A DNA stretch of 64,000 nt from Phycisphaerales bacterium (GTDB taxonomy: Bacteria > Planctomycetota > Phycisphaerae > Phycisphaerales > UBA1924): positions 1 to 64,000 of the forward strand of contig JABWBB010000005.1 in assembly GCA_013360675.1 (NCBI GenBank), written 5' to 3'. The notes below the pieces were generated by a model, which saw nothing but the letters and a program-made list of their open reading frames with translations, ran no database searches and had not been told where the DNA came from. Both the position numbers and the translations under genes were made by a program. This document shows, one piece after another, positions 1 through 64,000 of the stretch (position 1 is its first letter; each line of letters opens with the position of its first letter).

Positions 1-34
1 GCGACGGCTTCGGATTGGTACGGTCGAAGTTGCA

Positions 35-325
35 TTAGCACGGTCCCTCCTCGAGCAGACGCACGCCGCGCGACCACGAGCCAACCTGCTCGTCGGTGTG
101 CCAGCATGGATCGGGCCTGCCGGGTAGCGACCCGGTGAGCAGTAATGGGCTGATCGAACGGCTGGCGATTAGGAGCAACTGCTGCGGCCAGTCGGGTCGC
201 TCTGGGGCTGTCGCGGGCGAGCTCCACTTGCGCCGCTGTTCCTGCATGTACTGAGCGTGGCATGCACTGCAGCAGAAGCCCTTTCGGTACTGCGTGCTCT
301 GGCACACCGGGCAGGGGGCGATCAT
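35..325 (-). CDS. Small zinc-ribbon-like protein of the integrated element
   Basis: A 96-residue protein of unknown function. The N-terminus carries two Cys pairs, CPVC at residues 5-8 and CCSAC near 18-22, which look like a small zinc ribbon; the rest is low in recognisable motifs. Its ATG overlaps the RusA stop by four bases (ATGA), so it is probably translationally coupled to the resolvase. This is the last gene of the leftward recombination operon that can be seen; the operon may continue beyond the window. The Cys pairs and the overlap are seen directly; zinc binding is inference. Confidence 0.55.
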   Translation of the reverse strand: MIAPCPVCQSTQYRKGFCCSACHAQYMQEQRRKWSSPATAPERPDWPQQLLLIASRSISPLLLTGSLPGRPDPCWHTDEQVGSWSRGVRLLEEGPC

Positions 326-672
326 GCGTGGATCTCCGTCACTTGAACCCGGACTCGGCCGCCCGGGGTCGCCCGGTCGCGCTCGACAAGCAGCCGGTCG
401 ATCTGCGAGTCGTCGTGGTAAGCCCCCGCCTTGGCGAGCGCGTCGAGAAGAGCCTTCTGCAGGTTGTCAAGATCGCGCCGGCGGCTGTCCGGTGGAGAGG
501 CGATGATCCGTACTGCCAACCGACCGCTGACGTGCGGCGAACCCACCTTCAGCACTTCACGAGCGACGCGATCGCGGTAGCGTCGGCCCTCGCGGCTGAT
601 GAGTGTCGCGTTGCCAACGCGCCTGTAGTAGTGGTTCACGCTCGGCGGCCAAGGGAGCGAGAGGGTGATCAT
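322..672 (-). CDS. rusA: RusA-family Holliday junction resolvase
   Basis: A 116-residue endonuclease expected to cut four-way DNA junctions during phage-type recombination. It starts MITLSLPWPPSVNHYYRR, the usual RusA opening, and has the acidic metal site RRRDLDNLQKALLDAL followed by HDDSQID, matching the family's essential aspartates. The ATG at 672 is chosen because AGGAG lies just upstream; the frame stays open to 822 but that extension does not look like RusA. The 3' end overlaps the zinc-ribbon gene. It lies in one operon with the Sak4-like ATPase and DUF669 gene, which together form a recombination module typical of temperate phages. Confidence 0.85.
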   Translation of the reverse strand: MITLSLPWPPSVNHYYRRVGNATLISREGRRYRDRVAREVLKVGSPHVSGRLAVRIIASPPDSRRRDLDNLQKALLDALAKAGAYHDDSQIDRLLVERDRATPGGRVRVQVTEIHA

Positions 673-859
673 GCGGTCTCCTTCGTAATGCCCCGACCGG
701 CGTCTCCGCTGGCCGGGACAGGTGTTGCCGTGCTCCCCATCGCGGGGATAGGGCCGGGACGCTTTTGGGCCGTGGAACCGGTGCCCGTAGGAACTGAATC
801 CCTCGCATGCGTCGCGGATCATCGCGCCGGCTCAGCGCACCACGGCTACACCGGGTGGT
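673..859. other. Gap inside the recombination operon
   Basis: The 187 bases between the DUF669 gene and the RusA start hold no gene I can support. The RusA frame runs open through most of it (possible ATG at 822), but the 50-residue extension is rich in Arg, Pro and Gly and resembles no family. It may be remnant sequence or a leader. Confidence 0.4.
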
Positions 860-1264
860 TCAACCCCGCTTCCACGGCGGCGTGCTCCCCGGACCGACGC
901 CTGCGGGCACGCGAGCGCCCGCAGCGCCGCCGCCCCCGTTCCCGCCCTTCTTGGTGTAGCCCTTGATCACGTTCGTGAACTCGCCGTTGTCGTCGCGCTT
1001 CTTCAGCCCGACGTTGATCTCCAGCGGGATGTTGTGGAGCTCGACCGAGTCCTTGTTCTCCAGGTTGAGCCGGGCCCAGACGAGGCGGCCCTTGCGCTCG
1101 CCGTCGATGATCTGGAACGTGAGCTGGAGGTACTTCCCGCCGCCCGCCTTCGTCGGCTTCATCTCCGACTCGGTGATGACGGCGATGTACTTGCCCGCGG
1201 GGATCGGGTCGAGAGCGACGGAGGGGTCCACGTTGTTCGCATCGAAGTTGTTCAGGTTTGCCAT
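860..1264 (-). CDS. DUF669 phage recombination-associated protein, probably shortened
   Basis: A 134-residue DUF669 protein. The opening (MANLNNFDANNV), the stretch PAGKYIAVITESEMKPTKAG, the GGKYLQLTFQIIDGERKGR strand and the C-terminal TPPWKRG are all family hallmarks. DUF669 proteins usually lie beside a Sak4-type ATPase, as here, with a 14-base gap. In homologues I recall, about 25-30 residues separate the RLNLEN segment from the DSVELHN segment; here they are joined directly (RLNLENKDSVELHN), suggesting an in-frame internal deletion. The tail before TPPW is Gly-rich and probably disordered. Function is not established for the family; a DNA-binding partner of the recombinase is inference. 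Confidence 0.75.
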   Translation of the reverse strand: MANLNNFDANNVDPSVALDPIPAGKYIAVITESEMKPTKAGGGKYLQLTFQIIDGERKGRLVWARLNLENKDSVELHNIPLEINVGLKKRDDNGEFTNVIKGYTKKGGNGGGGAAGARVPAGVGPGSTPPWKRG

Positions 1265-1278
1265 TGGTCAGAGTCCTT

Positions 1279-2217
1279 TCAGTTGGTGGCGGCCGCGCCC
1301 TCGCTGGGCGCGGCGTCGGTGTTCTGGGTGAGTGGGGTGGTGGTGCTGCCGACCTCGCCGCGCGAGGCGGCGACGTGCTCCGCGAAGACGCGGTAGTCGA
1401 GGGGCAGCTCCTCGGGCAGGTTCAGACGGTTCTTGGCGACGTGCGCCGGGCGCTCGACGGTGCGGACGATCCGCTCGCCGGTGCCCACGCCGTTGTGCTT
1501 GGCCTTGTTGAACCCCTCGTCGACCTTGACGGTGAGCACCTTGTACGTGGCGAAGAGCACCTCGTCGGCCCACTCTTGCACCAGCGCGGAGGCGAGCTTG
1601 TGCAGGCGGGGGCTGTAGCGGTCGTACGGCACCGTCTCGGGGTTCTCGAACTTCTCGATCTTGGCGTGCGCGATCAGGATCACCGTCATGCCGCGATCGC
1701 CGCGAAGGGCGTCCAGCGCCCTGAGCACCGTCCGCCACTTCTCGATGGCGAACGCGTACCCCTTCGCGTACCCGATCTTCTCGATGCTCTCGGCCTGCTC
1801 GTCCTCGCAGACCTCATTCCAGATGAGGCGCTCCAGCCAATCGAGCGAGTCGATGACGACGGTCCTGTACCCGTGCTCGCCGGAGTACAGCGACTCCAGC
1901 GCCGCCATCACATCGCCGAGCGACTTGGCCAGCGGGAACGACTCGCACTCGATGTCGCCGAGGCCGTCCTCGGTCGGGATGAAGATGGGGCTCTCGGCCA
2001 TCGCGCCGAACGTGCTCTTGCCGATGCCGTGCGTGCCGTACAGCATCACGCGGCGGGGCTTGGGCTTGCGGCCCTTGGTGATTTGGTTCATCAGGGTGTT
2101 CGTGGTCATGTGGTCTCCATCAGGAATGAGGTCTTGCGGAAAGATGTCGCGGACGAAGTCGCCTTGGCCGAGGCGGACGAGGGGCGGCCCAGTCGATCGG
2201 GGGAACGTGGTGTTCAC
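1279..2217 (-). CDS. Sak4-like RecA-family ATPase (phage nucleotide-binding protein)
   Basis: A RecA-fold ATPase of the Sak4/AAA_24 type, expected to assist single-strand annealing or strand exchange in phage recombination. The Walker A motif is GTHGIGKST and the Walker B strand is TVVIDSLDWLERL; a later strand ending VILIAHAKIEKFENPET is typical of the family. Two starts are credible. A GTG at 2217 overlaps the upstream stop (GTGA) and has AAGGAGG seven bases upstream, giving 312 residues. An ATG at 2109 with GGAGACC upstream gives 276 residues and a more usual distance to the P-loop. The C-terminal 30 residues are Thr/Ala-rich. Confidence 0.8.
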   Translation of the reverse strand: MNTTFPRSTGPPLVRLGQGDFVRDIFPQDLIPDGDHMTTNTLMNQITKGRKPKPRRVMLYGTHGIGKSTFGAMAESPIFIPTEDGLGDIECESFPLAKSLGDVMAALESLYSGEHGYRTVVIDSLDWLERLIWNEVCEDEQAESIEKIGYAKGYAFAIEKWRTVLRALDALRGDRGMTVILIAHAKIEKFENPETVPYDRYSPRLHKLASALVQEWADEVLFATYKVLTVKVDEGFNKAKHNGVGTGERIVRTVERPAHVAKNRLNLPEELPLDYRVFAEHVAASRGEVGSTTTPLTQNTDAAPSEGAAATN

Positions 2218-2627
2218 AGGCCCGCCTCCTTGAGTTCTCGCTCCGCCTGGTCGTGGCGACGGCGGGCCTCATCGGGCGCGGTTCCGCGTGAATGCCCGCT
2301 ACGGCGGTGCGATGTGGGAGGAGCACTGACCTTCGTGGCCTGTTCGCCACGCTCGAAGTGGGCCGCGTCCGCCTCGGCAAGCGCGAGGCCGAAGGCGTTC
2401 AGCCATTGGCGCGTGGTGTAGATACGGGAGCCGAAGCGCACGTGCTTGAGCCGCACGCGCTGGCCGGACGCAGCCTTGACGCCCTCGCGGCACCACCTCC
2501 ACACGCAGTTGGGCGACGGTCGGCCCGGGGCGAGTTTCGCCGCCTGCGAGAGCGTGATATGCTCTTCCGCAGCAGGTGCCTCATCGCTCCCGCTCGTTGC
2601 CTTTCCGATTGAGTCTTGCTGGAACAC
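2214..2627 (-). CDS. DUF1580-like helix-turn-helix protein
   Basis: A 137-residue protein with an excisionase-like winged helix: HITLSQAAKLAPGRPSP, then VWRWCREGVKA and RLKHVRFGSRIYTTRQWL. This pattern matches DUF1580, a family found mainly in planctomycetes, often in mobile DNA. It begins with GTG preceded by GGGGAG and is the first gene of the leftward recombination operon, overlapping the ATPase start by four bases. The charged C-terminal third has no recognised domain. It could bind the GTAACTCG sites upstream and act as repressor or excisionase; that is inference. Confidence 0.6.
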   Translation of the reverse strand: MFQQDSIGKATSGSDEAPAAEEHITLSQAAKLAPGRPSPNCVWRWCREGVKAASGQRVRLKHVRFGSRIYTTRQWLNAFGLALAEADAAHFERGEQATKVSAPPTSHRRSGHSRGTAPDEARRRHDQAERELKEAGL

Positions 2628-2847
2628 GTGGAACTCCCCGCTCGTCTGACCCGGCCCTCACGGGGCTCGGGCTGCTTGCGATGGGGGAAGAATCCACGCT
2701 GTTTTGCGGCCGTAACTCGGTAACTCGAGTTACCGCGCGGCCCACCAACGACAACGGCCCTCCCGCGATGGGAGAGCCGTTCACGACAATCAGAAATCCT
2801 CCGAGATTCCGTTGTGGGTAACTCGGGATGCGACGGAGCGAGTGCTC
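2628..2847. promoter_or_regulatory. Control region upstream of the recombination operon
   Basis: A 220-base non-coding stretch between the nuclease gene and the DUF1580-like gene, both read leftward. It holds the GTAACTCG sites and, by position, the promoter of the recombination operon. It is visibly less GC-rich than the flanking genes. No clear -10/-35 pair could be assigned. Confidence 0.45.
2712..2735. promoter_or_regulatory. Operator-like GTAACTCG array with 18-bp perfect palindrome
   Basis: Three copies of the octamer GTAACTCG lie here: direct copies at 2712-2719 and 2720-2727 and an inverted copy at 2725-2732. The last two form the perfect palindrome cggtaactcgagttaccg (2718-2735). 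A fourth copy lies at 2818-2825. The array sits about 90 bases upstream of the DUF1580-like gene, where the operon promoter should be. It looks like a binding site for a dimeric regulator with an adjacent half-site. Confidence 0.6.
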
Positions 2848-3765
2848 TTAGCCATTGAACTTCGCAAAGGGCAAGAATGCCTCACCAGTCTGAGAGGCAT
2901 GACGTCGCACTCGCTCAATGACCGACCGCAGGTCGGACGCGCCGCCTAGCACCGCGTAGATGTGTGCGTGGTCGAGTAGCAACAACGGTGTTCGCGGACC
3001 GGAGCCTGCCGAGATCGCGGCCGAGGAGTACCCAGCCATTGAGATCATGATGCCCATCGTGTTGTCGGCCTTCGTCTCGACCTTTCGGCGGAAGACGTCA
3101 ACATCCGGCGCGCCCGCTTGTTCCATCGTGAACTTGAGCTCGACAAGATATGTGGTGCCGTTGTGCGAGAGCGACCCGTCGATCTGTCGATCCTCGTGCT
3201 TGTACGGGCGTCGGGCATCGACCTCTGAGAACTGAACAAGGTCAAAGAACCAGTCCTCAAAGTCGTAACCGGCCTTCTGCGTGCCAAGACTGCCCGTCAG
3301 CTCATCCAGCCGCTGCTTCAACTTCGCAAGGGACTGCTGTGAACGAGCCGCCCGAGCGCGTTCGGCGGCGTATCGCTCCCGGGCTTCAACTCGTTGCCTC
3401 TCCTGGCGTTCGCGCTCGGCCTCGTCCGTCTGATAGTGACGCAAGGCATTGACCGCTTCTACCGCCTGTCTGGTCTTCTGTTCGGTATCCTCCCATCCCT
3501 GCAAGTCCGGGAATGTGACCTGCTCAGCCAGCTCTCGTCCGAGTTGACGGAGGACCGCCGGCCCCTTGTCGGTCGATCGGAGTCGTTCAAAGAGTCGATC
3601 GAGAAAGTCCCGCTTCGTCTCCTCCTGATGCCAGGAGGCGACGAAGTTCTCGGAGATCCCGCAGCTCCGAAGGAACTTCGCAAGCGCCCGCTTTCGCCAG
3701 AACGAGGCGAGCAACGCAGAGTAGATCAAGTCCTCATGGTGCGCGGTGATCTCCCGAGTCGGCAT
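2848..3765 (-). CDS. Stand-alone PD-(D/E)XK restriction-endonuclease-like protein
   Basis: A 305-residue predicted nuclease. Residues 1-110 form a helical domain (ITAHHEDLIYSALLASFWRK... and HQEETKRDFLDRLFERL), followed by a charged coiled coil rich in Glu, Arg and Ala. The C-terminal half is an endonuclease fold: FEDWFFDL, then QIDGS, then VELKF, giving the PD-(D/E)XK pattern D-x12-ELK. Mrr-like and other type IV restriction enzymes share this core. There is no methylase or specificity partner nearby. It lies just downstream of the integrase and has lower GC than its neighbours, which fits cargo acquired with the element. A defence role against foreign DNA is inference. The ATG at 3765 is chosen because the upstream extension is low-complexity. 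Confidence 0.7.
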   Translation of the reverse strand: MPTREITAHHEDLIYSALLASFWRKRALAKFLRSCGISENFVASWHQEETKRDFLDRLFERLRSTDKGPAVLRQLGRELAEQVTFPDLQGWEDTEQKTRQAVEAVNALRHYQTDEAERERQERQRVEARERYAAERARAARSQQSLAKLKQRLDELTGSLGTQKAGYDFEDWFFDLVQFSEVDARRPYKHEDRQIDGSLSHNGTTYLVELKFTMEQAGAPDVDVFRRKVETKADNTMGIMISMAGYSSAAISAGSGPRTPLLLLDHAHIYAVLGGASDLRSVIERVRRHASQTGEAFLPFAKFNG

Positions 3766-3788
3766 GCTGAATACTACTGCGGATCGCT

Positions 3789-5144
3789 CTATCCCACCCG
3801 CCGCATGATCTCGGCCACCTTCGACTGGTCCCGCTCGGCGTAGACCGCGTCTGTCACGCGGGCGCTGGCGTGTCCGAGGACCAGGGCCGAGGCCTCCAGG
3901 CCGTGCTCCCGCCGGTAGAGCGTCGCGGCCGTGTGGCGGAGTTGGTACGGGAACCACCGCTGCTCCTTCCGCCACGCGTCCAGGGCCGCTGTGAGGCCAG
4001 TCGAAGCGAGGCGCTTCCGCCACGCCTCCCGGGTCTCATCGTCGCGCTTGGCCAGCGGCGCGGGCGGCGGGAAGGCCACGTCGCAGGCGTACTGCACGGC
4101 GCGGTAGTACGCCCGTGCGTCGTAGCGGTCGCCTGCGGTCTTTCTCGGCTCGGCCTTGCGGTTGGTCCCCGCGCGGTTGCCGCACGAGAGCGGCGTCTTC
4201 CGCGCCGCGGCCCGTATCGCCCGCCGCTCCGCGTCCGCCTCGGCGGGGCAGAAGAGGTACGCACCCGGCGGGCGGTCCATGAACCGCTCGAGCACGGCCT
4301 GCGCCTTGGGGCCGAGGAATAGCACGCGGTCGTGCCCCATGTACTGCGTCTTGTGCCGCTCGGGACGGACCACCCAGACCCCGTTGCCGCCGGAGGTGTC
4401 GATATCGCACGGGCGCAGGCTGAGCACCTCGTCGGGCCGGGCTCCCGTGAGCAACTGCAACCGCACGGCGGCAGCGACCGGGCTGGCCAAATACGGCAGC
4501 GTCTGCTCGACCACCTCCACTGGCACGGGCTTGACGACCCGCCCAGCACGCGCCTCGCAGCGCCCGGGCTTCAGCGGGTCCACCGCCAGCAGTTCCACTC
4601 TCACGCTCGCGGAGACGATCTCCTGCGACGCGGCCCACTTGAAGAGCCGGCACAGCCGCCGCACCTGCGCGTTGGTGTAGGTGACGCCCCAGCCTCGCCG
4701 GCCGCTCTCCGCGTCGTCGCGGATCATTTCGTCGCGGAGCCGCTGCAAACGCCGCGGCCCGAACGCCGACGCGGGCGTCGAGCCGTACGAGCGACGGAGC
4801 AGGCGGATCAGGGCCTTGAAGTGCCCCTGCTCGTTCTCGTTGAACTGCAGCGCCCGCGTCCGCCAGAAGCGGGCGCACAACTCGGAGATGGTGATGCCGC
4901 CCGAGCCGTCCGGCCCCCCGTCGCCGCCCGGCCCGCCGGCGGCGGGCTTCTCGAAGTCGGGGTCGATCAGGCGACGGCCGTTGGCCTCCCACTCGGCAAC
5001 AACGCGGTGGTATAGCTCGCGGCTCTCCGGCGATCCGAACTCGCCCAGCCAGTAGTCCCGCCGCCGTTTGGTCGCGGCGTCGGTCAGGGTGACGATGGCT
5101 TGGTTGCGGTCGTGGCGCTTGCGATAGCCCGGGGTCTTCGGCAC
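3789..5144 (-). CDS. int: Tyrosine recombinase / integrase
   Basis: A 451-residue site-specific integrase. An N-terminal region (residues 1-75) and a core-binding domain with ARFWRTRALQFNENEQGHF precede the catalytic domain. Visible catalytic elements are LLTGARPDEVLSLRP (first Arg), the HKTQYMG lysine region, YQLRHTAATLYRR, LGHASARVTDAVYAERD with the His of GH and the nucleophile Tyr of VYAER. The usual His of the H-x-x-R motif is Tyr here. The gene reads away from the adjacent tRNA-Asp, the standard layout for tRNA-site integration. It very likely inserted the element covering positions 1 to about 5260. Confidence 0.92.
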   Translation of the reverse strand: MPKTPGYRKRHDRNQAIVTLTDAATKRRRDYWLGEFGSPESRELYHRVVAEWEANGRRLIDPDFEKPAAGGPGGDGGPDGSGGITISELCARFWRTRALQFNENEQGHFKALIRLLRRSYGSTPASAFGPRRLQRLRDEMIRDDAESGRRGWGVTYTNAQVRRLCRLFKWAASQEIVSASVRVELLAVDPLKPGRCEARAGRVVKPVPVEVVEQTLPYLASPVAAAVRLQLLTGARPDEVLSLRPCDIDTSGGNGVWVVRPERHKTQYMGHDRVLFLGPKAQAVLERFMDRPPGAYLFCPAEADAERRAIRAAARKTPLSCGNRAGTNRKAEPRKTAGDRYDARAYYRAVQYACDVAFPPPAPLAKRDDETREAWRKRLASTGLTAALDAWRKEQRWFPYQLRHTAATLYRREHGLEASALVLGHASARVTDAVYAERDQSKVAEIMRRVG

Positions 5145-5225
5145 GGGGCACCTCCCGAAACTTCCAGCGCGGTGCGCGCACCGCGCGGAAATCGTTTCGA
5201 GCTGCGCCCCCGACCGTCGGGGGGT

Positions 5226-5242
5226 ACCCGTAACCTACGGGT
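5226..5242. repeat. Short inverted repeat between integrase and tRNA-Asp
   Basis: ACCCGTA and TACGGGT form a 7-bp inverted repeat with a 3-base loop, 19 bases beyond the tRNA 3' end. It may be part of the recombinase attachment region or a weak tRNA terminator; there is no T tract on the minus strand. Confidence 0.35.
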
Positions 5243-5261
5243 TCAGCAAGGTTTATCGAAG

Positions 5262-5335
<74 letters not shown>

Positions 5336-5528
5336 AAGTTTTCCGCGGTATGCCGCGACCCGGCCACGCTCAAACCCGCGCGCCGGGATCAGAATGTAGT
5401 CCGCTTCTCCCGAGTGTCAAGTCCGCGGGCCACGCCTCCTGGCATGCCCCCAAGCCCACTTTTCGTCTCGTGCATCGAGCCCGTAAGCCCACGGTATCGC
5501 GGGCCACGCAGCGCCGACCGTAATCGCC

Positions 5529-5741
5529 TTAGTTATTCCCCAGGTCCTTGAGCTTGATCTGCCCCGGTTCCTGAAGGCCAAAGGCGTTCCCCTCGGGTCC
5601 GACCTTCGCCCCCATCTGGAACATCACCACGCAAGCGATCACCAGGAAGATCGTCGCCGCCGCGGCCAAGACCGTGTACACGTCGGGTGCCGCACTCCGC
5701 TTGGCGCGGGCCCCGGGCATCTGCATTCCGAACTGGCTCAT
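5529..5741 (-). CDS. Small single-pass membrane protein
   Basis: A 70-residue protein of unknown function. One hydrophobic helix (YTVLAAAATIFLVIACVVMF, about residues 22-41) separates a basic N-terminus from a C-terminal tail, so it is probably an inner-membrane protein with the tail outside. It lies 31 bases downstream of the coiled-coil membrane protein gene and is likely co-transcribed. I do not recognise a family. Confidence 0.6.
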   Translation of the reverse strand: MSQFGMQMPGARAKRSAAPDVYTVLAAAATIFLVIACVVMFQMGAKVGPEGNAFGLQEPGQIKLKDLGNN

Positions 5742-5772
5742 GTGGTCGCTCCTCGCCCGTCCGGGCCCTAGC

Positions 5773-6627
5773 TTACTGCCCGAACCGGGTCGACACCACG
5801 TCGCCCACGCGAAGGTCCTTCCCGTCCGCCTTGAGGGTCACCTCGGCGACGGCGAACTGCAGGTCCGCCCGCGTCACCACCAGGTTGGCCAGCCAATCCT
5901 GACCACGCCCCACCAGGAACTGCATGTTGTTCGCCACGCGGTCGTTCGTGCCCACATTGATCTTCACCAGCGTGCGCCCCGTTGCCGGATCAGGACGAAC
6001 CTCGTCGATCCGCCCGCTGATGACCGGCCCGGTGTACACAAAGGGCTTGTCCTCGCCGCGCGCCACGCCGCTCAGCGCCGCTTCCTGCTGACGCTTGGCC
6101 TCGGCCAGCTGCTCCTGCAGCGCCCGACGATCCTGCTCGAGCACCTCGGCGCGGCTCTGGAGATCCGCCACGCGCTCCTCGAGTTCGAGCTGCTGCTTCT
6201 GACGCTGCAGGCTCGATGCACGGCCCTCGCGGACCTCATCCGAATACTTCGTCAGGAGCGCCGCCTGCGTCCGCGTCGTCTCGCCCAGCTCGGCGATCTT
6301 CGCCTGCACGCTCTGGCGCTCGAGTTCCGCCCGGTTCTTCTCCGCCGTCAGCGTCGCAATCTGCGCCTGCAGACGACGGCTCTCGTCCTGCAGATCGTTG
6401 ACCTGACGGTTCGCCGTGGCCAGCTGCTCGTTGAGGCGGTTCTGCTCCCCGTTGTGGGCCGCGGCCTGCGCCGCCGCCTTCGAGTCCGCCGCCAGGCGAC
6501 GCTGCTGCTCGGCGCGATAATCCGCCGCGATCCGATCGGTGTTGACCGCATATGCGATCACCAGCGTGGACAGGGCGATCGAAGCGATCGAGGCGATCAC
6601 GACAAAGATCTTCGTCAGGACGTGCAC
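5773..6627 (-). CDS. Membrane-anchored coiled-coil protein
   Basis: A 284-residue protein with an N-terminal membrane helix (IFVVIASIASIALSTLVIAY, residues 7-26), a long coiled coil (about residues 35-180, rich in Gln, Glu, Ala and Arg) and a C-terminal globular domain of about 85 residues. The globular part reads GPVISGRIDEVRPD...VKINVGTNDRV and ends DLRVGDVVSTRFG. This suggests a small beta domain sitting in the periplasm. No family is recognised; an envelope-structure role is inference. It probably forms an operon with the small membrane protein downstream. Confidence 0.7.
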   Translation of the reverse strand: MHVLTKIFVVIASIASIALSTLVIAYAVNTDRIAADYRAEQQRRLAADSKAAAQAAAHNGEQNRLNEQLATANRQVNDLQDESRRLQAQIATLTAEKNRAELERQSVQAKIAELGETTRTQAALLTKYSDEVREGRASSLQRQKQQLELEERVADLQSRAEVLEQDRRALQEQLAEAKRQQEAALSGVARGEDKPFVYTGPVISGRIDEVRPDPATGRTLVKINVGTNDRVANNMQFLVGRGQDWLANLVVTRADLQFAVAEVTLKADGKDLRVGDVVSTRFGQ

Positions 6628-6944
6628 GGTCTGCTCCTCGGTTCCGCCGCTTCCGGCGACCCAACCCGCGAACGCATCGCGCCGGCGACACGCTCACGGC
6701 GATTCAGTTATCCCACAACCCTTTCACGAACCGCCTCGCGACGGTCCCATCCCGATCGGCTCGGGGCGTAAGTGTTACCCGAACAACCACGCCCCTGTCA
6801 AACCGGGAACGCCACGGAATCTTCACGCCCCCGTGGCCGCATCACAATACCACACCCGACGCCGCCCGTCCCGCCGCCCCCGCCTCGTCCACATCCCAAA
6901 CATTCTCCGCACCCTGAGCACCAGAACCACTGGCTCTCATGGGG
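6628..6944. other. Intergenic region, nothing recognised
   Basis: 317 bases between the HEAT-repeat lipoprotein (ends here) and the coiled-coil gene (starts here), both read leftward. It must hold the promoter of the coiled-coil gene. No clear promoter boxes, strong terminator or RNA gene could be assigned. Confidence 0.4.
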
Positions 6945-7985
6945 TTAGCGCGACGAGGCCCGCAGCACCGACGCCGCCGCGGAAATCCGCACCGCCGCCG
7001 AAGGGTCTGCCAGCATCGCGCCAAGCTTGCCCATCGCCTCGGGCGACGCGATCTCGCCGTACACATACGCCACCTGCGTCCGGATCGTCGGGTTCGTGCT
7101 CGACGCGTACTCATCCGCGATGAATCCGCCCTGGCCAACGCCCATGCGTGCCAGCGCGGCGGCGATCCCCAGGCGCACCTCCGCGGGCATCGGCGAACCC
7201 GCCGCACCCTTGGGCCCCGACAGATAGATCAGTTGATCGATCGCCTCGCGATCGCGCACCTGCCCCATGATCTGCACCGCCAGCGCCGCCGCTTCGAGAT
7301 CCTCCGGGTTCGACGGGTAGAGCGCCGCCCGCAGCGTGCCTCGCTGCGAATCGTCCCCCAGTTTCACCATCGCCTCGGCGCACTGCAGGTGGAACAGCCG
7401 CAACCGCTCACCGCCCACACCCCGCATCGGATCGCGCAGCGCATCGCGCAGCAGCGGCAGAGCCGTTCGATTCCCGATCTCGCCCAGCACAAACGCCGCG
7501 TGACTCCGCACCTCGAGCGACGGATCGCGCAGCAGAATCCCCGCCAGCGGCGACTGATCCGCATTGCTCCCCGTCCGCGTCAACGCATAGATCGCCGACG
7601 CCCGCACATGCCCCGACGTCTCTCCCCCCGCCGCCGTCGCGTACGACGAAAACCGCGCCAGCCGCGCCCGCCCCACCGTCATCAGCGCCACCGATCGCAC
7701 GGCCCAGTGCCGATCATTCAGCGCCCGTTCGATCGCGCCTTCGAGCCGCGCCGCGGCAAATCCCGCCGCTTCCGCAGCGTTGGCGCGGATCTGCGCGTCT
7801 TCGCTCTTCGATGACTCTTCGACAATCGCCAACGCCCGCTCACGCAGCGACGACGCCGCCAGCGGATCCTGCCTCTGCGTCGGCGGCTGATCCCCTGTCC
7901 CGCCCGACGGGTTCTGCGTCTGCGCCGGCGTGCATGCGTACAGCCCCGCCAGCGCCACGATCATCAGCACGCGTCCCTGCCTCAT
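6945..7985 (-). CDS. HEAT-repeat lipoprotein
   Basis: A 346-residue predicted lipoprotein. The signal peptide ends in a lipobox, LYAC, near residue 18. After a short Pro/Gln-rich linker, most of the protein is made of HEAT-like repeats such as DRHWAVRSVALMTVGRAR and DPSLEVRSHAAFVLGEIGN, and it ends DPSAAVRISAAASVLRASS. Such repeats usually form binding scaffolds. The ATG overlaps the lnt stop by four bases (ATGA), so a lipoprotein is coupled to the enzyme that acylates lipoproteins. Partner unknown. Confidence 0.8.
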   Translation of the reverse strand: MRQGRVLMIVALAGLYACTPAQTQNPSGGTGDQPPTQRQDPLAASSLRERALAIVEESSKSEDAQIRANAAEAAGFAAARLEGAIERALNDRHWAVRSVALMTVGRARLARFSSYATAAGGETSGHVRASAIYALTRTGSNADQSPLAGILLRDPSLEVRSHAAFVLGEIGNRTALPLLRDALRDPMRGVGGERLRLFHLQCAEAMVKLGDDSQRGTLRAALYPSNPEDLEAAALAVQIMGQVRDREAIDQLIYLSGPKGAAGSPMPAEVRLGIAAALARMGVGQGGFIADEYASSTNPTIRTQVAYVYGEIASPEAMGKLGAMLADPSAAVRISAAASVLRASSR

Positions 7986-9739
7986 GCCGCTTCTCCCGGG
8001 CGACGCCACCATCGCGACGCCGCCAATCCCAAGCCCGTCAGCGCGAGCATCATCCAGCCCACGCTGTCGCCCACGCGCGCGTACACCGTAACAGGTCCGC
8101 CCACGCCCACGTCGCCGACCAGCACGCCATCCACGCGGCAGCGCCCTGCGCCACCGCCGTTCGTCACCACGCCCGCGCGCACAACCCGGCCCCCCGCATC
8201 GACGATCGCCGACACCCCCGTGTTCGCCGCCCGCACCATCCACGTGCGCAGCTCGACGCACCGCCATCGCGCAATCTGCAGGTGCTGCTCGCGCCCGCCG
8301 TCCCACCACGAGAACCACCCGTCGTTGGTCAGGTTCACGATCACGTCCGCCCGCCGCGTTCCGCCCTCAAACACCAGCCGACGGCAGACCCACGCCGTCG
8401 TCACCTCAAAGCAGATCGGCGTCACCACCCGCACCACGCCATCGCCCGCGCGCACCGGCAACACCGTCGGCGTCGTTCCCGCGGCGAGATCGAACGACAT
8501 CCCCCGCGCCCCGAACGACAGCAACTGCCGCTCGAGCCAGGGCCACTTCGAGATATACGGCATCACCTCGCCAAAGGGCGTCAGCCGCAACTTGTCATAC
8601 CGCTCGCGCGAGATCCGCCCCCCGTCCACCACGTACGCGCTGTTGTACCGCGCGTCCCATTCGATCTCGACCCGCTCGCCCGACGACACGCGATACCCGT
8701 CGTGCCCCAGCGCCCCCACCACCAGCGGTAGGCCCAGTTCCTCCTGCACATCGAGCAGCCGATCCGCAAAGGCCGTCGCCATGAGCCGCGTGGGCTGGCT
8801 CGGGTTCGCCGGATCGGGCGCGAAATTGAAGAAAATCCCCTCCTCCGCGAGGGCCTTGAGCCCCGCGGGGTCGAGCGTCGGCCCGGGGAGCATCGTCTCG
8901 GGCCACACGATGAACGCTGGCGAGTGCCCCGCCGCCTCCACCGTCATCGCCTCGAACCGCTGCCAGTCCTTCACCTCTCGCTCGATGGTCGAGTTCGTCT
9001 TGTTGTCCTGGGGCACATTGGTCTGCACCACCGCCACGCGCACCATCGTTCCAGCACCACCAGTATCACGCCCCAGCCAGGCCAGCCCGATCCACGCCAC
9101 CACCCACCCCGCCAGCAGCCCGACCCCCACGCGCCGCGACGGCGCACGCGCCAAATCGATCATGGCCCCGCTCACGCCCGCCAGCAGCAACAGCACGAGG
9201 TATTGCCCGCCGATCGACGCCGGGTTCGCCGCCCACGCCCATTCGATCAGCGGATGCGAGGCCAGACCCCACGGGTACCCGTCCCACAGCACCTCGCCGC
9301 GCAGAAACTCGCTCGCGGTCCACGCCAGCGGCACGATCACGCCCAGCGATAGCCGCATGCGCCGATGCAGCAGCCCCATCACCCACACGCCCACGCCGCT
9401 GTACGTCGCCATCAGCACCGCCAATGGCACAAACCCCAGCGCCGAGATGTTCATTATCCACACGTGCAGATAGGCCCACGCGGGCAGCGCCCCCAGCGCG
9501 AACCACGCCGCCCCGCGCCATGCTGGCACGCGCCCGGCTCCGATCCGCTCCGCCGCAATCACACCCGGCACGAGCGCCACGAACGTCAGCCACCACAGCC
9601 CCACCGGCGGCAGCGTCAACGCCAGCAGCACCCCGTGCCCCAGCCCCAGCAGCACCAAGGCCCGCGCCGCATCCGGCGACGACCAACGCCCCGGCGTGGC
9701 ATCGCGCCGCTCGCCCAGTTCGTCGGATTGAGTTGTCAT
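7982..9739 (-). CDS. lnt: Apolipoprotein N-acyltransferase
   Basis: An inner-membrane enzyme of about 585 residues that adds the third acyl chain to lipoproteins. Several N-terminal membrane helices (residues about 28-225) precede a nitrilase-like domain. The Glu-Lys-Cys triad is visible: E281 in FIVWPETMLPG, K383 in YDKLRLTPFGEVMPY and C443 in TPICFEVT. A last membrane helix lies near the C-terminus. The ATG at 9739 is used; a GTG at 9751 would add four residues. It follows accD by 27 bases and overlaps the HEAT lipoprotein gene, forming a lipid/lipoprotein operon. Confidence 0.9.
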   Translation of the reverse strand: MTTQSDELGERRDATPGRWSSPDAARALVLLGLGHGVLLALTLPPVGLWWLTFVALVPGVIAAERIGAGRVPAWRGAAWFALGALPAWAYLHVWIMNISALGFVPLAVLMATYSGVGVWVMGLLHRRMRLSLGVIVPLAWTASEFLRGEVLWDGYPWGLASHPLIEWAWAANPASIGGQYLVLLLLAGVSGAMIDLARAPSRRVGVGLLAGWVVAWIGLAWLGRDTGGAGTMVRVAVVQTNVPQDNKTNSTIEREVKDWQRFEAMTVEAAGHSPAFIVWPETMLPGPTLDPAGLKALAEEGIFFNFAPDPANPSQPTRLMATAFADRLLDVQEELGLPLVVGALGHDGYRVSSGERVEIEWDARYNSAYVVDGGRISRERYDKLRLTPFGEVMPYISKWPWLERQLLSFGARGMSFDLAAGTTPTVLPVRAGDGVVRVVTPICFEVTTAWVCRRLVFEGGTRRADVIVNLTNDGWFSWWDGGREQHLQIARWRCVELRTWMVRAANTGVSAIVDAGGRVVRAGVVTNGGGAGRCRVDGVLVGDVGVGGPVTVYARVGDSVGWMMLALTGLGLAASRWWRRPGEAA

Positions 9740-9766
9740 GGGTTGGGTCACAGGCCGCGGGCCGCT

Positions 9767-10618
9767 TTACTTCCCGGCGTAGTCGATCAGCCGCGCGATC
9801 TCGCTCCGCAGTTGCCCGCGGGGCACCACCCGGTCGACGATCCCGCTCTTCTTCAGGAACTCGGCACGCTGGAACCCCTCGGGCAGTTCCTGGCGGATCG
9901 TCTGCTGAATCACGCGCGGGCCCGCAAAGCCCACCAGCGCGCCCGGCTCGGCCAGGATGATGTCGCCGAGCATGGCGAAACTCGCCGTCACCCCGCCCGT
10001 CGTCGGGTCCGTCAGCACGCTGATGAACAGCCCGCCCGCGTCGTCAAAACGCGCCAGCGCCGCGCTCGTCTTGGCCATCTGCATCAGGCTCAGGCCCGAT
10101 TCCTGCATCCGCGCGCCGCCCGAGCAACTCACCACGATCAGCGGCAGGTTCGATGCCGTCGCCTCTTCCACCGCACGCGTCACCGTCTCGCCCACCACCG
10201 AGCCCATCGACCCCATCATGAACGTCAGGTCCAGACACGCCACCATCGCCTCGCGGCCCTTGATGAACAGCCGCCCGGCCTTCACCGCGTCCAGCGAGCC
10301 CGTCTTGATCTGCTCGGCCAGCAGCCGGTCCTTGTACGACTTGAGGTCCTTGAACCCCAGCGGGTCGCAGGGCGTCAGCCCCGCGAACATTTCCTGGAAG
10401 GTCCCCGGATCCGCCAACTGCTTCACCCGCTCCGACGCCGAGATCCGGTGATGGAACTGGCATTCGGGGCACACATGAAGGCTCGCCTCCAGGTGCCGTT
10501 TGTAGATCATCTTGGTGCACGACGCACACCGCAGCCACAACCCCTCCGGGATCGAACGACGCTGCGGCCGATTCTCATTCACGGCGCGTCCTGACTGCTC
10601 GGTGGATGCCTGCGTCAT
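9767..10618 (-). CDS. accD: Acetyl-CoA carboxylase carboxyltransferase subunit beta
   Basis: A 283-residue subunit that, with AccA, moves carboxyl from biotin to acetyl-CoA in fatty acid synthesis. The N-terminal zinc finger is C31-x2-C34 and C50-x2-C53 (CASC, CPEC). The crotonase-like body shows SCSGGARMQESG and TTGGVTASFAMLGD, hallmarks of AccD. The ATG at 10618 has AGGAG five bases upstream; an open extension to 10711 is not AccD-like. It leads an operon with lnt and the HEAT lipoprotein. Confidence 0.95.
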   Translation of the reverse strand: MTQASTEQSGRAVNENRPQRRSIPEGLWLRCASCTKMIYKRHLEASLHVCPECQFHHRISASERVKQLADPGTFQEMFAGLTPCDPLGFKDLKSYKDRLLAEQIKTGSLDAVKAGRLFIKGREAMVACLDLTFMMGSMGSVVGETVTRAVEEATASNLPLIVVSCSGGARMQESGLSLMQMAKTSAALARFDDAGGLFISVLTDPTTGGVTASFAMLGDIILAEPGALVGFAGPRVIQQTIRQELPEGFQRAEFLKKSGIVDRVVPRGQLRSEIARLIDYAGK

Positions 10619-10825
10619 GTCTGCTCCTGCGGCCCGGGCGACCCCGCCGGTCCCCCATCTCCGCTTCAACCCCCACGCCCGCCCTTCCCCGGGCCGGCGA
10701 TCCTCCCACAACCACCCGACGGCGTTGCAAGTCCCAGCCCAGAAGCCCAGCGGCTTCCAAACTCTCCGGCTTCGAGTTTAGCACCACTCCCGTCCCGATG
10801 CCCCATACCACCCTAACAGAGTCCG

Positions 10826-11512
10826 CTAACCACGCAGAGCCTGAATCACCCCGGCGCGGGCCTCGGGGGGCGCACCGAACAGGGCCGACGCCGCCACGAG
10901 CACATCGCAGCCGGCCTCGCGCACCTTCTGGGCATTCTTTGGGCCGATGCCCCCGTCCATTTCGAGCCGCTGATCCGCCCGCAGCCGTCCGCGAATCGCC
11001 CGGGTCTTCACCAGCACATCCTCGATGAACGCCTGCCCGGCGTACCCAGGGTTCACCGACATCACCAGCGCCATGTCCACAGTCTCAACATGCGGCCAGA
11101 CCGCCTCGGCGGGCGTGCCCGGGTTGATCGCCAGCCCCGCCGCCATGCCCTGATCACGAATCGCCAGGATCAGATCGTCCGCCGCCTTCCCCGAAACCGC
11201 CTCGATGTGGAACGTGCACAGATCCGCCCCCGCCTTGGCAAAGGGGGTGATGAACTTCGCGGGGTCGGTGACCATCAGGTGCACGTCGAGCAGCGCGTCG
11301 GGGAAGGCCCGGCGCAGCCCCGCGCACATGTCGGGCCCCATCGTCAGGTTGGGAACGAAATGCCCGTCCATGACATCCAGGTGGAGCATGTCGGCCCCCA
11401 GCGCGAGCACCCCGGCGCAGGCCTCGCCCATCCTGGCAAAGTCCGCCGCCAGGATGGACGGGGCGATCATGGGCGTGCGGACGGGAGTGCAGACGAGATC
11501 GGGTCGTGCCAT
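10826..11512 (-). CDS. rpe: Ribulose-phosphate 3-epimerase
   Basis: A 228-residue TIM-barrel enzyme interconverting ribulose-5-phosphate and xylulose-5-phosphate in the pentose phosphate pathway. Family motifs are IAPSILAADFARMG, LHLDVMDGHFVPNLTMGP, DVHLMV, MSVNPGYAGQAF and LEMDGGIG. An internal ATG at 11470 (MIAPSIL) would give the commoner N-terminus, without the first 14 residues. It is monocistronic as far as can be seen. Confidence 0.95.
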   Translation of the reverse strand: MARPDLVCTPVRTPMIAPSILAADFARMGEACAGVLALGADMLHLDVMDGHFVPNLTMGPDMCAGLRRAFPDALLDVHLMVTDPAKFITPFAKAGADLCTFHIEAVSGKAADDLILAIRDQGMAAGLAINPGTPAEAVWPHVETVDMALVMSVNPGYAGQAFIEDVLVKTRAIRGRLRADQRLEMDGGIGPKNAQKVREAGCDVLVAASALFGAPPEARAGVIQALRG

Positions 11513-11571
11513 GGGCTCGAACTGTAGACGAACACCCGGCTAATGCGCGGCGTTCGAACGCTCACGAGGCG

Positions 11572-12594
11572 CTAGAACGCCCGCGTGATCACGCCGTCGG
11601 CCAGGCGCAGAAGCATCTCCCGCGCGGGCGTGTCGTCGAGAGCGTCGAGCGATTGCTTGGCCGACGCGACCGACTGCGCCGCCTTCTGGCGGGCGTATTC
11701 GATCGACCCGGTTGTCTGCATGGCTCTGGCCAGGGTCGCGCCCGCGGCGTGCGCATCGACCTTCCCCGTGCGCACCGATTCAATCACCCCCAGCGCTGAC
11801 GCCCGTGCCGTCGGCGTGGCCCGCGCCAGGTGATGGATCAGCGGCAGGGTGAGTTTGCCCTTTTCGAGGTCCTTGCCCGTTGACTTGCCCACCACCGCCT
11901 CGTCACCCATGAGGTCGAGCAGATCGTCCTGGATCTGGAACGCGATGCCGGCTTGCATCCCGAACGACGCCATCTGTGTACACACCCGCGGCGATGCCCC
12001 CGAAGCCCAGGCGCCCATCTCGCACGCCACCGCGGCCAGGTCGCCCGTCTTGCGCGACACGATCTCGAAATAGGTCGCCTCGTCCAGGTCCGCGTCGTTG
12101 CGATGGTGCAACTGGAGCAGTTCGCCCTCGCACACCCGCATCGACGCCCGCCCCACCGCCAGCGCGGGGCGGTGGTCGGGCACCTGCGAGCAGAGGTGGT
12201 ACGCCGAGGCGATCAGGTAGTCGCCCAGGATGACCGCGGCTTCGTTGCCGTGCAGGCGGTTGATGGTCTTCCCCGCCCGGCGCACGTCCGCCTCGTCGAG
12301 GACGTCGTCGTGCACCAGGGTGGCCATGTGGATCAGTTCGCACACCGCGGCCAGGGTGACATGGTGGTCGTTCAGCCCCTCCTCGGGGGCGGTGGCCATG
12401 CCGACCAGCAGCGTGAGCGATGGGCGGAGCATCTTGCCCCGATAGCGGTCCACGTGCGCACACAGGCGGGCCACCGGGGAAAGTTCCGAGGCGATCTGCC
12501 CCGAGAACCGGGCCTCAACGCGGGCCAAGCCCGCCGCGAGGGCCTCGCCAGCGGGGATCAGGCGGTCGGAAAGATCGAGCAGCCCCTTCATCAT
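11572..12594 (-). CDS. Polyprenyl diphosphate synthase (IspA/IspB family)
   Basis: A 340-residue trans-type prenyltransferase. The first Asp-rich motif is LVHDDVLDEAD (D96, D97, D100) and the second is FQIQDDLLDLMGD (D223, D224, D227), separated by KTGDLAAVACEMGAWASG. It condenses isopentenyl diphosphate onto allylic primers, probably for a quinone side chain. Product length cannot be read with certainty from sequence alone; length and overall pattern favour a long-chain (octaprenyl-like) enzyme. It is divergent from the amidase gene across a strong inverted repeat. Confidence 0.88.
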   Translation of the reverse strand: MMKGLLDLSDRLIPAGEALAAGLARVEARFSGQIASELSPVARLCAHVDRYRGKMLRPSLTLLVGMATAPEEGLNDHHVTLAAVCELIHMATLVHDDVLDEADVRRAGKTINRLHGNEAAVILGDYLIASAYHLCSQVPDHRPALAVGRASMRVCEGELLQLHHRNDADLDEATYFEIVSRKTGDLAAVACEMGAWASGASPRVCTQMASFGMQAGIAFQIQDDLLDLMGDEAVVGKSTGKDLEKGKLTLPLIHHLARATPTARASALGVIESVRTGKVDAHAAGATLARAMQTTGSIEYARQKAAQSVASAKQSLDALDDTPAREMLLRLADGVITRAF

Positions 12595-12612
12595 GGCTAC
12601 GGTAGCCCATCA

Positions 12613-12660
12613 GGAGCGATTGTCGGTCGGGAGGGAGGCAACGACCGATACAATCGCTCC
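12613..12660. promoter_or_regulatory. Imperfect 17/19-bp inverted repeat between divergent genes
   Basis: Arm 12613-12629 (ggagcgattgtcggtcg) pairs with 12642-12660, with a two-base bulge and a 12-base loop. It begins 18 bases upstream of the prenyl synthase start and lies upstream of the amidase. It could be an operator or an RNA hairpin in the prenyl synthase leader. No T tract follows, so it is not a simple terminator. Confidence 0.5.
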
Positions 12661-12754
12661 CGCGGCTGACGCGTGCCGTCATTGCGGGCGGGGCAGGTCT
12701 CATAACGAGGCGTGCCGGTCAGAAGTTGTGGACACCATCCCGGGGCTCGTGCCG

Positions 12755-13501
12755 ATGCTTGGCCACGTGAAGTTCGATTGCAACCGGCGTGACATTCTCC
12801 AGGGGGGGCTCCTCCTCGGAGTGGCGGCCATTCTCGGCGGCTGTGAAGGCGGTGGCCAGCGGGCCGACGCCCCTGATGTCGCGTGGCCCGACCAGACCAA
12901 ACCCAGGATCGCCAACCCCACCCCGACCGCCGCACCCTCAAACCCGGTGATCTCGGGCGGCTCGCCGCGCGGGGTGATCCCACGCAGCGCGTGGACCAAC
13001 GCCTCGCCCAACATGCGCGTCGCCAAGCCGATGAACGGCGTGACCCGCATCACGATCCATCACGACGCGATGAACTCGCAGGGCGTGACCAGCCAGAGCG
13101 CGGTGGCCCGCCGCCTGGCGGGGATCCGCGCCGACCACGTGGGGCGCAAGGACCCGTCGACGGGGGCCGGCTGGGTGGACATCGGCTACCACTACATCGT
13201 GGACCCTGCGGGGCGGGTGTGGCAGGGCCGCCCCGTATCGATCGAGGGCGCGCACGTGGCCAAGAGCAATGACCACAACCTGGGCATTATGGTGATGGGC
13301 AACTTCGACGAGCAGCAGCCCACGCGCGAGGCGCTCGAATCGCTCGCCTCGTTCGTCGCCGCCCAGATGCGCCTCTATCGCGTGGGCGTCTCGCGGGTGT
13401 ATACGCACCAGGAACTCAAGCCTACGGCGTGCCCGGGGCGGAACCTGCAGCGGACCATGCTCGCCCTTCGCTCGTCGAGCGGACGCCTGGCGCGGGCCTG
13501 A
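12755..13501 (+). CDS. N-acetylmuramoyl-L-alanine amidase, Tat/lipoprotein type
   Basis: A 248-residue Amidase_2 (PGRP-fold) protein that should cleave the MurNAc-L-Ala bond in peptidoglycan. The N-terminus has NRRDILQGGLLLGVAAILGGC: twin arginines at 11-12 followed by a lipobox with Cys30, suggesting Tat export and lipidation. Zinc ligands are H102 (ITIHHDAM), H218 (YTHQE) and C226 (TACPG), the last two with the family's eight-residue spacing. The ATG at 12755 gives a normal signal peptide; a GTG at 12728 is an alternative. It could act in wall turnover or recycling. Confidence 0.85.
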   Translation: MLGHVKFDCNRRDILQGGLLLGVAAILGGCEGGGQRADAPDVAWPDQTKPRIANPTPTAAPSNPVISGGSPRGVIPRSAWTNASPNMRVAKPMNGVTRITIHHDAMNSQGVTSQSAVARRLAGIRADHVGRKDPSTGAGWVDIGYHYIVDPAGRVWQGRPVSIEGAHVAKSNDHNLGIMVMGNFDEQQPTREALESLASFVAAQMRLYRVGVSRVYTHQELKPTACPGRNLQRTMLALRSSSGRLARA

Positions 13502-13546
13502 TCGCAAGCCCCCGCGCAGAAAAGCGGCCTATCCTCGGGCACACTC

Positions 13547-13633
13547 GCCGGAGTGGCGGAACTGGCAGACGCGACGGATTCAAAATCCGTTGTCCCTGAT
13601 AAGGACGTGTGGGTTCGATTCCCTCCTCCGGCA
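13547..13633 (+). tRNA. tRNA-Leu (anticodon CAA)
   Basis: An 87-base class II tRNA with a long variable arm. Acceptor GCCGGAG pairs with CTCCGGC, the anticodon loop is TTCAAAA (anticodon CAA) and the T-loop region is GGGTTCGATTCCC. CCA is not encoded. Confidence 0.96.
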
Positions 13634-13673
13634 TTGCTCCACGCAACATGAACTCGCGCTCGATACGCCCCGC

Positions 13674-13703
13674 AACGAGATCGTGATTCGGTGATCTCGT
13701 TTT
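13674..13703 (+). terminator. Rho-independent terminator of tRNA-Leu
   Basis: AACGAGATC pairs with GATCTCGTT around a 10-base loop and runs into TTTT. It lies 40 bases after the tRNA. Confidence 0.65.
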
Positions 13704-13811
13704 GACGCTGGGTGCCACGAAGAACGGTCGGTCTGGCGTCCGTGCGTCGTGCGTTGCGCCATGACAGACACCACCCGGCTCGAAAAAGTTCGACGTAGCC
13801 TCGCGGCTTGC

Positions 13812-16316
13812 TTACCGCCCGTTCGCACGCTTGGGCGCGGTCGCCTGCGCCAGCGCCTTGAGCAGGCCCGCGATGCGGGCCTTTTCAGTCTCATCGTCGA
13901 GAGGGGCGGGCGAGAAAATCATCACGCGCGGCTCGGACTTTCCCGCCGCCGGGGGCAGCAGCCAGACCAGCACGTCCGCGCCGGGGCGCGAAGCGAGCCA
14001 CTCGCCCATGCGCTGCTTCGCCTCGGGTGTGTCGGGCGCCGCCGAGCCCATGGCCAAGCGGGCCTGCGCGAGCAGTTCGACCGATTCGGCCTCGGAGGCG
14101 TCGTCGCCCTTCAGGCCCGGCGCGCTCCCGCGCACCTCGAGGCCCAGGCGCTCGAACGCGCCCAGCAGCACGCCCACGCGGGCGGCGGCGGTCTCGCTCA
14201 CCGGCTCGAGCAGATCACTCACCAGGGCGATACGCCCTTCCACCGTGGTCTCAGGCGCGGGCGGCGCAGACTCGGCGGGCGTGGGGAGCGGATCGATGCG
14301 CGGCGTGGAGACCGCCTCGGCCGTGGGCTGACCGGCGTTGCTCACACTCACACGGCCGTTGCGACGACCATTGCGGACGGACTGCGAGATACCGGTTTCG
14401 ATCTGCTTGTTGATCTCTTTGGCGGCGGCCTCGAAGCCCGAGGCGATGCGCTGCCACTCGCCCGCCATGTCCGCGGTCGGAACCGCCACGATTGGTGTTG
14501 GCGTGCTGAAGCTGGAACGCACGACCATCGCGGCGACGATCGCCCCCGCGATGGCCAAGGCCCCCACCACGCCCACGTTCAGACCGGCGGTGTAGGTCGT
14601 TGTGCCGCCGCGATTGAACCGCGTGCGCACCCGCTCGCGCGCAGCATTGACGCGGTTGGCGGCGGACTTGAGCTGCTCGTGCGCCGGACGACCGGGCACG
14701 CCGCGGGGAACGGGCGTACCCCGCGCGGGCGAGGCGGGTGTGGCGTGCGCCGCCCAGGCCTTCGCCGCCTGGCCCCAGTCCCCGGGAGACGCGGGCGAGG
14801 GAACCCCCACCTCGGGCTCGAGGTAGCTCTGACCCGTCCACCAGTTGGTCACGCGGATACGCGGCGACCGCGCCCGCCCCGCGTGCTGAGCCGGCGGGGG
14901 CATGACCGGGATGGGCGGGACCGTCCCGGCGTCCGCCAGCGGAACGACCGGGATGGGCCGGTGCGCTTCGGGCATCGGGGTCGCGTGGGCGGCGGGTTGG
15001 ACGCTCGCCCCGCTCATGCTGGGGAGATCAACCGGGCGCAGCGCGAAGGGATCGCTCGCGGCGAGGACCGCGCGCACGTCGGCGAGCATCAGATCCGCCG
15101 TGGCATAGCGCTTGTCATAGTCGGTCATCGCGCGACGGATGATCCACTTCACGGCCTCGGGGCAGCGCTTGCTCACCTGCGACAGCACCCCGTGCGCGGG
15201 GAAACTGTCTTCGATGAGCGAATAGATGACCGCGCCGGCGGCGAAGAGATCGAAGCGCGTGCCGTCGACCTCGTGCACCTTGACCCCGCGCAGGGCGAGG
15301 CGGACGAGCTCGGGGTCGCGGAAGTACTCGGTGCCGTGCGTGGTCAGCGTCATCGCCGAGTTGAGCGAGGAGAGCAGACCGAAATCAACGAGCGTGGCCA
15401 CGCCCGTACGCTCATCGACGATGATGTTGTCGGGCTTGACGTCCTTGTGCCAGAGCCCGCCGGCGTGATAGACGGCCAGCGTCGAGAGCACATCCGCCGC
15501 ATAGCCCAGGGCCTGCTTGACCTCGTTGACGCCCAGCCCGCCCGCGGCGGCGACCGCGTGCAGGCGGCGCGTCACCAGCGTCAGGCTCTCGCCCGGAACG
15601 TAGCGCATGACGTAGTGGAATCGATCCTGCGCCAGGTGGTGATCGAGGATCAGGCCCAGGTTCTTGGCCGCGTCGAGCGAACGGCTTTCGCGCACGATCT
15701 GGGGGAGCGAACTGCCTTCGTGCAGGCTGAAACTCTTGATGACGACCTGGTCGACGTCCTTGACGCCCTGGCGGGCGAACGCCGCGGCCTTGATCGCATC
15801 GGGCATGGCGACATACAGGCGTGCGCCGCTGCCCCCGGTGGGGAGCGAGCCGACGATGGTGTACCCGTCGAACTGTCCGCCCTTGCCGCGGGGCCGGTCC
15901 GCGCCGGGGGCGGCGGCGACGACATCGGGCAGTCGGCGCTCGAGGCCCTCGGTCACCGCGCCAAGGCCAACCAGGCGCAGCGGGTGGGCGATCGCCATGC
16001 GATAGAGACAGGCGGTGAGCGAGCCGATCTCGCTCTGGAAGGCCCGCCCGTAGTGCGCCGTGGCCGACCAGCGCCCGATGATGACGGTGCCGACGATCAT
16101 CGGCACCAGGACCAGGGCGGTGACGATCGCGCCGATGGCGCGGGCCAGGTCGGTGAGCTCGCCCGCGATGAACGCGAAGATCTGGCGGATGATCCACCCC
16201 AGCGCCTTGAAGATGGGCACCAGGAGGTAGATGAGCAGGAAGACGGCGACGACGATGCCCGCGAGCACGCCCAACGCGATCAGGATGGCTTCGATTCCGG
16301 TCATGGTTCGCCCCAT
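13812..16316 (-). CDS. Membrane-bound Ser/Thr protein kinase
   Basis: An 834-residue eukaryotic-like kinase. Two membrane helices (about 12-36 and 60-81) come first, then the kinase domain (about 150-425) with Gly loop SLPTGGSGARLY, Lys194 (VVIKSF), Glu210, catalytic HKDVKPDN (290-297) and DFG (311-313), and GTEYFRDPE in the activation segment. All core residues are present, so it should be active. A Pro/Ala-rich linker follows, then a third membrane helix (about 580-599) and a 230-residue C-terminal domain that would lie outside the membrane and could sense a signal. It lies 28 bases downstream of the sigma factor gene, so kinase and sigma factor are probably one unit. A start at 16304 is also possible. 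Confidence 0.88.
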   Translation of the reverse strand: MGRTMTGIEAILIALGVLAGIVVAVFLLIYLLVPIFKALGWIIRQIFAFIAGELTDLARAIGAIVTALVLVPMIVGTVIIGRWSATAHYGRAFQSEIGSLTACLYRMAIAHPLRLVGLGAVTEGLERRLPDVVAAAPGADRPRGKGGQFDGYTIVGSLPTGGSGARLYVAMPDAIKAAAFARQGVKDVDQVVIKSFSLHEGSSLPQIVRESRSLDAAKNLGLILDHHLAQDRFHYVMRYVPGESLTLVTRRLHAVAAAGGLGVNEVKQALGYAADVLSTLAVYHAGGLWHKDVKPDNIIVDERTGVATLVDFGLLSSLNSAMTLTTHGTEYFRDPELVRLALRGVKVHEVDGTRFDLFAAGAVIYSLIEDSFPAHGVLSQVSKRCPEAVKWIIRRAMTDYDKRYATADLMLADVRAVLAASDPFALRPVDLPSMSGASVQPAAHATPMPEAHRPIPVVPLADAGTVPPIPVMPPPAQHAGRARSPRIRVTNWWTGQSYLEPEVGVPSPASPGDWGQAAKAWAAHATPASPARGTPVPRGVPGRPAHEQLKSAANRVNAARERVRTRFNRGGTTTYTAGLNVGVVGALAIAGAIVAAMVVRSSFSTPTPIVAVPTADMAGEWQRIASGFEAAAKEINKQIETGISQSVRNGRRNGRVSVSNAGQPTAEAVSTPRIDPLPTPAESAPPAPETTVEGRIALVSDLLEPVSETAAARVGVLLGAFERLGLEVRGSAPGLKGDDASEAESVELLAQARLAMGSAAPDTPEAKQRMGEWLASRPGADVLVWLLPPAAGKSEPRVMIFSPAPLDDETEKARIAGLLKALAQATAPKRANGR

Positions 16317-16344
16317 TCGCTCGGGCGCCGCCGGGTGGCGCCCG

Positions 16345-17109
16345 TTACCTCAACCGATCCGCCTGGTCCTGGCGACGCAACTCCATCTGCCGCTGATAGA
16401 TCTCGGTGATGGCCTCATCGAAGAGGGCGTCGTCAGCAGCCGTACGCTCGGCGTCCACGGGTTGTTTGGGATCGAAGGCGAGCCCGTTTCGCGCGGCCTC
16501 GCGGCGTTCCTCCTCGGTGAATGAGTACATCGCGATCACCTCGGTCAGTTTCGCACGCAGCGCATCGCGGACCTTGGCCAAGCGGCGGCTGACGGTCGGT
16601 TCGCTGATGCCCAGGGCCTGGGCCACGTCCTTGCCCGGGCGGGCCTCGAGCACCCGCATGCTGAAGATGGAGAAATCGGTGAAGTCGCTGGTCTTGCCCA
16701 CCACGCGGATCGCCGCCTCGACCTTGGCCCGGAAGATCGCGGCCTCGTACTGGGCGTCGACGCCGGGCGCCCCGTCGGCGGACATCCACGATTCGTCGAG
16801 TTCACCGGTTTTTTTATTCCCCCCGCGCTTCAGGGCGTGGCGCTTGTCGAGCTCGTCGCCCAGCACGTGCTTGGCGATGGCCAGCAGCCAGGTCGAGAAG
16901 CGTGCCCCCCGCGTGGGGTCGTAGCGGTCGATCGATTCGGAGAGGGCGGCCAGGGTCTCCTGGGAGAGGTCCTGCACGGTCTGCGACCCGATGCGGCCCT
17001 TGCCCCACTTGGTGAGCTGGGCGCGGACCACGGGCCCGAACGTCTCCCATAACTCGAACCAGGCGGCCTGGTCGTTGGCGCGGAGACGTCCGATGAAACC
17101 CGTTGTCAT
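16345..17109 (-). CDS. Sigma-70 family (ECF-like) RNA polymerase sigma factor
   Basis: A 254-residue sigma factor. Region 2 is LSQETLAALSESIDRYDPTR with FSTWLLAIAKHVLGDELDKR; region 4 is DVAQALGISEPTVSRRLAKV. A charged C-terminal extension of about 60 residues (SFTEEERREAARNGL onward) follows region 4. No anti-sigma gene is adjacent; instead the membrane kinase lies directly downstream, so control may run through phosphorylation. The ATG at 17109 is chosen because it gives a normal region 2 spacing; the frame is open further upstream. Confidence 0.87.
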   Translation of the reverse strand: MTTGFIGRLRANDQAAWFELWETFGPVVRAQLTKWGKGRIGSQTVQDLSQETLAALSESIDRYDPTRGARFSTWLLAIAKHVLGDELDKRHALKRGGNKKTGELDESWMSADGAPGVDAQYEAAIFRAKVEAAIRVVGKTSDFTDFSIFSMRVLEARPGKDVAQALGISEPTVSRRLAKVRDALRAKLTEVIAMYSFTEEERREAARNGLAFDPKQPVDAERTAADDALFDEAITEIYQRQMELRRQDQADRLR

Positions 17110-17296
17110 CGAGTTGAGCACGGGCAAACCATACCCGCGCCGTGCCCGTGGGGCCGGTGAAAACCACTCAGTCATCCCGCAATCGCGAAAGAGCCCCGGA
17201 CGGGTTCCCAAGAACCTGTCAGCCGCAATCGACGGCGTGGGCCAGCGTGGCCCGTCGCCGAAGCCAGATCGCGTGGTGGGCCGCAGGAGGTTGCAC

Positions 17297-18253
17297 ATGG
17301 CCATTGTCAAGAATGTCGTGCGTTTCGCGGTAATCGCGGGCCTTGTGGGCGGGACGGCGGTGGTGATCGCCGGCCCCGAGCGCGTGGGCGCCCTGCTCAC
17401 GCAGTCCCGCGAGGTTGTCACCGGGGCGATCGACGCCCAGATCTCGGATCCGGTGGCATTGCGAGCGCAGATCAAGAGCCTGGTGGGTGAGTATCCCCGG
17501 CGCATCGCCGAAGTCCGCGGTGACCTTGCGGAACTGAAGGAGCAGCAGAGCCAACTGGCCCGTGAACATACGATCTCGGAGCGGGTGGTGGCGCTGGCCG
17601 CGGCCGATCTCGAGCAGATCCAGGGCCTGATCGCCCGCGGCGAAGCGGTGCAGGGCGAGGGGCAGGTGATCCGCGTGGTCTTCAACAACGAGGGGATCGA
17701 CCTGAAGGACTGCTACGCGAAGGCGAACCGGATCCGCCAGGTGCACAACTCATACGCCAGCCGCGGCGCGGACATCCAGCGCGACCTGGCCTACATCGGG
17801 CAGCAGGAGCAGCGTCTGACGAACCTGCTGGTGCAGCTGGAGGCCGAGCACACGGACTTCCAGACGCAGGTGTGGAACCTGGACCGCCAGGTGGACACCA
17901 TCGCCCGCAACGACCGGCTGATCACGCTGATGGAGAAGCGTCAGCGGACGATCGACGAGCAGAGCCGCTACAGCGCGGGGAGCCTGGACCAGTTGGCCTC
18001 GCGGTTCGCGGATATCCGCGCCAAGCAGGAATCGCGCCTCGAGACGCTGGGCACGGTCGGCTCGACGATGAACTACGAGGACCGGGCGAAGGTCGAGATC
18101 GACGCCAAGGCCTCGTACCAGGGCAAGGCCCCCCTGCCGGTGATCCGCCCGATCCGACCCAACGTGATCGAGATCCGCCCTGAGGATGCCCCGACCACGC
18201 CGGCCCCCGCGGCACCGACCAAGGACGCCGCCTCGGTGGCCATGGGCGGGTAA
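17297..18253 (+). CDS. Membrane-anchored coiled-coil protein upstream of mreB
   Basis: A 318-residue protein of unknown family. An N-terminal hydrophobic segment (residues 6-25, VVRFAVIAGLVGGTAVVIAG) is followed by long helices rich in Glu, Gln, Arg and Leu, which look like coiled coil, and a Pro-rich tail. AGGAGG lies six bases before the ATG. A hairpin follows the stop, then mreB on the same strand. The layout suggests an envelope or shape protein, perhaps linked to the Mre system; that is inference from position. Confidence 0.7.
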   Translation: MAIVKNVVRFAVIAGLVGGTAVVIAGPERVGALLTQSREVVTGAIDAQISDPVALRAQIKSLVGEYPRRIAEVRGDLAELKEQQSQLAREHTISERVVALAAADLEQIQGLIARGEAVQGEGQVIRVVFNNEGIDLKDCYAKANRIRQVHNSYASRGADIQRDLAYIGQQEQRLTNLLVQLEAEHTDFQTQVWNLDRQVDTIARNDRLITLMEKRQRTIDEQSRYSAGSLDQLASRFADIRAKQESRLETLGTVGSTMNYEDRAKVEIDAKASYQGKAPLPVIRPIRPNVIEIRPEDAPTTPAPAAPTKDAASVAMGG

Positions 18254-18289
18254 ACCCAAGCCTGTTCGTACGTCTTCAAACACAGACAC

Positions 18290-18322
18290 CCGCGAGCCCA
18301 TCCCCCAGGGGTGGGCTCGCGG
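18290..18322 (+). terminator. GC-rich hairpin, probable weak terminator
   Basis: CCGCGAGCCCA pairs perfectly with TGGGCTCGCGG, with CCCC/GGGG inside the loop. It lies 36 bases after the coiled-coil gene. No T tract follows, so it may pause transcription or protect the mRNA rather than end it. Confidence 0.45.
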
Positions 18323-18522
18323 TGCGTTGGGGGACCGTGGCTCGGGAGATCGCGGCGCGCGGCTGGTGCCCAAAGCGGGTACGATCCGATAATCGAGTGG
18401 ACCTGCGCGTCGTCCGACGCGTGGGGCCATGGTCACCGGCTCAGCGTCGTGGACGGACGCGGGGCAATGCGGTGGCATGGCCGGTACAGGCATGTTGTCC
18501 GGGCAAGGAGGCACCCCAGCCC

Positions 18523-19575
18523 GTGTTTCTTGATCGCGTTCTTGGCTTATTCAGCGTGGACATGGGGATCGACCTTGGCACCTGCAACACGCTGGTGTCG
18601 GTCCGCGGGCAGGGCATCGTCCTCAACGAGCCCTCGGTGGTCGCCGTGCGCAAGGGCACCAACCAGGTGCTCAAGAACGGCGAGGCCGTGGGCTGGGTCG
18701 CCAAGGAGATGCTGGGCAAGACGCCCGGTTCGATCACCGCGGTGCGTCCGCTCAAGGACGGGGTGATCTCGGACTTTGAGATCACCGAGGCGATGCTCAG
18801 CTACTTCATCCGCAAGGTGAACGGGCGGAGCAAGATCTTCGGCCCGCGCGTGGTCATCAGCGTGCCCAGCGGGATCACCGCCGTCGAGAAGCGGGCGGTC
18901 TTCGACTCGGCCGAGCGGGCCGGGGCGCGTCGGACCTACCTGATCGAGGAACCCATCGCGGCGGCGATCGGCGCAGGCCTTCCCTTCGCCGAGCCCACCG
19001 CGAGCATGATCGTGGACATCGGCGGCGGGACGACCGAGGTGGCCATCATGTCGCTGGCGGACATCGCCACGTGCGAGTCGGTCCGCGTCGCGGGCGACGA
19101 CATGGACGAGGCGATCATCAACCACATGAAGCGCACGTACAACATGATGATCGGCGAGCAGACCGCCGAGCGCATCAAGATCGAGATCGGCTCGGCGTCG
19201 CCCGTGGGCCCCGAGTCGGCGATGGACGTGCGCGGGCGCGACATGATCTCGGGCCTCCCGCGCAAGACCTCGGTCACCAGCGAGGAGATCCGCGAGGCAT
19301 TGCTCGAGCCGGTGACGGCGATCGTCGAGGCCGTCACGCGAACCCTGGAGCGTGCCGAGCCCGAACTGGCGGCGGACCTGGTGGAAAACGGGATCACGAT
19401 GGCGGGCGGGGGCTCGCTGCTGCGGGGCCTGCCGCAGGTCGTCGAGAAGGCCACGGGCCTGCCCACGCGCCTGGCGGAAGACCCGCTGACGTGCGTGGCG
19501 CGGGGGACGTGCATCTATCTCGAGCACCTGGAGGAATGGAAGTCCACGCTCGAAGACGACATGACCGGGTCGTAA
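18523..19575 (+). CDS. mreB: Rod shape-determining protein MreB
   Basis: A 350-residue actin homologue forming filaments that guide side-wall synthesis. Nucleotide-binding motifs are GIDLGTCNTLV (phosphate 1), VDIGGGTTEVAI (phosphate 2) and GITMAGGGSLLRGL (adenosine). The GTG at 18523 (FLDRVLGLFS...) is preferred: AAGGAGG lies 11 bases upstream and length matches the family. mreC begins 67 bases downstream and mreD follows. Many planctomycetes lack mreBCD, so its presence supports a Phycisphaerae-like host. Confidence 0.96.
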   Translation: MFLDRVLGLFSVDMGIDLGTCNTLVSVRGQGIVLNEPSVVAVRKGTNQVLKNGEAVGWVAKEMLGKTPGSITAVRPLKDGVISDFEITEAMLSYFIRKVNGRSKIFGPRVVISVPSGITAVEKRAVFDSAERAGARRTYLIEEPIAAAIGAGLPFAEPTASMIVDIGGGTTEVAIMSLADIATCESVRVAGDDMDEAIINHMKRTYNMMIGEQTAERIKIEIGSASPVGPESAMDVRGRDMISGLPRKTSVTSEEIREALLEPVTAIVEAVTRTLERAEPELAADLVENGITMAGGGSLLRGLPQVVEKATGLPTRLAEDPLTCVARGTCIYLEHLEEWKSTLEDDMTGS

Positions 19576-19642
19576 GCCGGCACCACGTGAGGGTCGCCCG
19601 CGGTCGATGCGGCCCGGGCCGAGGAAGGCGACGCATCGATCC

Positions 19643-20536
19643 ATGCTGCAGGCTCAGCACGCACGTCAGGGACTGAACCTCGCGGCAGCGCTGCTGCTGG
19701 TGCTGTCGTTCGTGCCCCTCCGCTGGTCGGGGTGGATGATGAGCGTCGGACGCCTGACCCAGTTCTTCGCCGCCCCCATCAGCCAGCCCTTCGCGGCGGT
19801 CTCTCGCTGGGCCGCCCCGGCGACACGCGACCGCGATGACGAGCTGGTCTCGCTGCTGCGCACCGAACTCGAATCCGCCCGGTCGCTCATGCTCCGCCAC
19901 GAGAACGAGAACAAGCGCCTGCGCGACCAGATCCGCGAGCTGCAGCACGGCATCGAACTCAACCCCGGCCTTCCCGTCCGCCAGGTCATGGCCCCGGTTT
20001 ATGGCACGTCGGCGGATCTCTCCTCGGGGCTGCTTCGTGTGCGCGCGGGCACGGCCCAGGACGTTGACGAGAACGCCGTCGCCACCACATCGGGCCTGCA
20101 ACTGGTGGGCCGCGTGGTCTCGGCGGGGGCACGCACGTCGAGCATCCTGCCCATCACCAGCCCCAAGGCAGGGCCCCTCCGCGCCATGGTCATGATCGAC
20201 GCCAGCGCCAACGGGCTGGTCTGCACGCTCACGCCCCAGGGCGACGGCACGCTCCGTGGTCCCGTCGAGGACCGGCGCGACCCCGCCACCGCGCAGGCCA
20301 TCCAGCCGCAGGTGGGCCAGCAGGTCCGCCTCTCCGACCCCGATCGCTGGCCCGCGCACAGCCAGATGCTGCTGGTGGGCGAGGTCGTCAGGGTGGAACC
20401 GGCCCCCGATCAGCCCCTGCGGGCGGTGGTGGTCGTTGCTCCGATGGTTGAGCGGCTCGATCGCGTCAGCGAGGTCGTGCTGCGCGTCTCGCCCATGCCC
20501 GACACCGAGCCCGCGGGGCGGAGGCCAGCCCGATGA
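19643..20536 (+). CDS. mreC: Rod shape-determining protein MreC
   Basis: A 297-residue periplasmic protein of the elongation complex. One N-terminal membrane helix (LNLAAALLLVLSFVPL), a coiled coil (LLRTELESARSLMLRHENEN) and a beta-rich domain give the standard MreC layout. Position between mreB and mreD confirms the call. The stop overlaps the mreD start (ATGA). An earlier ATG at 19607 is possible. Confidence 0.88.
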   Translation: MLQAQHARQGLNLAAALLLVLSFVPLRWSGWMMSVGRLTQFFAAPISQPFAAVSRWAAPATRDRDDELVSLLRTELESARSLMLRHENENKRLRDQIRELQHGIELNPGLPVRQVMAPVYGTSADLSSGLLRVRAGTAQDVDENAVATTSGLQLVGRVVSAGARTSSILPITSPKAGPLRAMVMIDASANGLVCTLTPQGDGTLRGPVEDRRDPATAQAIQPQVGQQVRLSDPDRWPAHSQMLLVGEVVRVEPAPDQPLRAVVVVAPMVERLDRVSEVVLRVSPMPDTEPAGRRPAR

Positions 20537-21096
20537 ACTGGCTCGTGTATGGCGTCACGGCATGGCTGATGGTCGGGCTCGAACTTGGCCTGCGCGACGG
20601 CTTCTCGCTGGGGTCGAGTGGATCGGCCCCCAGCTTCGTCTTCGCCTTCGCCACGTTCATCGCGCTCTTCGCCGCCCCGCACACCGCCCTGTGGTCGAGC
20701 CTCATCCTGGGCCTGCTGGTCGATCTGACGGGTGAACTGGCCCTGGTCGAGGGGCGCCAGGTCGCGGTGCTCATCGGGCCCAACGCCCTGGGCTATCTGC
20801 TGGCGGGGCAGTTGACGCTGACCCTGCGCGGCGTGATGGTGCGGCGCAATCCGCTGACGCTGGGCTTCCTCGCCTTTGCCTCGTGCGTCGTCGCCCAGAT
20901 CGTGGTCGTCGCGGTATACACCTTGCGCACCACCTATGACCCCATCGCCTTCATGCCCTCGCAGCAACTCATCGCCCGCCTGGGCACGGCGTTGATGACG
21001 GGCGGGCTGGCCCTCTTCCTGGGTTTGGCCCTTGTGCCGCTGGCGCCCTTCTTCGGGCTGCCCGCGGCCCAGCAGCGCCGATTCGCCCGGCGCTAG
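20533..21096 (+). CDS. mreD: Rod shape-determining protein MreD
   Basis: A 187-residue integral membrane protein with about five hydrophobic segments, starting LVYGVTAWLMVGLELGLRDG and ending LALVPLAPFFGLP. Sequence motifs of MreD are weak in general, so the call rests on size, hydrophobicity and position directly after mreC with a four-base overlap. Confidence 0.8.
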   Translation: MNWLVYGVTAWLMVGLELGLRDGFSLGSSGSAPSFVFAFATFIALFAAPHTALWSSLILGLLVDLTGELALVEGRQVAVLIGPNALGYLLAGQLTLTLRGVMVRRNPLTLGFLAFASCVVAQIVVVAVYTLRTTYDPIAFMPSQQLIARLGTALMTGGLALFLGLALVPLAPFFGLPAAQQRRFARR

Positions 21097-21156
21097 TCTC
21101 TGCGTGCGGGGCGCATCGCCCGCACACGCGTCACGCCGCCTCGTACACTGGGGCTG

Positions 21157-22359
21157 ATGCAGCAGGTGATCCTTTTCGACGACGGCCTGAGCGAACTCTC
21201 GCCCCTCACCGATCTCAGGGCGGCGTTTGATCTCCGCACGGGCGCGCTTACCACACTCGAGCGCTGGCGGCGCACGCCCAACCGACGCGTGGTCGCGCTC
21301 TTCTGCCCCAAGGGGATCGAGGCGGTCACCCGTGAGCGCCACGCGATCGCGGTGAACAAGCCACCGTCGGGCGACGAACCGCTGCTGCTCGTCAACGCCC
21401 GCTGCCCGCGCCCGCCGCGCGAACTGGAAACCCTGGGCATGGGCCAGGCGTTGATCGAACGGGCGAGCGGCGATGTGGTCGCGGCGTTCCTCGACGCCGA
21501 CAGCGCCCGCGAATTTCTCGCGACGCGCACGCTCGGCACCCGCCCCACCGTCGCCGTGCACGAGCGTTGCCTGATTTCACGCCCCTGGCATGTGCGCACG
21601 TTCCGCGATGCCTGCCTGGCGATGGATCTGGCGTTGCTCGCATCGCCCCGGCGGGGCGGGTGCGAGGGCGTCAACGTCATAGGGTCGCACCCGCTGACGA
21701 TCGCCCCCTCGGCTCGAGTCTATCCGGGCGCGACGCTCGACCTCGAACAAGGCCCCATCGTGATCGACGAGCATGCGATCGTTCGCCCGGGGGCGATCCT
21801 GATCGGGCCGTGCTACGTGGGCGAGCATTCGAGCGCGCTCGAACGCGCGACCATCCGACCCAACACCGCGATTGGCCCATGGTGCAAGGTCAACGGCGAG
21901 GTGGGCGGGACGATCTTCCAGGGCTTTTCCAACAAGGCCCACGACGGCTATCTGGGCGATTCGTGGGTGGGCGAGTGGGTCAACCTGGGCGCGGGCACGA
22001 CCAACAGCAACCTGCTCAACACCTATGCACAAGTCATTGCCCGGGCGACGCCGGCCTCGGGCAATGAACGCACGGGCGAACAGTTCCTGGGCGCGACCAT
22101 CGGCGATCACGTCAAGACCGCCATCTGCACGCGACTGATGACCGGGTGCGTGCTGGGCACGGGCGGCATGTTCGCCACGACCGCCCCCGTCAGCGGCGCG
22201 ACGCCGCGCTTCGCCTGGGCCACCGACACGGGCACGCGGGCCTACCGCCTTGATAAGTTCCTCGAGGTGCTCCACGCCGCGATGGCTCGGCGCACGATCA
22301 CGCCCGGCGAGGCTTATCTTGCCCGAGTCGCCGCCCTGCATGCGATGGGCGGCGCGTAA
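21157..22359 (+). CDS. GlmU-like sugar nucleotidyltransferase/acetyltransferase (alternative type)
   Basis: A 400-residue protein opening MQQVILFDDGLSELSPLTDL, the start seen in the alternative GlmU family of Bacteroidetes and planctomycetes. The C-terminal half is a left-handed beta helix with hexad repeats (about 175-340), including GGTIFQGFSNKAHDGYLGDS and WVNLGAGTTNSNL, both family marks. It should take part in making UDP-N-acetylglucosamine or a related activated sugar for the wall. It follows mreD by 60 bases and ends four bases before polA begins. Confidence 0.75.
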   Translation: MQQVILFDDGLSELSPLTDLRAAFDLRTGALTTLERWRRTPNRRVVALFCPKGIEAVTRERHAIAVNKPPSGDEPLLLVNARCPRPPRELETLGMGQALIERASGDVVAAFLDADSAREFLATRTLGTRPTVAVHERCLISRPWHVRTFRDACLAMDLALLASPRRGGCEGVNVIGSHPLTIAPSARVYPGATLDLEQGPIVIDEHAIVRPGAILIGPCYVGEHSSALERATIRPNTAIGPWCKVNGEVGGTIFQGFSNKAHDGYLGDSWVGEWVNLGAGTTNSNLLNTYAQVIARATPASGNERTGEQFLGATIGDHVKTAICTRLMTGCVLGTGGMFATTAPVSGATPRFAWATDTGTRAYRLDKFLEVLHAAMARRTITPGEAYLARVAALHAMGGA

Positions 22360-22363
22360 CGCC

Positions 22364-25297
22364 ATGGGACGCATGCTCTACATCATCGATGGCTATGCGC
22401 AGTTCTTTCGCGCATACCACGCCATCCGCACGCCCATGACCAGCCCCGTCACCAAGGAGCCGACGAACATGACGTTCGGCTTCGTGGGGATGCTCCTCAA
22501 ACTGCTGCGGGGCGAGGGGAAGAACCTGGGGGGCGAACTCAAGCCCGACTACCTCGCCGTCGCGCTGGATGTCTCGGGCGATCGGGGCACCTTCCGCTCG
22601 CAGATCTATCCCCCATACAAGGCCAACCGCCCCGACCCGCCGGAGGACCTTGGCCCGCAGGTGGACCGCTGCCTGGCCCTTCTCAGAGACATCGGTGTGC
22701 CCATCATCGGCTGCGAGGGGTACGAGGCCGACGACGTGATGGCGACGCTCGCGGCGAAACTCCGCCGCCAGCACCCGGACCTGCGCGTGCGCCTCATCTC
22801 GAAGGACAAGGACCTTAAGCAACTGCTCGAGAGCGTTGGGGGCACGCCGCGGGTCGAACTCTTCGACGTCCACACCGAAGAGGCCTTCACGGTCGACACG
22901 CTGGCGCAGCAGACGGGCCTCACCCCCGCGCAGGTCGTCGACATGCTCACGCTCATGGGCGACACCTCGGACAACGTGCCGGGCGTCGATGGCGTGGGTG
23001 AAAAGACCGCCGCCCTGCTGCTCAAGGAATACGCCACGCTCGACAACCTGCTTGCGCACGCGGCGGAGATCAAGGGCAAGCGGGGCGAAAAACTGCGCGA
23101 GGCCGCCTCGCGCCTGGGGCTGTCGAAGCAACTCGTCACGCTGCACACCGATCTGCCCGTAGATCTGCCGCTGGAGAGCGCGGGGGTAGCGTCGCTGAAG
23201 GTGGAGAACATTCTCCCCGTGCTGCGTGAACTGGGGTTCAACCGCTACCAAGATGACGTGCGCGCGATGCTCGGGCAGGGAGCGCCCGCACCCGCCGCGA
23301 GCCCCGCACGGCCCGCCGCACTTGCGAAACCCGCATCGGCGGATGTCGGGTTTGGGTTGTTCGCCGAGATCGACGCGGCCCGTCGCGCCGCCGAGCCTCG
23401 CACCGCGCAGGACGGCGTGTACACCTGCGTGCGCACGAAGGACGACCTCGCCCGCGTGGTCGAGGCGATGCGCGCGTGCGAGTGCGCCGCCATCGACACC
23501 GAGACCACCGGCCTGGCCTTCCTCGACGCGAAACTCTGCGGCGTGTCGGTCTGCGTTGAGCCGGGCAAGGCCTGGTACATCCCCGTCCGCTCGCCCCAGC
23601 CCGAGACGCACCTCGACGAACGGGCCGTGCTTGATGCGCTGGGCCCCGTGCTGGCCGACCCGGCGCGCCCCAAGTGCGGGCACAACCTCAAGTACGACCT
23701 GCTCGTGCTGCGACGGCACGGCGTGCGCCTGGCCGGGCTCGAGGCCCAAGGCTCGTGCGATTCGATGGTCGCCAGTTATTTGATCGACGCCTCGCGCAGT
23801 TCGCACGGGCTCGACGCGCTTTCGTTGGCGCTGCTCTCGCGCACCAACATCTCGATCACCGAACTCATCGGCAGCGGCAAGAACCAGCGCACGTTCGACA
23901 CCGCCCCGCTCGACCTGGCCACCCAGTACGCCGCCGAGGACGCCGACGTGGCCCTGCGCCTGCGCACAGTCATGATGCCCCAGATCGGGGCGATGGGCAT
24001 GCGCTCGCTGATGCAGGACGTCGAGATGCCCTTGGTCGACGTGCTGGCCGAACTCGAGTGGAACGGCATCCAGGTCGACGCGGGTGAACTCGACCGCCAG
24101 CGCGGGCGCCTTGAGCAACGCATCGAAGCGCTTCTCGGCAAGATCAAGGACGAGGCGATGAGCGCGGTGGGGCGCGGGTTCGATCCCGACTCGCCGCGTC
24201 AACTGGCGGGGATCCTCTTCAACGCCCCCAGCGACGACAGCCCGGGGCTGGGGCTCACGCCCACGAAGAAGACCAAGACCGGCAACTCGACCGACGCCGA
24301 GGTGCTCGAGGCGCTCAGCGAAGACCCCGAGGTGACGACCCCGCTGCCGGGGCTGATCCTCGAATATCGCCAACTCACCAAACTCGTCTCGACGTACCTC
24401 GTCGCGCTCAAGGAGGCGATCCACCCCGAGACCGGGCGCGTGCACGCGAGTTTTCACCAGACCGTGGCGGCGACAGGACGCCTGGCCAGCAGCGATCCCA
24501 ATCTGCAGAACATCCCCATCCGCACCGATGTGGGGCGCGAAATCCGCCGGGCCTTTGTCGCGCCCGCGGGGCGGGTGCTCATCTCGGCGGACTATTCGCA
24601 GATCGAACTGCGGCTGCTCGCGCACCTCTCGCGCGATCCGGCGCTGATCGAGGCCTTTGCGCAGGGGCAGGACATCCACACCGCCGTCGCTGCACAGATC
24701 CACAGCGTGCCCATCGATCAGGTCACGCGCGAGCAGCGCTCCGGGGCGAAGATGGTCAACTTCGGCATTGTCTACGGCGTGACGCCCTTCGGCCTGGCGC
24801 GTCGCCTCAAGATCAGCAACGATGCCGCCGCCGAGATCATCAACGGGTACAAGAAACGTTTCTCGGGCATCACGACGTTCCTGCAGGAATGCATCGAGCA
24901 CGCGCGGCGGATGGGCTATGTCGAGACGATGCTCAAGCGCCGCCGCCCGATCCCCGACGCCGACAGCCGCCAGCCTGCGCGGCGCGCCCTCGCCGAGCGC
25001 CTGGCCATCAACAGCGTGGTGCAGGGCTCGGCGGCGGACCTCATCAAACTCGCCATGGTCGACCTGCACGCACGCCTGAGCGAATCGGCCCCGCACCTGC
25101 GCGGCGGCAAGCCCCCCGAGATCCCCGGCATCAAGATGGTGCTGCAGATCCACGACGAACTGGTCTTCGAGGCCGACGAGGCTCAGGCACAACCCGCGAT
25201 GGCGTTGATCCGCGCGCGGATGGAGGCGGCGATGCAGTTGTGCGTGCCCCTTCAAGCCAGCGCGAGCATGGGGCGCACATGGTTCGAAGGGAAGTAG
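22364..25297 (+). CDS. polA: DNA polymerase I
   Basis: A 977-residue family A polymerase with three domains: 5' nuclease (about 1-300, GYAQFFRAYHAIR, GYEADDVMATLA, GDTSDNVPGVDGVG), a 3'-5' exonuclease with the DxE motif intact (AIDTETTGLAF), and the polymerase (SADYSQIELRLLAHLS, RRRPIPD, INSVVQGSAADLIKLAM, QIHDELVFE). All catalytic motifs are present, so repair, gap filling and proofreading activities are expected. The ATG at 22364 lies four bases after the GlmU-like stop. Confidence 0.97.
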   Translation: MGRMLYIIDGYAQFFRAYHAIRTPMTSPVTKEPTNMTFGFVGMLLKLLRGEGKNLGGELKPDYLAVALDVSGDRGTFRSQIYPPYKANRPDPPEDLGPQVDRCLALLRDIGVPIIGCEGYEADDVMATLAAKLRRQHPDLRVRLISKDKDLKQLLESVGGTPRVELFDVHTEEAFTVDTLAQQTGLTPAQVVDMLTLMGDTSDNVPGVDGVGEKTAALLLKEYATLDNLLAHAAEIKGKRGEKLREAASRLGLSKQLVTLHTDLPVDLPLESAGVASLKVENILPVLRELGFNRYQDDVRAMLGQGAPAPAASPARPAALAKPASADVGFGLFAEIDAARRAAEPRTAQDGVYTCVRTKDDLARVVEAMRACECAAIDTETTGLAFLDAKLCGVSVCVEPGKAWYIPVRSPQPETHLDERAVLDALGPVLADPARPKCGHNLKYDLLVLRRHGVRLAGLEAQGSCDSMVASYLIDASRSSHGLDALSLALLSRTNISITELIGSGKNQRTFDTAPLDLATQYAAEDADVALRLRTVMMPQIGAMGMRSLMQDVEMPLVDVLAELEWNGIQVDAGELDRQRGRLEQRIEALLGKIKDEAMSAVGRGFDPDSPRQLAGILFNAPSDDSPGLGLTPTKKTKTGNSTDAEVLEALSEDPEVTTPLPGLILEYRQLTKLVSTYLVALKEAIHPETGRVHASFHQTVAATGRLASSDPNLQNIPIRTDVGREIRRAFVAPAGRVLISADYSQIELRLLAHLSRDPALIEAFAQGQDIHTAVAAQIHSVPIDQVTREQRSGAKMVNFGIVYGVTPFGLARRLKISNDAAAEIINGYKKRFSGITTFLQECIEHARRMGYVETMLKRRRPIPDADSRQPARRALAERLAINSVVQGSAADLIKLAMVDLHARLSESAPHLRGGKPPEIPGIKMVLQIHDELVFEADEAQAQPAMALIRARMEAAMQLCVPLQASASMGRTWFEGK

Positions 25298-25318
25298 CCA
25301 TCGCTTCCGCGCCGTGAT

Positions 25319-26959
25319 TCAGCCGATCCCCGCGACGCGGTCGACCTCTTCCATCGTGGTCAGGCCGTCGGCGACCAGCCGCCAGCCGAACTGCTGCAGC
25401 GTGGTGAAGAGCCCCTGCTCGATGATCTTCTTCATGCCGGTGATCGAGGGATTGGCAAGGATGATGTCGCGGAACTCGTCGGTGACGTCGAGCAGTTCGA
25501 ACAGGGCGCGCCTGCCGCGATAACCCGTGCGCAGGCAGCGGGCACACCCGGTCGAGGTGAAGACGCTGGTCTTGCCCTGCAGGTGGCGCCCGACACGCGT
25601 GGCCTGGCCGGGCGAGACCTGGATGGGTCGCTTGCAGTTGTCGCAGAGCAGGCGCACCAGGCGCTGGGCCAGCACGAGGTTGAGCGAGTTGGCCACGAGG
25701 TAGGGCTCGACCTTGAGGTCGAGCAGGCGGAAGACCGCCGTGATCGATTCCTTGGCGTGGATGCTCGAGAAGACGAGGTGCCCGGTGAGGGCGGCCTGCA
25801 TGGCGGTACGGGCGGTCTCCTCGTCGCGGATCTCCCCCACAAGGATCACGTCCGGGTCCTGGCGGAGCACGCTGCGCAGCAGCCCGCCGAAGGTGTTGCC
25901 CTTGGCCTCTTCGACGGGGATCTGCGTGGTGTTGTCGAGTTGATACTCGACGGGATCCTCGATGGTGACGACGTTGTAACTGCGCCGGTCGATCTCGCGG
26001 ATGGCGCAGTAGAGCGTGGTGGTCTTGCCCGAGCCCGTGGGCCCGCAGGCCAGCAGCAGGCCGCTGTCCTGCGCGGTCACCTGGCGGATGCGCTCGTGCA
26101 TGTAGGGCATCATGCCAAGGTCGAGCATCGACGCGGGCGCGCCGAGCTGGTCGAGCACACGGATCACCAGTTTCTGCCCGTACATCGACGGGGTGAAACT
26201 CACGCGGTATTCCACCTTGCGCGTGGGGAAGACCACAGAAAAGTGCCCGTCCTGCACCGCCGAACGCCCCGCCGACTGCATGTTGGTCGCGGCCTTGACC
26301 ACGCCGAGCAGCAGTTCGCCGATGCGGTCGGCCAGGTCGATGATGGGGACCATGTCGCCGTCGACGCGGAAGCGCACATGGAACCGCTCGCCCTTGGGCT
26401 CGACGTGGATGTCGGTCGCCCGGGCCTTGCTGGCGAACTGCAGCAGCATGCGCAGGGCGTTGGGCCCGTCGCTGGTGCCCGACAGCACGTCCGAGGCGTC
26501 GCCCGCCGCCGTCACCACCCGGATCTCCTCGGGGGCGACCTCCTTGGGGGGCAGGGCGTTCATCATCTCGGCCAGGGCGAACATCCAACCGACCTCGACG
26601 GGCTTGGGGCCCGTCAGGATGCCGTTGTCCTCGAGCCCGTCCTCGACGTGGAACGAGACGGTCTTGGGGCGTTCGCCCTCGATGATGAACTCGTGGGTGC
26701 CCACGCGGATGACGTCGCCCGGGTTGATCTTGGCGCTCTCGATCTTCACGTCGTTGAGGCGCGTGCCGTTGCGCGAGTTGAGGTCGCGCACCCGCCACCC
26801 CCCGGCCCCGTCGGGCTCGATCTGGCAGTGCAGTCGGCTGGCCCGCTCGTCCACCAGCGGGATCGTGCTCTCGGGGCTGCGCCCGATCGTGACCGGGTCC
26901 GCCCCCAGCAGGATGGGCTGGCTCTGGCCCCGGATCGGGATCAACTTCAGGTTCGGCAT
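25319..26959 (-). CDS. FHA-domain GspE/PilB-type secretion or pilus ATPase
   Basis: A 546-residue fusion. Residues about 18-95 form a complete FHA phosphothreonine-binding domain (GR at 26-27, SRLH at 41-44, NSRNGT at 61-66). The rest is a type II secretion/type IV pilus hexameric ATPase: Walker A GPTGSGKT (306-313), Walker B VILVGE (371-376), GHLVFSSIHAKES, and a zinc site C439, C442, C472, C475. It should power pilus or pseudopilus assembly, and the FHA domain implies control by Ser/Thr phosphorylation. No other pilus genes lie in the window. Confidence 0.9.
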   Translation of the reverse strand: MPNLKLIPIRGQSQPILLGADPVTIGRSPESTIPLVDERASRLHCQIEPDGAGGWRVRDLNSRNGTRLNDVKIESAKINPGDVIRVGTHEFIIEGERPKTVSFHVEDGLEDNGILTGPKPVEVGWMFALAEMMNALPPKEVAPEEIRVVTAAGDASDVLSGTSDGPNALRMLLQFASKARATDIHVEPKGERFHVRFRVDGDMVPIIDLADRIGELLLGVVKAATNMQSAGRSAVQDGHFSVVFPTRKVEYRVSFTPSMYGQKLVIRVLDQLGAPASMLDLGMMPYMHERIRQVTAQDSGLLLACGPTGSGKTTTLYCAIREIDRRSYNVVTIEDPVEYQLDNTTQIPVEEAKGNTFGGLLRSVLRQDPDVILVGEIRDEETARTAMQAALTGHLVFSSIHAKESITAVFRLLDLKVEPYLVANSLNLVLAQRLVRLLCDNCKRPIQVSPGQATRVGRHLQGKTSVFTSTGCARCLRTGYRGRRALFELLDVTDEFRDIILANPSITGMKKIIEQGLFTTLQQFGWRLVADGLTTMEEVDRVAGIG

Positions 26960-27034
26960 CGGGGGGATCCTACACCAGGCGGAGGATCGCCCGCCCATCC
27001 CAATTGGGCACGCCCTCCCCCTACACTCCACGCC

Positions 27035-28450
27035 ATGATCGATCTCAAGAGCCTGCGCGAGAACCCGCAACGATACAAGGACGGCTGCCTGAAAAAGGGC
27101 TTTACCGCCATCGATCTCGACCGGATCCTCCGCCTCGACGAACAACGCCGAAAGGCTCTCACCGAGATGGAATCGCTTCGCGCCGAACAGAAGCGCATCG
27201 AGAAGGACCTGGGCCCCCAGATCGGCAAGCTCCAGGGGGCCATCAAGAAGGCCGCCGGCGACGACGAGCGGGCCACCCTCACCGCCGAGCTCGACGCGAT
27301 GAAGGCGCGGCCTGCCGCCCTCAAGGCCCAGGTCACCTCATTCGAGCAGGTGCTGCAGGAGATCGACCCGCAACTGCACGCGCTGCTCCTCGAGGTGCCC
27401 CTCCCCCCCGACGCCGACGTCCCCGTGGGCGCCAGCGCCGACGACAACGTCGAGATCCGACGCTGGAACCCCCCCGGCTTCGATCCCGCCAAATCCTTCG
27501 AGGCCCAGCGCGGCTTCCGTCCCAAGTCTCACATCGAGATCGTCCGCGACCTTGGCCTGGCCGACTTTGAGCGCGGCGTCAAGATCGGCGGCACGCGCCA
27601 CTACGTCCTCACCGGCGACGGCATGCGCCTGCACCAGGCCGTCCTGCGCTACGCCTTCGACACCATGGCCAACGCCCACGGGTTCACCCCCGTGAGCGTG
27701 CCGGTGATCGTGCGTGAGGAGATGATGGTCGGCACGGGCTTTTTCCCCGCCGGGCGCGAGCAGGCATACCACATCGAGGAATCCAAGCGCGGCGGGGGGC
27801 ACGACATGTTCCTCACCGGCACGGGCGAGGTGGGCCTCATGGGTCTTTACCAGGGCGAGATCATCGACGAATCGCGCCTGCCCCTGAAACTCGTCACGCT
27901 GAGCACGTGCTTCCGGCGCGAGGCCGGCGCCGCGGGCAAGGACACCGCCGGGCTCTACCGCATTCATCAGTTCGACAAGGTGGAGCAGGTGGTGATCTGC
28001 CGCGCCGACGAGCAGGAGAGCCGGCGCTGGCACAAGGACATGATCGGCTTTGTCGAGTCGATCCTGAGGAGCCTGGAGATCCCCCACCGCCTGCTCCAGT
28101 GCTGCACGGGCGACCTGGGCCCCAAGAACGCCGACATGATCGACATCGAGAGCTGGATGCCCGGGCGGGGCGAGGTAGACGCCTCGGGCGCGCCGTCGGG
28201 GGCCTATGGGGAGACGCACTCGGCCAGCCGCCTCTACGACTACCAGTGCCGCCGCCTGAACATGCGCTACCGCGCCGGGGGCGACTCGGGCAAGGGCGAG
28301 ACGCACGTATGCCACTCGCTCAACAACACTGTGATCGCCTCGCCGCGGGTGCTCATCCCGCTGCTGGAAAACCACCAGACCCGCGACGGGAGGGTGCGCA
28401 TCCCCGAGGTGCTGCGCCCCGCCATGAACGGGCAGGAGTTCATCGGCTAG
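27035..28450 (+). CDS. serS: Seryl-tRNA synthetase
   Basis: A 471-residue class II synthetase charging tRNA-Ser. An N-terminal coiled-coil arm (about 30-115) precedes the catalytic core with motif 2 (STCFRREAGAAGKDTAGLYR) and motif 3 (TVIASPRVLIPLLENHQT). The ATG at 27035 gives the standard MIDLKSLRENPQRYK start. It is divergent from the FHA-ATPase gene with a gap of 75 bases. Confidence 0.96.
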   Translation: MIDLKSLRENPQRYKDGCLKKGFTAIDLDRILRLDEQRRKALTEMESLRAEQKRIEKDLGPQIGKLQGAIKKAAGDDERATLTAELDAMKARPAALKAQVTSFEQVLQEIDPQLHALLLEVPLPPDADVPVGASADDNVEIRRWNPPGFDPAKSFEAQRGFRPKSHIEIVRDLGLADFERGVKIGGTRHYVLTGDGMRLHQAVLRYAFDTMANAHGFTPVSVPVIVREEMMVGTGFFPAGREQAYHIEESKRGGGHDMFLTGTGEVGLMGLYQGEIIDESRLPLKLVTLSTCFRREAGAAGKDTAGLYRIHQFDKVEQVVICRADEQESRRWHKDMIGFVESILRSLEIPHRLLQCCTGDLGPKNADMIDIESWMPGRGEVDASGAPSGAYGETHSASRLYDYQCRRLNMRYRAGGDSGKGETHVCHSLNNTVIASPRVLIPLLENHQTRDGRVRIPEVLRPAMNGQEFIG

Positions 28451-28467
28451 GTTTCAGCAGGTGAGTT

Positions 28468-31137
28468 TCAGCGGGCAAATCGCCGCACGACCAGCAGTTT
28501 GAAGGCCTCGACCAGCGCGAAGAATACCAGCGCCATCGAGCCCAGCACCGCCCAGGTCTCAAGGCTCACCGGGTGCGCCCCCAGCACGCGCTGGCCCAGC
28601 GGCGTGTACATCGCCCCCACGTGCAGCAGCAGCGCCCCCGCCGCCCCCGCCAGCAAGAGCGGGCTGCGCAGCGGGTTCATGCCCAGAGCCCCGCGCAGTT
28701 CCGAGCGGCACGTGCCCAGATAGACATTCTCGAACAGGACCATCAGCAGCAGGATGATGTTGCGGGCCTCGGCCTCGGGTGTTCCACGAGAGAGCAGCCA
28801 CCCATAGGCGCCGATGACCATCGATCCCATCAGCACCGACGAAAACGCGAGGTTCATCAGCATCGGGCGGTTGAAGAGCGATTCGCTCGTCGGGCGGGGC
28901 CTGCGCGTCAGTTCATCCCCCTCGCCCGGCTCGAAGACCAGCCCCACGTGCTGCACCCCGTTGGTCACCAGGTTCAGCCACAGCAACTGCGCCGGGAGCA
29001 GGGGCATGGGCAGGCCGGCCAGCACGGCGGCGCCGGCAGCGATCACCTCTGCCGCCCCCGTCGTCACCAGCAGCAGCACGACCTTGCGGATGTTCGCATA
29101 GGCGACGCGTCCGGCCTCGATCCCCGACACGATGCTGGCGAAGTTGTCATCGCTGAGGACCAGGTCGGCGGCCTCGCGGGCCACGTCGGTCCCCCCCTTG
29201 CCCATCGCCACGCCGATGTTCGCCGCTCGCAGCGCGGGGGCATCATTCACCCCGTCGCCCGTGACGGCGACAAAGTGCCCCGCCCGCTGAGCCGCCCGCA
29301 CGATGTCGAGTTTCTGGTGCGGCGCGACGCGCGCAAACACCCGTGCCCGCTCGATCGTCTCGCGCGAGCCCTGGGGCGTCAGGGCCGCCAGTTCCACGCC
29401 CGTCACCACTTCGCCCGGGTCGTGGGCCAGGCCCAGTTCCCGTGCGATGGCCAGCGCGGTCACCGGGTGGTCGCCCGTGACCATCGCCACACGCACACCC
29501 GCCGAGCGGCACGCCGCCACAGCCTCCTTCGCCCCCGGACGCAGCGGATCGATCATCGCGACCAGGCCCAGGAACACAAGCCCGCGCGGCTCGACGGGCT
29601 GCACGTCGCGCGATGCCCCGCCCCCCACCCCCAGCACCCGGTACCCCGCCGCCGCCAGCGCGTGAGCCCGTTCGCTCACGTGCTGCGCATCCTCCGCCGA
29701 AAGTTCGCACATCTCGAGCACCCGCTCGGGTGCCCCCTTCACATACACACGGGCCTGCTCGGCGTCGCGATGAAAGGTGGCCGCGAAACGACGCTCGGGC
29801 TCGAAGGCGATCTGCGCGACCTGCGGCAGTCTCGCCCGTGCCTCCTCGCGCGCCACCCCCACCTTGCGCGCAAACGAGAGCAGCGCCACGTCGGTCGGAT
29901 CGCCCCGCCAGGTCCACGCCCCGTCGCGGCTACGCAGTTCGCCCTCGTTGCAGAGCGCCACGCCCAGCGCCAGTTCACGCAATGCGGCGTCGTCGGTGCT
30001 GACCCCATCGGGCCCGGTCACACACCCTTCGGGCACGAACCCGCTACCCGACACCTCGAACTCGCGGGCATCGGCGAGCACGACCTTGCGCAGCGTCAGT
30101 TCATTGCAGGTCAGCGTGCCCGTCTTGTCGCTGGCGATCAGCGTGCAACTGCCCAGCCCCTCGACCGCGCCCAGCCGCCGGATGATGACGTTGCGCTGGG
30201 CCATGCGCCGCGCCCCCACCGAGAGCGCAACGGTGATCGCCACGGGCATGCCCTCGGGGATCGCCGCCACCGCCAGCGCGACGGCGAAGACCAGCACCTC
30301 GCCCGGGTGCTGCCCGTGCACCAGGATGGCGACCGCCCCCACCGCGACCGTGACCAGCACCACCGCCGCCCCGATCAGGCGCGACAGCCGCTCGAGGCGG
30401 ATGATGAGCGGGGGCTGGCCCGAAGGCCCGCTCATGACGTCGAGGGCCAGGCGTCCGACCTGGGTCGTTCCACCCGTGCCGATGACCACGCCCTCGCCCC
30501 GCCCGCGTGCGACCATCGAGCCGGCGTAGGCCATGTTCTTCCGGTCCTGCGCGGGGACGCCCTTCCCCCCCGTCCACGCGTGCGACTTGATCACGGGGGC
30601 CGACTCGCCCGTGAGCAGCGATTCATCGATCTCGAGCGCGTCGGTGCTGGTCAGGCGCACGTCCGCGGGGACGCGGTTGCCCGATTCGAGCCAGACCAGG
30701 TCGCCCGCGACGATTTCCTCGGCGTCGAGTTCCGTCAGTTCGGCGTCGCGCACCACGTGCGCCCGCGAACGCAGCAGCGACTGCAACGCGCGGGCGCTGC
30801 GCTCGGCCCCGTATTCCTGGTAGCCGCCGATGAGCGTGTTGAGCACCACCACCACGCCGATCATCGCCGCGTCGGTCAGGTGCCCGATCGCGATCGAGAG
30901 AGCCCCCGCAACAATGAGCACATACACCACGGGATTGCGGAGTTGACGCAGGAGCAGCGCCGCGAGGGTTGGTGGCGGGCGCGAAGGGATGCGATTATGT
31001 CCGTCGCGTTCGAGCCGCTCGCGGGCCTGGTCGCTGCTCAGCCCGCGCGCACCAGTCCCGACCTGCCGAAGAACATCGCCCGCGTCCATCGCGTGCCACG
31101 CCGGCGCCGTGTCATGGTGTTCGTGCCCTCCGCGCAT
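28468..31137 (-). CDS. P-type cation-transporting ATPase
   Basis: An 889-residue P2-like ATPase. An N-terminal cation_ATPase_N region, TGES at 177-180, PEGMP at 294-298 in membrane helix 4, the phosphorylated Asp337 in DKTGTLT and TGDGVNDAPAL are all present. Around eight to ten membrane helices are visible. In helix 6 the SERCA motif LVTDG reads LVTNG, and in helix 5 the Asn of SSNVGE is replaced (TTGAAE), while the helix 4 Glu is kept. The transported ion is therefore uncertain. It converges with serS. Confidence 0.88.
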   Translation of the reverse strand: MRGGHEHHDTAPAWHAMDAGDVLRQVGTGARGLSSDQARERLERDGHNRIPSRPPPTLAALLLRQLRNPVVYVLIVAGALSIAIGHLTDAAMIGVVVVLNTLIGGYQEYGAERSARALQSLLRSRAHVVRDAELTELDAEEIVAGDLVWLESGNRVPADVRLTSTDALEIDESLLTGESAPVIKSHAWTGGKGVPAQDRKNMAYAGSMVARGRGEGVVIGTGGTTQVGRLALDVMSGPSGQPPLIIRLERLSRLIGAAVVLVTVAVGAVAILVHGQHPGEVLVFAVALAVAAIPEGMPVAITVALSVGARRMAQRNVIIRRLGAVEGLGSCTLIASDKTGTLTCNELTLRKVVLADAREFEVSGSGFVPEGCVTGPDGVSTDDAALRELALGVALCNEGELRSRDGAWTWRGDPTDVALLSFARKVGVAREEARARLPQVAQIAFEPERRFAATFHRDAEQARVYVKGAPERVLEMCELSAEDAQHVSERAHALAAAGYRVLGVGGGASRDVQPVEPRGLVFLGLVAMIDPLRPGAKEAVAACRSAGVRVAMVTGDHPVTALAIARELGLAHDPGEVVTGVELAALTPQGSRETIERARVFARVAPHQKLDIVRAAQRAGHFVAVTGDGVNDAPALRAANIGVAMGKGGTDVAREAADLVLSDDNFASIVSGIEAGRVAYANIRKVVLLLVTTGAAEVIAAGAAVLAGLPMPLLPAQLLWLNLVTNGVQHVGLVFEPGEGDELTRRPRPTSESLFNRPMLMNLAFSSVLMGSMVIGAYGWLLSRGTPEAEARNIILLLMVLFENVYLGTCRSELRGALGMNPLRSPLLLAGAAGALLLHVGAMYTPLGQRVLGAHPVSLETWAVLGSMALVFFALVEAFKLLVVRRFAR

Positions 31138-31163
31138 GCGGAGAGTTTAGTACCTGCACGTCC

Positions 31164-32279
31164 TTATTTGGGAGCGTTCGGGTTTGCCGGGGTCTCTGTC
31201 GGCGGGGTGCTCGGCGCGTTGGGATCGATCTGACCCGTGGGAGGCGGCGCGTCGACCGTCGGGACGTTGTTGTACGGCACGGGTGCCGGGTCGAGATCCG
31301 GCGGCTGCTCGCCCTTCAGAAACGACGCGATCGCCGCGTCGAACTCGGCGGGGCGGTCTTCGAACGCGAAGTGTCGAGTCTGGCGATAGATCACGACCTT
31401 GCCCGACGGGATCATCGCCGCGTGAGCGCGGGCGAGGGCTTCCTGCCGCTCGCGGAAGGTCAATGCCGCATCACCCAGGCCCGTCGATTCCAGCAGCATC
31501 ACCGGCATGGAAAGCCCGGGCAGCTGGGGTCGCAGATCTCTGGCCGCGAAATCGACGACATACCCGTCCTCGGCCTCGCGCCCGGTGCGCATGGCCATCG
31601 CCGCGATCTCTTCCGAACGCTTCTCGTCGATGCACACCTGGGGCATGTTCAGCTTCTTGCGCCGCAGCCACTCCGCCTCGGGGATGCGCGCCATCCGCGG
31701 GAGCATCTCCTTCTTGATGAACTCCATACGCTCATCGGGCGTCGGGTTCTCGATCGTCGGCAGCGGCCAGAAGAACTGGGTGTTGAGCAGGATCACCTCG
31801 CCCACCAGATCCGCGTGCTCGGCGGCGAGGATGCACACAGGCCTTCCGCCCAGCCCCAGCCCCACCACGATCGGCTTCTGCAGCCCCTTCTCCTGGATGT
31901 ACTGCGCGATCGCCAGCGCCGCGTTGTTCTCCCACGCGCCAAACTCTCCCTCGGGCTTCGGCGCCGGCTGCGCCGTGCCTCCATAGCCGGGCGGCGTGAT
32001 CGCGTGCATCGTGTAGTGCGCTTTATTCCGCTCCATGAACGGGAGGAAAATCTCTCCCGGATAGCGCACATCCGGCACCAGGACCATCGCCCGCGCGCCG
32101 GTGCCCACCACTTCCGCCTTGGCCACCGGCGTGAACGGATACGGCGCCCTTTCCGCGGGCTCAGCCTTGGGCTGCGTCGCCGCGTGCTCGGCCTGCGGGT
32201 CATGCGCGGGCGGCTGGGCCTCTTGCGCCAAGCACGGGGTCCAAGCCATCACCAGGCACGTCAGAAGCATCTTCAGCAT
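31164..32279 (-). CDS. Secreted alpha/beta-hydrolase-like protein lacking the usual nucleophile
   Basis: A 371-residue exported protein: signal peptide ending PCLAQ near residue 19, a Pro/Ala/Glu-rich linker, an alpha/beta-hydrolase core and a Pro-rich tail. The nucleophile elbow reads VGLGLGGRP where active enzymes have G-x-S-x-G, so the catalytic Ser is Gly. A late His (RQTRHFAFEDRP) is kept. It may be non-catalytic or use other residues. Confidence 0.65.
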   Translation of the reverse strand: MLKMLLTCLVMAWTPCLAQEAQPPAHDPQAEHAATQPKAEPAERAPYPFTPVAKAEVVGTGARAMVLVPDVRYPGEIFLPFMERNKAHYTMHAITPPGYGGTAQPAPKPEGEFGAWENNAALAIAQYIQEKGLQKPIVVGLGLGGRPVCILAAEHADLVGEVILLNTQFFWPLPTIENPTPDERMEFIKKEMLPRMARIPEAEWLRRKKLNMPQVCIDEKRSEEIAAMAMRTGREAEDGYVVDFAARDLRPQLPGLSMPVMLLESTGLGDAALTFRERQEALARAHAAMIPSGKVVIYRQTRHFAFEDRPAEFDAAIASFLKGEQPPDLDPAPVPYNNVPTVDAPPPTGQIDPNAPSTPPTETPANPNAPK

Positions 32280-32381
32280 CGGGTTCCTCCATGCAAACCG
32301 CCCTCACCGGGCGAGGGGTCATTCATCGTACGACGCGGCCGCGCTCGTGATTGTGCCGTCGATTCTCAGGTCCGATCCGGG

Positions 32382-33599
32382 TTATTGCCGTGGTAGGACC
32401 GGCCCATCCTCATTCAGCCGTGACAGGGCATGATCCAGATCGACGCTCGCGCCCCGTACCTCCAGCCGCTCGCCCCCGGCGCTCATCGCCCTCAGCGTGC
32501 GCACCAGGCGTGCGATATCTCCGCGCAGGGGGGCGGTGAAACGCAGGGGTTCCTGGCGCACGGGGTGGGTGAACCCCAGCACCGCCGCGTGCAGCGCCTG
32601 GCGATCGATCAGCGTCGCGCCGGCCTCATCGACGAAGGGCTTGCCGCCGTACATCTCATCCCCCACGATGGGCCACCCGTGATACGACAGGTGAACGCGG
32701 ATCTGGTGGGTCCGGCCCGTGCGCAGTTCCAGTTCCACCAGCGTGTAGTCGCCCCGGGGGGTCGCGTAGCGCTCGCGCACGCGCACCACCGTGGTCGAGG
32801 GCTTGCCCAGTTCATCGTGCCGCACGACGTATTTTTCGCGGTAGCCCTTCTCGCGCGAGGGGTGCGGCCCGATGGGCAGTTCGATCAGTTCGCTCGCCGG
32901 CTCTACCCGCCCCTGCACCACCGCGAGGTAGCGTTTATCCACCTGGCGGTGCTCGAACTGGTGCCCGAGTTTCCAGTGCGTCTCTTCCTGCTTGGCAAAG
33001 ACGATGCACCCCGAGGTGTGCCGGTCGAGCCGGTGCACGACGCCGGGGCGTGCCTCGTCCCTGCCCACCTGCGACAGCCCCCCGCCCGAGCGGTGCATGA
33101 AGTGGAAGGCCAGCGCGCTCAGCATCGTCCCCTTAAGGTGGCTCCGCGCCGGGTGCACGATGATGTCCGGCTGCTTGTTGAGCACGATCAGGTGCTCGTC
33201 CTCGTACATCACGTCCAGCGGGATGTCCTCGGGCACGATGTTCTTCGCGGGCGGCTCGGGTACCACCACCTCGATCACGTCCCCCGCGCGCACCTGCGTC
33301 GACGCCTTGGGCAGTCGCTCGTTCACCAGCACCCCGCCCTCGTCGATCAGGCGCTGCAACTGGTTGCGGCTGAGAAACCCGATCCGATCCGTCAGGTACT
33401 TGTCCAGCCGCTTCTGGATGTCCTTCTTGATCGTGAAGACCACGCGACGCATCGCCGCGTCGTCTTCGATCCCGCGCTCGGCGGCCTCTTCGCAGGCCCG
33501 GCGCAGCGCCTCCGCATCGACCTTGCCCCCCGGGAGGATCAACCCTCCCGAGACCGCCAGATCGCTCTCGTCGGCGTGATGGTCCCGGTCAGCAGGCAC
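32382..33599 (-). CDS. rluD: RluA/RluD-family pseudouridine synthase
   Basis: A 405-residue RNA-modifying enzyme. An S4 domain (RLDKYLTDRIGFLSRNQLQR and onward) precedes the catalytic domain with VVHRLDRHTSGCIVF, whose Asp attacks uridine, and TGRTHQIRVHLSYHGWPIVGD. It most resembles RluD, which modifies 23S rRNA, but the exact target is not proven. The first 50 residues are not part of the fold; translation begins at a GTG, and an internal ATG at 33455 is possible. Confidence 0.85.
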   Translation of the reverse strand: MPADRDHHADESDLAVSGGLILPGGKVDAEALRRACEEAAERGIEDDAAMRRVVFTIKKDIQKRLDKYLTDRIGFLSRNQLQRLIDEGGVLVNERLPKASTQVRAGDVIEVVVPEPPAKNIVPEDIPLDVMYEDEHLIVLNKQPDIIVHPARSHLKGTMLSALAFHFMHRSGGGLSQVGRDEARPGVVHRLDRHTSGCIVFAKQEETHWKLGHQFEHRQVDKRYLAVVQGRVEPASELIELPIGPHPSREKGYREKYVVRHDELGKPSTTVVRVRERYATPRGDYTLVELELRTGRTHQIRVHLSYHGWPIVGDEMYGGKPFVDEAGATLIDRQALHAAVLGFTHPVRQEPLRFTAPLRGDIARLVRTLRAMSAGGERLEVRGASVDLDHALSRLNEDGPVLPRQ

Positions 33600-33695
33600 G
33601 TGCCAATCCTACGAATCGCGCCGGCCACCACGCGCTCACACTTGCCAAGCGCGCAGCAACACACGCATCACACACCCACGCGGTTTCGCACAGGT

Positions 33696-34616
33696 TCACT
33701 TGGGCTCGGCCGGTGCAGGCTCGGCGGGCGCAGGCTCAGCGGGCGCGGGCTCAGCGGGTGCGGGCGACTCGGGCACCGGCTGAGGTTCAGCGGTGGGTGT
33801 CATCCCTGGAGTAGGACTCGGCGTTGCGCCTGGCATGCCCGGAGGCGGGCCTTCCATCCGCTCGAGCTTCACCCCCGGGGGCAGACCCAGCGATTCGGGC
33901 GTGACCACCGGTTCGGGTTGGGGGAGCGGGGGCATCTCCGCCTCGGCGATCAGCATGGGCAAATGCTTGAGATCGTCCAAGTGGGCCAGACGCCACTGCA
34001 CCAGGCGGGCCTGATCGGTGAAGACCGTCCCCTCGGTGAGCTTCGCGATCTCCTCGTACTTAGCCTTGGCCACGTCCCACTGCTCGCGCGATTCGGCCAC
34101 CGCGGCCAGCCCGTGCAACGCCCCGATCGACAGCATCAGACGCGTGCGATCGGTCACGCTCGCCTCGTAGGCCCGCTGATAGAACGACGCGGCACGATCG
34201 AGCGCAGTCGCCCGAGCCTGCTCATCCATGACATCGTCGGGGTTCTCGATGACGCCCCCGGGCTGCACCGTGGTGCCCGGCTTCACGCCCGCGACCACCG
34301 AACGCAGATACACGTCCGCCGCCTCCAGGTAAGCCAGCGGGGCCACGCTCTGCACATCATGGAACTGTTCGGCGACGGCGGCCAGAGCCTCGGGGCTTCC
34401 GCCGCTCCGCGCCAGCTCGAGCTCGGCAAAGGCCTGAGCCACATTCTCGGCCACACGCTGGTGGTACCAGCGATACCCGGCCATCGAGCCCGCGCCCAAG
34501 GCGGCGACCATTAGGATCGTCGAACCCCACTTCTTCAGGAACTCGACGAACTCGACGTTGACCCTCGATTCCTCAAGGCCCGCCCGCTCGCGAATCTGCC
34601 TTTGCCTGTCGTCCAT
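33696..34616 (-). CDS. Membrane-anchored TPR-like protein with repetitive tail
   Basis: A 306-residue protein with an N-terminal cytoplasmic stretch, one membrane helix (TILMVAALGAGSMAGYRWY, about 32-50) and a helical TPR-like region, the layout of YfgM/BamD-like TPR proteins. The Pro-rich C-terminus holds PAEPA repeats encoded by four 15-bp tandem units. Function unknown; a periplasmic protein-interaction role is inference. Confidence 0.7.
   Translation of the reverse strand: MDDRQRQIRERAGLEESRVNVEFVEFLKKWGSTILMVAALGAGSMAGYRWYHQRVAENVAQAFAELELARSGGSPEALAAVAEQFHDVQSVAPLAYLEAADVYLRSVVAGVKPGTTVQPGGVIENPDDVMDEQARATALDRAASFYQRAYEASVTDRTRLMLSIGALHGLAAVAESREQWDVAKAKYEEIAKLTEGTVFTDQARLVQWRLAHLDDLKHLPMLIAEAEMPPLPQPEPVVTPESLGLPPGVKLERMEGPPPGMPGATPSPTPGMTPTAEPQPVPESPAPAEPAPAEPAPAEPAPAEPK
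33703..33762. repeat. Four tandem 15-bp units in the TPR-like gene
   Basis: Four near-identical 15-base units (consensus ggctcggcgggcgca) encode repeated Ala-Glu-Pro-Ala-Pro. Copy number may vary by slippage. Confidence 0.8.
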
Positions 34617-34656
34617 GGCCCGCCTTCCGGTGAAATGGCTCGGATGAGCCCCAATG

Positions 34657-35625
34657 CTAGCCACGCCCCGCCTCCCAGAACCGCCACGCCACATCCGCCT
34701 CCAGCGCCGCCTTCGGGACCAGCCGCTCACGGATCAACGCCCGCAGGGCATCGAGTCCCTCGCCGCTCTTCGCGCACACGCCCAGATCGAACCCAAACGC
34801 CGCTTGCCCAAGATCGGTCCGCAACGCGATGGTCAGGGTTGCCCCGGGATCCACACCCGCCGGGAGCGCCACGGGCGGCGTGGTGGCGTCGCCCAGCCTC
34901 AACACCAGGTCCGCCCGTCGCAGCACCTCCGCCGCCATGGCGACCCCCTCATGCTCGGCATCGCCCGCGTGCGTGCGCACGCCGGGGGTATCGACGTACC
35001 GCGCGACCACGCCCCCGCCCGTGCCGCCCAGGTTGAACAGCACGCCGACATGATCAAGGGTCGTTCCCGGCTCGTCGGCGACGATCGAGACCCCACGCCC
35101 GGCCAGGGCATTGATCAGGGTTGATTTCCCGATGTTGGCCCCGCCCCAGGCAACCACGCAGGCGGGCTCGATCAGGCGGTGCAATACATGGTCAATCGCG
35201 GGGTCGATTGGCCAGCCTGCCGCGTGACGACGAGGCTGATCGAGCAGCAGATCAATCGCGGCGGGGCTGGCCGCCCGCGCAAGAGTTTCGAGCATCGCCG
35301 CTTCGATCGCGTGGCTGTTGTTCGGCGGGGCCGTCGCCGAAAGTGCGTGTTCGCGGATCCCTCTGGCGCGTAGTGCTTCGCACAAGGCCCGCACGACTCC
35401 CCGACCGCCGTGGGGCATGAGGGTGCACGCCGAATGGCTCCATCGCGCCACGACGCCTGTGTCGATCGTGCACAGGTCACGCAGGCGAACCTCGCCCACA
35501 CCCACGGGTTTGATCCCCGCCCGGGACAGAGCGGCGTCCACATCCCCCGTGATCTCGATCACGCCCACGGCTCCGGGCGTTCCGGCGGGGGTTACCTCTC
35601 GGAAGGTCGCGGTTGGGCTGTACAT
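34657..35625 (-). CDS. Degenerate TrmE/MnmE-like GTPase
   Basis: A 322-residue protein related to the tRNA-modification GTPase MnmE but about 130 residues shorter. The N-domain is recognisable (TPAGTPGAVGVIEITGD, LMPHGGRGVVRAL). The G domain has a P-loop GGANIGKSTLINAL, switch EPGTTLD and DTPGVR, and a G5-like SGEGLDALR, but the NKxD motif reads LRTD. The C-terminal CIGK signature of MnmE is missing. It is probably a divergent paralogue rather than true MnmE. The coaX stop lies 17 bases upstream of its start. Confidence 0.7.
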   Translation of the reverse strand: MYSPTATFREVTPAGTPGAVGVIEITGDVDAALSRAGIKPVGVGEVRLRDLCTIDTGVVARWSHSACTLMPHGGRGVVRALCEALRARGIREHALSATAPPNNSHAIEAAMLETLARAASPAAIDLLLDQPRRHAAGWPIDPAIDHVLHRLIEPACVVAWGGANIGKSTLINALAGRGVSIVADEPGTTLDHVGVLFNLGGTGGGVVARYVDTPGVRTHAGDAEHEGVAMAAEVLRRADLVLRLGDATTPPVALPAGVDPGATLTIALRTDLGQAAFGFDLGVCAKSGEGLDALRALIRERLVPKAALEADVAWRFWEAGRG

Positions 35626-35642
35626 CGCGGCGCTTCGGAGCC

Positions 35643-36437
35643 TTATTCGGGCTCGCCCTGCGACTCCTGCTCGGCTCCCTTCAAGCACGCCGCGGCGATC
35701 CCCGCCAACTGCAGATTCGGCACGATGCTCTCGATGATCTCATCACCCTCGAAGAGCGTGAGCGCATCGCCCCCGGTCGCGATGACCTGGGGGTACGCGC
35801 CATAGTGCTCGGCGTAGCGCTCGAGGGTGAGGCGCACGAGCCCCAGGACCGCCCCTCGAACGCCCAGCAGCATCGCCCCCCGAGTCTCCTTGCCGAAGGG
35901 CCCGGCGGGCGCGGGCGAGTCGCGCAGCACGATGCGCGGCAGGCTCGCCGTTCCATGGTGCATGGCGTCGAGCATCATCTGCAGGCCCGGCGCGATCACC
36001 CCGCCGTGGAAGGTGCCCTCGCCGTCGACGAAATCGACGGTGACGCAGGTGCCCGCGTCGACCACGACGCACGCCTGTCCCGCGATGCGATGGGCGGCCA
36101 TCGCGTTGAGTAGGCGGTCCTGTCCTACGGACGAGTCGTCGTCGAGCGCGTGCAGGATCGGGATGGGCAGGTCGGCCCCGAGGCGAAAGACCCGATCGCC
36201 AGAGTCCTCGCGCAGGGCCTTGGCGATCGCGCGGGCGGCGGGCTCGTTCACCGACGCCACCACGACCGGCAGCGGGCCCGTCGAGGCGACGATGTCGCCC
36301 ACGCCTTTCGCGACCGCGGCGGGATCATCGCTGGGGTGGCTGGAGGTCTCGCCCACCTCCATGCCCCGCACGTGGCCGATCATGGTCCGGGTGTTGCCGA
36401 CCGCCACGCCGATGAGTTGCGACGACTCGATGCTCAT
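35643..36437 (-). CDS. coaX: Type III pantothenate kinase
   Basis: A 264-residue CoaX-family enzyme for the first step of coenzyme A synthesis. Visible are ASVNEPAA, VVVDAGTCVTVDFVDGEG and HGGVIAPGLQMMLDAM, and the late ATGGDA. In the first motif the usual Asp (D-x-GNT) is Ala here (VAVGNTRT). Activity is therefore likely but not certain. It forms a unit with the TrmE-like gene. The ATG at 36437 gives a normal start. Confidence 0.82.
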   Translation of the reverse strand: MSIESSQLIGVAVGNTRTMIGHVRGMEVGETSSHPSDDPAAVAKGVGDIVASTGPLPVVVASVNEPAARAIAKALREDSGDRVFRLGADLPIPILHALDDDSSVGQDRLLNAMAAHRIAGQACVVVDAGTCVTVDFVDGEGTFHGGVIAPGLQMMLDAMHHGTASLPRIVLRDSPAPAGPFGKETRGAMLLGVRGAVLGLVRLTLERYAEHYGAYPQVIATGGDALTLFEGDEIIESIVPNLQLAGIAAACLKGAEQESQGEPE

Positions 36438-36479
36438 GGCGCAAGCGTAGTGCGCGAGCAACCCCGCTACACTGCGCGC

Positions 36480-37475
36480 ATGCCGGGTTGTCAGGCCGAT
36501 CCCACCATCGAGCGGCGCGTCGTCGACGGGTTCTCATTCCCGTTGGGGGTCTACCCCGTCGAGCCCCTGGCCCCCAAGGCCGGATACACCGTGGCCTTCG
36601 AGCCCGCCGACGGGAGCGACAGCGAGGGAGACTGGGAGGAATGGCCCGACCGTTATGTCTATGACATCGTGCTGTCGGCCGACCGGATGCCCGCGCTCTT
36701 CCGCCAGATCCTCATGCTCCTGCCCCCGCGGGTGTATCCCATTCTCGACATTCTGGGCAACGACGCCTTCCGCGAGGTGGACCCGTACATCTCCTACGAA
36801 CTCGTCGGCCTCGACCGCCTGCTCGACGCCCTGCGCCAGTGGAGCGATTTCTTCTACGAAGACGGGCTGTGCGGCGTGGGGGCAATGTGCGAAGAGCCCT
36901 TCATCTACGCCTTCCTCGACGAACACAAAATCCTCACCGTCCGCGTCGAGCCCTCGATGAAGGACCGCGTCGATCGCCTGCTGGCGGCCTTTGATCTCGA
37001 ACCCTGCGAAGACCCCGCCGGCGCCGACGCCGCCGCCCACGAGCACCGGGGAGTGCTGGTCACCCCCGACGACCGCCCCGAACTGCTGAGCCCCGAGGAG
37101 ATCATCGAGGACCTCCGCGCGGGGTGGCGGCTGGTGCTCAACGTCGACCCCGACCGCAACCTCGACGACGAGGGCAACGAGCTGGGCGTCACCCCCTGGC
37201 GCTGCGTGGCCCGCTGCGAGTGGGAGAACCCCGACGCCACCTCGACCGTCCGTTACGCCGAGCTGATCGTGATGGCCGACTGCCTGACCCAGGCCGAACT
37301 CCGTGCCATCGAGGCGGCCCAGGGCTTGAGCGAGAACGAAGAGGAAACTTTCGACGACGTCAGCTTTGTCATCGCCGACCGACTCACCCCCGAGCAACTG
37401 GCCAAGATCGAGAAGCGGCAGCGGCGCAAGCGCGAGCCCTCGGACCTGATCCGACAGGCCCGCTGGCTCGACTGA
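36480..37475 (+). CDS. Conserved acidic protein of unknown function
   Basis: A 331-residue soluble acidic protein with no signal peptide or membrane helix. It has many Asp/Glu-rich stretches and a C-terminal basic helix (RQRRKREPSDLIRQARWLD). I do not recognise a domain. It leads a rightward set with the STAS protein, purN and the peptidase, with a 15-base gap to the STAS gene, so it may belong to the same signalling unit. Confidence 0.65.
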   Translation: MPGCQADPTIERRVVDGFSFPLGVYPVEPLAPKAGYTVAFEPADGSDSEGDWEEWPDRYVYDIVLSADRMPALFRQILMLLPPRVYPILDILGNDAFREVDPYISYELVGLDRLLDALRQWSDFFYEDGLCGVGAMCEEPFIYAFLDEHKILTVRVEPSMKDRVDRLLAAFDLEPCEDPAGADAAAHEHRGVLVTPDDRPELLSPEEIIEDLRAGWRLVLNVDPDRNLDDEGNELGVTPWRCVARCEWENPDATSTVRYAELIVMADCLTQAELRAIEAAQGLSENEEETFDDVSFVIADRLTPEQLAKIEKRQRRKREPSDLIRQARWLD

Positions 37476-37490
37476 CAAGGAAGCACTCGC

Positions 37491-37847
37491 ATGAGCATGA
37501 TCGACAACAGCCGCGTGCACACCGAGTTTGCCGACGGCGTGGTCGTCGCCACCATCCGCCTCGAGAAGGTGACCGACGCCGATATCACCGCGCTGCAGAC
37601 CGACCTCACCGCGGCGGCCCGCCCGCACGCCTTCCGCCTGGCCATCGATTTTTCACAGGTGCTGCTGCTGGGCTCGTGCGGCATCAGCCTGCTGCTGCTG
37701 CTGCGCAAGGAGGCCGCCGCCGCCGGGGGCAAGGTTGCCATCTTCGGACTGTCGGGCGACCTGCTGGGGATGCTCAAGAAGACGGGGTTGATCTCGGTCC
37801 TGTCGCCGCACAAGTCGCGCAACGCCGCCGTCGAGGCCTGCCGGTGA
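37491..37847 (+). CDS. STAS-domain anti-sigma-antagonist-like protein
   Basis: A 118-residue single STAS domain. The loop that carries the phosphorylated Ser in SpoIIAA reads LLGSCGISLLLLL here, with Ser and Cys in place of DSSG. Such proteins usually relieve anti-sigma factors or sit in signalling complexes. No matching anti-sigma kinase is adjacent; the Ser/Thr kinase and sigma factor lie 20 kb away. Its stop overlaps the purN start (GTGA). Confidence 0.8.
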   Translation: MSMIDNSRVHTEFADGVVVATIRLEKVTDADITALQTDLTAAARPHAFRLAIDFSQVLLLGSCGISLLLLLRKEAAAAGGKVAIFGLSGDLLGMLKKTGLISVLSPHKSRNAAVEACR

Positions 37848-38416
37848 ATCGCCCCGCACGGCTGTGCGTGCTGATCTCGGGAGGCGGGCGCACCCTGCTC
37901 AACCTGCAGGACCGCATCGACGATGCAACGCTCCACGCCGTCATCCCGCTGGTGATCGCCTCGGGCCCGTGCGCGGGCGTGGAACGTGCCAGAGCCCGCG
38001 GCCTGCAGGTCGAGATCATCCCCGGCACCATCCCCGCGACGACGCTGGGATCGCTGCTGGAACAACACTCGATCGATCTGGTCATCCTCGCGGGGTACCT
38101 CAAACTCGTGCGAATCCCCAAGGGTTACCAGGGCCGCATTCTGAACATCCATCCCGCGTTGCTGCCCAAGTTTGGCGGGGCGGGGATGTACGGCGAACGC
38201 GTCCACGCCGCGGTCCTCGCCGCAGGTGAACCCGTCAGCGGCTGCACGGTACACCTGTGCGACGAGGCCTTCGACACGGGCCAGATCCTGCTGCAGCGAA
38301 CCTGCCCGGTGCTGGCAAGCGACACGCCCCAGACCCTCGCCGCCCGTGTCTTTGAACTGGAAAAGGAGGCCTACCCGCGGGCGATTGCAGACTACCTGCG
38401 GCGGCTCACACCATGA
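37844..38416 (+). CDS. purN: Phosphoribosylglycinamide formyltransferase
   Basis: A 190-residue enzyme transferring a formyl group to GAR in purine synthesis. Key features are LISGGGRTLLNL, LAGYLKLV, ILNIHPALLPKFGG with the catalytic Asn-x-His, and HLCDEAFDTGQILLQ. A GTG start overlaps the STAS stop by four bases, and its stop overlaps the peptidase start (ATGA), so all three are translationally coupled. Confidence 0.93.
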   Translation: MNRPARLCVLISGGGRTLLNLQDRIDDATLHAVIPLVIASGPCAGVERARARGLQVEIIPGTIPATTLGSLLEQHSIDLVILAGYLKLVRIPKGYQGRILNIHPALLPKFGGAGMYGERVHAAVLAAGEPVSGCTVHLCDEAFDTGQILLQRTCPVLASDTPQTLAARVFELEKEAYPRAIADYLRRLTP

Positions 38417-39945
38417 CCCAGCCACGGTCCACTCGCTGGATTTCGGCTTTACTCCTGCTCGCGCTGCTGGGGCCGGTCCCCGCCCGTGCGCAGGTCGATG
38501 ATCCGATCGAGCCCGTGCCCGCACCCGCCAAGGCGAGCGACCCCAACACCTTGCGTCGCGAAGCCGCACGCCTCGCCGGCGAATCGGTCAAGGCCTTCGC
38601 CCGGGGTGAGTACGCCCAGGCCGCCGATTTGCTGCGTCGCCAGCGCGATCTGCAGCCCGACAACTTCGTGGTGCATTACAACCTGGCGTGCGCACTGGCG
38701 ATGCAGGGGCAGGCGGACGAGGCCGCCGTCTCGCTCGAGCGGGCGGTCGAGACGGGTTTCTCCGACATCCACCACCTGCGGCGCGACACCACACTCGCCC
38801 CGCTGCGCACGCATCCTCGGTATCTCCAGATCATCAACGCCTGGGCGTCGATCATCGAGGCCCAGCGCGACGCCCGGGTCGAAAAGATCGAGTCCCTGTT
38901 CAAGGGCCGGTACACGACCGTGCGCGACGAGAGCCTGCGCCTGGTGTACCGCTCGGCCCTCAACGAGAAGAGCCTCGACGCCGCCCGCGAGGAGTTGCCC
39001 CGCCTGGCCCGCTTCGCCGAGGAATCGGTGATGCCGGGGATTCTCGACCCCGAGGCCCTGCGCGACGATCCATGGGTGATGGTGGTCCTGCCCACCACGC
39101 AGGATTTCAAGCGATGGGCTGTATCGGTCTATGGCGAGGCGGCAGTCTCGACCACGAGCATGATCGGCGGCTCGTACGAGCACGATTTCAAGCGGCTGGT
39201 GTCGATCGACATCGGGTCGACTTTCCGCCACGAGTTCTTCCACGTGCTGCACTGGCGTTCGTGCACGCGTCTGGGCCAGCCGCACCCGATCTGGATCATG
39301 GAAGGGCTCTGCTCGCTCGTGGAGGATTACGACCTCGACGACGCCGGACGCGTCGTCCCCGCGACGAGCTGGCGCACCAACATGGCCAAGCGGATCCTGC
39401 GGATCAACTCGCTCCTGCCCATCGAGACGATCGCGACCATGCCCCAGCTGCGGTTCAGCGGCTCACGCCCGCTTGCCCACTATGCCCAGGCCCGCGCCAT
39501 CTTCCTCTTCCTCCACCAGTCGGGTCGCCTCAAGGACTGGTACGCCCACTACACCGCGAACTTTGAGGCCGACCCCAGCGGCGTCGCCTCGCTCGAAGCC
39601 GTCTTCGGCACACCCATCAAGGACATCAACGCCCAGTACCGATCCTGGCTCAAGGCCTTGCCCGAGGTGCCCGAGCAGATCGCCCGCGGCATGGCCAGCC
39701 TGGGCATCGAGGTCGACGCGGGGACGGGCGACGGCCCCGTCGTCGCCGTCGTCCCGCGTGGAGTGCGCCCGGGCGACCTGCGTATGGGCGATGTCATCCA
39801 GTCGATCGACGGGCGACCGACGCGGGACCTGGCCGAACTCGTGCGCGTGCTGGGCACCTGCACCCCCGGGCAGGAGGTCGAGGTGGCCTACCGGCGCGGG
39901 CAACTGCACCGGACCACATCGGTCACGCTGATTCCGCGGCCTTAG
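38413..39945 (+). CDS. Secreted gluzincin-like metallopeptidase with TPR and PDZ regions
   Basis: A 510-residue exported protein. A signal peptide (ISALLLLALLGPVPARAQ) is followed by a TPR-like region (about 50-130), a metallopeptidase core with the zinc motif HEFFH (FRHEFFHVLHW), a downstream Glu-bearing helix (WIMEGLCSLVEDY), and a C-terminal PDZ-like domain (about 425-510, VVPRGVRPGDLRMGDVIQSI). It matches the peptidase MA-like family. It likely acts on envelope or extracellular proteins. Coupling to purN is unexplained. Confidence 0.8.
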   Translation: MTQPRSTRWISALLLLALLGPVPARAQVDDPIEPVPAPAKASDPNTLRREAARLAGESVKAFARGEYAQAADLLRRQRDLQPDNFVVHYNLACALAMQGQADEAAVSLERAVETGFSDIHHLRRDTTLAPLRTHPRYLQIINAWASIIEAQRDARVEKIESLFKGRYTTVRDESLRLVYRSALNEKSLDAAREELPRLARFAEESVMPGILDPEALRDDPWVMVVLPTTQDFKRWAVSVYGEAAVSTTSMIGGSYEHDFKRLVSIDIGSTFRHEFFHVLHWRSCTRLGQPHPIWIMEGLCSLVEDYDLDDAGRVVPATSWRTNMAKRILRINSLLPIETIATMPQLRFSGSRPLAHYAQARAIFLFLHQSGRLKDWYAHYTANFEADPSGVASLEAVFGTPIKDINAQYRSWLKALPEVPEQIARGMASLGIEVDAGTGDGPVVAVVPRGVRPGDLRMGDVIQSIDGRPTRDLAELVRVLGTCTPGQEVEVAYRRGQLHRTTSVTLIPRP

Positions 39946-40052
39946 GTCTCGATTCCCGTCGCCACGTGGGATCGCCCGGGGCGTCACCGAATCTCAAGGG
40001 CAGACTCGGTGTGTGCGCGGACAGACGCGCCCAAGGCCGTTATCCTCCGCGC

Positions 40053-40985
40053 ATGCCCCAGGCCCCCACCACGACCCCGAAGGACACCGCCCCGCAGACC
40101 CCGCTGATCGACGTGATGGGCGGGGCCGCGCGGCGTGAACTCCCCGTGCTCGATCACGGTTTCCTGGCCCTGATCGATGCCATGCCGCGTCTGGTGCCGC
40201 AGGGCCTGACCGCCGATTCGGCGATCGTCCAGGCCGCCCGCGTGTCGTACGGGCAGGGCACCAAGCAGGTCAGCGAAGACCGGGGGCTGATCCGTTACCT
40301 GCTGCGGCATCGGCACACCACGCCCTTCGAGATGATCGAGTTCAAGTTCCATGTGGCGATGCCCATTTTCGTAGCCCGCCAGTGGATCCGTCATCGCACC
40401 GCGAACGTGAACGAATACAGCGGGCGCTACTCGATCATGCCCGACCGCTTCTACACCCCGACCCTCGACAGCGTGCGCAAGCAGTCGGCCTCGAACCGCC
40501 AGGGGGGCGAGGCCACCTTTCCGCTGAGCGACCCCGACCAAGCCCGCACGCCCGAGCAGTTTCTGGAGTTTCTACGCGACGTCGAGGCGTTGCACCCGAG
40601 GTACATGAAACTGACCGAGCAGGGCGTGTCGCGCGAACTGGCGCGGATTGGCCTGCCGCAGAACATCTACACCGAGTGGTACTGGAAGTGCGACCTGCAC
40701 AACCTGCTGCGATTCTTGTCGCTGCGGATTGATCCGCACGCGCAGCTCGAGATCCGGGCCTACGCCGCGGCGATGCTGGCGCTGATCGAGCCCATCGTGC
40801 CCATGACCGTCGAGGCGTGGCGCGATTACGAACTCGAATCGGTGCGGCTGACGCGCCTGGAGATCGAAGCGATCCGTGCACACACCAAGGGTCAGGCGCC
40901 CGATCTTGTTTGCGAGAACAAGCGCGAGCAGGCCGAGTGGGGGGCGAAGCGCGCCGCCTTGGGGCTGGGTCCTGCGGAGGCCTGA
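40053..40985 (+). CDS. thyX: Flavin-dependent thymidylate synthase
   Basis: A 310-residue ThyX making dTMP with FAD and folate. The signature RHRTANVNEYSGRYS is complete. The N-terminal 45 residues are extended relative to short ThyX proteins. The presence of ThyX suggests the host uses the flavin-dependent rather than the ThyA route. Confidence 0.96.
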   Translation: MPQAPTTTPKDTAPQTPLIDVMGGAARRELPVLDHGFLALIDAMPRLVPQGLTADSAIVQAARVSYGQGTKQVSEDRGLIRYLLRHRHTTPFEMIEFKFHVAMPIFVARQWIRHRTANVNEYSGRYSIMPDRFYTPTLDSVRKQSASNRQGGEATFPLSDPDQARTPEQFLEFLRDVEALHPRYMKLTEQGVSRELARIGLPQNIYTEWYWKCDLHNLLRFLSLRIDPHAQLEIRAYAAAMLALIEPIVPMTVEAWRDYELESVRLTRLEIEAIRAHTKGQAPDLVCENKREQAEWGAKRAALGLGPAEA

Positions 40986-41411
40986 CACGACATCTAGATG
41001 CGCAGCATCTGCCGATTGCACAATCTGCACCTTGTGGCGCGACTTTGCTGGCACGGGGTCCATTTCGGGTGCATGGTGAGGGTGAGGTTCACGCCTCTCC
41101 GCGCCGCAGACGGCCCGGGCGACCCGAAACTGAGGCACACCCGTGCCAAAGCCAGGGGATCTCCGGGCAAAACTGCGTAAGTACAAGGCGCGGAACATCC
41201 TAAGCTAAGGCCTTGGAATCCATAGGATCCCTTGGTTTTTGGCGAGGCTCATGGATTTCGGCAAAAAAGGCCGGTCCTTGGGGCCTGTTTCCTATTGCAT
41301 TACCCCGGAGTGCGCTGTACCCTTGCCTGTGTAGGGACGAGATCCGCTTCGTCCAGTCGTCCACGGGGTTGGGCTGCCCCATCTTTGCAGCCTAATGAGG
41401 AGATGAGAGTC
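40986..41411. other. Long intergenic region upstream of the first sorting-tail protein
   Basis: 426 bases without a gene. A weak hairpin (41215-41231, one mismatch) followed by TTGGTTTTT may end thyX transcription. Further on, GTCCACGGGGTT with a GGGG/CCCC hairpin (41359-41380) lies just before the ribosome binding site and resembles the leader of the second gene. A short reading frame at 40998-41180 does not look coding. Confidence 0.45.
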
Positions 41412-42254
41412 ATGAAGAAGGTTCTTGCATCGATGGTTGTGCTCGCGGGTATGGCCGCGGCCGCGAACGCTCAGGTGGGTGTTTCCGTCCTGGAGATTCA
41501 GGTCTCCGCCGACGGCATCAGCTGGGGCGCCCAGGCCGACGTCCAGCCGGGCGCGGTTGCTCACGTGCGTTACCGGATCAGCCTCGCTGGCGCTCAGGCC
41601 ATGGGCCTGTCGGGTCTGAACATGCAGCCCACGTTCTCGGGCTGGGACAACACGGGCGCTGGCGCGTTCGTCGATAGCCTCATGGCCTTCGCCGACACCG
41701 GCTCGAACACGACGACCCCCGCGGGCGGCGTGACCGATGCCTCGGGCAACTACGGCCGCATCCTGCCCTTCGCTGCTCCCAACGTGACGACGACCAACCG
41801 TCTCCGCGGGCACCTCAGCGGCAGCACGATGCGCGTCGCCCAGAACGGCACGACCAACGCCATCGGCAGCGGCTCGTCGTCGAACAACGTCAACGGCTCG
41901 GGCGGCGTGCCCGTCAGCCAGTCCGGCGGCTTCTTTGCTCCGCCCCCCGGCTTCGCCGCGGGTACTGAGAACGTTCTCTTCCTGAAGCTGGGCGTTCGCG
42001 TGAGCGAAGACGTCCCCGCGACCGAGCGCTTCATTGACGCCGGCGCCCCGACGGGCGGCTTCTCGCTCTACGGCCCCACGGGCAGCCAGGTCCGCGCGGC
42101 CAACTGGATCACCGGCTACGCCGCCTCCGGTTCGCCCACGACCAACTACGCCCCCGTCGAAGTCATCGGCGGCCGTATCCGCATCGTCCCGACCCCCGCC
42201 TCGCTGGCCCTCCTGGGCCTGGGTGGCCTGGTCATCGGCCGTCGTCGCCGCTAA
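41412..42254 (+). CDS. Exported protein with PEP-CTERM-like sorting tail (paralogue 1)
   Basis: A 280-residue secreted protein. A signal peptide (MKKVLASMVVLAGMAAAANA) is followed by a beta-rich, Gly/Asn/Thr-rich body with no known domain. The tail is VPTPASLALLGLGG, a hydrophobic stretch and RRRR, the planctomycete form of the PEP-CTERM signal, which suggests processing and surface or extracellular delivery by an exosortase-type system. The ATG at 41412 is used because GAGGAG lies nine bases upstream. Function unknown; a structural surface protein is plausible. Confidence 0.82.
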   Translation: MKKVLASMVVLAGMAAAANAQVGVSVLEIQVSADGISWGAQADVQPGAVAHVRYRISLAGAQAMGLSGLNMQPTFSGWDNTGAGAFVDSLMAFADTGSNTTTPAGGVTDASGNYGRILPFAAPNVTTTNRLRGHLSGSTMRVAQNGTTNAIGSGSSSNNVNGSGGVPVSQSGGFFAPPPGFAAGTENVLFLKLGVRVSEDVPATERFIDAGAPTGGFSLYGPTGSQVRAANWITGYAASGSPTTNYAPVEVIGGRIRIVPTPASLALLGLGGLVIGRRRR

Positions 42255-42295
42255 ACCGGCACGCGGTTGAACGAAGCCTGATTCGTCCTACTTCG

Positions 42296-42333
42296 CCCCC
42301 CGTTCGGCAACCCGAACGGGGGGTCTTCTTTTT
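42296..42333 (+). terminator. Rho-independent terminator after paralogue 1
   Basis: A perfect 12-bp stem (CCCCCCGTTCGG / CCGAACGGGGGG), 4-base loop CAAC, then TCTTCTTTTT. A textbook terminator. Confidence 0.95.
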
Positions 42334-42679
42334 GGAGCGAGCTCGCCGCATTCCATTGAGCGCATTCCATTGCGATTGAAGGTTCAGTTCGGCCTGCCGG
42401 TACCCATTCCATGGGCTTGATTGTCCTGGCGTCGTCCAGAAGATGCCGAGTAGACGATCAAGACCGCCTATTTGTTTGCTATTTGTTCGTATTTGCGCGC
42501 ATTATCGCGCGTCTTTTGGGTGTGGACTCGGACCGCATTCCCTTTACCGCACAGGTTTTTGCGCCGTTTTCTGGCATCCGCACAGGGGTGGTGTAGTTTC
42601 CACGTGGACACGCTTTTCGGTAGCACCTGTTGTCCACCGGGTTCTGGTCTACCCGACAAAGACCTGTGAGGAGACTGCC
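42334..42679. promoter_or_regulatory. Promoter and leader region of paralogue 2
   Basis: 346 bases, unusually AT-rich for this genome. It holds a direct repeat GCATTCCATTG (two copies near 42348-42375), an AT-rich stretch with GCGCGC-ATTAT-CGCGCG (42495-42511), a possible -35/-10 pair TTGCTA and CATTAT, and a conserved leader hairpin (CGGGT/ACCCG at 42638-42655) before the GAGGAG ribosome binding site. The promoter call is tentative. Confidence 0.4.
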
Positions 42680-43522
42680 ATGAAGAAGATGATTGGATCA
42701 CTCGTTGCTCTCGCCGGCCTCGCCACCTTCGCCAACGCTCAGGAAGGCACGTCTTTCCTGGAGTTCCAGGTGTCGACGGATGGCACGACCTGGTCAAGCA
42801 CCGTTGATGCGCAGCCCGGCCAGACCGTTCAGATCCGCGCTCGCGTGAGCCTCCTGGGCGCCACGGCGATGGGTCTCTCGGGCCTCAACATGCAGCCCGT
42901 GATGAGCGGCTGGGACGGGGTTGGCGGCGGCAACGCTGCGGATACCCTGCTCGCCTTCGCTGACACCGGCTCGAACACCACGACGCCTCCCGGCGGCGTG
43001 ATCGACGCCCCCGGTCAGTACGGCCGCATCCTGCCCTTCGCTGCCCCGAACGTGACGACGACCAACCGTCTCCGCGGGCACCTGAGCGGCAGCACGATGC
43101 GTATCGCCCAGACCCCCACGACCAACGCCATCGGCGCTGGCTCGTCCTCGAACAACGTGAACGGCTCGGGCGGCGTCCCGATCAGCCAGTCCACGGGCTT
43201 CTTCGCTCCGCCCCCCGGCTACGCCGCGGGCACCGAGAACATCGTGGTCTTCAAGATCGGCGTTCGCGTGAGCGACGACGTCCCCGCCGGCAGCCGTGAA
43301 ATCGGCGTCGATGCCCCCATCGGCGGCCTCTCGCTCTACGGCCCCACGGGCAACCAGGTTCGCGCCGTCAACTGGCACGCCGGCTTCCAGGCCAGCGGCT
43401 CGCCCCTCAACAACTACGCTGCGGTGCAGGTCGGTCAGGCCCGCATCCGCGTCGTCCCGACCCCCGCGTCGCTGGCCCTGCTGGGTCTCGGCGGCCTGGT
43501 CGTCGGCCGTCGCCGCCGCTAA
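42680..43522 (+). CDS. Exported protein with PEP-CTERM-like sorting tail (paralogue 2)
   Basis: A 280-residue paralogue of the preceding gene, the same length and closely similar throughout (for example FAAPNVTTTNRLRGHLSGST in both). Signal peptide MKKMIGSLVALAGLATFANA and the VPTPASLALLGLGG...RRRR tail are conserved, so it should be sorted the same way. It has its own leader and terminator, so the two genes can be regulated separately despite their common origin. GAGGAG lies six bases before the ATG. Confidence 0.84.
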   Translation: MKKMIGSLVALAGLATFANAQEGTSFLEFQVSTDGTTWSSTVDAQPGQTVQIRARVSLLGATAMGLSGLNMQPVMSGWDGVGGGNAADTLLAFADTGSNTTTPPGGVIDAPGQYGRILPFAAPNVTTTNRLRGHLSGSTMRIAQTPTTNAIGAGSSSNNVNGSGGVPISQSTGFFAPPPGYAAGTENIVVFKIGVRVSDDVPAGSREIGVDAPIGGLSLYGPTGNQVRAVNWHAGFQASGSPLNNYAAVQVGQARIRVVPTPASLALLGLGGLVVGRRRR

Positions 43523-43575
43523 GCACGGCAGCCTGCCTCTTCACAGGGGCTAGGTGACAACAAGTGTGATACCCG

Positions 43576-43614
43576 ACCCCTCGCCGGAGACCCCGGCGAG
43601 GGGTTCGTCTTTTT
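43576..43614 (+). terminator. Rho-independent terminator after paralogue 2
   Basis: A perfect 12-bp stem (ACCCCTCGCCGG / CCGGCGAGGGGT), 5-base loop, then TCGTCTTTTT. Confidence 0.93.
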
Positions 43615-43704
43615 GAATACCCTCGCATTGACAGTTCCCTGCGCGGGTCGTCATACCACTGCGAGGAATCGCCGACATCGTCACCCGGCGAACCGGCGAA
43701 TGGC

Positions 43705-44223
43705 TCAGGACACGGGGCGAGTAAAGGTGCCCTTTTCGCGGTCTTTCACGACGCCCGGGAAGGCCAGGGCCCTGCCGTGCGCGACGCAGTAGACCCCCGG
43801 GGTGAGCACCCCGGTCGCAAATATCGCTTCGGTCAGGTTTTGCAGTGCATCGGTCCGGGTCATTTCATAGGGACGCATCGCGCCCGTCAGGATGATGGGG
43901 ACCGGGGGGCTGCCCAGCTCCGCCAAGATCCGCTCCCCCGTCACGCTGAGGGTGTCGGTTCCGTGCAGGATGACGATGCCCGCGGGGGCTGGCTCGGCAT
44001 GAAGTGTTTCTCGGACCGCGTCGACAATGTGCGCCCGATCCTGGTCGGTCATGACCAGGCTGTCCTTGCTCATGAGCTGGCGGGTGTGGATGCGCGTGTC
44101 TTCGAGGCGCAGGTGGCGCAGCATGAGCCGCACGATCGAGCGGCGGTTCTCGAGCACTCCCTCGCGCTCGTCGTAGGTCTTTTCGATCGTGCCGCCGGTG
44201 GTCAGCAGAACAACATGGCGCAT
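43705..44223 (-). CDS. Single-domain asparaginase-like protein
   Basis: A 172-residue protein matching only the N-terminal catalytic domain of L-asparaginase (normally about 330 residues). It has TTGGTIEKTYD with the nucleophile Thr, IVILHGTDTLSVTGE with the second Thr-Asp pair, and ILTGAMRPYEM. The C-terminal domain is absent, without signs of a frameshift downstream, so it is probably a natural single-domain type. Substrate unproven. Confidence 0.75.
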   Translation of the reverse strand: MRHVVLLTTGGTIEKTYDEREGVLENRRSIVRLMLRHLRLEDTRIHTRQLMSKDSLVMTDQDRAHIVDAVRETLHAEPAPAGIVILHGTDTLSVTGERILAELGSPPVPIILTGAMRPYEMTRTDALQNLTEAIFATGVLTPGVYCVAHGRALAFPGVVKDREKGTFTRPVS

Positions 44224-44322
44224 GGCGGAGATGAGCGTAGGGGTCAACGCCCCGCCGGAACACAACCGCCCCGGAGAGCGTGAGACTCCCCGGGGCGGCG
44301 TTGAAGGTTAATGGCGTGTGGA

Positions 44323-44901
44323 TCAGGCGACGAGGTTGGTGGCGGCCTCGATGGCGTCGACGAGCTGGCGGACCTGGAAGGGTTTCTTGAGGAAACCGTC
44401 GAAGCCCGAGGTCTTCATGCCCTGGATCTGTCCGTCGGTGAGCTTGCCGGACATGCCGACGATCTTGGTGATCTGGAGGTTTTCGCTGCGGCGGACCTGC
44501 TCGACCAGGAGGCGGGCGTCGGCGTCGCCCATGTGCATGTCGAGGAGGAGCACATGGGGCTTGAACCGCTCGCATTCCATGCCCGCGCTGAAGCTCGCGG
44601 TCGCGGTGCGGACTTCGTAGCTGGTCTGCTCGGTGAGGATGCGGGCAAGGGTGTCGACGACGTCCTTCTCGGGGTCGGCGATGAGCACGCGGGTGCGCCC
44701 CGAGGAGAGCCCCTCGAGGGGGATGCCGTGGGCCCGCATGAAGCGCATCAGCTCGTTGGCGGGGATTCGGCGATCGCGGGACCCGGGGATCCGATAACCC
44801 TTGAGCGAGCCGGAGTCGAACCATTTCGAAACGGTGCGCGGCGCCACGTTGCAGATCTTGGCCACTTCACCGGTGGTCAGCACGTCTTTTTCGATGGGCA
44901 T
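44323..44901 (-). CDS. Excisionase-type HTH fused to a response-regulator receiver
   Basis: A 192-residue two-domain regulator. Residues 1-65 form a MerR/excisionase-like DNA-binding domain (LTTGEVAKICNVAPRTVSKW, GYRIPGSRDRRIPANEL). Residues about 70-190 are a receiver with the acidic pocket (VLIADPEKD), the phosphoacceptor Asp in LLLDMHMGD, the Ser of GMSGK and the Lys of FLKKPF. The DNA-binding domain comes first, the reverse of common response regulators. No histidine kinase is adjacent. The ATG at 44901 is used. Confidence 0.85.
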   Translation of the reverse strand: MPIEKDVLTTGEVAKICNVAPRTVSKWFDSGSLKGYRIPGSRDRRIPANELMRFMRAHGIPLEGLSSGRTRVLIADPEKDVVDTLARILTEQTSYEVRTATASFSAGMECERFKPHVLLLDMHMGDADARLLVEQVRRSENLQITKIVGMSGKLTDGQIQGMKTSGFDGFLKKPFQVRQLVDAIEAATNLVA

Positions 44902-45077
44902 GGTCTCACCTCGAATACACACAAAGGTGCGGCTGTGCCACCCCCGTCGGCGGCCACTTCACGCTCCTCCGATCGGCACAGCGTTTCGGGGGCTTGATCG
45001 TGTTGTGCGGTTCGTGCGGCTTTCGACTTCTGGGGCGTGGACGCAAGGTCCGATCAGCACGCGGGGGCGGAACCGGG

Positions 45078-46505
45078 CTACTCGAAGAGCCGTGCCCAGT
45101 GCGTCCAGAAGGCCGGATAGGTCTTGGCAACGCACGCCGGATTCCGGATCGTCACGTGAGGGCGACGAAGCCCGATCAGGGCCAGGGCCATCGCCATGCG
45201 ATGGTCGTTGTAGGTTTCGAACGTCACGGGCGGGGCCTGCGGCGTGCAATCGGGCCCGGCATGAGGCGGGGTGATGGTGATGGTGTCGGGATCGCCGTTG
45301 ACCGGATTCTCGACCCGCACACCGATCTTCGTGAGTTCCGCGACCAGGGCGGCGATGCGGTCGCATTCCTTGACGCGCAGCGTGCGCAAACCCCGGATGA
45401 TCGATGTGCCCTGCGCGAAGCAGGCGACGCAGGCCAGGGTGACGGCGGCGTCGGGCATGTCGGACATGTCGGCGAGGATCGGGCGCAGGTGCGGCGGCCC
45501 CTTGACGCTGATCGCACCGTCGGCTGCGCGTCCCAGGACGGCGCCCATGCGCCCGAGCACGCCCGGGAACGCCGCATCGCCCTGGAGCGAGTGATCGTCG
45601 AGGCCCTCGATCTCGCAGGTCGCCCCGGGCGTGACGGCGGCGGCGGCCCAGAAGTAGGTGGCCCCCGAGGCATCGGGCTCGATCGTGGACTCAAAGGCCG
45701 GAATCCCGACACCTTGAACCGATTCCGTCGGCGCCACGCGCAGCACGCGGAGGTTGTCCGAGGTCTTGACCGTCGCGCCGAGATTACCCAGCAGCCCCAG
45801 CGTCATGGCCACATAACTGGCGCTGGTCACCTCGCCCGACAGCCGGATCGTCATGCCGCCGGGGATGAACGCCCCGCACAACAGCAGCGCCGTGATGAAC
45901 TGGCTCGACTGTGCCGAGGAAAACTCGAGAACGCCGTCGAGCGGCTTACCCGCAGGGCGAGGATGCACGCGCAGCGGAAGCCCACCCGACGCTCCCAGCG
46001 ATTCGAGCCGACAGCCGATCTGCTCGAGCGCGCCGGCGAGCGGGCCGATAGGACGCTCGCGCAGGCGTGCACTCCCGTCGAGCACGATGGGGACACCCGC
46101 GAACATGGCGGCGGCGGCGAGAAATCTCGCGCACGTGCCCGAGTCGCCCAGGTCGAGCGTGACCTCGCCCTTCGCGGGCCAGCGACCTGTCACACCGTCG
46201 ATCTCGATGACCCCGTCGAGGCGGCGGGTGCGTGCACCGAGCGCTTCGACGGCGGCGAGCATGCGTTCGACATCGTCGGCCCCCTCGGGCACGCCCCCCA
46301 GGCGCGAGGTTCCACGGGCGAGGGCGGCGAGCAGGATGGCCCGGTTGGCCAGGCTCTTGCTTCCCGGGGGTGTGACGCGGAGGTCAAAGTGGCGACCCGG
46401 GGCCAGCGTGGGGGCCGGGAGCAACGCCGGCAGGGCGTTGATGGGCTGTTGGAGCAACGTACGAGACAGACCCGACCCCCCTCCAATGATCGCGTGGGCG
46501 GACAC
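45078..46505 (-). CDS. aroA: 3-phosphoshikimate 1-carboxyvinyltransferase (EPSP synthase)
   Basis: A 475-residue shikimate-pathway enzyme joining phosphoenolpyruvate to shikimate-3-phosphate. Motifs seen are VTPPGSKSLANRAI, LGDSGTCARFLAAA, SSAQSSQFITALL, LRVKECDRIAAL and YNDHRMAMAL. A GTG at 46505, 16 bases after the groES-like stop, is the most likely start, so the two genes are probably co-transcribed. The N-terminus is about 20 residues longer than typical. Confidence 0.93.
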   Translation of the reverse strand: MSAHAIIGGGSGLSRTLLQQPINALPALLPAPTLAPGRHFDLRVTPPGSKSLANRAILLAALARGTSRLGGVPEGADDVERMLAAVEALGARTRRLDGVIEIDGVTGRWPAKGEVTLDLGDSGTCARFLAAAAMFAGVPIVLDGSARLRERPIGPLAGALEQIGCRLESLGASGGLPLRVHPRPAGKPLDGVLEFSSAQSSQFITALLLCGAFIPGGMTIRLSGEVTSASYVAMTLGLLGNLGATVKTSDNLRVLRVAPTESVQGVGIPAFESTIEPDASGATYFWAAAAVTPGATCEIEGLDDHSLQGDAAFPGVLGRMGAVLGRAADGAISVKGPPHLRPILADMSDMPDAAVTLACVACFAQGTSIIRGLRTLRVKECDRIAALVAELTKIGVRVENPVNGDPDTITITPPHAGPDCTPQAPPVTFETYNDHRMAMALALIGLRRPHVTIRNPACVAKTYPAFWTHWARLFE

Positions 46506-46521
46506 GCGGCCAACGTCGATT

Positions 46522-46887
46522 CTACTCGTCGGCGTGCGAAGCACCAGACTCGTTTGCACCCTCACGCCGGAAGACCGCAACGACGTCTTCGACGGGGATC
46601 ACGAAGAGCCGGTTATCGCCCTCGAGATCGACGGGGATGCTGTGCTTGGGATTGAAGAGGACCCGGTCGTAGCGCTTGATGGGATAGTCGTCGTCGGAGG
46701 CGACCTGGGCCGAGACGGCGACAACGCGACCCGTGATGGTCGGGATCTCGATCTTGTCGGGGAGGTGGATCCCCGACCGGGTGCGCTTCTTGTCTTCGTC
46801 CTTGCGGATCAGGACACGCTTGCCCATGGGCTCGATCACTTCAAGGGCCGGGGCGGGGCGGGGCTTGCTGTTGCGGTCGCTTGGCAT
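46522..46887 (-). CDS. GroES-family co-chaperonin
   Basis: A 121-residue GroES-like protein: EPMGKRVLIRKDEDKKRTRS, a mobile-loop region around SGIHLPDK, and YDRVLFNPKHSIPVDLEGD. It is longer than the usual 95 residues at both ends. No groEL lies nearby; an orphan co-chaperonin next to aroA is unusual. The ATG at 46887 is used; a TTG at 46896 is possible. Confidence 0.8.
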   Translation of the reverse strand: MPSDRNSKPRPAPALEVIEPMGKRVLIRKDEDKKRTRSGIHLPDKIEIPTITGRVVAVSAQVASDDDYPIKRYDRVLFNPKHSIPVDLEGDNRLFVIPVEDVVAVFRREGANESGASHADE

Positions 46888-46957
46888 CTCAGGCAATGGT
46901 ACGCGTCGGGGCTTGGCAGGCGTTTCACGCTATCCTGAGACACCCGACGAGGACCTT

Positions 46958-47476
46958 ATGGACCAGCTCCGACGCCTGATCCTGGACGTGCCCGATTTCC
47001 CCAAGCCGGGGATCGTGTTTCGTGATTTCACCCCGATGCTCGCCGACCCGCGCGGGCTGTCGCTCGCCGTGGAGCTCATGGCCAATCCCTATCGGGGGAT
47101 GGGGATCGATCTTGTCGCCGGGGCCGAGTCGCGCGGGTTCATCTTCGGGACGGCGGTGGCGCAGACGCTCTCGGCGGGGTTCATCCCCATCCGCAAAAAG
47201 GGGAAGCTGCCCCGGGGCACGCGCGGGGTGGACTATGAACTCGAATATGGCACCGACCGGCTGGAGATCCACGCCGATTCGATCAAGCCCGGATCGCGCG
47301 TGCTGATGGTCGACGACCTGCTGGCCACGGGGGGGACGCTGCGGGCCTGCTGCTCGCTGATCACCCAATGCCAGGGGATCGTGGCCGGGGTCACGGTGCT
47401 GATCGAGCTGCGCGGGCTCAACGGGCGGGCGAAGGTGGATGAGTTTGGCGAGCTCCACGCCGTGCTGGCGTACTGA
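46958..47476 (+). CDS. apt: Adenine phosphoribosyltransferase
   Basis: A 172-residue purine salvage enzyme making AMP from adenine and PRPP. The PRPP loop VLMVDDLLATGGT and the start DQLRRLILDVPDFPKPGIVF are clear. GAGGA lies four bases before the ATG. Confidence 0.95.
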   Translation: MDQLRRLILDVPDFPKPGIVFRDFTPMLADPRGLSLAVELMANPYRGMGIDLVAGAESRGFIFGTAVAQTLSAGFIPIRKKGKLPRGTRGVDYELEYGTDRLEIHADSIKPGSRVLMVDDLLATGGTLRACCSLITQCQGIVAGVTVLIELRGLNGRAKVDEFGELHAVLAY

Positions 47477-47531
47477 CCCGCGGGGCGGCCCACATCCTTC
47501 TTGTTGATTCAGTGCAACCAAACTTGGTTCT

Positions 47532-47564
47532 CGGTCCCGTACCGGTGCGCGGCTGACGGGACCG
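47532..47564. promoter_or_regulatory. Perfect 9-bp inverted repeat upstream of motA
   Basis: CGGTCCCGT (47532-47540) pairs with ACGGGACCG (47556-47564) around a 15-base loop, about 150 bases upstream of motA in a 240-base gap. It may be an apt terminator without a T tract or a regulatory site for the flagellar motor genes. Confidence 0.4.
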
Positions 47565-47716
47565 GCTGCGCGGTCTGTGCGGGCTGGAAGCGGCGTCGGG
47601 CGCGTAGGGGCCATGACGGGAGTGGAGCCTGGGTGCGCCTGACCCGATGGTGAAGAGCCAGTACGCGTCCGAGTCGACGCGTCTGCTGGATCGCAGCCAG
47701 CCGGAGATCGCAAGAC

Positions 47717-48499
47717 ATGGACATCGCCAGCGTCATCGGCACGATCATCGGGGTCGCCGCGTGCGTCATCGTGGGTTACATGGCCAGCGGCGGCGACTGG
47801 GCCATGTTCTGGTCGCCCAAGGGTGTGATCATGGTGTTCGGCGGCACGGCGAGTGTGCTGTTCATGGCCATGCCCATGGACAAGCTGCTCTGCGTACCCG
47901 GCTATTTCAAGCGCTTCTATTTCGACAAGGGTCTCAAGCCCATCCAGGTCATCGAGCTGATGAACCGCCTGAGCGAGAAGGCCCGGCGTGACGGCATCCT
48001 CGCCCTCGAGAGCGAGGTGGGCGAGATCAAGGACAACTTCCTGCGGGGCGGGCTGAAGATGGCCATCGACGGCGTGGAGCCTTCGAACATCGACGCGACG
48101 CTGCGCATCGAGGTGCTCGCCATGCAGGACCGGCACAAGGCCGGCAAAAAGTTCTTTGACCTCATCAAGCTCTACGGCCCGGGCTACGGCCTGGTCGCCA
48201 CGCTGATCGGACAGGTCGGCATGTTCGGCGGCCTGGCCACCGCGGACATCGGACACCTGGGCAAGATGCTCGCCATCGCCGTCGTGGCGACGATGTATGG
48301 CACGGTGCTGGCCAACGCCGTCGCCGGCCCCATCGGTGACAAGCTCGCGCTGCGCAGCAGCGAGGAGATCCTCGGGCGCGAGATGATGATCCAGGGAGTG
48401 CTGTCGATCCAGGGGGGCGACAACCCGCGCGTCACCATGGACAAGATGATCGCCTTCCTCCCCGGCCCGGCCAAGGGCAAGTACCTCAAGGCCGCCTGA
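47717..48499 (+). CDS. motA: Flagellar motor stator protein MotA
   Basis: A 260-residue stator subunit with four hydrophobic segments (about 5-25, 35-54, 150-180, 190-215) and the long cytoplasmic loop between helices 2 and 3. The helix 3 sequence LYGPGYGLVATLIGQVGMFG is characteristic. With MotB it forms the proton channel that turns the flagellum, implying a motile or swarmer stage. motB begins 17 bases downstream. Confidence 0.92.
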   Translation: MDIASVIGTIIGVAACVIVGYMASGGDWAMFWSPKGVIMVFGGTASVLFMAMPMDKLLCVPGYFKRFYFDKGLKPIQVIELMNRLSEKARRDGILALESEVGEIKDNFLRGGLKMAIDGVEPSNIDATLRIEVLAMQDRHKAGKKFFDLIKLYGPGYGLVATLIGQVGMFGGLATADIGHLGKMLAIAVVATMYGTVLANAVAGPIGDKLALRSSEEILGREMMIQGVLSIQGGDNPRVTMDKMIAFLPGPAKGKYLKAA

Positions 48500-48515
48500 T
48501 CTTCGGGAGCATCGC

Positions 48516-49358
48516 ATGTCGGATCATGGTGAAGAACACGGCGAGGGCGGCGGCTCGCATGGCGGGAGCCACGGCGGTGGGCACGGCGGCGGCGGACATG
48601 CCGAGGGCGAGCATGAAGGCGCCCCCGAGTGGCTCATCTCCTTCGCCGACATGGTCATGCTCATCATGGGTTTCTTCGTCATCATGCTCGCGATGAACAT
48701 GGGGCCCAAGACGACCGCGGTTCAGGGAGGCGAGCCGGGGGAAAGCAATGTCTCTCCCGCGGCGCCCGACATGATGGATCTGGTCATCGCACTGCGCGAG
48801 GGTTTCAACAACAAGTTCGACATCAACTCGACCCGGCCCGAGGACCAGCCCTTCCTTCGCCGCATCAAGGAGCGGATGGGCGGGCCCGCGCGCGACGACG
48901 CCCCCTCGGGCAAAGCCCCGTCCGTGCAATCGCTCAATCGCGGGGACAGCGCTAAGCCGACGGCGGTGATCACATTCGACGATCGCTCGGCCCTGCTCAC
49001 GTCCGCCGCCCGGCAGACCCTCAACGAGGCCGCCGCCAAGTTCGGCGGGCAGCGTTACGTGATCGAGGTGCGTGGGCACGTCAGCCCGTTCGAATCGATG
49101 CGTCAGGAACAGACCGCGCGTCAGTTGTCGTACGAACGGGCCATGGCCGCCGCGACGCTCCTGGCCGAGGCCGGGATCGAGTGGGAACTGCTGCGGATCG
49201 TGTCGTGCGGGGCAGCGGATCGAGTGGTCGGTCGCACCTTTGACCGGATGGAAGACCGCTCGAACCAGCGTGTGGAACTGATCATCACCAACGAACTGGC
49301 CGCCCCGGATGTCTACTCGGCTCCGTCCAAGGCGGAACAGGCCGCGGCCCCGGAGTGA
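48516..49358 (+). CDS. motB: Flagellar motor stator protein MotB with His/Gly-rich N-terminus
   Basis: A 280-residue stator subunit. The membrane helix WLISFADMVMLIMGFFVIML holds the proton-carrying Asp of ISFAD. The C-terminal OmpA-like domain (about 160-265) anchors to peptidoglycan. Unusually, the N-terminal cytoplasmic tail is rich in His and Gly (SHGGSHGGGHGGGGHAEG), which could bind metal ions. Common MotB proteins have a short basic tail instead. Confidence 0.9.
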   Translation: MSDHGEEHGEGGGSHGGSHGGGHGGGGHAEGEHEGAPEWLISFADMVMLIMGFFVIMLAMNMGPKTTAVQGGEPGESNVSPAAPDMMDLVIALREGFNNKFDINSTRPEDQPFLRRIKERMGGPARDDAPSGKAPSVQSLNRGDSAKPTAVITFDDRSALLTSAARQTLNEAAAKFGGQRYVIEVRGHVSPFESMRQEQTARQLSYERAMAAATLLAEAGIEWELLRIVSCGAADRVVGRTFDRMEDRSNQRVELIITNELAAPDVYSAPSKAEQAAAPE

Positions 49359-49385
49359 TCAGGCTTGCCCACGGCCTGACCCGCA

Positions 49386-50684
49386 TCAACGCGGCGTCGA
49401 GCTGACAACTTCGCCATTGATGATCACGCCCACGCACTTGCTGGTGAACTCAAAGGGGTCGCCATCGAACAGGGCCACGTCGGCGTCCTTGCCCGGCTCA
49501 AGGGTGCCCAGACGGCTCTGCACGCCAAGGATCATCGCCGCATCGCGCGTCACCAGGGCCAGGGCCTGCTCGAACGAGAGGCCATGGGCGGCGGTGATGC
49601 CCGCCTCGAAGAGCACCACGCGCGTCTTGGGCACGTAACTCTCGTAGCCGCTCTGCATCGCGACGCGCACGCCCGCGGCAACGAGTTTCGCCGGGGTTTC
49701 GACGCTCATGTTCTCGAGCTCGCCGTACGCCCGCGCCATGCTGGGATGGATGATGACGGGGATTTTTCGGGCGGCGATCTCGTCGATCAGTTGGTATGCC
49801 TCCGCCCCCGAATCGAGGATCACCCTGATTCCAAATTCGTCGGCGAGACGCAGCACGTTCTGAATGTCCTGCGCGCGGTTGGCGCTGACCAGCAGCGGGA
49901 CTTCGCCCGCGATCACCCGCCCCAGCATCTCCAGGCGCAGATCACGCGCGGGCTCTTCCTTGGTCGTTTCGGGCTTGGAATCGCCGGAAGTATCGGTGGG
50001 CGAGTCCTTGAGGGCCGAGGCGGCTTTGGATTCTCGCTTCTCGCGGTACTCGCGCGCCTTGATCAACTGCTCGCGCAGCATCGCGACCATCTTGCCCCGC
50101 GTGCCCGTCGAACGATCGCCACTCTTCTGCGCCCAGGGCGAGAGTGTGGCGGCGACCGTGACGCCGTCCTTCACGAGCGCGGCCTCGACGGTCCGCCCGC
50201 TGGTCTTGACCACCATCGTCTGGCCCGAGATGAGTTCGCCCGGGGCGTGCCCGGTGTGCACGGCGGTGATGCCGAACGAACGCACCCATTGCACCAGCGG
50301 ATCGTTAGGGTTGTAGGCATCGATCGCGCGCAGTTCGGGCTGGATGGGGCTCGAGCGGTCGAGTTGGTCCTGGTCCTGCTTCTGGTTCAGCAGGCCCGAC
50401 ACCCCCACCGTGCCGCGCGCGTCGATCAGACCCGGCGTGGCGATCGCGGCGCGCAGCAGCGTGTACCCCTCGGGGATCTTCACCTGCGTCGCGGGGCCGA
50501 CCGCCTCGATCTTGCCGTCGCGCATCAGCACCACGCCGTCGCGGATCGGCTCGCCCGCCATGGTGTGCACCACGTCGGCGCGGATGGCGACCTGCGCGCT
50601 CGCCGATGCGGCCAAGGCCGTCATCGCCGCGAGGCTGGCAAGAATGGAACGACGAAGCGCACGATGCGCAGAAACGTGTATCAC
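49386..50684 (-). CDS. Amidohydrolase-like protein lacking metal ligands
   Basis: A 432-residue exported member of the amidohydrolase superfamily, with signal peptide (SILASLAAMTALAASASAQ). The overall fold and the C-terminal composite domain (LGTLEPGKDADVALFDGDPF) match the gene upstream. The metal-binding sites are missing: the usual D-x-H-x-H is PGLIDARGTVG, the His pair region reads VSANRAQDIQNVL and the late Asp site is lost. It is probably a pseudoenzyme. A GTG start overlaps the stop of the active paralogue (GTGA), suggesting coupled synthesis and perhaps a shared complex. Confidence 0.8.
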   Translation of the reverse strand: MIHVSAHRALRRSILASLAAMTALAASASAQVAIRADVVHTMAGEPIRDGVVLMRDGKIEAVGPATQVKIPEGYTLLRAAIATPGLIDARGTVGVSGLLNQKQDQDQLDRSSPIQPELRAIDAYNPNDPLVQWVRSFGITAVHTGHAPGELISGQTMVVKTSGRTVEAALVKDGVTVAATLSPWAQKSGDRSTGTRGKMVAMLREQLIKAREYREKRESKAASALKDSPTDTSGDSKPETTKEEPARDLRLEMLGRVIAGEVPLLVSANRAQDIQNVLRLADEFGIRVILDSGAEAYQLIDEIAARKIPVIIHPSMARAYGELENMSVETPAKLVAAGVRVAMQSGYESYVPKTRVVLFEAGITAAHGLSFEQALALVTRDAAMILGVQSRLGTLEPGKDADVALFDGDPFEFTSKCVGVIINGEVVSSTPR

Positions 50685-52039
50685 TCGCCACCCCCGATCC
50701 CGGCGTCTTGCAAGGCCTGCTTGGCGCAGCACAGATAGGGCTCTTGATCGCGCCCGGCGCCGAACCCGCCCACCGCGAAGAGGTGGTCCTCGGGGTTGGC
50801 GAGATCAAAGACGAGCTGCCCCTCGACGTAGGTCTTTTCAATCTTGGTATAGACGCTGAAGGGATCGCCGCTGAGCACGAGGAAGTCGGCGTCTTTGCCC
50901 GGTTCGAGCGAGCCGACTCGTTCTCCCAGGTCGAGCATCTTCGCCCCGGCGAGCGTGACGGCGCGGAGGGCGCCCTCGCGGGACATCCCGCCGCGCACCG
51001 CCAGCGCCGCGCTGCGCAGGAAGCGGCGGCTGTCGGTGATCCAGTCGTCGGTGTGGATGCAGACCGCGGCCCCGGCCCGCTCGAGCGCGCCGCCCGTGCC
51101 CAGCGAGAGTTCGGCGGCCTCGAGTTTCCCGCCGGGCGAATCGATCACGATGATCGAGCAGCCCGCGCCGGCGGCGGCGATCTCGTCGGCCACCTTCCAC
51201 GCCTCGCTCACGTGGTGCAGCACCACGCGAAATCCAAACTCGCGCTGCAGGCGCAGCACCGTCATGATGTCATCGGCCCGGTGCGTGTGATGATGCACCA
51301 CGGTCGCGCCGCTGAGCACGTCGCCCAGCGCTTCGAGGCCAAGATCGCGGGGCGGCCGCTTGGCCGGGTCGAACGTGCCGTCGGGGTTGCGGGCGGCCTC
51401 GACCTTGGCGGCGTATTCCTGGGCCTTGATGAAACGCTCGCGCACGAGCGCGGCGCTCTTGGCACGGGTGCCCGGGAAGGGGGCCTCTCGCTGCGAGTTG
51501 GTGCCGTTAGCCATCTTGATGCCGCGGGTGGGGTTGCCCTTGTCGTCGCGGATGAAGAGGTCGTCGATGCGAGCGAAGGGCTTGCCCGCCTTTCGGCGCA
51601 GCTTGAGATAGACCGTCTGTCCGCTGAGCAGGTGCCCCGAACCGGGCATGACATTGACGGTGGTAATCCCCCCCGCGACGGCCCTGCGAAAGCCCGAATC
51701 GAGCGGGTTGATGGCATCGAGCACGCGCACGTCGGGCTGGATGGGGGCGCTTCCGTCGGCCCCGCCCGCGCCACCGATGTGGCTGTGCGTGTCGACCAGG
51801 CCCGGCATGATGACCTTGCCGCGGGCGTCGATGATCTCGGCCCCCGCGGGGATGGCAACCTGGCCCGCGTCCCCCACCGCGAGAATCGTGCCCTTATGGA
51901 CCACCAGCGTCCCGTCGGCGATCTCGGGGCCGCTGGCGGTGATCACCCGCGCATGCGTGAAGGCCAGGGGCGTGTCCTGGGCATGGGCCGCGGCACATGC
52001 CAGTACACACGCCACCGCACCAAAGAAACCAAATTGCAT
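50681..52039 (-). CDS. Secreted amidohydrolase with intact metal site
   Basis: A 452-residue exported metal-dependent hydrolase. Signal peptide FFGAVACVLACAAAHAQ; metal ligands in DTHSHIG, in the VVHHHTHRADD His cluster and in the Asp of CIHTDDW. C-terminal LGERVGSLEPGKDADFLVLSGD is typical of imidazolonepropionase/dipeptidase-like members. Substrate unknown. It lies 20 bases after the ATP-grasp gene and overlaps the degenerate paralogue downstream. Confidence 0.85.
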   Translation of the reverse strand: MQFGFFGAVACVLACAAAHAQDTPLAFTHARVITASGPEIADGTLVVHKGTILAVGDAGQVAIPAGAEIIDARGKVIMPGLVDTHSHIGGAGGADGSAPIQPDVRVLDAINPLDSGFRRAVAGGITTVNVMPGSGHLLSGQTVYLKLRRKAGKPFARIDDLFIRDDKGNPTRGIKMANGTNSQREAPFPGTRAKSAALVRERFIKAQEYAAKVEAARNPDGTFDPAKRPPRDLGLEALGDVLSGATVVHHHTHRADDIMTVLRLQREFGFRVVLHHVSEAWKVADEIAAAGAGCSIIVIDSPGGKLEAAELSLGTGGALERAGAAVCIHTDDWITDSRRFLRSAALAVRGGMSREGALRAVTLAGAKMLDLGERVGSLEPGKDADFLVLSGDPFSVYTKIEKTYVEGQLVFDLANPEDHLFAVGGFGAGRDQEPYLCCAKQALQDAGIGGGE

Positions 52040-52059
52040 GAGGCACACTCCGGGTGAGG

Positions 52060-53040
52060 TCAATCGCTGAGGTCGAACATGGCGCGGAAGGCGCGCCGGT
52101 AGATCGCCTTGGCCGCGTCGTAGCCGCGGGCGTGGTCGCGGGCGAGAAACTCCATCATGACGCCGCTGTTGGCCTCGAGCACCAGGGGCCCCGAGGCGGT
52201 CTCCACGATATCAACACTGCCAAACTCGAGTTCGACGCACGACGCGGCTTTGAGCGCCAGCGGGGTGAGCGCCGCGTGCGTGGCGCTGCCGGGCTCGAGC
52301 AGTCGCGGGGCGGCGCCCTGGCCCAGGTTGTGCCGCCAGTTGAGCAGGTGCTCGACACCCTTGGCCGGGACGCTCGTGAGCAGCGCCAGCGCCGGCGGGT
52401 CCATCGAGGCCAGCGCCCGGTCGATGCGCGTGCGCTCGCCCGGGTCCTTGGCGGCCCGGGCCAGCAGGTCGAGCACGGAACTGGTTCCATCCCCCACCAC
52501 GCGCGGGCGGACCTTTGAATACGCCAGTTCCACCCGCCCGCGCAGAACCACGAACCGGTGCTCGGCGCCGATCTCGACAAACGGGCTCAGCGCGATGGCG
52601 TGGGTGCGCTGAAACAGGTGCTCAACCGCGAGTTCGAGTTCCCGCGCGTTCGACACGCGCAAGACCCCCTGCCCCCCCGTGCCCATGTTTTCCTTCACCA
52701 CCAGGCGGTACTGATGCTCCGCGGCGAACTCGAGCATCTTCGCCCAGTTGCCTTCGTGGGGCACGTACGCGCCCATCTTGGGATGCAGAAAGACGCGGTG
52801 CGGCACACAGGGAACCCCCCGCGCCGCGAGCACTTCAGACGACGCCGCCTTGTCGGTGACGATCGCGTGCGTCGCCGCGCTGGAGAGGTCGAACGCATAG
52901 CCATAGACGTAGCGGGCTTTGGAGCCCAGCTCGAGGCGGAGGATCCACCCCTGGCCCAGGTCGTCGAACCGCGCGCCGTGTTCGGCGGCCAGCTCGCGGA
53001 GGATCCGGTACAACGCCCGCTCTGTGTTCAGGCCCGTCAT
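52060..53040 (-). CDS. ATP-grasp family ligase
   Basis: A 326-residue ATP-grasp protein related to RimK/glutathione-synthase-like ligases. It has the ATP-binding loop YRLVVKENMGTGGQGVLRV and the metal-site region IVETASGPLVLEANSGVMM. It would join a carboxylate to an amine or thiol using ATP. Substrate unknown. It leads an operon with the two amidohydrolase-family genes, so ligase and hydrolase may act on related peptides. The ATG at 53040 is used. Confidence 0.7.
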   Translation of the reverse strand: MTGLNTERALYRILRELAAEHGARFDDLGQGWILRLELGSKARYVYGYAFDLSSAATHAIVTDKAASSEVLAARGVPCVPHRVFLHPKMGAYVPHEGNWAKMLEFAAEHQYRLVVKENMGTGGQGVLRVSNARELELAVEHLFQRTHAIALSPFVEIGAEHRFVVLRGRVELAYSKVRPRVVGDGTSSVLDLLARAAKDPGERTRIDRALASMDPPALALLTSVPAKGVEHLLNWRHNLGQGAAPRLLEPGSATHAALTPLALKAASCVELEFGSVDIVETASGPLVLEANSGVMMEFLARDHARGYDAAKAIYRRAFRAMFDLSD

Positions 53041-53155
53041 GCGATGGGCCAAGCGTAGCGGATCGCCCGGGCCAGGAACGCCTTTCATTCCGGACCGCCC
53101 CGTGTAGACTGCAAAGGTCAGCCGCGGGGATTCTCGCCCCCAGGGAGCGCTCGGC

Positions 53156-53638
53156 GTGCTCTACCTCCTCCGACATGCCAAGGCCATGCGCGACTCGCCC
53201 ACGGGGCGAGACATCGACCGCGCCCTGGCGCCGCGGGGTATCGAACAGGCCCGATTTATCGCCTTTGCGCTGGGGCGTCGCGCCGGGGCCTGCCCCATGC
53301 CACCGGCTCGACTCGTCGCCAGCCCCGCACTCCGGGCGGCCCAGACGGCGGGAATCCTCGGCGTCTCGCTGGGGCTGAGCGTTGAACACAAGCCGCAACT
53401 CGCACCCAACGCCCCCGCGCAGGCCGTGACCGACCTGATCGCCGCGTTGATGCTCGACAAAGCCCCCGCGCTGATCGTGGGACACAACCCCACCCTCGAG
53501 GACGCCCTGGCCCTGGCGACCAATGAAGAGCAGGGCGACCCTCATATCCGCACGGGTGAGCTCATCACCCTCGAACCCGCCCCCCTCGACAGCCCCGCGC
53601 TGGTGCGGGTTGTTGCACGCCTGCGCATGGACGAGTAA
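53156..53638 (+). CDS. sixA: SixA-type phosphohistidine phosphatase
   Basis: A 160-residue histidine-phosphatase with the catalytic RHA in LYLLRHAKAMRD, SPALRAAQTA and a late His in IVGHNPTLED. SixA-like enzymes remove phosphate from phosphohistidine in signalling or phosphotransfer proteins. Start is GTG. Confidence 0.88.
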   Translation: MLYLLRHAKAMRDSPTGRDIDRALAPRGIEQARFIAFALGRRAGACPMPPARLVASPALRAAQTAGILGVSLGLSVEHKPQLAPNAPAQAVTDLIAALMLDKAPALIVGHNPTLEDALALATNEEQGDPHIRTGELITLEPAPLDSPALVRVVARLRMDE

Positions 53639-53880
53639 ACCGTCCCTGCGATTCCAGTGCGTGTAACGCGGGGTTTATCGCCCCAACCCGACCAGAACCC
53701 TGCTTTTTGCGCGAATTCCACTCGCTTGGAGGAACTCTGGCCGACATCTTCCGGTAGCATGAGGGGCGGAACGGGTGCGTCTGTGTGAAGATGCTCCGGC
53801 CCCTCGCACGGATACGCCGCGCGCCTCGCTCCCACCCTTTACGGAACCGGGCAGGCCCGCCGGGCGTCGGAGTCAGCATT

Positions 53881-54846
53881 ATGAATCGCATCACGAGCGG
53901 CACAAGCATCACGACGGCCTTTGTCCTTGCCCTGGCCGGCGCCACGACGGGCGTGCAGGCGCAGCAGGCCGCATCGATGGGCACCGGCGCGACGCTCACC
54001 AGCACGCACCCCAAGCGCGACACGGCGAACCGGATGATGCGTCCCATCACCATCGAGTTCAGCCAGACTCGCCTCGAGGACGTGATGAAGTTCCTCGCCG
54101 ACGTGACCACCGCCGACATCGAGGTGATGTGGACCGACAACCAGAACGTGACAGGCCTCGACAAGGACACCGAGATCACGCTGACCTCGCGCGGGGCCAG
54201 CGCCCTGGCCGTGCTCGAGAAGGTGCTCGAAAAGGCCGCGACGGATTCGGCGGGCACGGGCGGCAACACGTGGCAGTTGACGCCGTCGGGCACGCTGCAG
54301 GTCGGGCCCAAGGCCCGCCTCAACCGCTGGAAGCGCGTCGAGGTCTACCCCATCGGCGATCTGCTGCTCGATCTGCCCGTCTATAACGACGCGCCCGAGT
54401 TTGACCTGCAGGCCGTGCTCCAGGGTGCGCAGCAGGGCGGCGGCGGCGGCGGCCAGAGCCCCTTCCAGACCGAGCAGAACCAGGACCGCGACACCCGCAC
54501 CCAGGAAGAAAAGGCCCGCGATCTCATCAGCATTCTCACCCGCCTCGTCGAACCCGAGCAGTGGGCCGACGGCGGGGGCGACGGCGGCACCATCACCTTC
54601 TTCCAGGGCAGCCTGCTCGTCAACGCCGCCGATTACATGCACCGCGAACTCGCCGGATATCCCTGGTGGCCCAAGAGCCGCACCCGCATCGCCATGGCCA
54701 AAGGGCGGCGCTACGTCACCCTCAGCGGCGACGCGACCCTCGGCAAGGTCGACGGGATGATCAATGTCCCCGTCACCGGTGCCGTGCCCGGACAGGGCGG
54801 TGGCGGTGGCGGCAACAACCCGCCCGATCCGCTCGGGCCTGGTTGA
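53881..54846 (+). CDS. Exported secretin-N-domain-like protein with Gly-rich stretches
   Basis: A 321-residue exported protein: signal peptide SITTAFVLALAGATTGVQAQ, then IEFSQTRLEDVMKFLADVTT, a pattern resembling the secretin N-domain/STN fold, and two Gly-rich linkers (QQGGGGGGQ near 180 and PGQGGGGGGNNPP at the end). The rest is beta-rich. Function is not known; it may act with a secretion system, but the secretin itself is not in the window. A start at 53785 is possible but the peptide before 53881 is low-complexity. Confidence 0.6.
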   Translation: MNRITSGTSITTAFVLALAGATTGVQAQQAASMGTGATLTSTHPKRDTANRMMRPITIEFSQTRLEDVMKFLADVTTADIEVMWTDNQNVTGLDKDTEITLTSRGASALAVLEKVLEKAATDSAGTGGNTWQLTPSGTLQVGPKARLNRWKRVEVYPIGDLLLDLPVYNDAPEFDLQAVLQGAQQGGGGGGQSPFQTEQNQDRDTRTQEEKARDLISILTRLVEPEQWADGGGDGGTITFFQGSLLVNAADYMHRELAGYPWWPKSRTRIAMAKGRRYVTLSGDATLGKVDGMINVPVTGAVPGQGGGGGGNNPPDPLGPG

Positions 54847-54894
54847 TCAGGCCGCTTGAACAATACGCGAACGCGTCACCAAGAGTGATATGCG

Positions 54895-54924
54895 AAAGAG
54901 AGGCGATGGCCTCTCTTTTTTTTT
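54895..54924 (+). terminator. Rho-independent terminator
   Basis: AAAGAGAGGC (54895-54904) pairs with GCCTCTCTTT (54909-54918) around GATG and runs into a T tract, 48 bases after the exported protein gene. Confidence 0.9.
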
Positions 54925-54948
54925 CGTATCAACTCGGAGCGGGGGTTA

Positions 54949-55155
54949 GGCGGGCGGCTTCTCTGCCGCTTCTTCTTCCACTACCCAATCTCGTGGGGCA
55001 GGCGGCCCGCCTGTCCCCTCCATTTCATACCCTTCATTCAGACCCCGTACCTCTCGCAGAGTGCCCGAGAAGAAGGGGTAGGGGCAGGCGGGCCGCCTGC
55101 CCCACGAGGGAGTGAAGGGGAAGAGGCAGAGGCAGAAGCGGATGATCCGCCCGCC
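54949..55155. repeat. Nested inverted-repeat element with perfect 23-bp arms
   Basis: Arms 54991-55013 and 55085-55107 are perfect 23-bp inverted copies, 71 bases apart, and each is nearly a palindrome itself around GGCAGGCGG. A perfect 9-bp outer pair, GGCGGGCGG (54949-54957) and CCGCCCGCC (55147-55155), and weaker pairing between them extend the structure to about 207 bases. It lies between the exported protein gene and the end of gcvP, with no reading frame. It resembles REP- or MITE-like elements. Confidence 0.65.
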
Positions 55156-55213
55156 CCTCGAACGTGTGGCGTGACGAAAGCACCAGCCCCCGCGGCGGGG
55201 CGCTGAAGCGAAC

Positions 55214-58156
<2,943 letters not shown>

Positions 58157-58224
58157 GGCGGGTTCGCGATCTCTCTTCGTGGGGACGCCGCGGGGAACAC
58201 CCACCGGCAGCGGGCGTAACTCTA

Positions 58225-58240
58225 GGGGGCGTACGTCCCC
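58225..58240. promoter_or_regulatory. Near-palindrome between divergent gcvP and M28 peptidase genes
   Basis: gggggcgtacgtcccc, seven of eight base pairs symmetric around GTAC, in the 167-base gap between the two divergent starts. It could be an operator; no known regulator site is matched. Confidence 0.3.
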
Positions 58241-58323
58241 GCTTGGCGGCGCGTACCCTCGTGCTGACGCGTTGACATGGGTGTACGCGTTCCCGGCCCT
58301 GGGCCTTGCCCCGGAGACTCCTG

Positions 58324-60345
58324 ATGCGCACTCGTCGAATCGTTCGCTCGGCATGGATCCTGGTCCTTGGCGCGATGACGCTGGGTTTGGGGCATGGTGT
58401 CGCCATGGCCGCGGCGCCGTCCGCCCTTGTCGATCCCAAGACCACCCCCGCCACGCTCGACGAGCTGGCGGCGGATATCAATACCTATCGCCAGCACATC
58501 AACACGCTGGCCAACCCGTTCTTCGAGGGGCGTGCCCCCGGCACGGACGGGATCCAGCGCGCCGCGGACTACATCGAGTTTCATTTCAAACGCCACAATC
58601 TTGAGCCGGCCTTCACGGGTAGCGGCGACGACGCCCCCAGGACCTATCGCCAGCCCTTCCAGGCACCCGATTCGCTCCGCCCGGGCGACACGCTCAAAGT
58701 TCGCATGCAGGCCCTCTCGTACACCATCGCCGGGGCACCCGGGCCCGCCCTCAAGCCCGAGCGTGATTTCAGCGTCATCGGGTATTCGGGCAGCGCGACG
58801 GTCAGCGGGCCGCTGGTCTTCGTGGGCTACGGCATCGAGAAGGGACGCGAGGACTACACCAGCTTCCCCAAGGACCTTGACCTGAGCGGCTCGATCGCGC
58901 TGCTCATGCGCTTCGAGCCCATGAACGACGAGGGCAAGAGCCGCTGGGCCAACCGGGGCTGGTCGCCCTCGTCCACGCTCGAGGAGAAGCTCAAGGCCGT
59001 CGCCTCGCGCAAGCCCGCGGCGATCATCCTGGTGAACCCGCCCGGCGTAGCCGACGCCCGCGTGGGCAAACTCGAAGGGCTGGAACTGCGCGGGCGTCGC
59101 CCGATCGACGTCCCCGTGGTGATGGCCTCGCCCGAGAGCATCGACGCGCTCCTCGCGGGCGCCACCTCGGGCGATACCACGCTGCTGAAGCTCCGCCAGA
59201 CCGCCGACGAGGGGACCAGCACCGCGACCTTCGGCAACGTGAGCGTCAGCGTGGATGTCACGCTCGACCGCGTGAAACTGATGAGCGATAACATGGGCGG
59301 GATCCTGCGCGGACGCGGCACCCTGGCCGACGAGTACATCGTCATCGGATCGCACTACGACCACGTCGGCTACGGGTACTTCGGCTCGCGCGATTCCAGG
59401 GGTCGCGGCGTGCTCCACCCGGGCGCTGACGACAACGGCTCGGGCACGTCGGGCATGCTCACGCTGGTGGGCAAGCTCGCCGCGGCGTACGCCGATCTCC
59501 CCGCCGATGCCAACGTGCGTTCGATCCTCTTCCTGGGCTTCTCGGCCGAAGAATCGGGCCTCAACGGGTCGCGCTTCTATTGCGAGAACCCCCCCTTCCC
59601 CCTCGCCAAGCACTACCTCATGATCAACATGGACATGATCGGCCGCCTGCGCGACAAGCCCCCGATGGAGCTGGGCGGCGTGGGCACGGCCGAGGGGCTC
59701 AAGGAATGGCTGGCCCCCTACGTCGATAACGCGGGGTTCAAGATCGCGCAGAAGAACTCGGGCTTTGGCCCGTCGGATCACGCGAGTTTCACCGCCGTCA
59801 AGGTGCCCGCGCTCTTCTTCTTCACCGGCCTGCACGACGAGTACCACATGCCGACGGACGTCGCCTCGCTCATCAACGTCGAGGGGGCGGCGAAGGTCTG
59901 CGACCTGGTCTACCGCGTGGCCCTGGGCGCGGCGATGCGTCCCGAAGCCTTGGTGTGGACCAGCGGCGCACGCCGTGAGCGCGAGCCCGCCGAGACAGCA
60001 CCCGCCGAAGCACCCACCGCGCAGGCCCCGCAGGATCAGCCCGGCCCCTCGCCCCTGGGCGGCGTGAGTGTGCGCTTTGGGATCTCGCCGGGTGATTACA
60101 GCGGCGAAGAACCGGGCGTGCTGGTGGGCGAGGTGCTGGAGAACCTGCCCGCGGCCAAGGCCGGCCTGCTCAAGGGCGACCTGATGGTCTCGTGGAACGG
60201 GACGAAACTCGAGCGCGTGGAGGACTGGATGCCCCTGCTGCGTGCGCATAAGCCCGGCGACAAGGTGACGATCATCGTGAAGCGCGACGGGAGGGACGTC
60301 ACGCTTGAGGCGACGCTGACGGGTCGCCAGCAGCAGAACCAGTAA
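58324..60345 (+). CDS. Secreted M28-family metallopeptidase with PA and PDZ domains
   Basis: A 673-residue exported aminopeptidase-like protein. Signal peptide ([19 protein letters not shown]), a PA-like insert (about 130-300), and the M28 zinc site: [10 protein letters not shown], the bridging Asp in [25 protein letters not shown] and [11 protein letters not shown]-terminal PDZ domain (about 580-665) follows a Pro-rich linker. It likely trims peptides outside the cytoplasm. Confidence 0.88.
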
Positions 60346-60359
60346 CACGCCAGTTGGCG

Positions 60360-60956
60360 TCAGTTCGACCCAGGCACGAACCAGCGCAGTTTCCAGTTGC
60401 CCTTCTCGAGCACCATGTCGAACCCGCCCCAGTAGAGGCCCTGGGCGGCGATGCCCTTGATCTCGACGCGTTGCACCCGCGTGTCGATCCGCGTGCTGCG
60501 CACACCCGGGGTGTATTCGGCGTAGGGCATCAGGTCGAAGAGCATGCGGATGTCCTCGAAGCGGGCCTTCAGGCGGTCGAAGGCCTCGCCCTCGTCGAGC
60601 CCGTTGGCGCGGAACTCGTCGCGCGTGCACTCGCTCAGGACCTGCTGGGTGAAGAGCTCTTTCTCGTCATCGCGCAGCGTGATGTAGATGTGCGACATGA
60701 GGTGCCGCCCGGACTTGGCCAGCAGCAGCGGCTTGCCCTGCTCATCCTCGACGCGGATCTTGTTGTCGGGCACCTTGGTGGGGTCGCTGTACTCGCCGTA
60801 ATCGCGCACGACGGGCATGCCCGACTGCGCCCCGGCGACATTGCCGAGCATCGGGTTCCACTTGACGACCTTGCGCTCCTGCTGGCACCCAACCAACAGG
60901 GATACGCAAGCGATCGCCGCGAACCCAAGCGCCGTGCTCGTGGGGAGACGGATCAC
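60360..60956 (-). CDS. Lipoprotein of unknown function
   Basis: A 198-residue predicted lipoprotein with lipobox LVGC near residue 24. The rest is a mixed alpha/beta domain with no known family. Its start overlaps the nadB stop (ATGA), so it is translationally coupled to NAD synthesis, for no evident reason. Confidence 0.7.
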   Translation of the reverse strand: MIRLPTSTALGFAAIACVSLLVGCQQERKVVKWNPMLGNVAGAQSGMPVVRDYGEYSDPTKVPDNKIRVEDEQGKPLLLAKSGRHLMSHIYITLRDDEKELFTQQVLSECTRDEFRANGLDEGEAFDRLKARFEDIRMLFDLMPYAEYTPGVRSTRIDTRVQRVEIKGIAAQGLYWGGFDMVLEKGNWKLRWFVPGSN

Positions 60957-62614
60957 GCCTTGACCTCCTGCACGGGCGCGGTACGGGGCGTTTCATCGCC
61001 GCGACGCCACAGATCGTGCACGCGGAGCGCGGGGTTCACATCGGGGAAGTCGCTCCGCGTGTGGCACCCGCGGCTCTCGGTACGCCACGCCGCCGACCTC
61101 ACCACCAGCGATGCGGCCAGCAGCATGTTCTGCGTCTCCCACCCGGCGGGATCGTCGAAGATCTTGTCGAGGGTGTAGCGAGCCCAGAAGTCGATCATGT
61201 CGGCGACGCCCTCGAGGCGCGAGGCGGTGCGCTCGATGCCCACGTTGCGCCACATCGCCGAGCGCAGGCTCGAGCGCACGTCGGCCAGGTCGAGTTCGCC
61301 ACGGTCGCTGGGGCGGATATCGCTGACCACGCCCACGGGACCGTGACGGGCCGTGCCGTTGCCTGCACGCGCCGCTCGCCCCGCGACATTCCCCACGCGT
61401 TCGCCCAGCACCAGCCCCTCGAGCAGCGAGTTGCTCGCCAGGCGGTTGGCGCCGTGCAGCCCCGTCGAGGCCGCCTCGCCCACGGCGTAGAGCCCGGGGA
61501 CGTCGGTCTCGCCGTCGACCCCCGCCCGCACGCCACCGCCCATGTAGTGGGCCGCCGGATGAACGGGGATGAGGTCCTTGCCCGCGTTGAGGTCGAAGCG
61601 GCGCAGGAGCGACGCGATTCCCGGGAAACGCGACTCGAAATCGGCGACATGGCGGCAATCAAGCCAGACGTGCGCGCCGCCCTGGTTGGCGATCTGGCGC
61701 ACGATCGCACGGCTGACCACGTCGCGCGGGGCCAGTTCCGCCAGCGGGTGAACCTCGGGCATGAATCGACGTTCACCCGCGTCGAGCAGGTGCGCCCCCG
61801 CGCCGCGGATGGCCTCGGTGATCAGCGCACGGCTTGCGCCCGCGAGGTAAAGCGTCGTCGGATGGAACTGCACAAAGGCCATGTCACTCAGCGTCGCCCC
61901 CGCGCGATAGGCCATCGCCAGCCCATCGCCCGTGGCGATGGTCGGGTTGCTCGTCTCGCGGTAGAGCACGCCCGCGCCGCCGGTGGCCAGGATCGTGGCC
62001 CCGGCCCAGATCACCTGCAGGCCGTAGCGCGGGTGATGCGTGATCGCGCCCAGCACGGGCGAGCCGGGTTCGCCGCTGACGGTGATGAGATCGAGCGCGA
62101 AGCAGCGATCAAAGAGGCGGATGTTTCCCGCTCGCCTTGCCCGCTCGATGAGCACGCGCTGCAGTTCGGCCCCCGTAGCGTCGCCGTCGCTGTGCACGAT
62201 GCGCGGGGCCGAGTGGCCCCCCTCGCGACCCAGGGCGGGCTTGTCGCCCGATTGATCCAGCCTCATGCCCCACGCGATGAGTTGCGCGATCGCCTCGGGC
62301 CCGCCTTGAACCACGCTCCGCACGACGGGTTCATCGCACAGCCCCGCCCCCGCGCTGAGCGTGTCGGCGATGTGGGCGTCGGGCGTGTCGGTGGGATCGA
62401 GCGTGACCGCGATGCCCCCCTGGGCCCACGCCGTGTTGCTCGTGTCGAGCGTCCCTTTGGCCAGGACGATGGCGTCGCCCTGCTCGCCCGCGGCGATCGC
62501 CGCCCGGAGCCCCGCCACGCCCGCACCGATCACCAGCGTTCCCGTGAAAATCTGCGGCAGCAGCGACGACCGGAATGGGATCAGGTACCGACGTTGGTCG
62601 AGTTGCCCGTCCAT
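60953..62614 (-). CDS. nadB: L-aspartate oxidase
   Basis: A 553-residue flavoenzyme oxidising aspartate to iminoaspartate, the first step of de novo NAD synthesis. FAD-binding TLVIGAGVAGLRAAIAAGE, GREGGHSAPRIVHSDGDATG and GVRAGVDGETDVPGLYAVGE are all seen. nadA and nadC are not in the window. The ATG at 62614 is used. Confidence 0.94.
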   Translation of the reverse strand: MDGQLDQRRYLIPFRSSLLPQIFTGTLVIGAGVAGLRAAIAAGEQGDAIVLAKGTLDTSNTAWAQGGIAVTLDPTDTPDAHIADTLSAGAGLCDEPVVRSVVQGGPEAIAQLIAWGMRLDQSGDKPALGREGGHSAPRIVHSDGDATGAELQRVLIERARRAGNIRLFDRCFALDLITVSGEPGSPVLGAITHHPRYGLQVIWAGATILATGGAGVLYRETSNPTIATGDGLAMAYRAGATLSDMAFVQFHPTTLYLAGASRALITEAIRGAGAHLLDAGERRFMPEVHPLAELAPRDVVSRAIVRQIANQGGAHVWLDCRHVADFESRFPGIASLLRRFDLNAGKDLIPVHPAAHYMGGGVRAGVDGETDVPGLYAVGEAASTGLHGANRLASNSLLEGLVLGERVGNVAGRAARAGNGTARHGPVGVVSDIRPSDRGELDLADVRSSLRSAMWRNVGIERTASRLEGVADMIDFWARYTLDKIFDDPAGWETQNMLLAASLVVRSAAWRTESRGCHTRSDFPDVNPALRVHDLWRRGDETPRTAPVQEVKA

Positions 62615-62690
62615 CCGTACGAATGCTCCTCGTGCGGCCAATGCCCGACGCGAGCAGCGCGCGGGCCAACACGTGCAGGCTCAGCGGTGA

Positions 62691-63434
62691 TTACCCGCCG
62701 CAGCAGCCGCCCTTGCCTTGACCCTGGCTCTGGCCCTTGCTCTTGGTGCCGCCGCAGCACCCGCCCGAGTCTTCCTCGTCGCACTCGGCGGCGGGCCCGA
62801 GCATGCGGTCGAGTTTGAGGGTGAGGAAACGGGCATGATGCTCGAGATGCCACGCCGCCCCGGCGACCATCGTGCGGATGGTCTGCGGGCCGCGCTCGGG
62901 GTGCATGGCCTTGCGCTCCCACTGGTCTTCGCTGAGCGTCATGAGCCAGTGCCCGGTCCACTGACGCAGCGTGTGGATGACAGCCAGATGCCCGCCCAGG
63001 GCGTGCATCACGCGCCCCTCGTCGGCCTCGGGGTCGTCGGCGTACCCCTCGTGCACGTGCCCGTAGAGGTTGGAGTCGATGAATGCGTTCTCGTCCCAGA
63101 CCGCCAGGACGGGCGATTCTTCCGCCGCCGCCCGGCGGAACCGATGCACATACGCCAGTTCGGCGTCGGCGAGGTGGCCCACCAGCACGCGGACGGGCCA
63201 CTGGCCCACGCCCGCGTCGGGCAGGAAGGCCTGGTCGATCTTGCGTTCATCCAAATCGAACACGCGCCGATCAATGTTCTCGATCCCCCGGCGATACCGC
63301 GAAACCAGCGCCAAGATGGGCAGTTCGGCGATCTGCTCCCGGGGCATCGTGGCAAGCGGGGCTTTCATGCCCCCGCCGCCGCAGCACCCGGACTTGGTTT
63401 GGCCTTCGTGTTGATCGTGATCGTGGCAGGACAT
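62691..63434 (-). CDS. DinB-like four-helix protein with Cys-Cys-Gly-Gly motifs at both ends
   Basis: A 247-residue protein. The middle (about 40-215) resembles the DinB/YfiT metal-binding helix bundle, with His in LVGHLADAE and in HLEHHARF. Both ends carry extra motifs: SCHDHDQHE and GCCGGGG at the N-terminus, and GGCCGGTKS plus a final GGCCGG. These Cys/His clusters suggest metal binding or tethering. It lies 76 bases upstream of nadB on the same strand. Function unknown. Confidence 0.65.
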   Translation of the reverse strand: MSCHDHDQHEGQTKSGCCGGGGMKAPLATMPREQIAELPILALVSRYRRGIENIDRRVFDLDERKIDQAFLPDAGVGQWPVRVLVGHLADAELAYVHRFRRAAAEESPVLAVWDENAFIDSNLYGHVHEGYADDPEADEGRVMHALGGHLAVIHTLRQWTGHWLMTLSEDQWERKAMHPERGPQTIRTMVAGAAWHLEHHARFLTLKLDRMLGPAAECDEEDSGGCCGGTKSKGQSQGQGKGGCCGG

Positions 63435-63480
63435 GGAGCCTCGCTTTCGCCCAGAGTCTAGGGTGCAATCCCTCCACGCC

Positions 63481-63912
63481 ATGGCGTACCGTCAGGCCAT
63501 GACCACCCCCGCCACCCCCGGTACGACCCCCGCGCCCGAGCGTCGCCTGGCCCTGCGTGTCATGCCCCTGCCCCGCGATACGAACCAGTACGGCACGATC
63601 TTCGGCGGGGTGATCATGAGTTACGTCGACCAGGCGGGCATCGTCGAGGCTCGGCGGCATGGGACGCACCGCTGGGTGACCGCCGCGATCGACCGCGTCG
63701 AGTTCCACTCCCCGGTGCGGGTGGGTGATGTGGTCAACTTTTATACACATACGACGCGGCTTGGTCGCACATCCGTGACGGTGTGCATCGAAGTAGAGGC
63801 CGAGCGATACAGCACGGGCGAAACGGTGCGTGTGACGCAGGCCTCGCTGACGGCGGTGGCAGTGGATGAGCAGGGCAAGCCGATCCCATTCAGCGGCACA
63901 CCGACGCTGTGA
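63481..63912 (+). CDS. YciA-type acyl-CoA thioesterase
   Basis: A 143-residue hot-dog fold thioesterase. DTNQYGTIFGGVIMSYVDQAG and the RVEFHSPVRVGDVV strand match the YciA/acyl-CoA thioesterase II group. It would release CoA from acyl-CoAs. A start at 63499 would shorten it by six residues. Confidence 0.85.
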   Translation: MAYRQAMTTPATPGTTPAPERRLALRVMPLPRDTNQYGTIFGGVIMSYVDQAGIVEARRHGTHRWVTAAIDRVEFHSPVRVGDVVNFYTHTTRLGRTSVTVCIEVEAERYSTGETVRVTQASLTAVAVDEQGKPIPFSGTPTL

Positions 63913-64000
63913 ACCGAACCGAACCCTATCGAAAGAGTGACGGGACAAGAACCCGGGGAAATCCGAGCGGGTGGGGCGGTTTGCATCCGGGCGTCAGGGT

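Follow-up and report, generated by a model that had tools for sequence, protein, structure and literature searches.

A catalytic amidohydrolase and its paralogue without a metal site are inherited together and probably form one functional unit in Planctomycetota and other bacteria

Why would a bacterium keep, directly behind the gene for a complete amidohydrolase, a second gene for a protein of the same fold that has lost its metal site, and does the ligase gene in front of the two belong with them? These questions are raised by a locus of a Phycisphaerales bacterium (assembly GCA_013360675.1, contig JABWBB010000005.1, positions 1 to 64,000; this stretch of 64,000 nucleotides is referred to as the window). 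A sequence-only reading of the window had described an ATP-grasp ligase, an amidohydrolase and, overlapping the latter by four bases, a paralogue; indeed, all three open reading frames and the overlap are present on the minus strand at the following coordinates.

53088 to 52060, minus strand: ATP-grasp protein P0003, 342 aa, nearest, weakly, to the ATP-grasp part of cyanophycin synthetase
52063 (TTG) or 52039 (ATG) to 50681, minus strand: complete amidohydrolase P0002, by fold model and full metal site
50684 to 50681, minus strand: GTGA, the four-base overlap of the P0002 stop and the P0001 start, read from the sequence
50684 to 49386, minus strand: pseudo-amidohydrolase P0001, 432 aa, GTG start and signal-peptide-like N-terminus, by fold model and conservation

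The frame of P0003 opens at 53088, and position 53040, at which the sequence-only reading began the gene, is its second ATG and also a possible start. With the TTG at 52063 as its start, P0002 shares four bases with the end of the ATP-grasp gene; the ATG at 52039 is no less likely a start and yields the signal-peptide-like sequence MQFGFFGAVACVLACAAAHA-Q.

Both amidohydrolases were modelled with AlphaFold2 (pLDDT 89.4 and pTM 0.90 for P0001, pLDDT 90.4 and pTM 0.90 for P0002), and they are about 36% identical to each other. The nearest solved structure to either model, far above anything else, is the amidohydrolase 3ooq of Thermotoga maritima (for P0001: VIA-align Z 48.8, rmsd 2.0 over 372 residues), which is also the nearest PDB sequence to both, with about 32% identity to P0002 and 26-28% to P0001; we found no paper on 3ooq in the open PMC literature. 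Scores for PF07969 and PF01979 lie above the Pfam cut-offs for P0002 (82 and 61 bits) as well as for P0001 (58 and 42 bits), which, together with the match to 3ooq, places P0001 in the amidohydrolase fold, while the Pfam scores, the complete motifs and the model nearest to 3ooq identify P0002 as a catalytic member of the superfamily. Judged by eye, both amidohydrolases and most of their relatives have signal-peptide-like starts (in P0001 an RR, a hydrophobic core and ASA followed by Q), and P0003 has none. P0002 is thus probably exported, and export of the pair as a whole is what these N-termini suggest.

We then asked how widely the two genes occur together. Among 151 genomes of the order, a P0001 orthologue is found in 18 (E ≤ 2.3e-114; next match 1.1e-47) and a P0002 orthologue in the same 18 (E ≤ 4.5e-192; next 8.6e-87), an 18-of-18 agreement that overstates the number of independent events, since these genomes are related by descent. 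The genes lie side by side in 16 of the 18 and on different contigs in the other two (G083 and G134). A wider search of 294 genomes of the phylum yielded a P0001 match at E ≤ 2.3e-149 in 42 genomes, including the source genome, each with a second match adjoining the first (counted by eye). Finally, a species-genome collection was scanned and the best 80 loci were taken as a named set, whose titles cover Planctomycetota and its classes, Acidobacteria, Verrucomicrobia/Opitutae and Krumholzibacteriia as well as some doubtful bin names. Of these 80 loci, 77 have active sequence immediately upstream in the same orientation: 73 copies are full length, 2 are split by a frameshift and 2 are cut by a contig end. 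Two of the other three loci end at a contig edge, and the third, L111, comes from a genome whose active gene is on another contig, which brings the genomes with an unlinked pair to three. In G432 (locus L118) the pseudo gene stands at the edge of a contig, and the best match to an active gene, at 2.3e-69, is no orthologue of the narrow type. A pseudo start at −4 or −1 relative to the active stop is possible at 56 of 76 loci (hand count), and the pseudo gene remains about 50-65% identical across phyla.

This alignment material allowed us to follow the metal site. P0002 retains HSH, K, HxH, H and DD, all of which are missing from the corresponding positions of P0001: HSH is replaced by RGT, the Lys of KMANGTN by Ala, HTH by SAN and LHH by LDS, and strand 8 has a GYES stretch where P0002 has DD. 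The motifs, in contrast, appear in the alignment of 3ooq. The positions are listed below with counts over 91 active and 98 pseudo rows, for which the order set and the named set were joined with shared loci counted twice (at least four: L049/L090, L048/L101, L052/L127 and L051/L120).

51779 to 51787, minus strand: HSH metal-ligand motif of P0002, strand 1; both His in 90 of 91 active rows, the remaining row being a gap
51515 to 51517, minus strand: Lys of KMANGTN of P0002, strand 4; Lys in 91 of 91 active and 0 of 98 pseudo rows
51281 to 51289, minus strand: HTH of P0002, strand 5; both His in 91 of 91 active rows
51212 to 51214, minus strand: second His of LHH of P0002, strand 6; His in 91 of 91 active and 0 of 98 pseudo rows
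51047 to 51049, minus strand: first Asp of HTDDW of P0002, strand 8, the catalytic Asp; Asp in 90 of 91 active (one gap) and 0 of 98 pseudo rows
50409 to 50417, minus strand: RGT of P0001 in place of HSH, from the alignment

The strand-4 Lys of P0002 is a candidate for the carboxylated bridging lysine, a role that we infer from its position. All six core residues are kept in 89 of 91 active rows, while each of the 98 pseudo rows keeps at most three. Four residues are missing from every pseudo row, namely the second His of HxH, the Lys of strand 4, the His of strand 6 and the Asp of strand 8; at the place of this catalytic Asp all 98 align a Glu. By its metal-site residues, P0001 is therefore not a catalytic member of the superfamily. 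The view of the sequence-only reading that the paralogue has lost every metal ligand and kept its fold is thereby borne out, as is its signal peptide, in the form of a signal-peptide-like start judged by eye.

Loss of all metal ligands is also what might be expected if the P0001 gene were a decaying pseudogene or a functionless recent duplicate. For 11 close pairs, dN/dS ranges from 0.022 to 0.151 for the pseudo gene and from 0.022 to 0.135 for the active gene, low in both and equal. Mean pairwise identity over 73 loci is 0.592 for the pseudo and 0.617 for the active protein, mean column identity is 63% (18 rows) and 64% (15 rows), respectively, and no stop codon interrupts the pseudo gene in its 18 best matches within the order. 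The pairwise identities of the two proteins correlate with 0.76 over 73 loci, a value that shared descent alone could produce. In addition, the pseudo family has its own constraints: at 35 columns it is conserved at ≥ 93% with the commonest active residue being a different one, and many of these columns sit at the old active site (GHAPG, HPTMxR, YExYVPKxR). Purifying selection acts on the pseudo gene as it does on the active one. Together with the single old clade that the dead copies form across phyla (see below), this leaves decay with a practically negligible probability. The sequence-only reading had named a lack of conservation, or inactivating mutations in relatives, as what would speak against a coupled pair; instead, the gene is conserved in relatives, its reading frame is intact, and the selection on it is purifying.

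The ligase gene, however, does not share this history. The sequence-only reading had grouped all three genes into one operon, and one could imagine a pathway in which the ATP-grasp ligase makes a peptide-like bond, perhaps cyanophycin-like, that the amidohydrolases cut or regulate. The genes are indeed close together on one strand, and P0003, only loosely placed by Pfam and NCBIfam, is most like the ATP-grasp part of cyanophycin synthetase; moreover, a gene for a peptidase S51 (cyanophycinase family) precedes the second amidohydrolase cluster of the same genome. However, P0003 reaches only 57 bits against the cut-off of 850 of the cyanophycin synthetase model TIGR02068, which spans 862 positions compared to the 342 aa of P0003, and no S51 gene stands beside any other amidohydrolase cluster examined. 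Clear P0003 orthologues are found in only three further genomes among the 151 of the order (G116, G083 and G140), at loci without an amidohydrolase of the pair's kind. G083 carries the ATP-grasp gene, the pseudo gene and the active gene on three contigs (C5, C10 and C9, respectively), and in G140 the ATP-grasp gene has a homologue of the window's 53785-54846 gene nearby, with the pair absent there. No ATP-grasp relative occurs near the pair at the 17 other loci in the order or at the 80 named loci, two sets that share at least four loci. The three-gene operon is thus not conserved as a triplet; a three-gene pathway appears most improbable, and the ATP-grasp gene is a chance, unrelated neighbour of the pair. 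Neighbour clustering over the 18 order loci and the 80 named loci revealed no further conserved partner gene, only frames overlapping the pair or genes common to few loci, mostly of close relatives.

If the two amidohydrolases act together, other arrangements of the same two domains could be informative. Twelve stretches, picked for long frames or outlying pairs, were taken for a check on fusions. Five genomes (L189-L193) encode both proteins in a single frame, with a complete active domain first and the dead domain second; the remaining seven stretches (L194-L200) hold pairs of a more distant subfamily, again live first and dead second. In a third form, a long protein with a dead N-terminal and a live C-terminal domain is followed by a separate dead protein; this form occurs in 9 of 14 stretches examined, including contig C2 of the source genome. 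Plasmid records contain pairs in Qipengyuania (with a four-base overlap) and Novosphingobium and a broken set in Hymenobacter; the Qipengyuania pair is preceded by a gene for a PTR2 peptide transporter, the one such case. Acetoanaerobium, Monoglobus, Cytobacillus and Nonomuraea have single live genes with no second family gene within about 7 kb.

A rooted tree was calculated from 57 rows after removal of the active-site columns, with four single live genes as an outgroup of our choice. It recovers a pseudo clade (support 99/96.6) and an active clade (100/99), with the single genes outside, and both clades split alike (ps and fusC from p2 and triP; ac and fusN from p1 and triA), i.e. within each, the narrow family groups with the fusions and the distant pairs group with the three-domain form. 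This tree holds 6 of 18 pseudo and 6 of 16 active rows of the narrow family and was built without p1 and p2 of L199, which have long branches, the N-terminal dead domains of the two-domain form, the rows of L067 and L069 and the remaining plasmid-record frames; an earlier unrooted tree, in which L199 and the N-terminal domains were kept, did not group p1 of L199 with the active clade and did not resolve how the two pseudo groups join. By the rooted tree, dead and live paralogues derive from one duplication, as in prozyme-type pairs. The simplest history would be a single duplication after which one copy lost its metal site while the two continued to be inherited jointly, with later fusions and unlinkings.

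The pair is inherited together across phyla and is sometimes fused, and therefore the dead protein probably works as a partner of its live paralogue. Accordingly, the coupling of enzyme and pseudoenzyme proposed from the sequence is strongly supported by co-retention, conservation and purifying selection. We consider it likely, with a probability of roughly three in four, that the two amidohydrolase genes are one functional unit, in which the dead paralogue would be kept as a non-catalytic partner of an exported hydrolase. P0002 would be the metal-dependent catalytic amidohydrolase, probably exported, and P0001, an ancient paralogue predicted to be unable to bind metals, would substitute for one subunit of an ancestral homo-oligomer and could stabilise, complete or switch the catalytic subunit. 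A fixed physical partnership is favoured because the genes are retained together even when unlinked, their starts and stops overlap, fusions keep the same order, the pair has a single origin, and both genes are equally constrained; a regulated complex therein appears to be the likeliest mechanism. For a stable hetero-oligomer in which the dead chain would raise the activity, as in prozyme-type pairs, the fusions are indirect support.

Two other roles for P0001 can be weighed against the same data. It could act alone in the periplasm, binding or scavenging the substrate or the product of the partner enzyme, as a neofunctionalised barrel outside any stable complex. The strongly conserved residues of its own at the old active site would fit a ligand site, and three genomes (G083, G134 and that of L111) tolerate unlinked genes; however, the fusions in five genomes and the mirrored subfamilies point to a fixed one-to-one partnership, and we regard this role as unlikely. 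Similarly, P0001 might have a metal-free function of its own on the same substrate, with no contact to the partner. As a chaperone or a helper of export or metallation, in turn, P0001 would be needed only while its partner matures, which would agree with a start/stop overlap that couples synthesis and with the signal-peptide-like starts (by eye) of both proteins; yet the dead domain stays in the same chain in the fusion proteins, which makes such a helper very unlikely.

Returning to the functional unit of live and dead subunit, a rather speculative extension, which may well prove wrong, is that a single duplication predates the split of the subfamilies, which are now present in at least five phyla, and that it gave rise to an obligate exported amidohydrolase of one live and one dead barrel. 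The remodelled and strongly conserved pocket of the dead barrel would be allosteric or guide the substrate, and amidohydrolases would have a prozyme system of their own, elaborated to a two-domain protein plus a one-domain protein with two dead barrels and one live barrel. The natural fusions and the unlinked copies that are kept together are ready-made tests. The annotated records that we inspected name such genes simply amidohydrolase, and the dead half is therefore likely to be mistaken for an enzyme; conversely, the live half expressed alone may look inactive.

With respect to the substrate, the closest characterised relatives offer limited guidance. Cc2672 (an L-Lys/L-Arg carboxypeptidase), Xaa-Pro dipeptidases, isoaspartyl dipeptidase and ochratoxinase share the fold (Z of about 23-27 to the P0001 model) at 14-20% identity, and the scores against their NCBIfam models, where tested, lie far below the cut-offs; P0002, for instance, scores 66 bits against the cut-off of 500 for the Xaa-Pro dipeptidase model NF051886. 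Because of these low identities and scores far below the family cut-offs, their substrates are not transferable. Since dipeptidases and carboxypeptidases of the superfamily are among the structures that follow 3ooq, and one pair lies with a peptide transporter, a small peptide or an N-acyl amino acid is our tentative guess, held with less than even confidence.

Pairs of an enzyme and a dead paralogue are already known, and it is against these that the present pair has to be compared. An amidohydrolase with a dead amidohydrolase partner, and hence an old, widespread and exported version of such a pair, was not found described in the open PMC literature. Bile-salt amidohydrolases (PMC13081902) were considered and rejected as the same case, as the accessible part of that paper describes co-located live copies and mentions no dead partner. 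The pseudo-dihydroorotase (pDHO) of Pseudomonas aeruginosa is a dead protein of the amidohydrolase superfamily required for the activity of aspartate transcarbamoylase (PMC7053772); its partner has another fold, whereas the partner of P0001 is its own paralogue and both look exported. A dihydroorotase-like sequence together with a transcarbamoylase partner gene, as in pDHO, is not what we find here: the dihydroorotase model stays far under its cut-off (19 vs 645 bits), and the conserved partner is an amidohydrolase. Closer in principle are the trypanosome AdoMetDC/prozyme pair (PMC5201418) and deoxyhypusine synthase (PMC3663545), in both of which a dead paralogue activates the live one in a hetero-oligomer. 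These are other enzymes with other folds, they are eukaryotic, and their complexes have been shown, whereas the complex of P0001 and P0002, and with it activation or regulation by P0001, is one that we infer. A few eukaryotic examples of an active enzyme switched on by its dead paralogue are known; here, the comparison extends to a bacterial family, in which the pairing seems to be older than the split of widespread subfamilies.

The active amidohydrolase (P0002) carries a cysteine-containing motif at its C-terminus, which is also present in relatives, again C-terminal to the catalytic domain. Two adjacent cysteines occur within the last 60 residues in 53 of the 73 full-length active proteins, and the pseudo-amidohydrolase family has one conserved cysteine close to its C-terminal end.

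Window, about 50710-50740: PYxCC tail motif of P0002, after the catalytic domain

A second, related amidohydrolase cluster is found in the source genome, in which a long protein with an N-terminal domain lacking the metal-site residues (dead) and a C-terminal domain retaining them (live) is followed by a separate dead protein, giving a dead-to-live domain ratio of 2:1. It is preceded by a peptidase gene, whose family was not seen adjoining any of the other amidohydrolase clusters examined.

L065 (G000:C2:25000-35249), 3574-9433: second amidohydrolase cluster
L065, 1474-2682: peptidase S51 (cyanophycinase family) gene

At least five amidohydrolase-like frames lie side by side, in runs, in L074 (G013:C15) and L076 (G033:C1).

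Close to the ATP-grasp gene, both in the window and in genome G140, lies a gene for a protein without a match in a Pfam search (window protein); the two counterparts share 56% identity over 261 residues.

Window, 53785-54846: 353-residue protein
L064, 12508-13593 (G140): its counterpart

On a Qipengyuania citrea plasmid, the two genes of an amidohydrolase pair overlap by four bases, and a transporter gene is located immediately ahead of them.

L206, 1780-6269: PTR2-type peptide transporter gene and amidohydrolase pair
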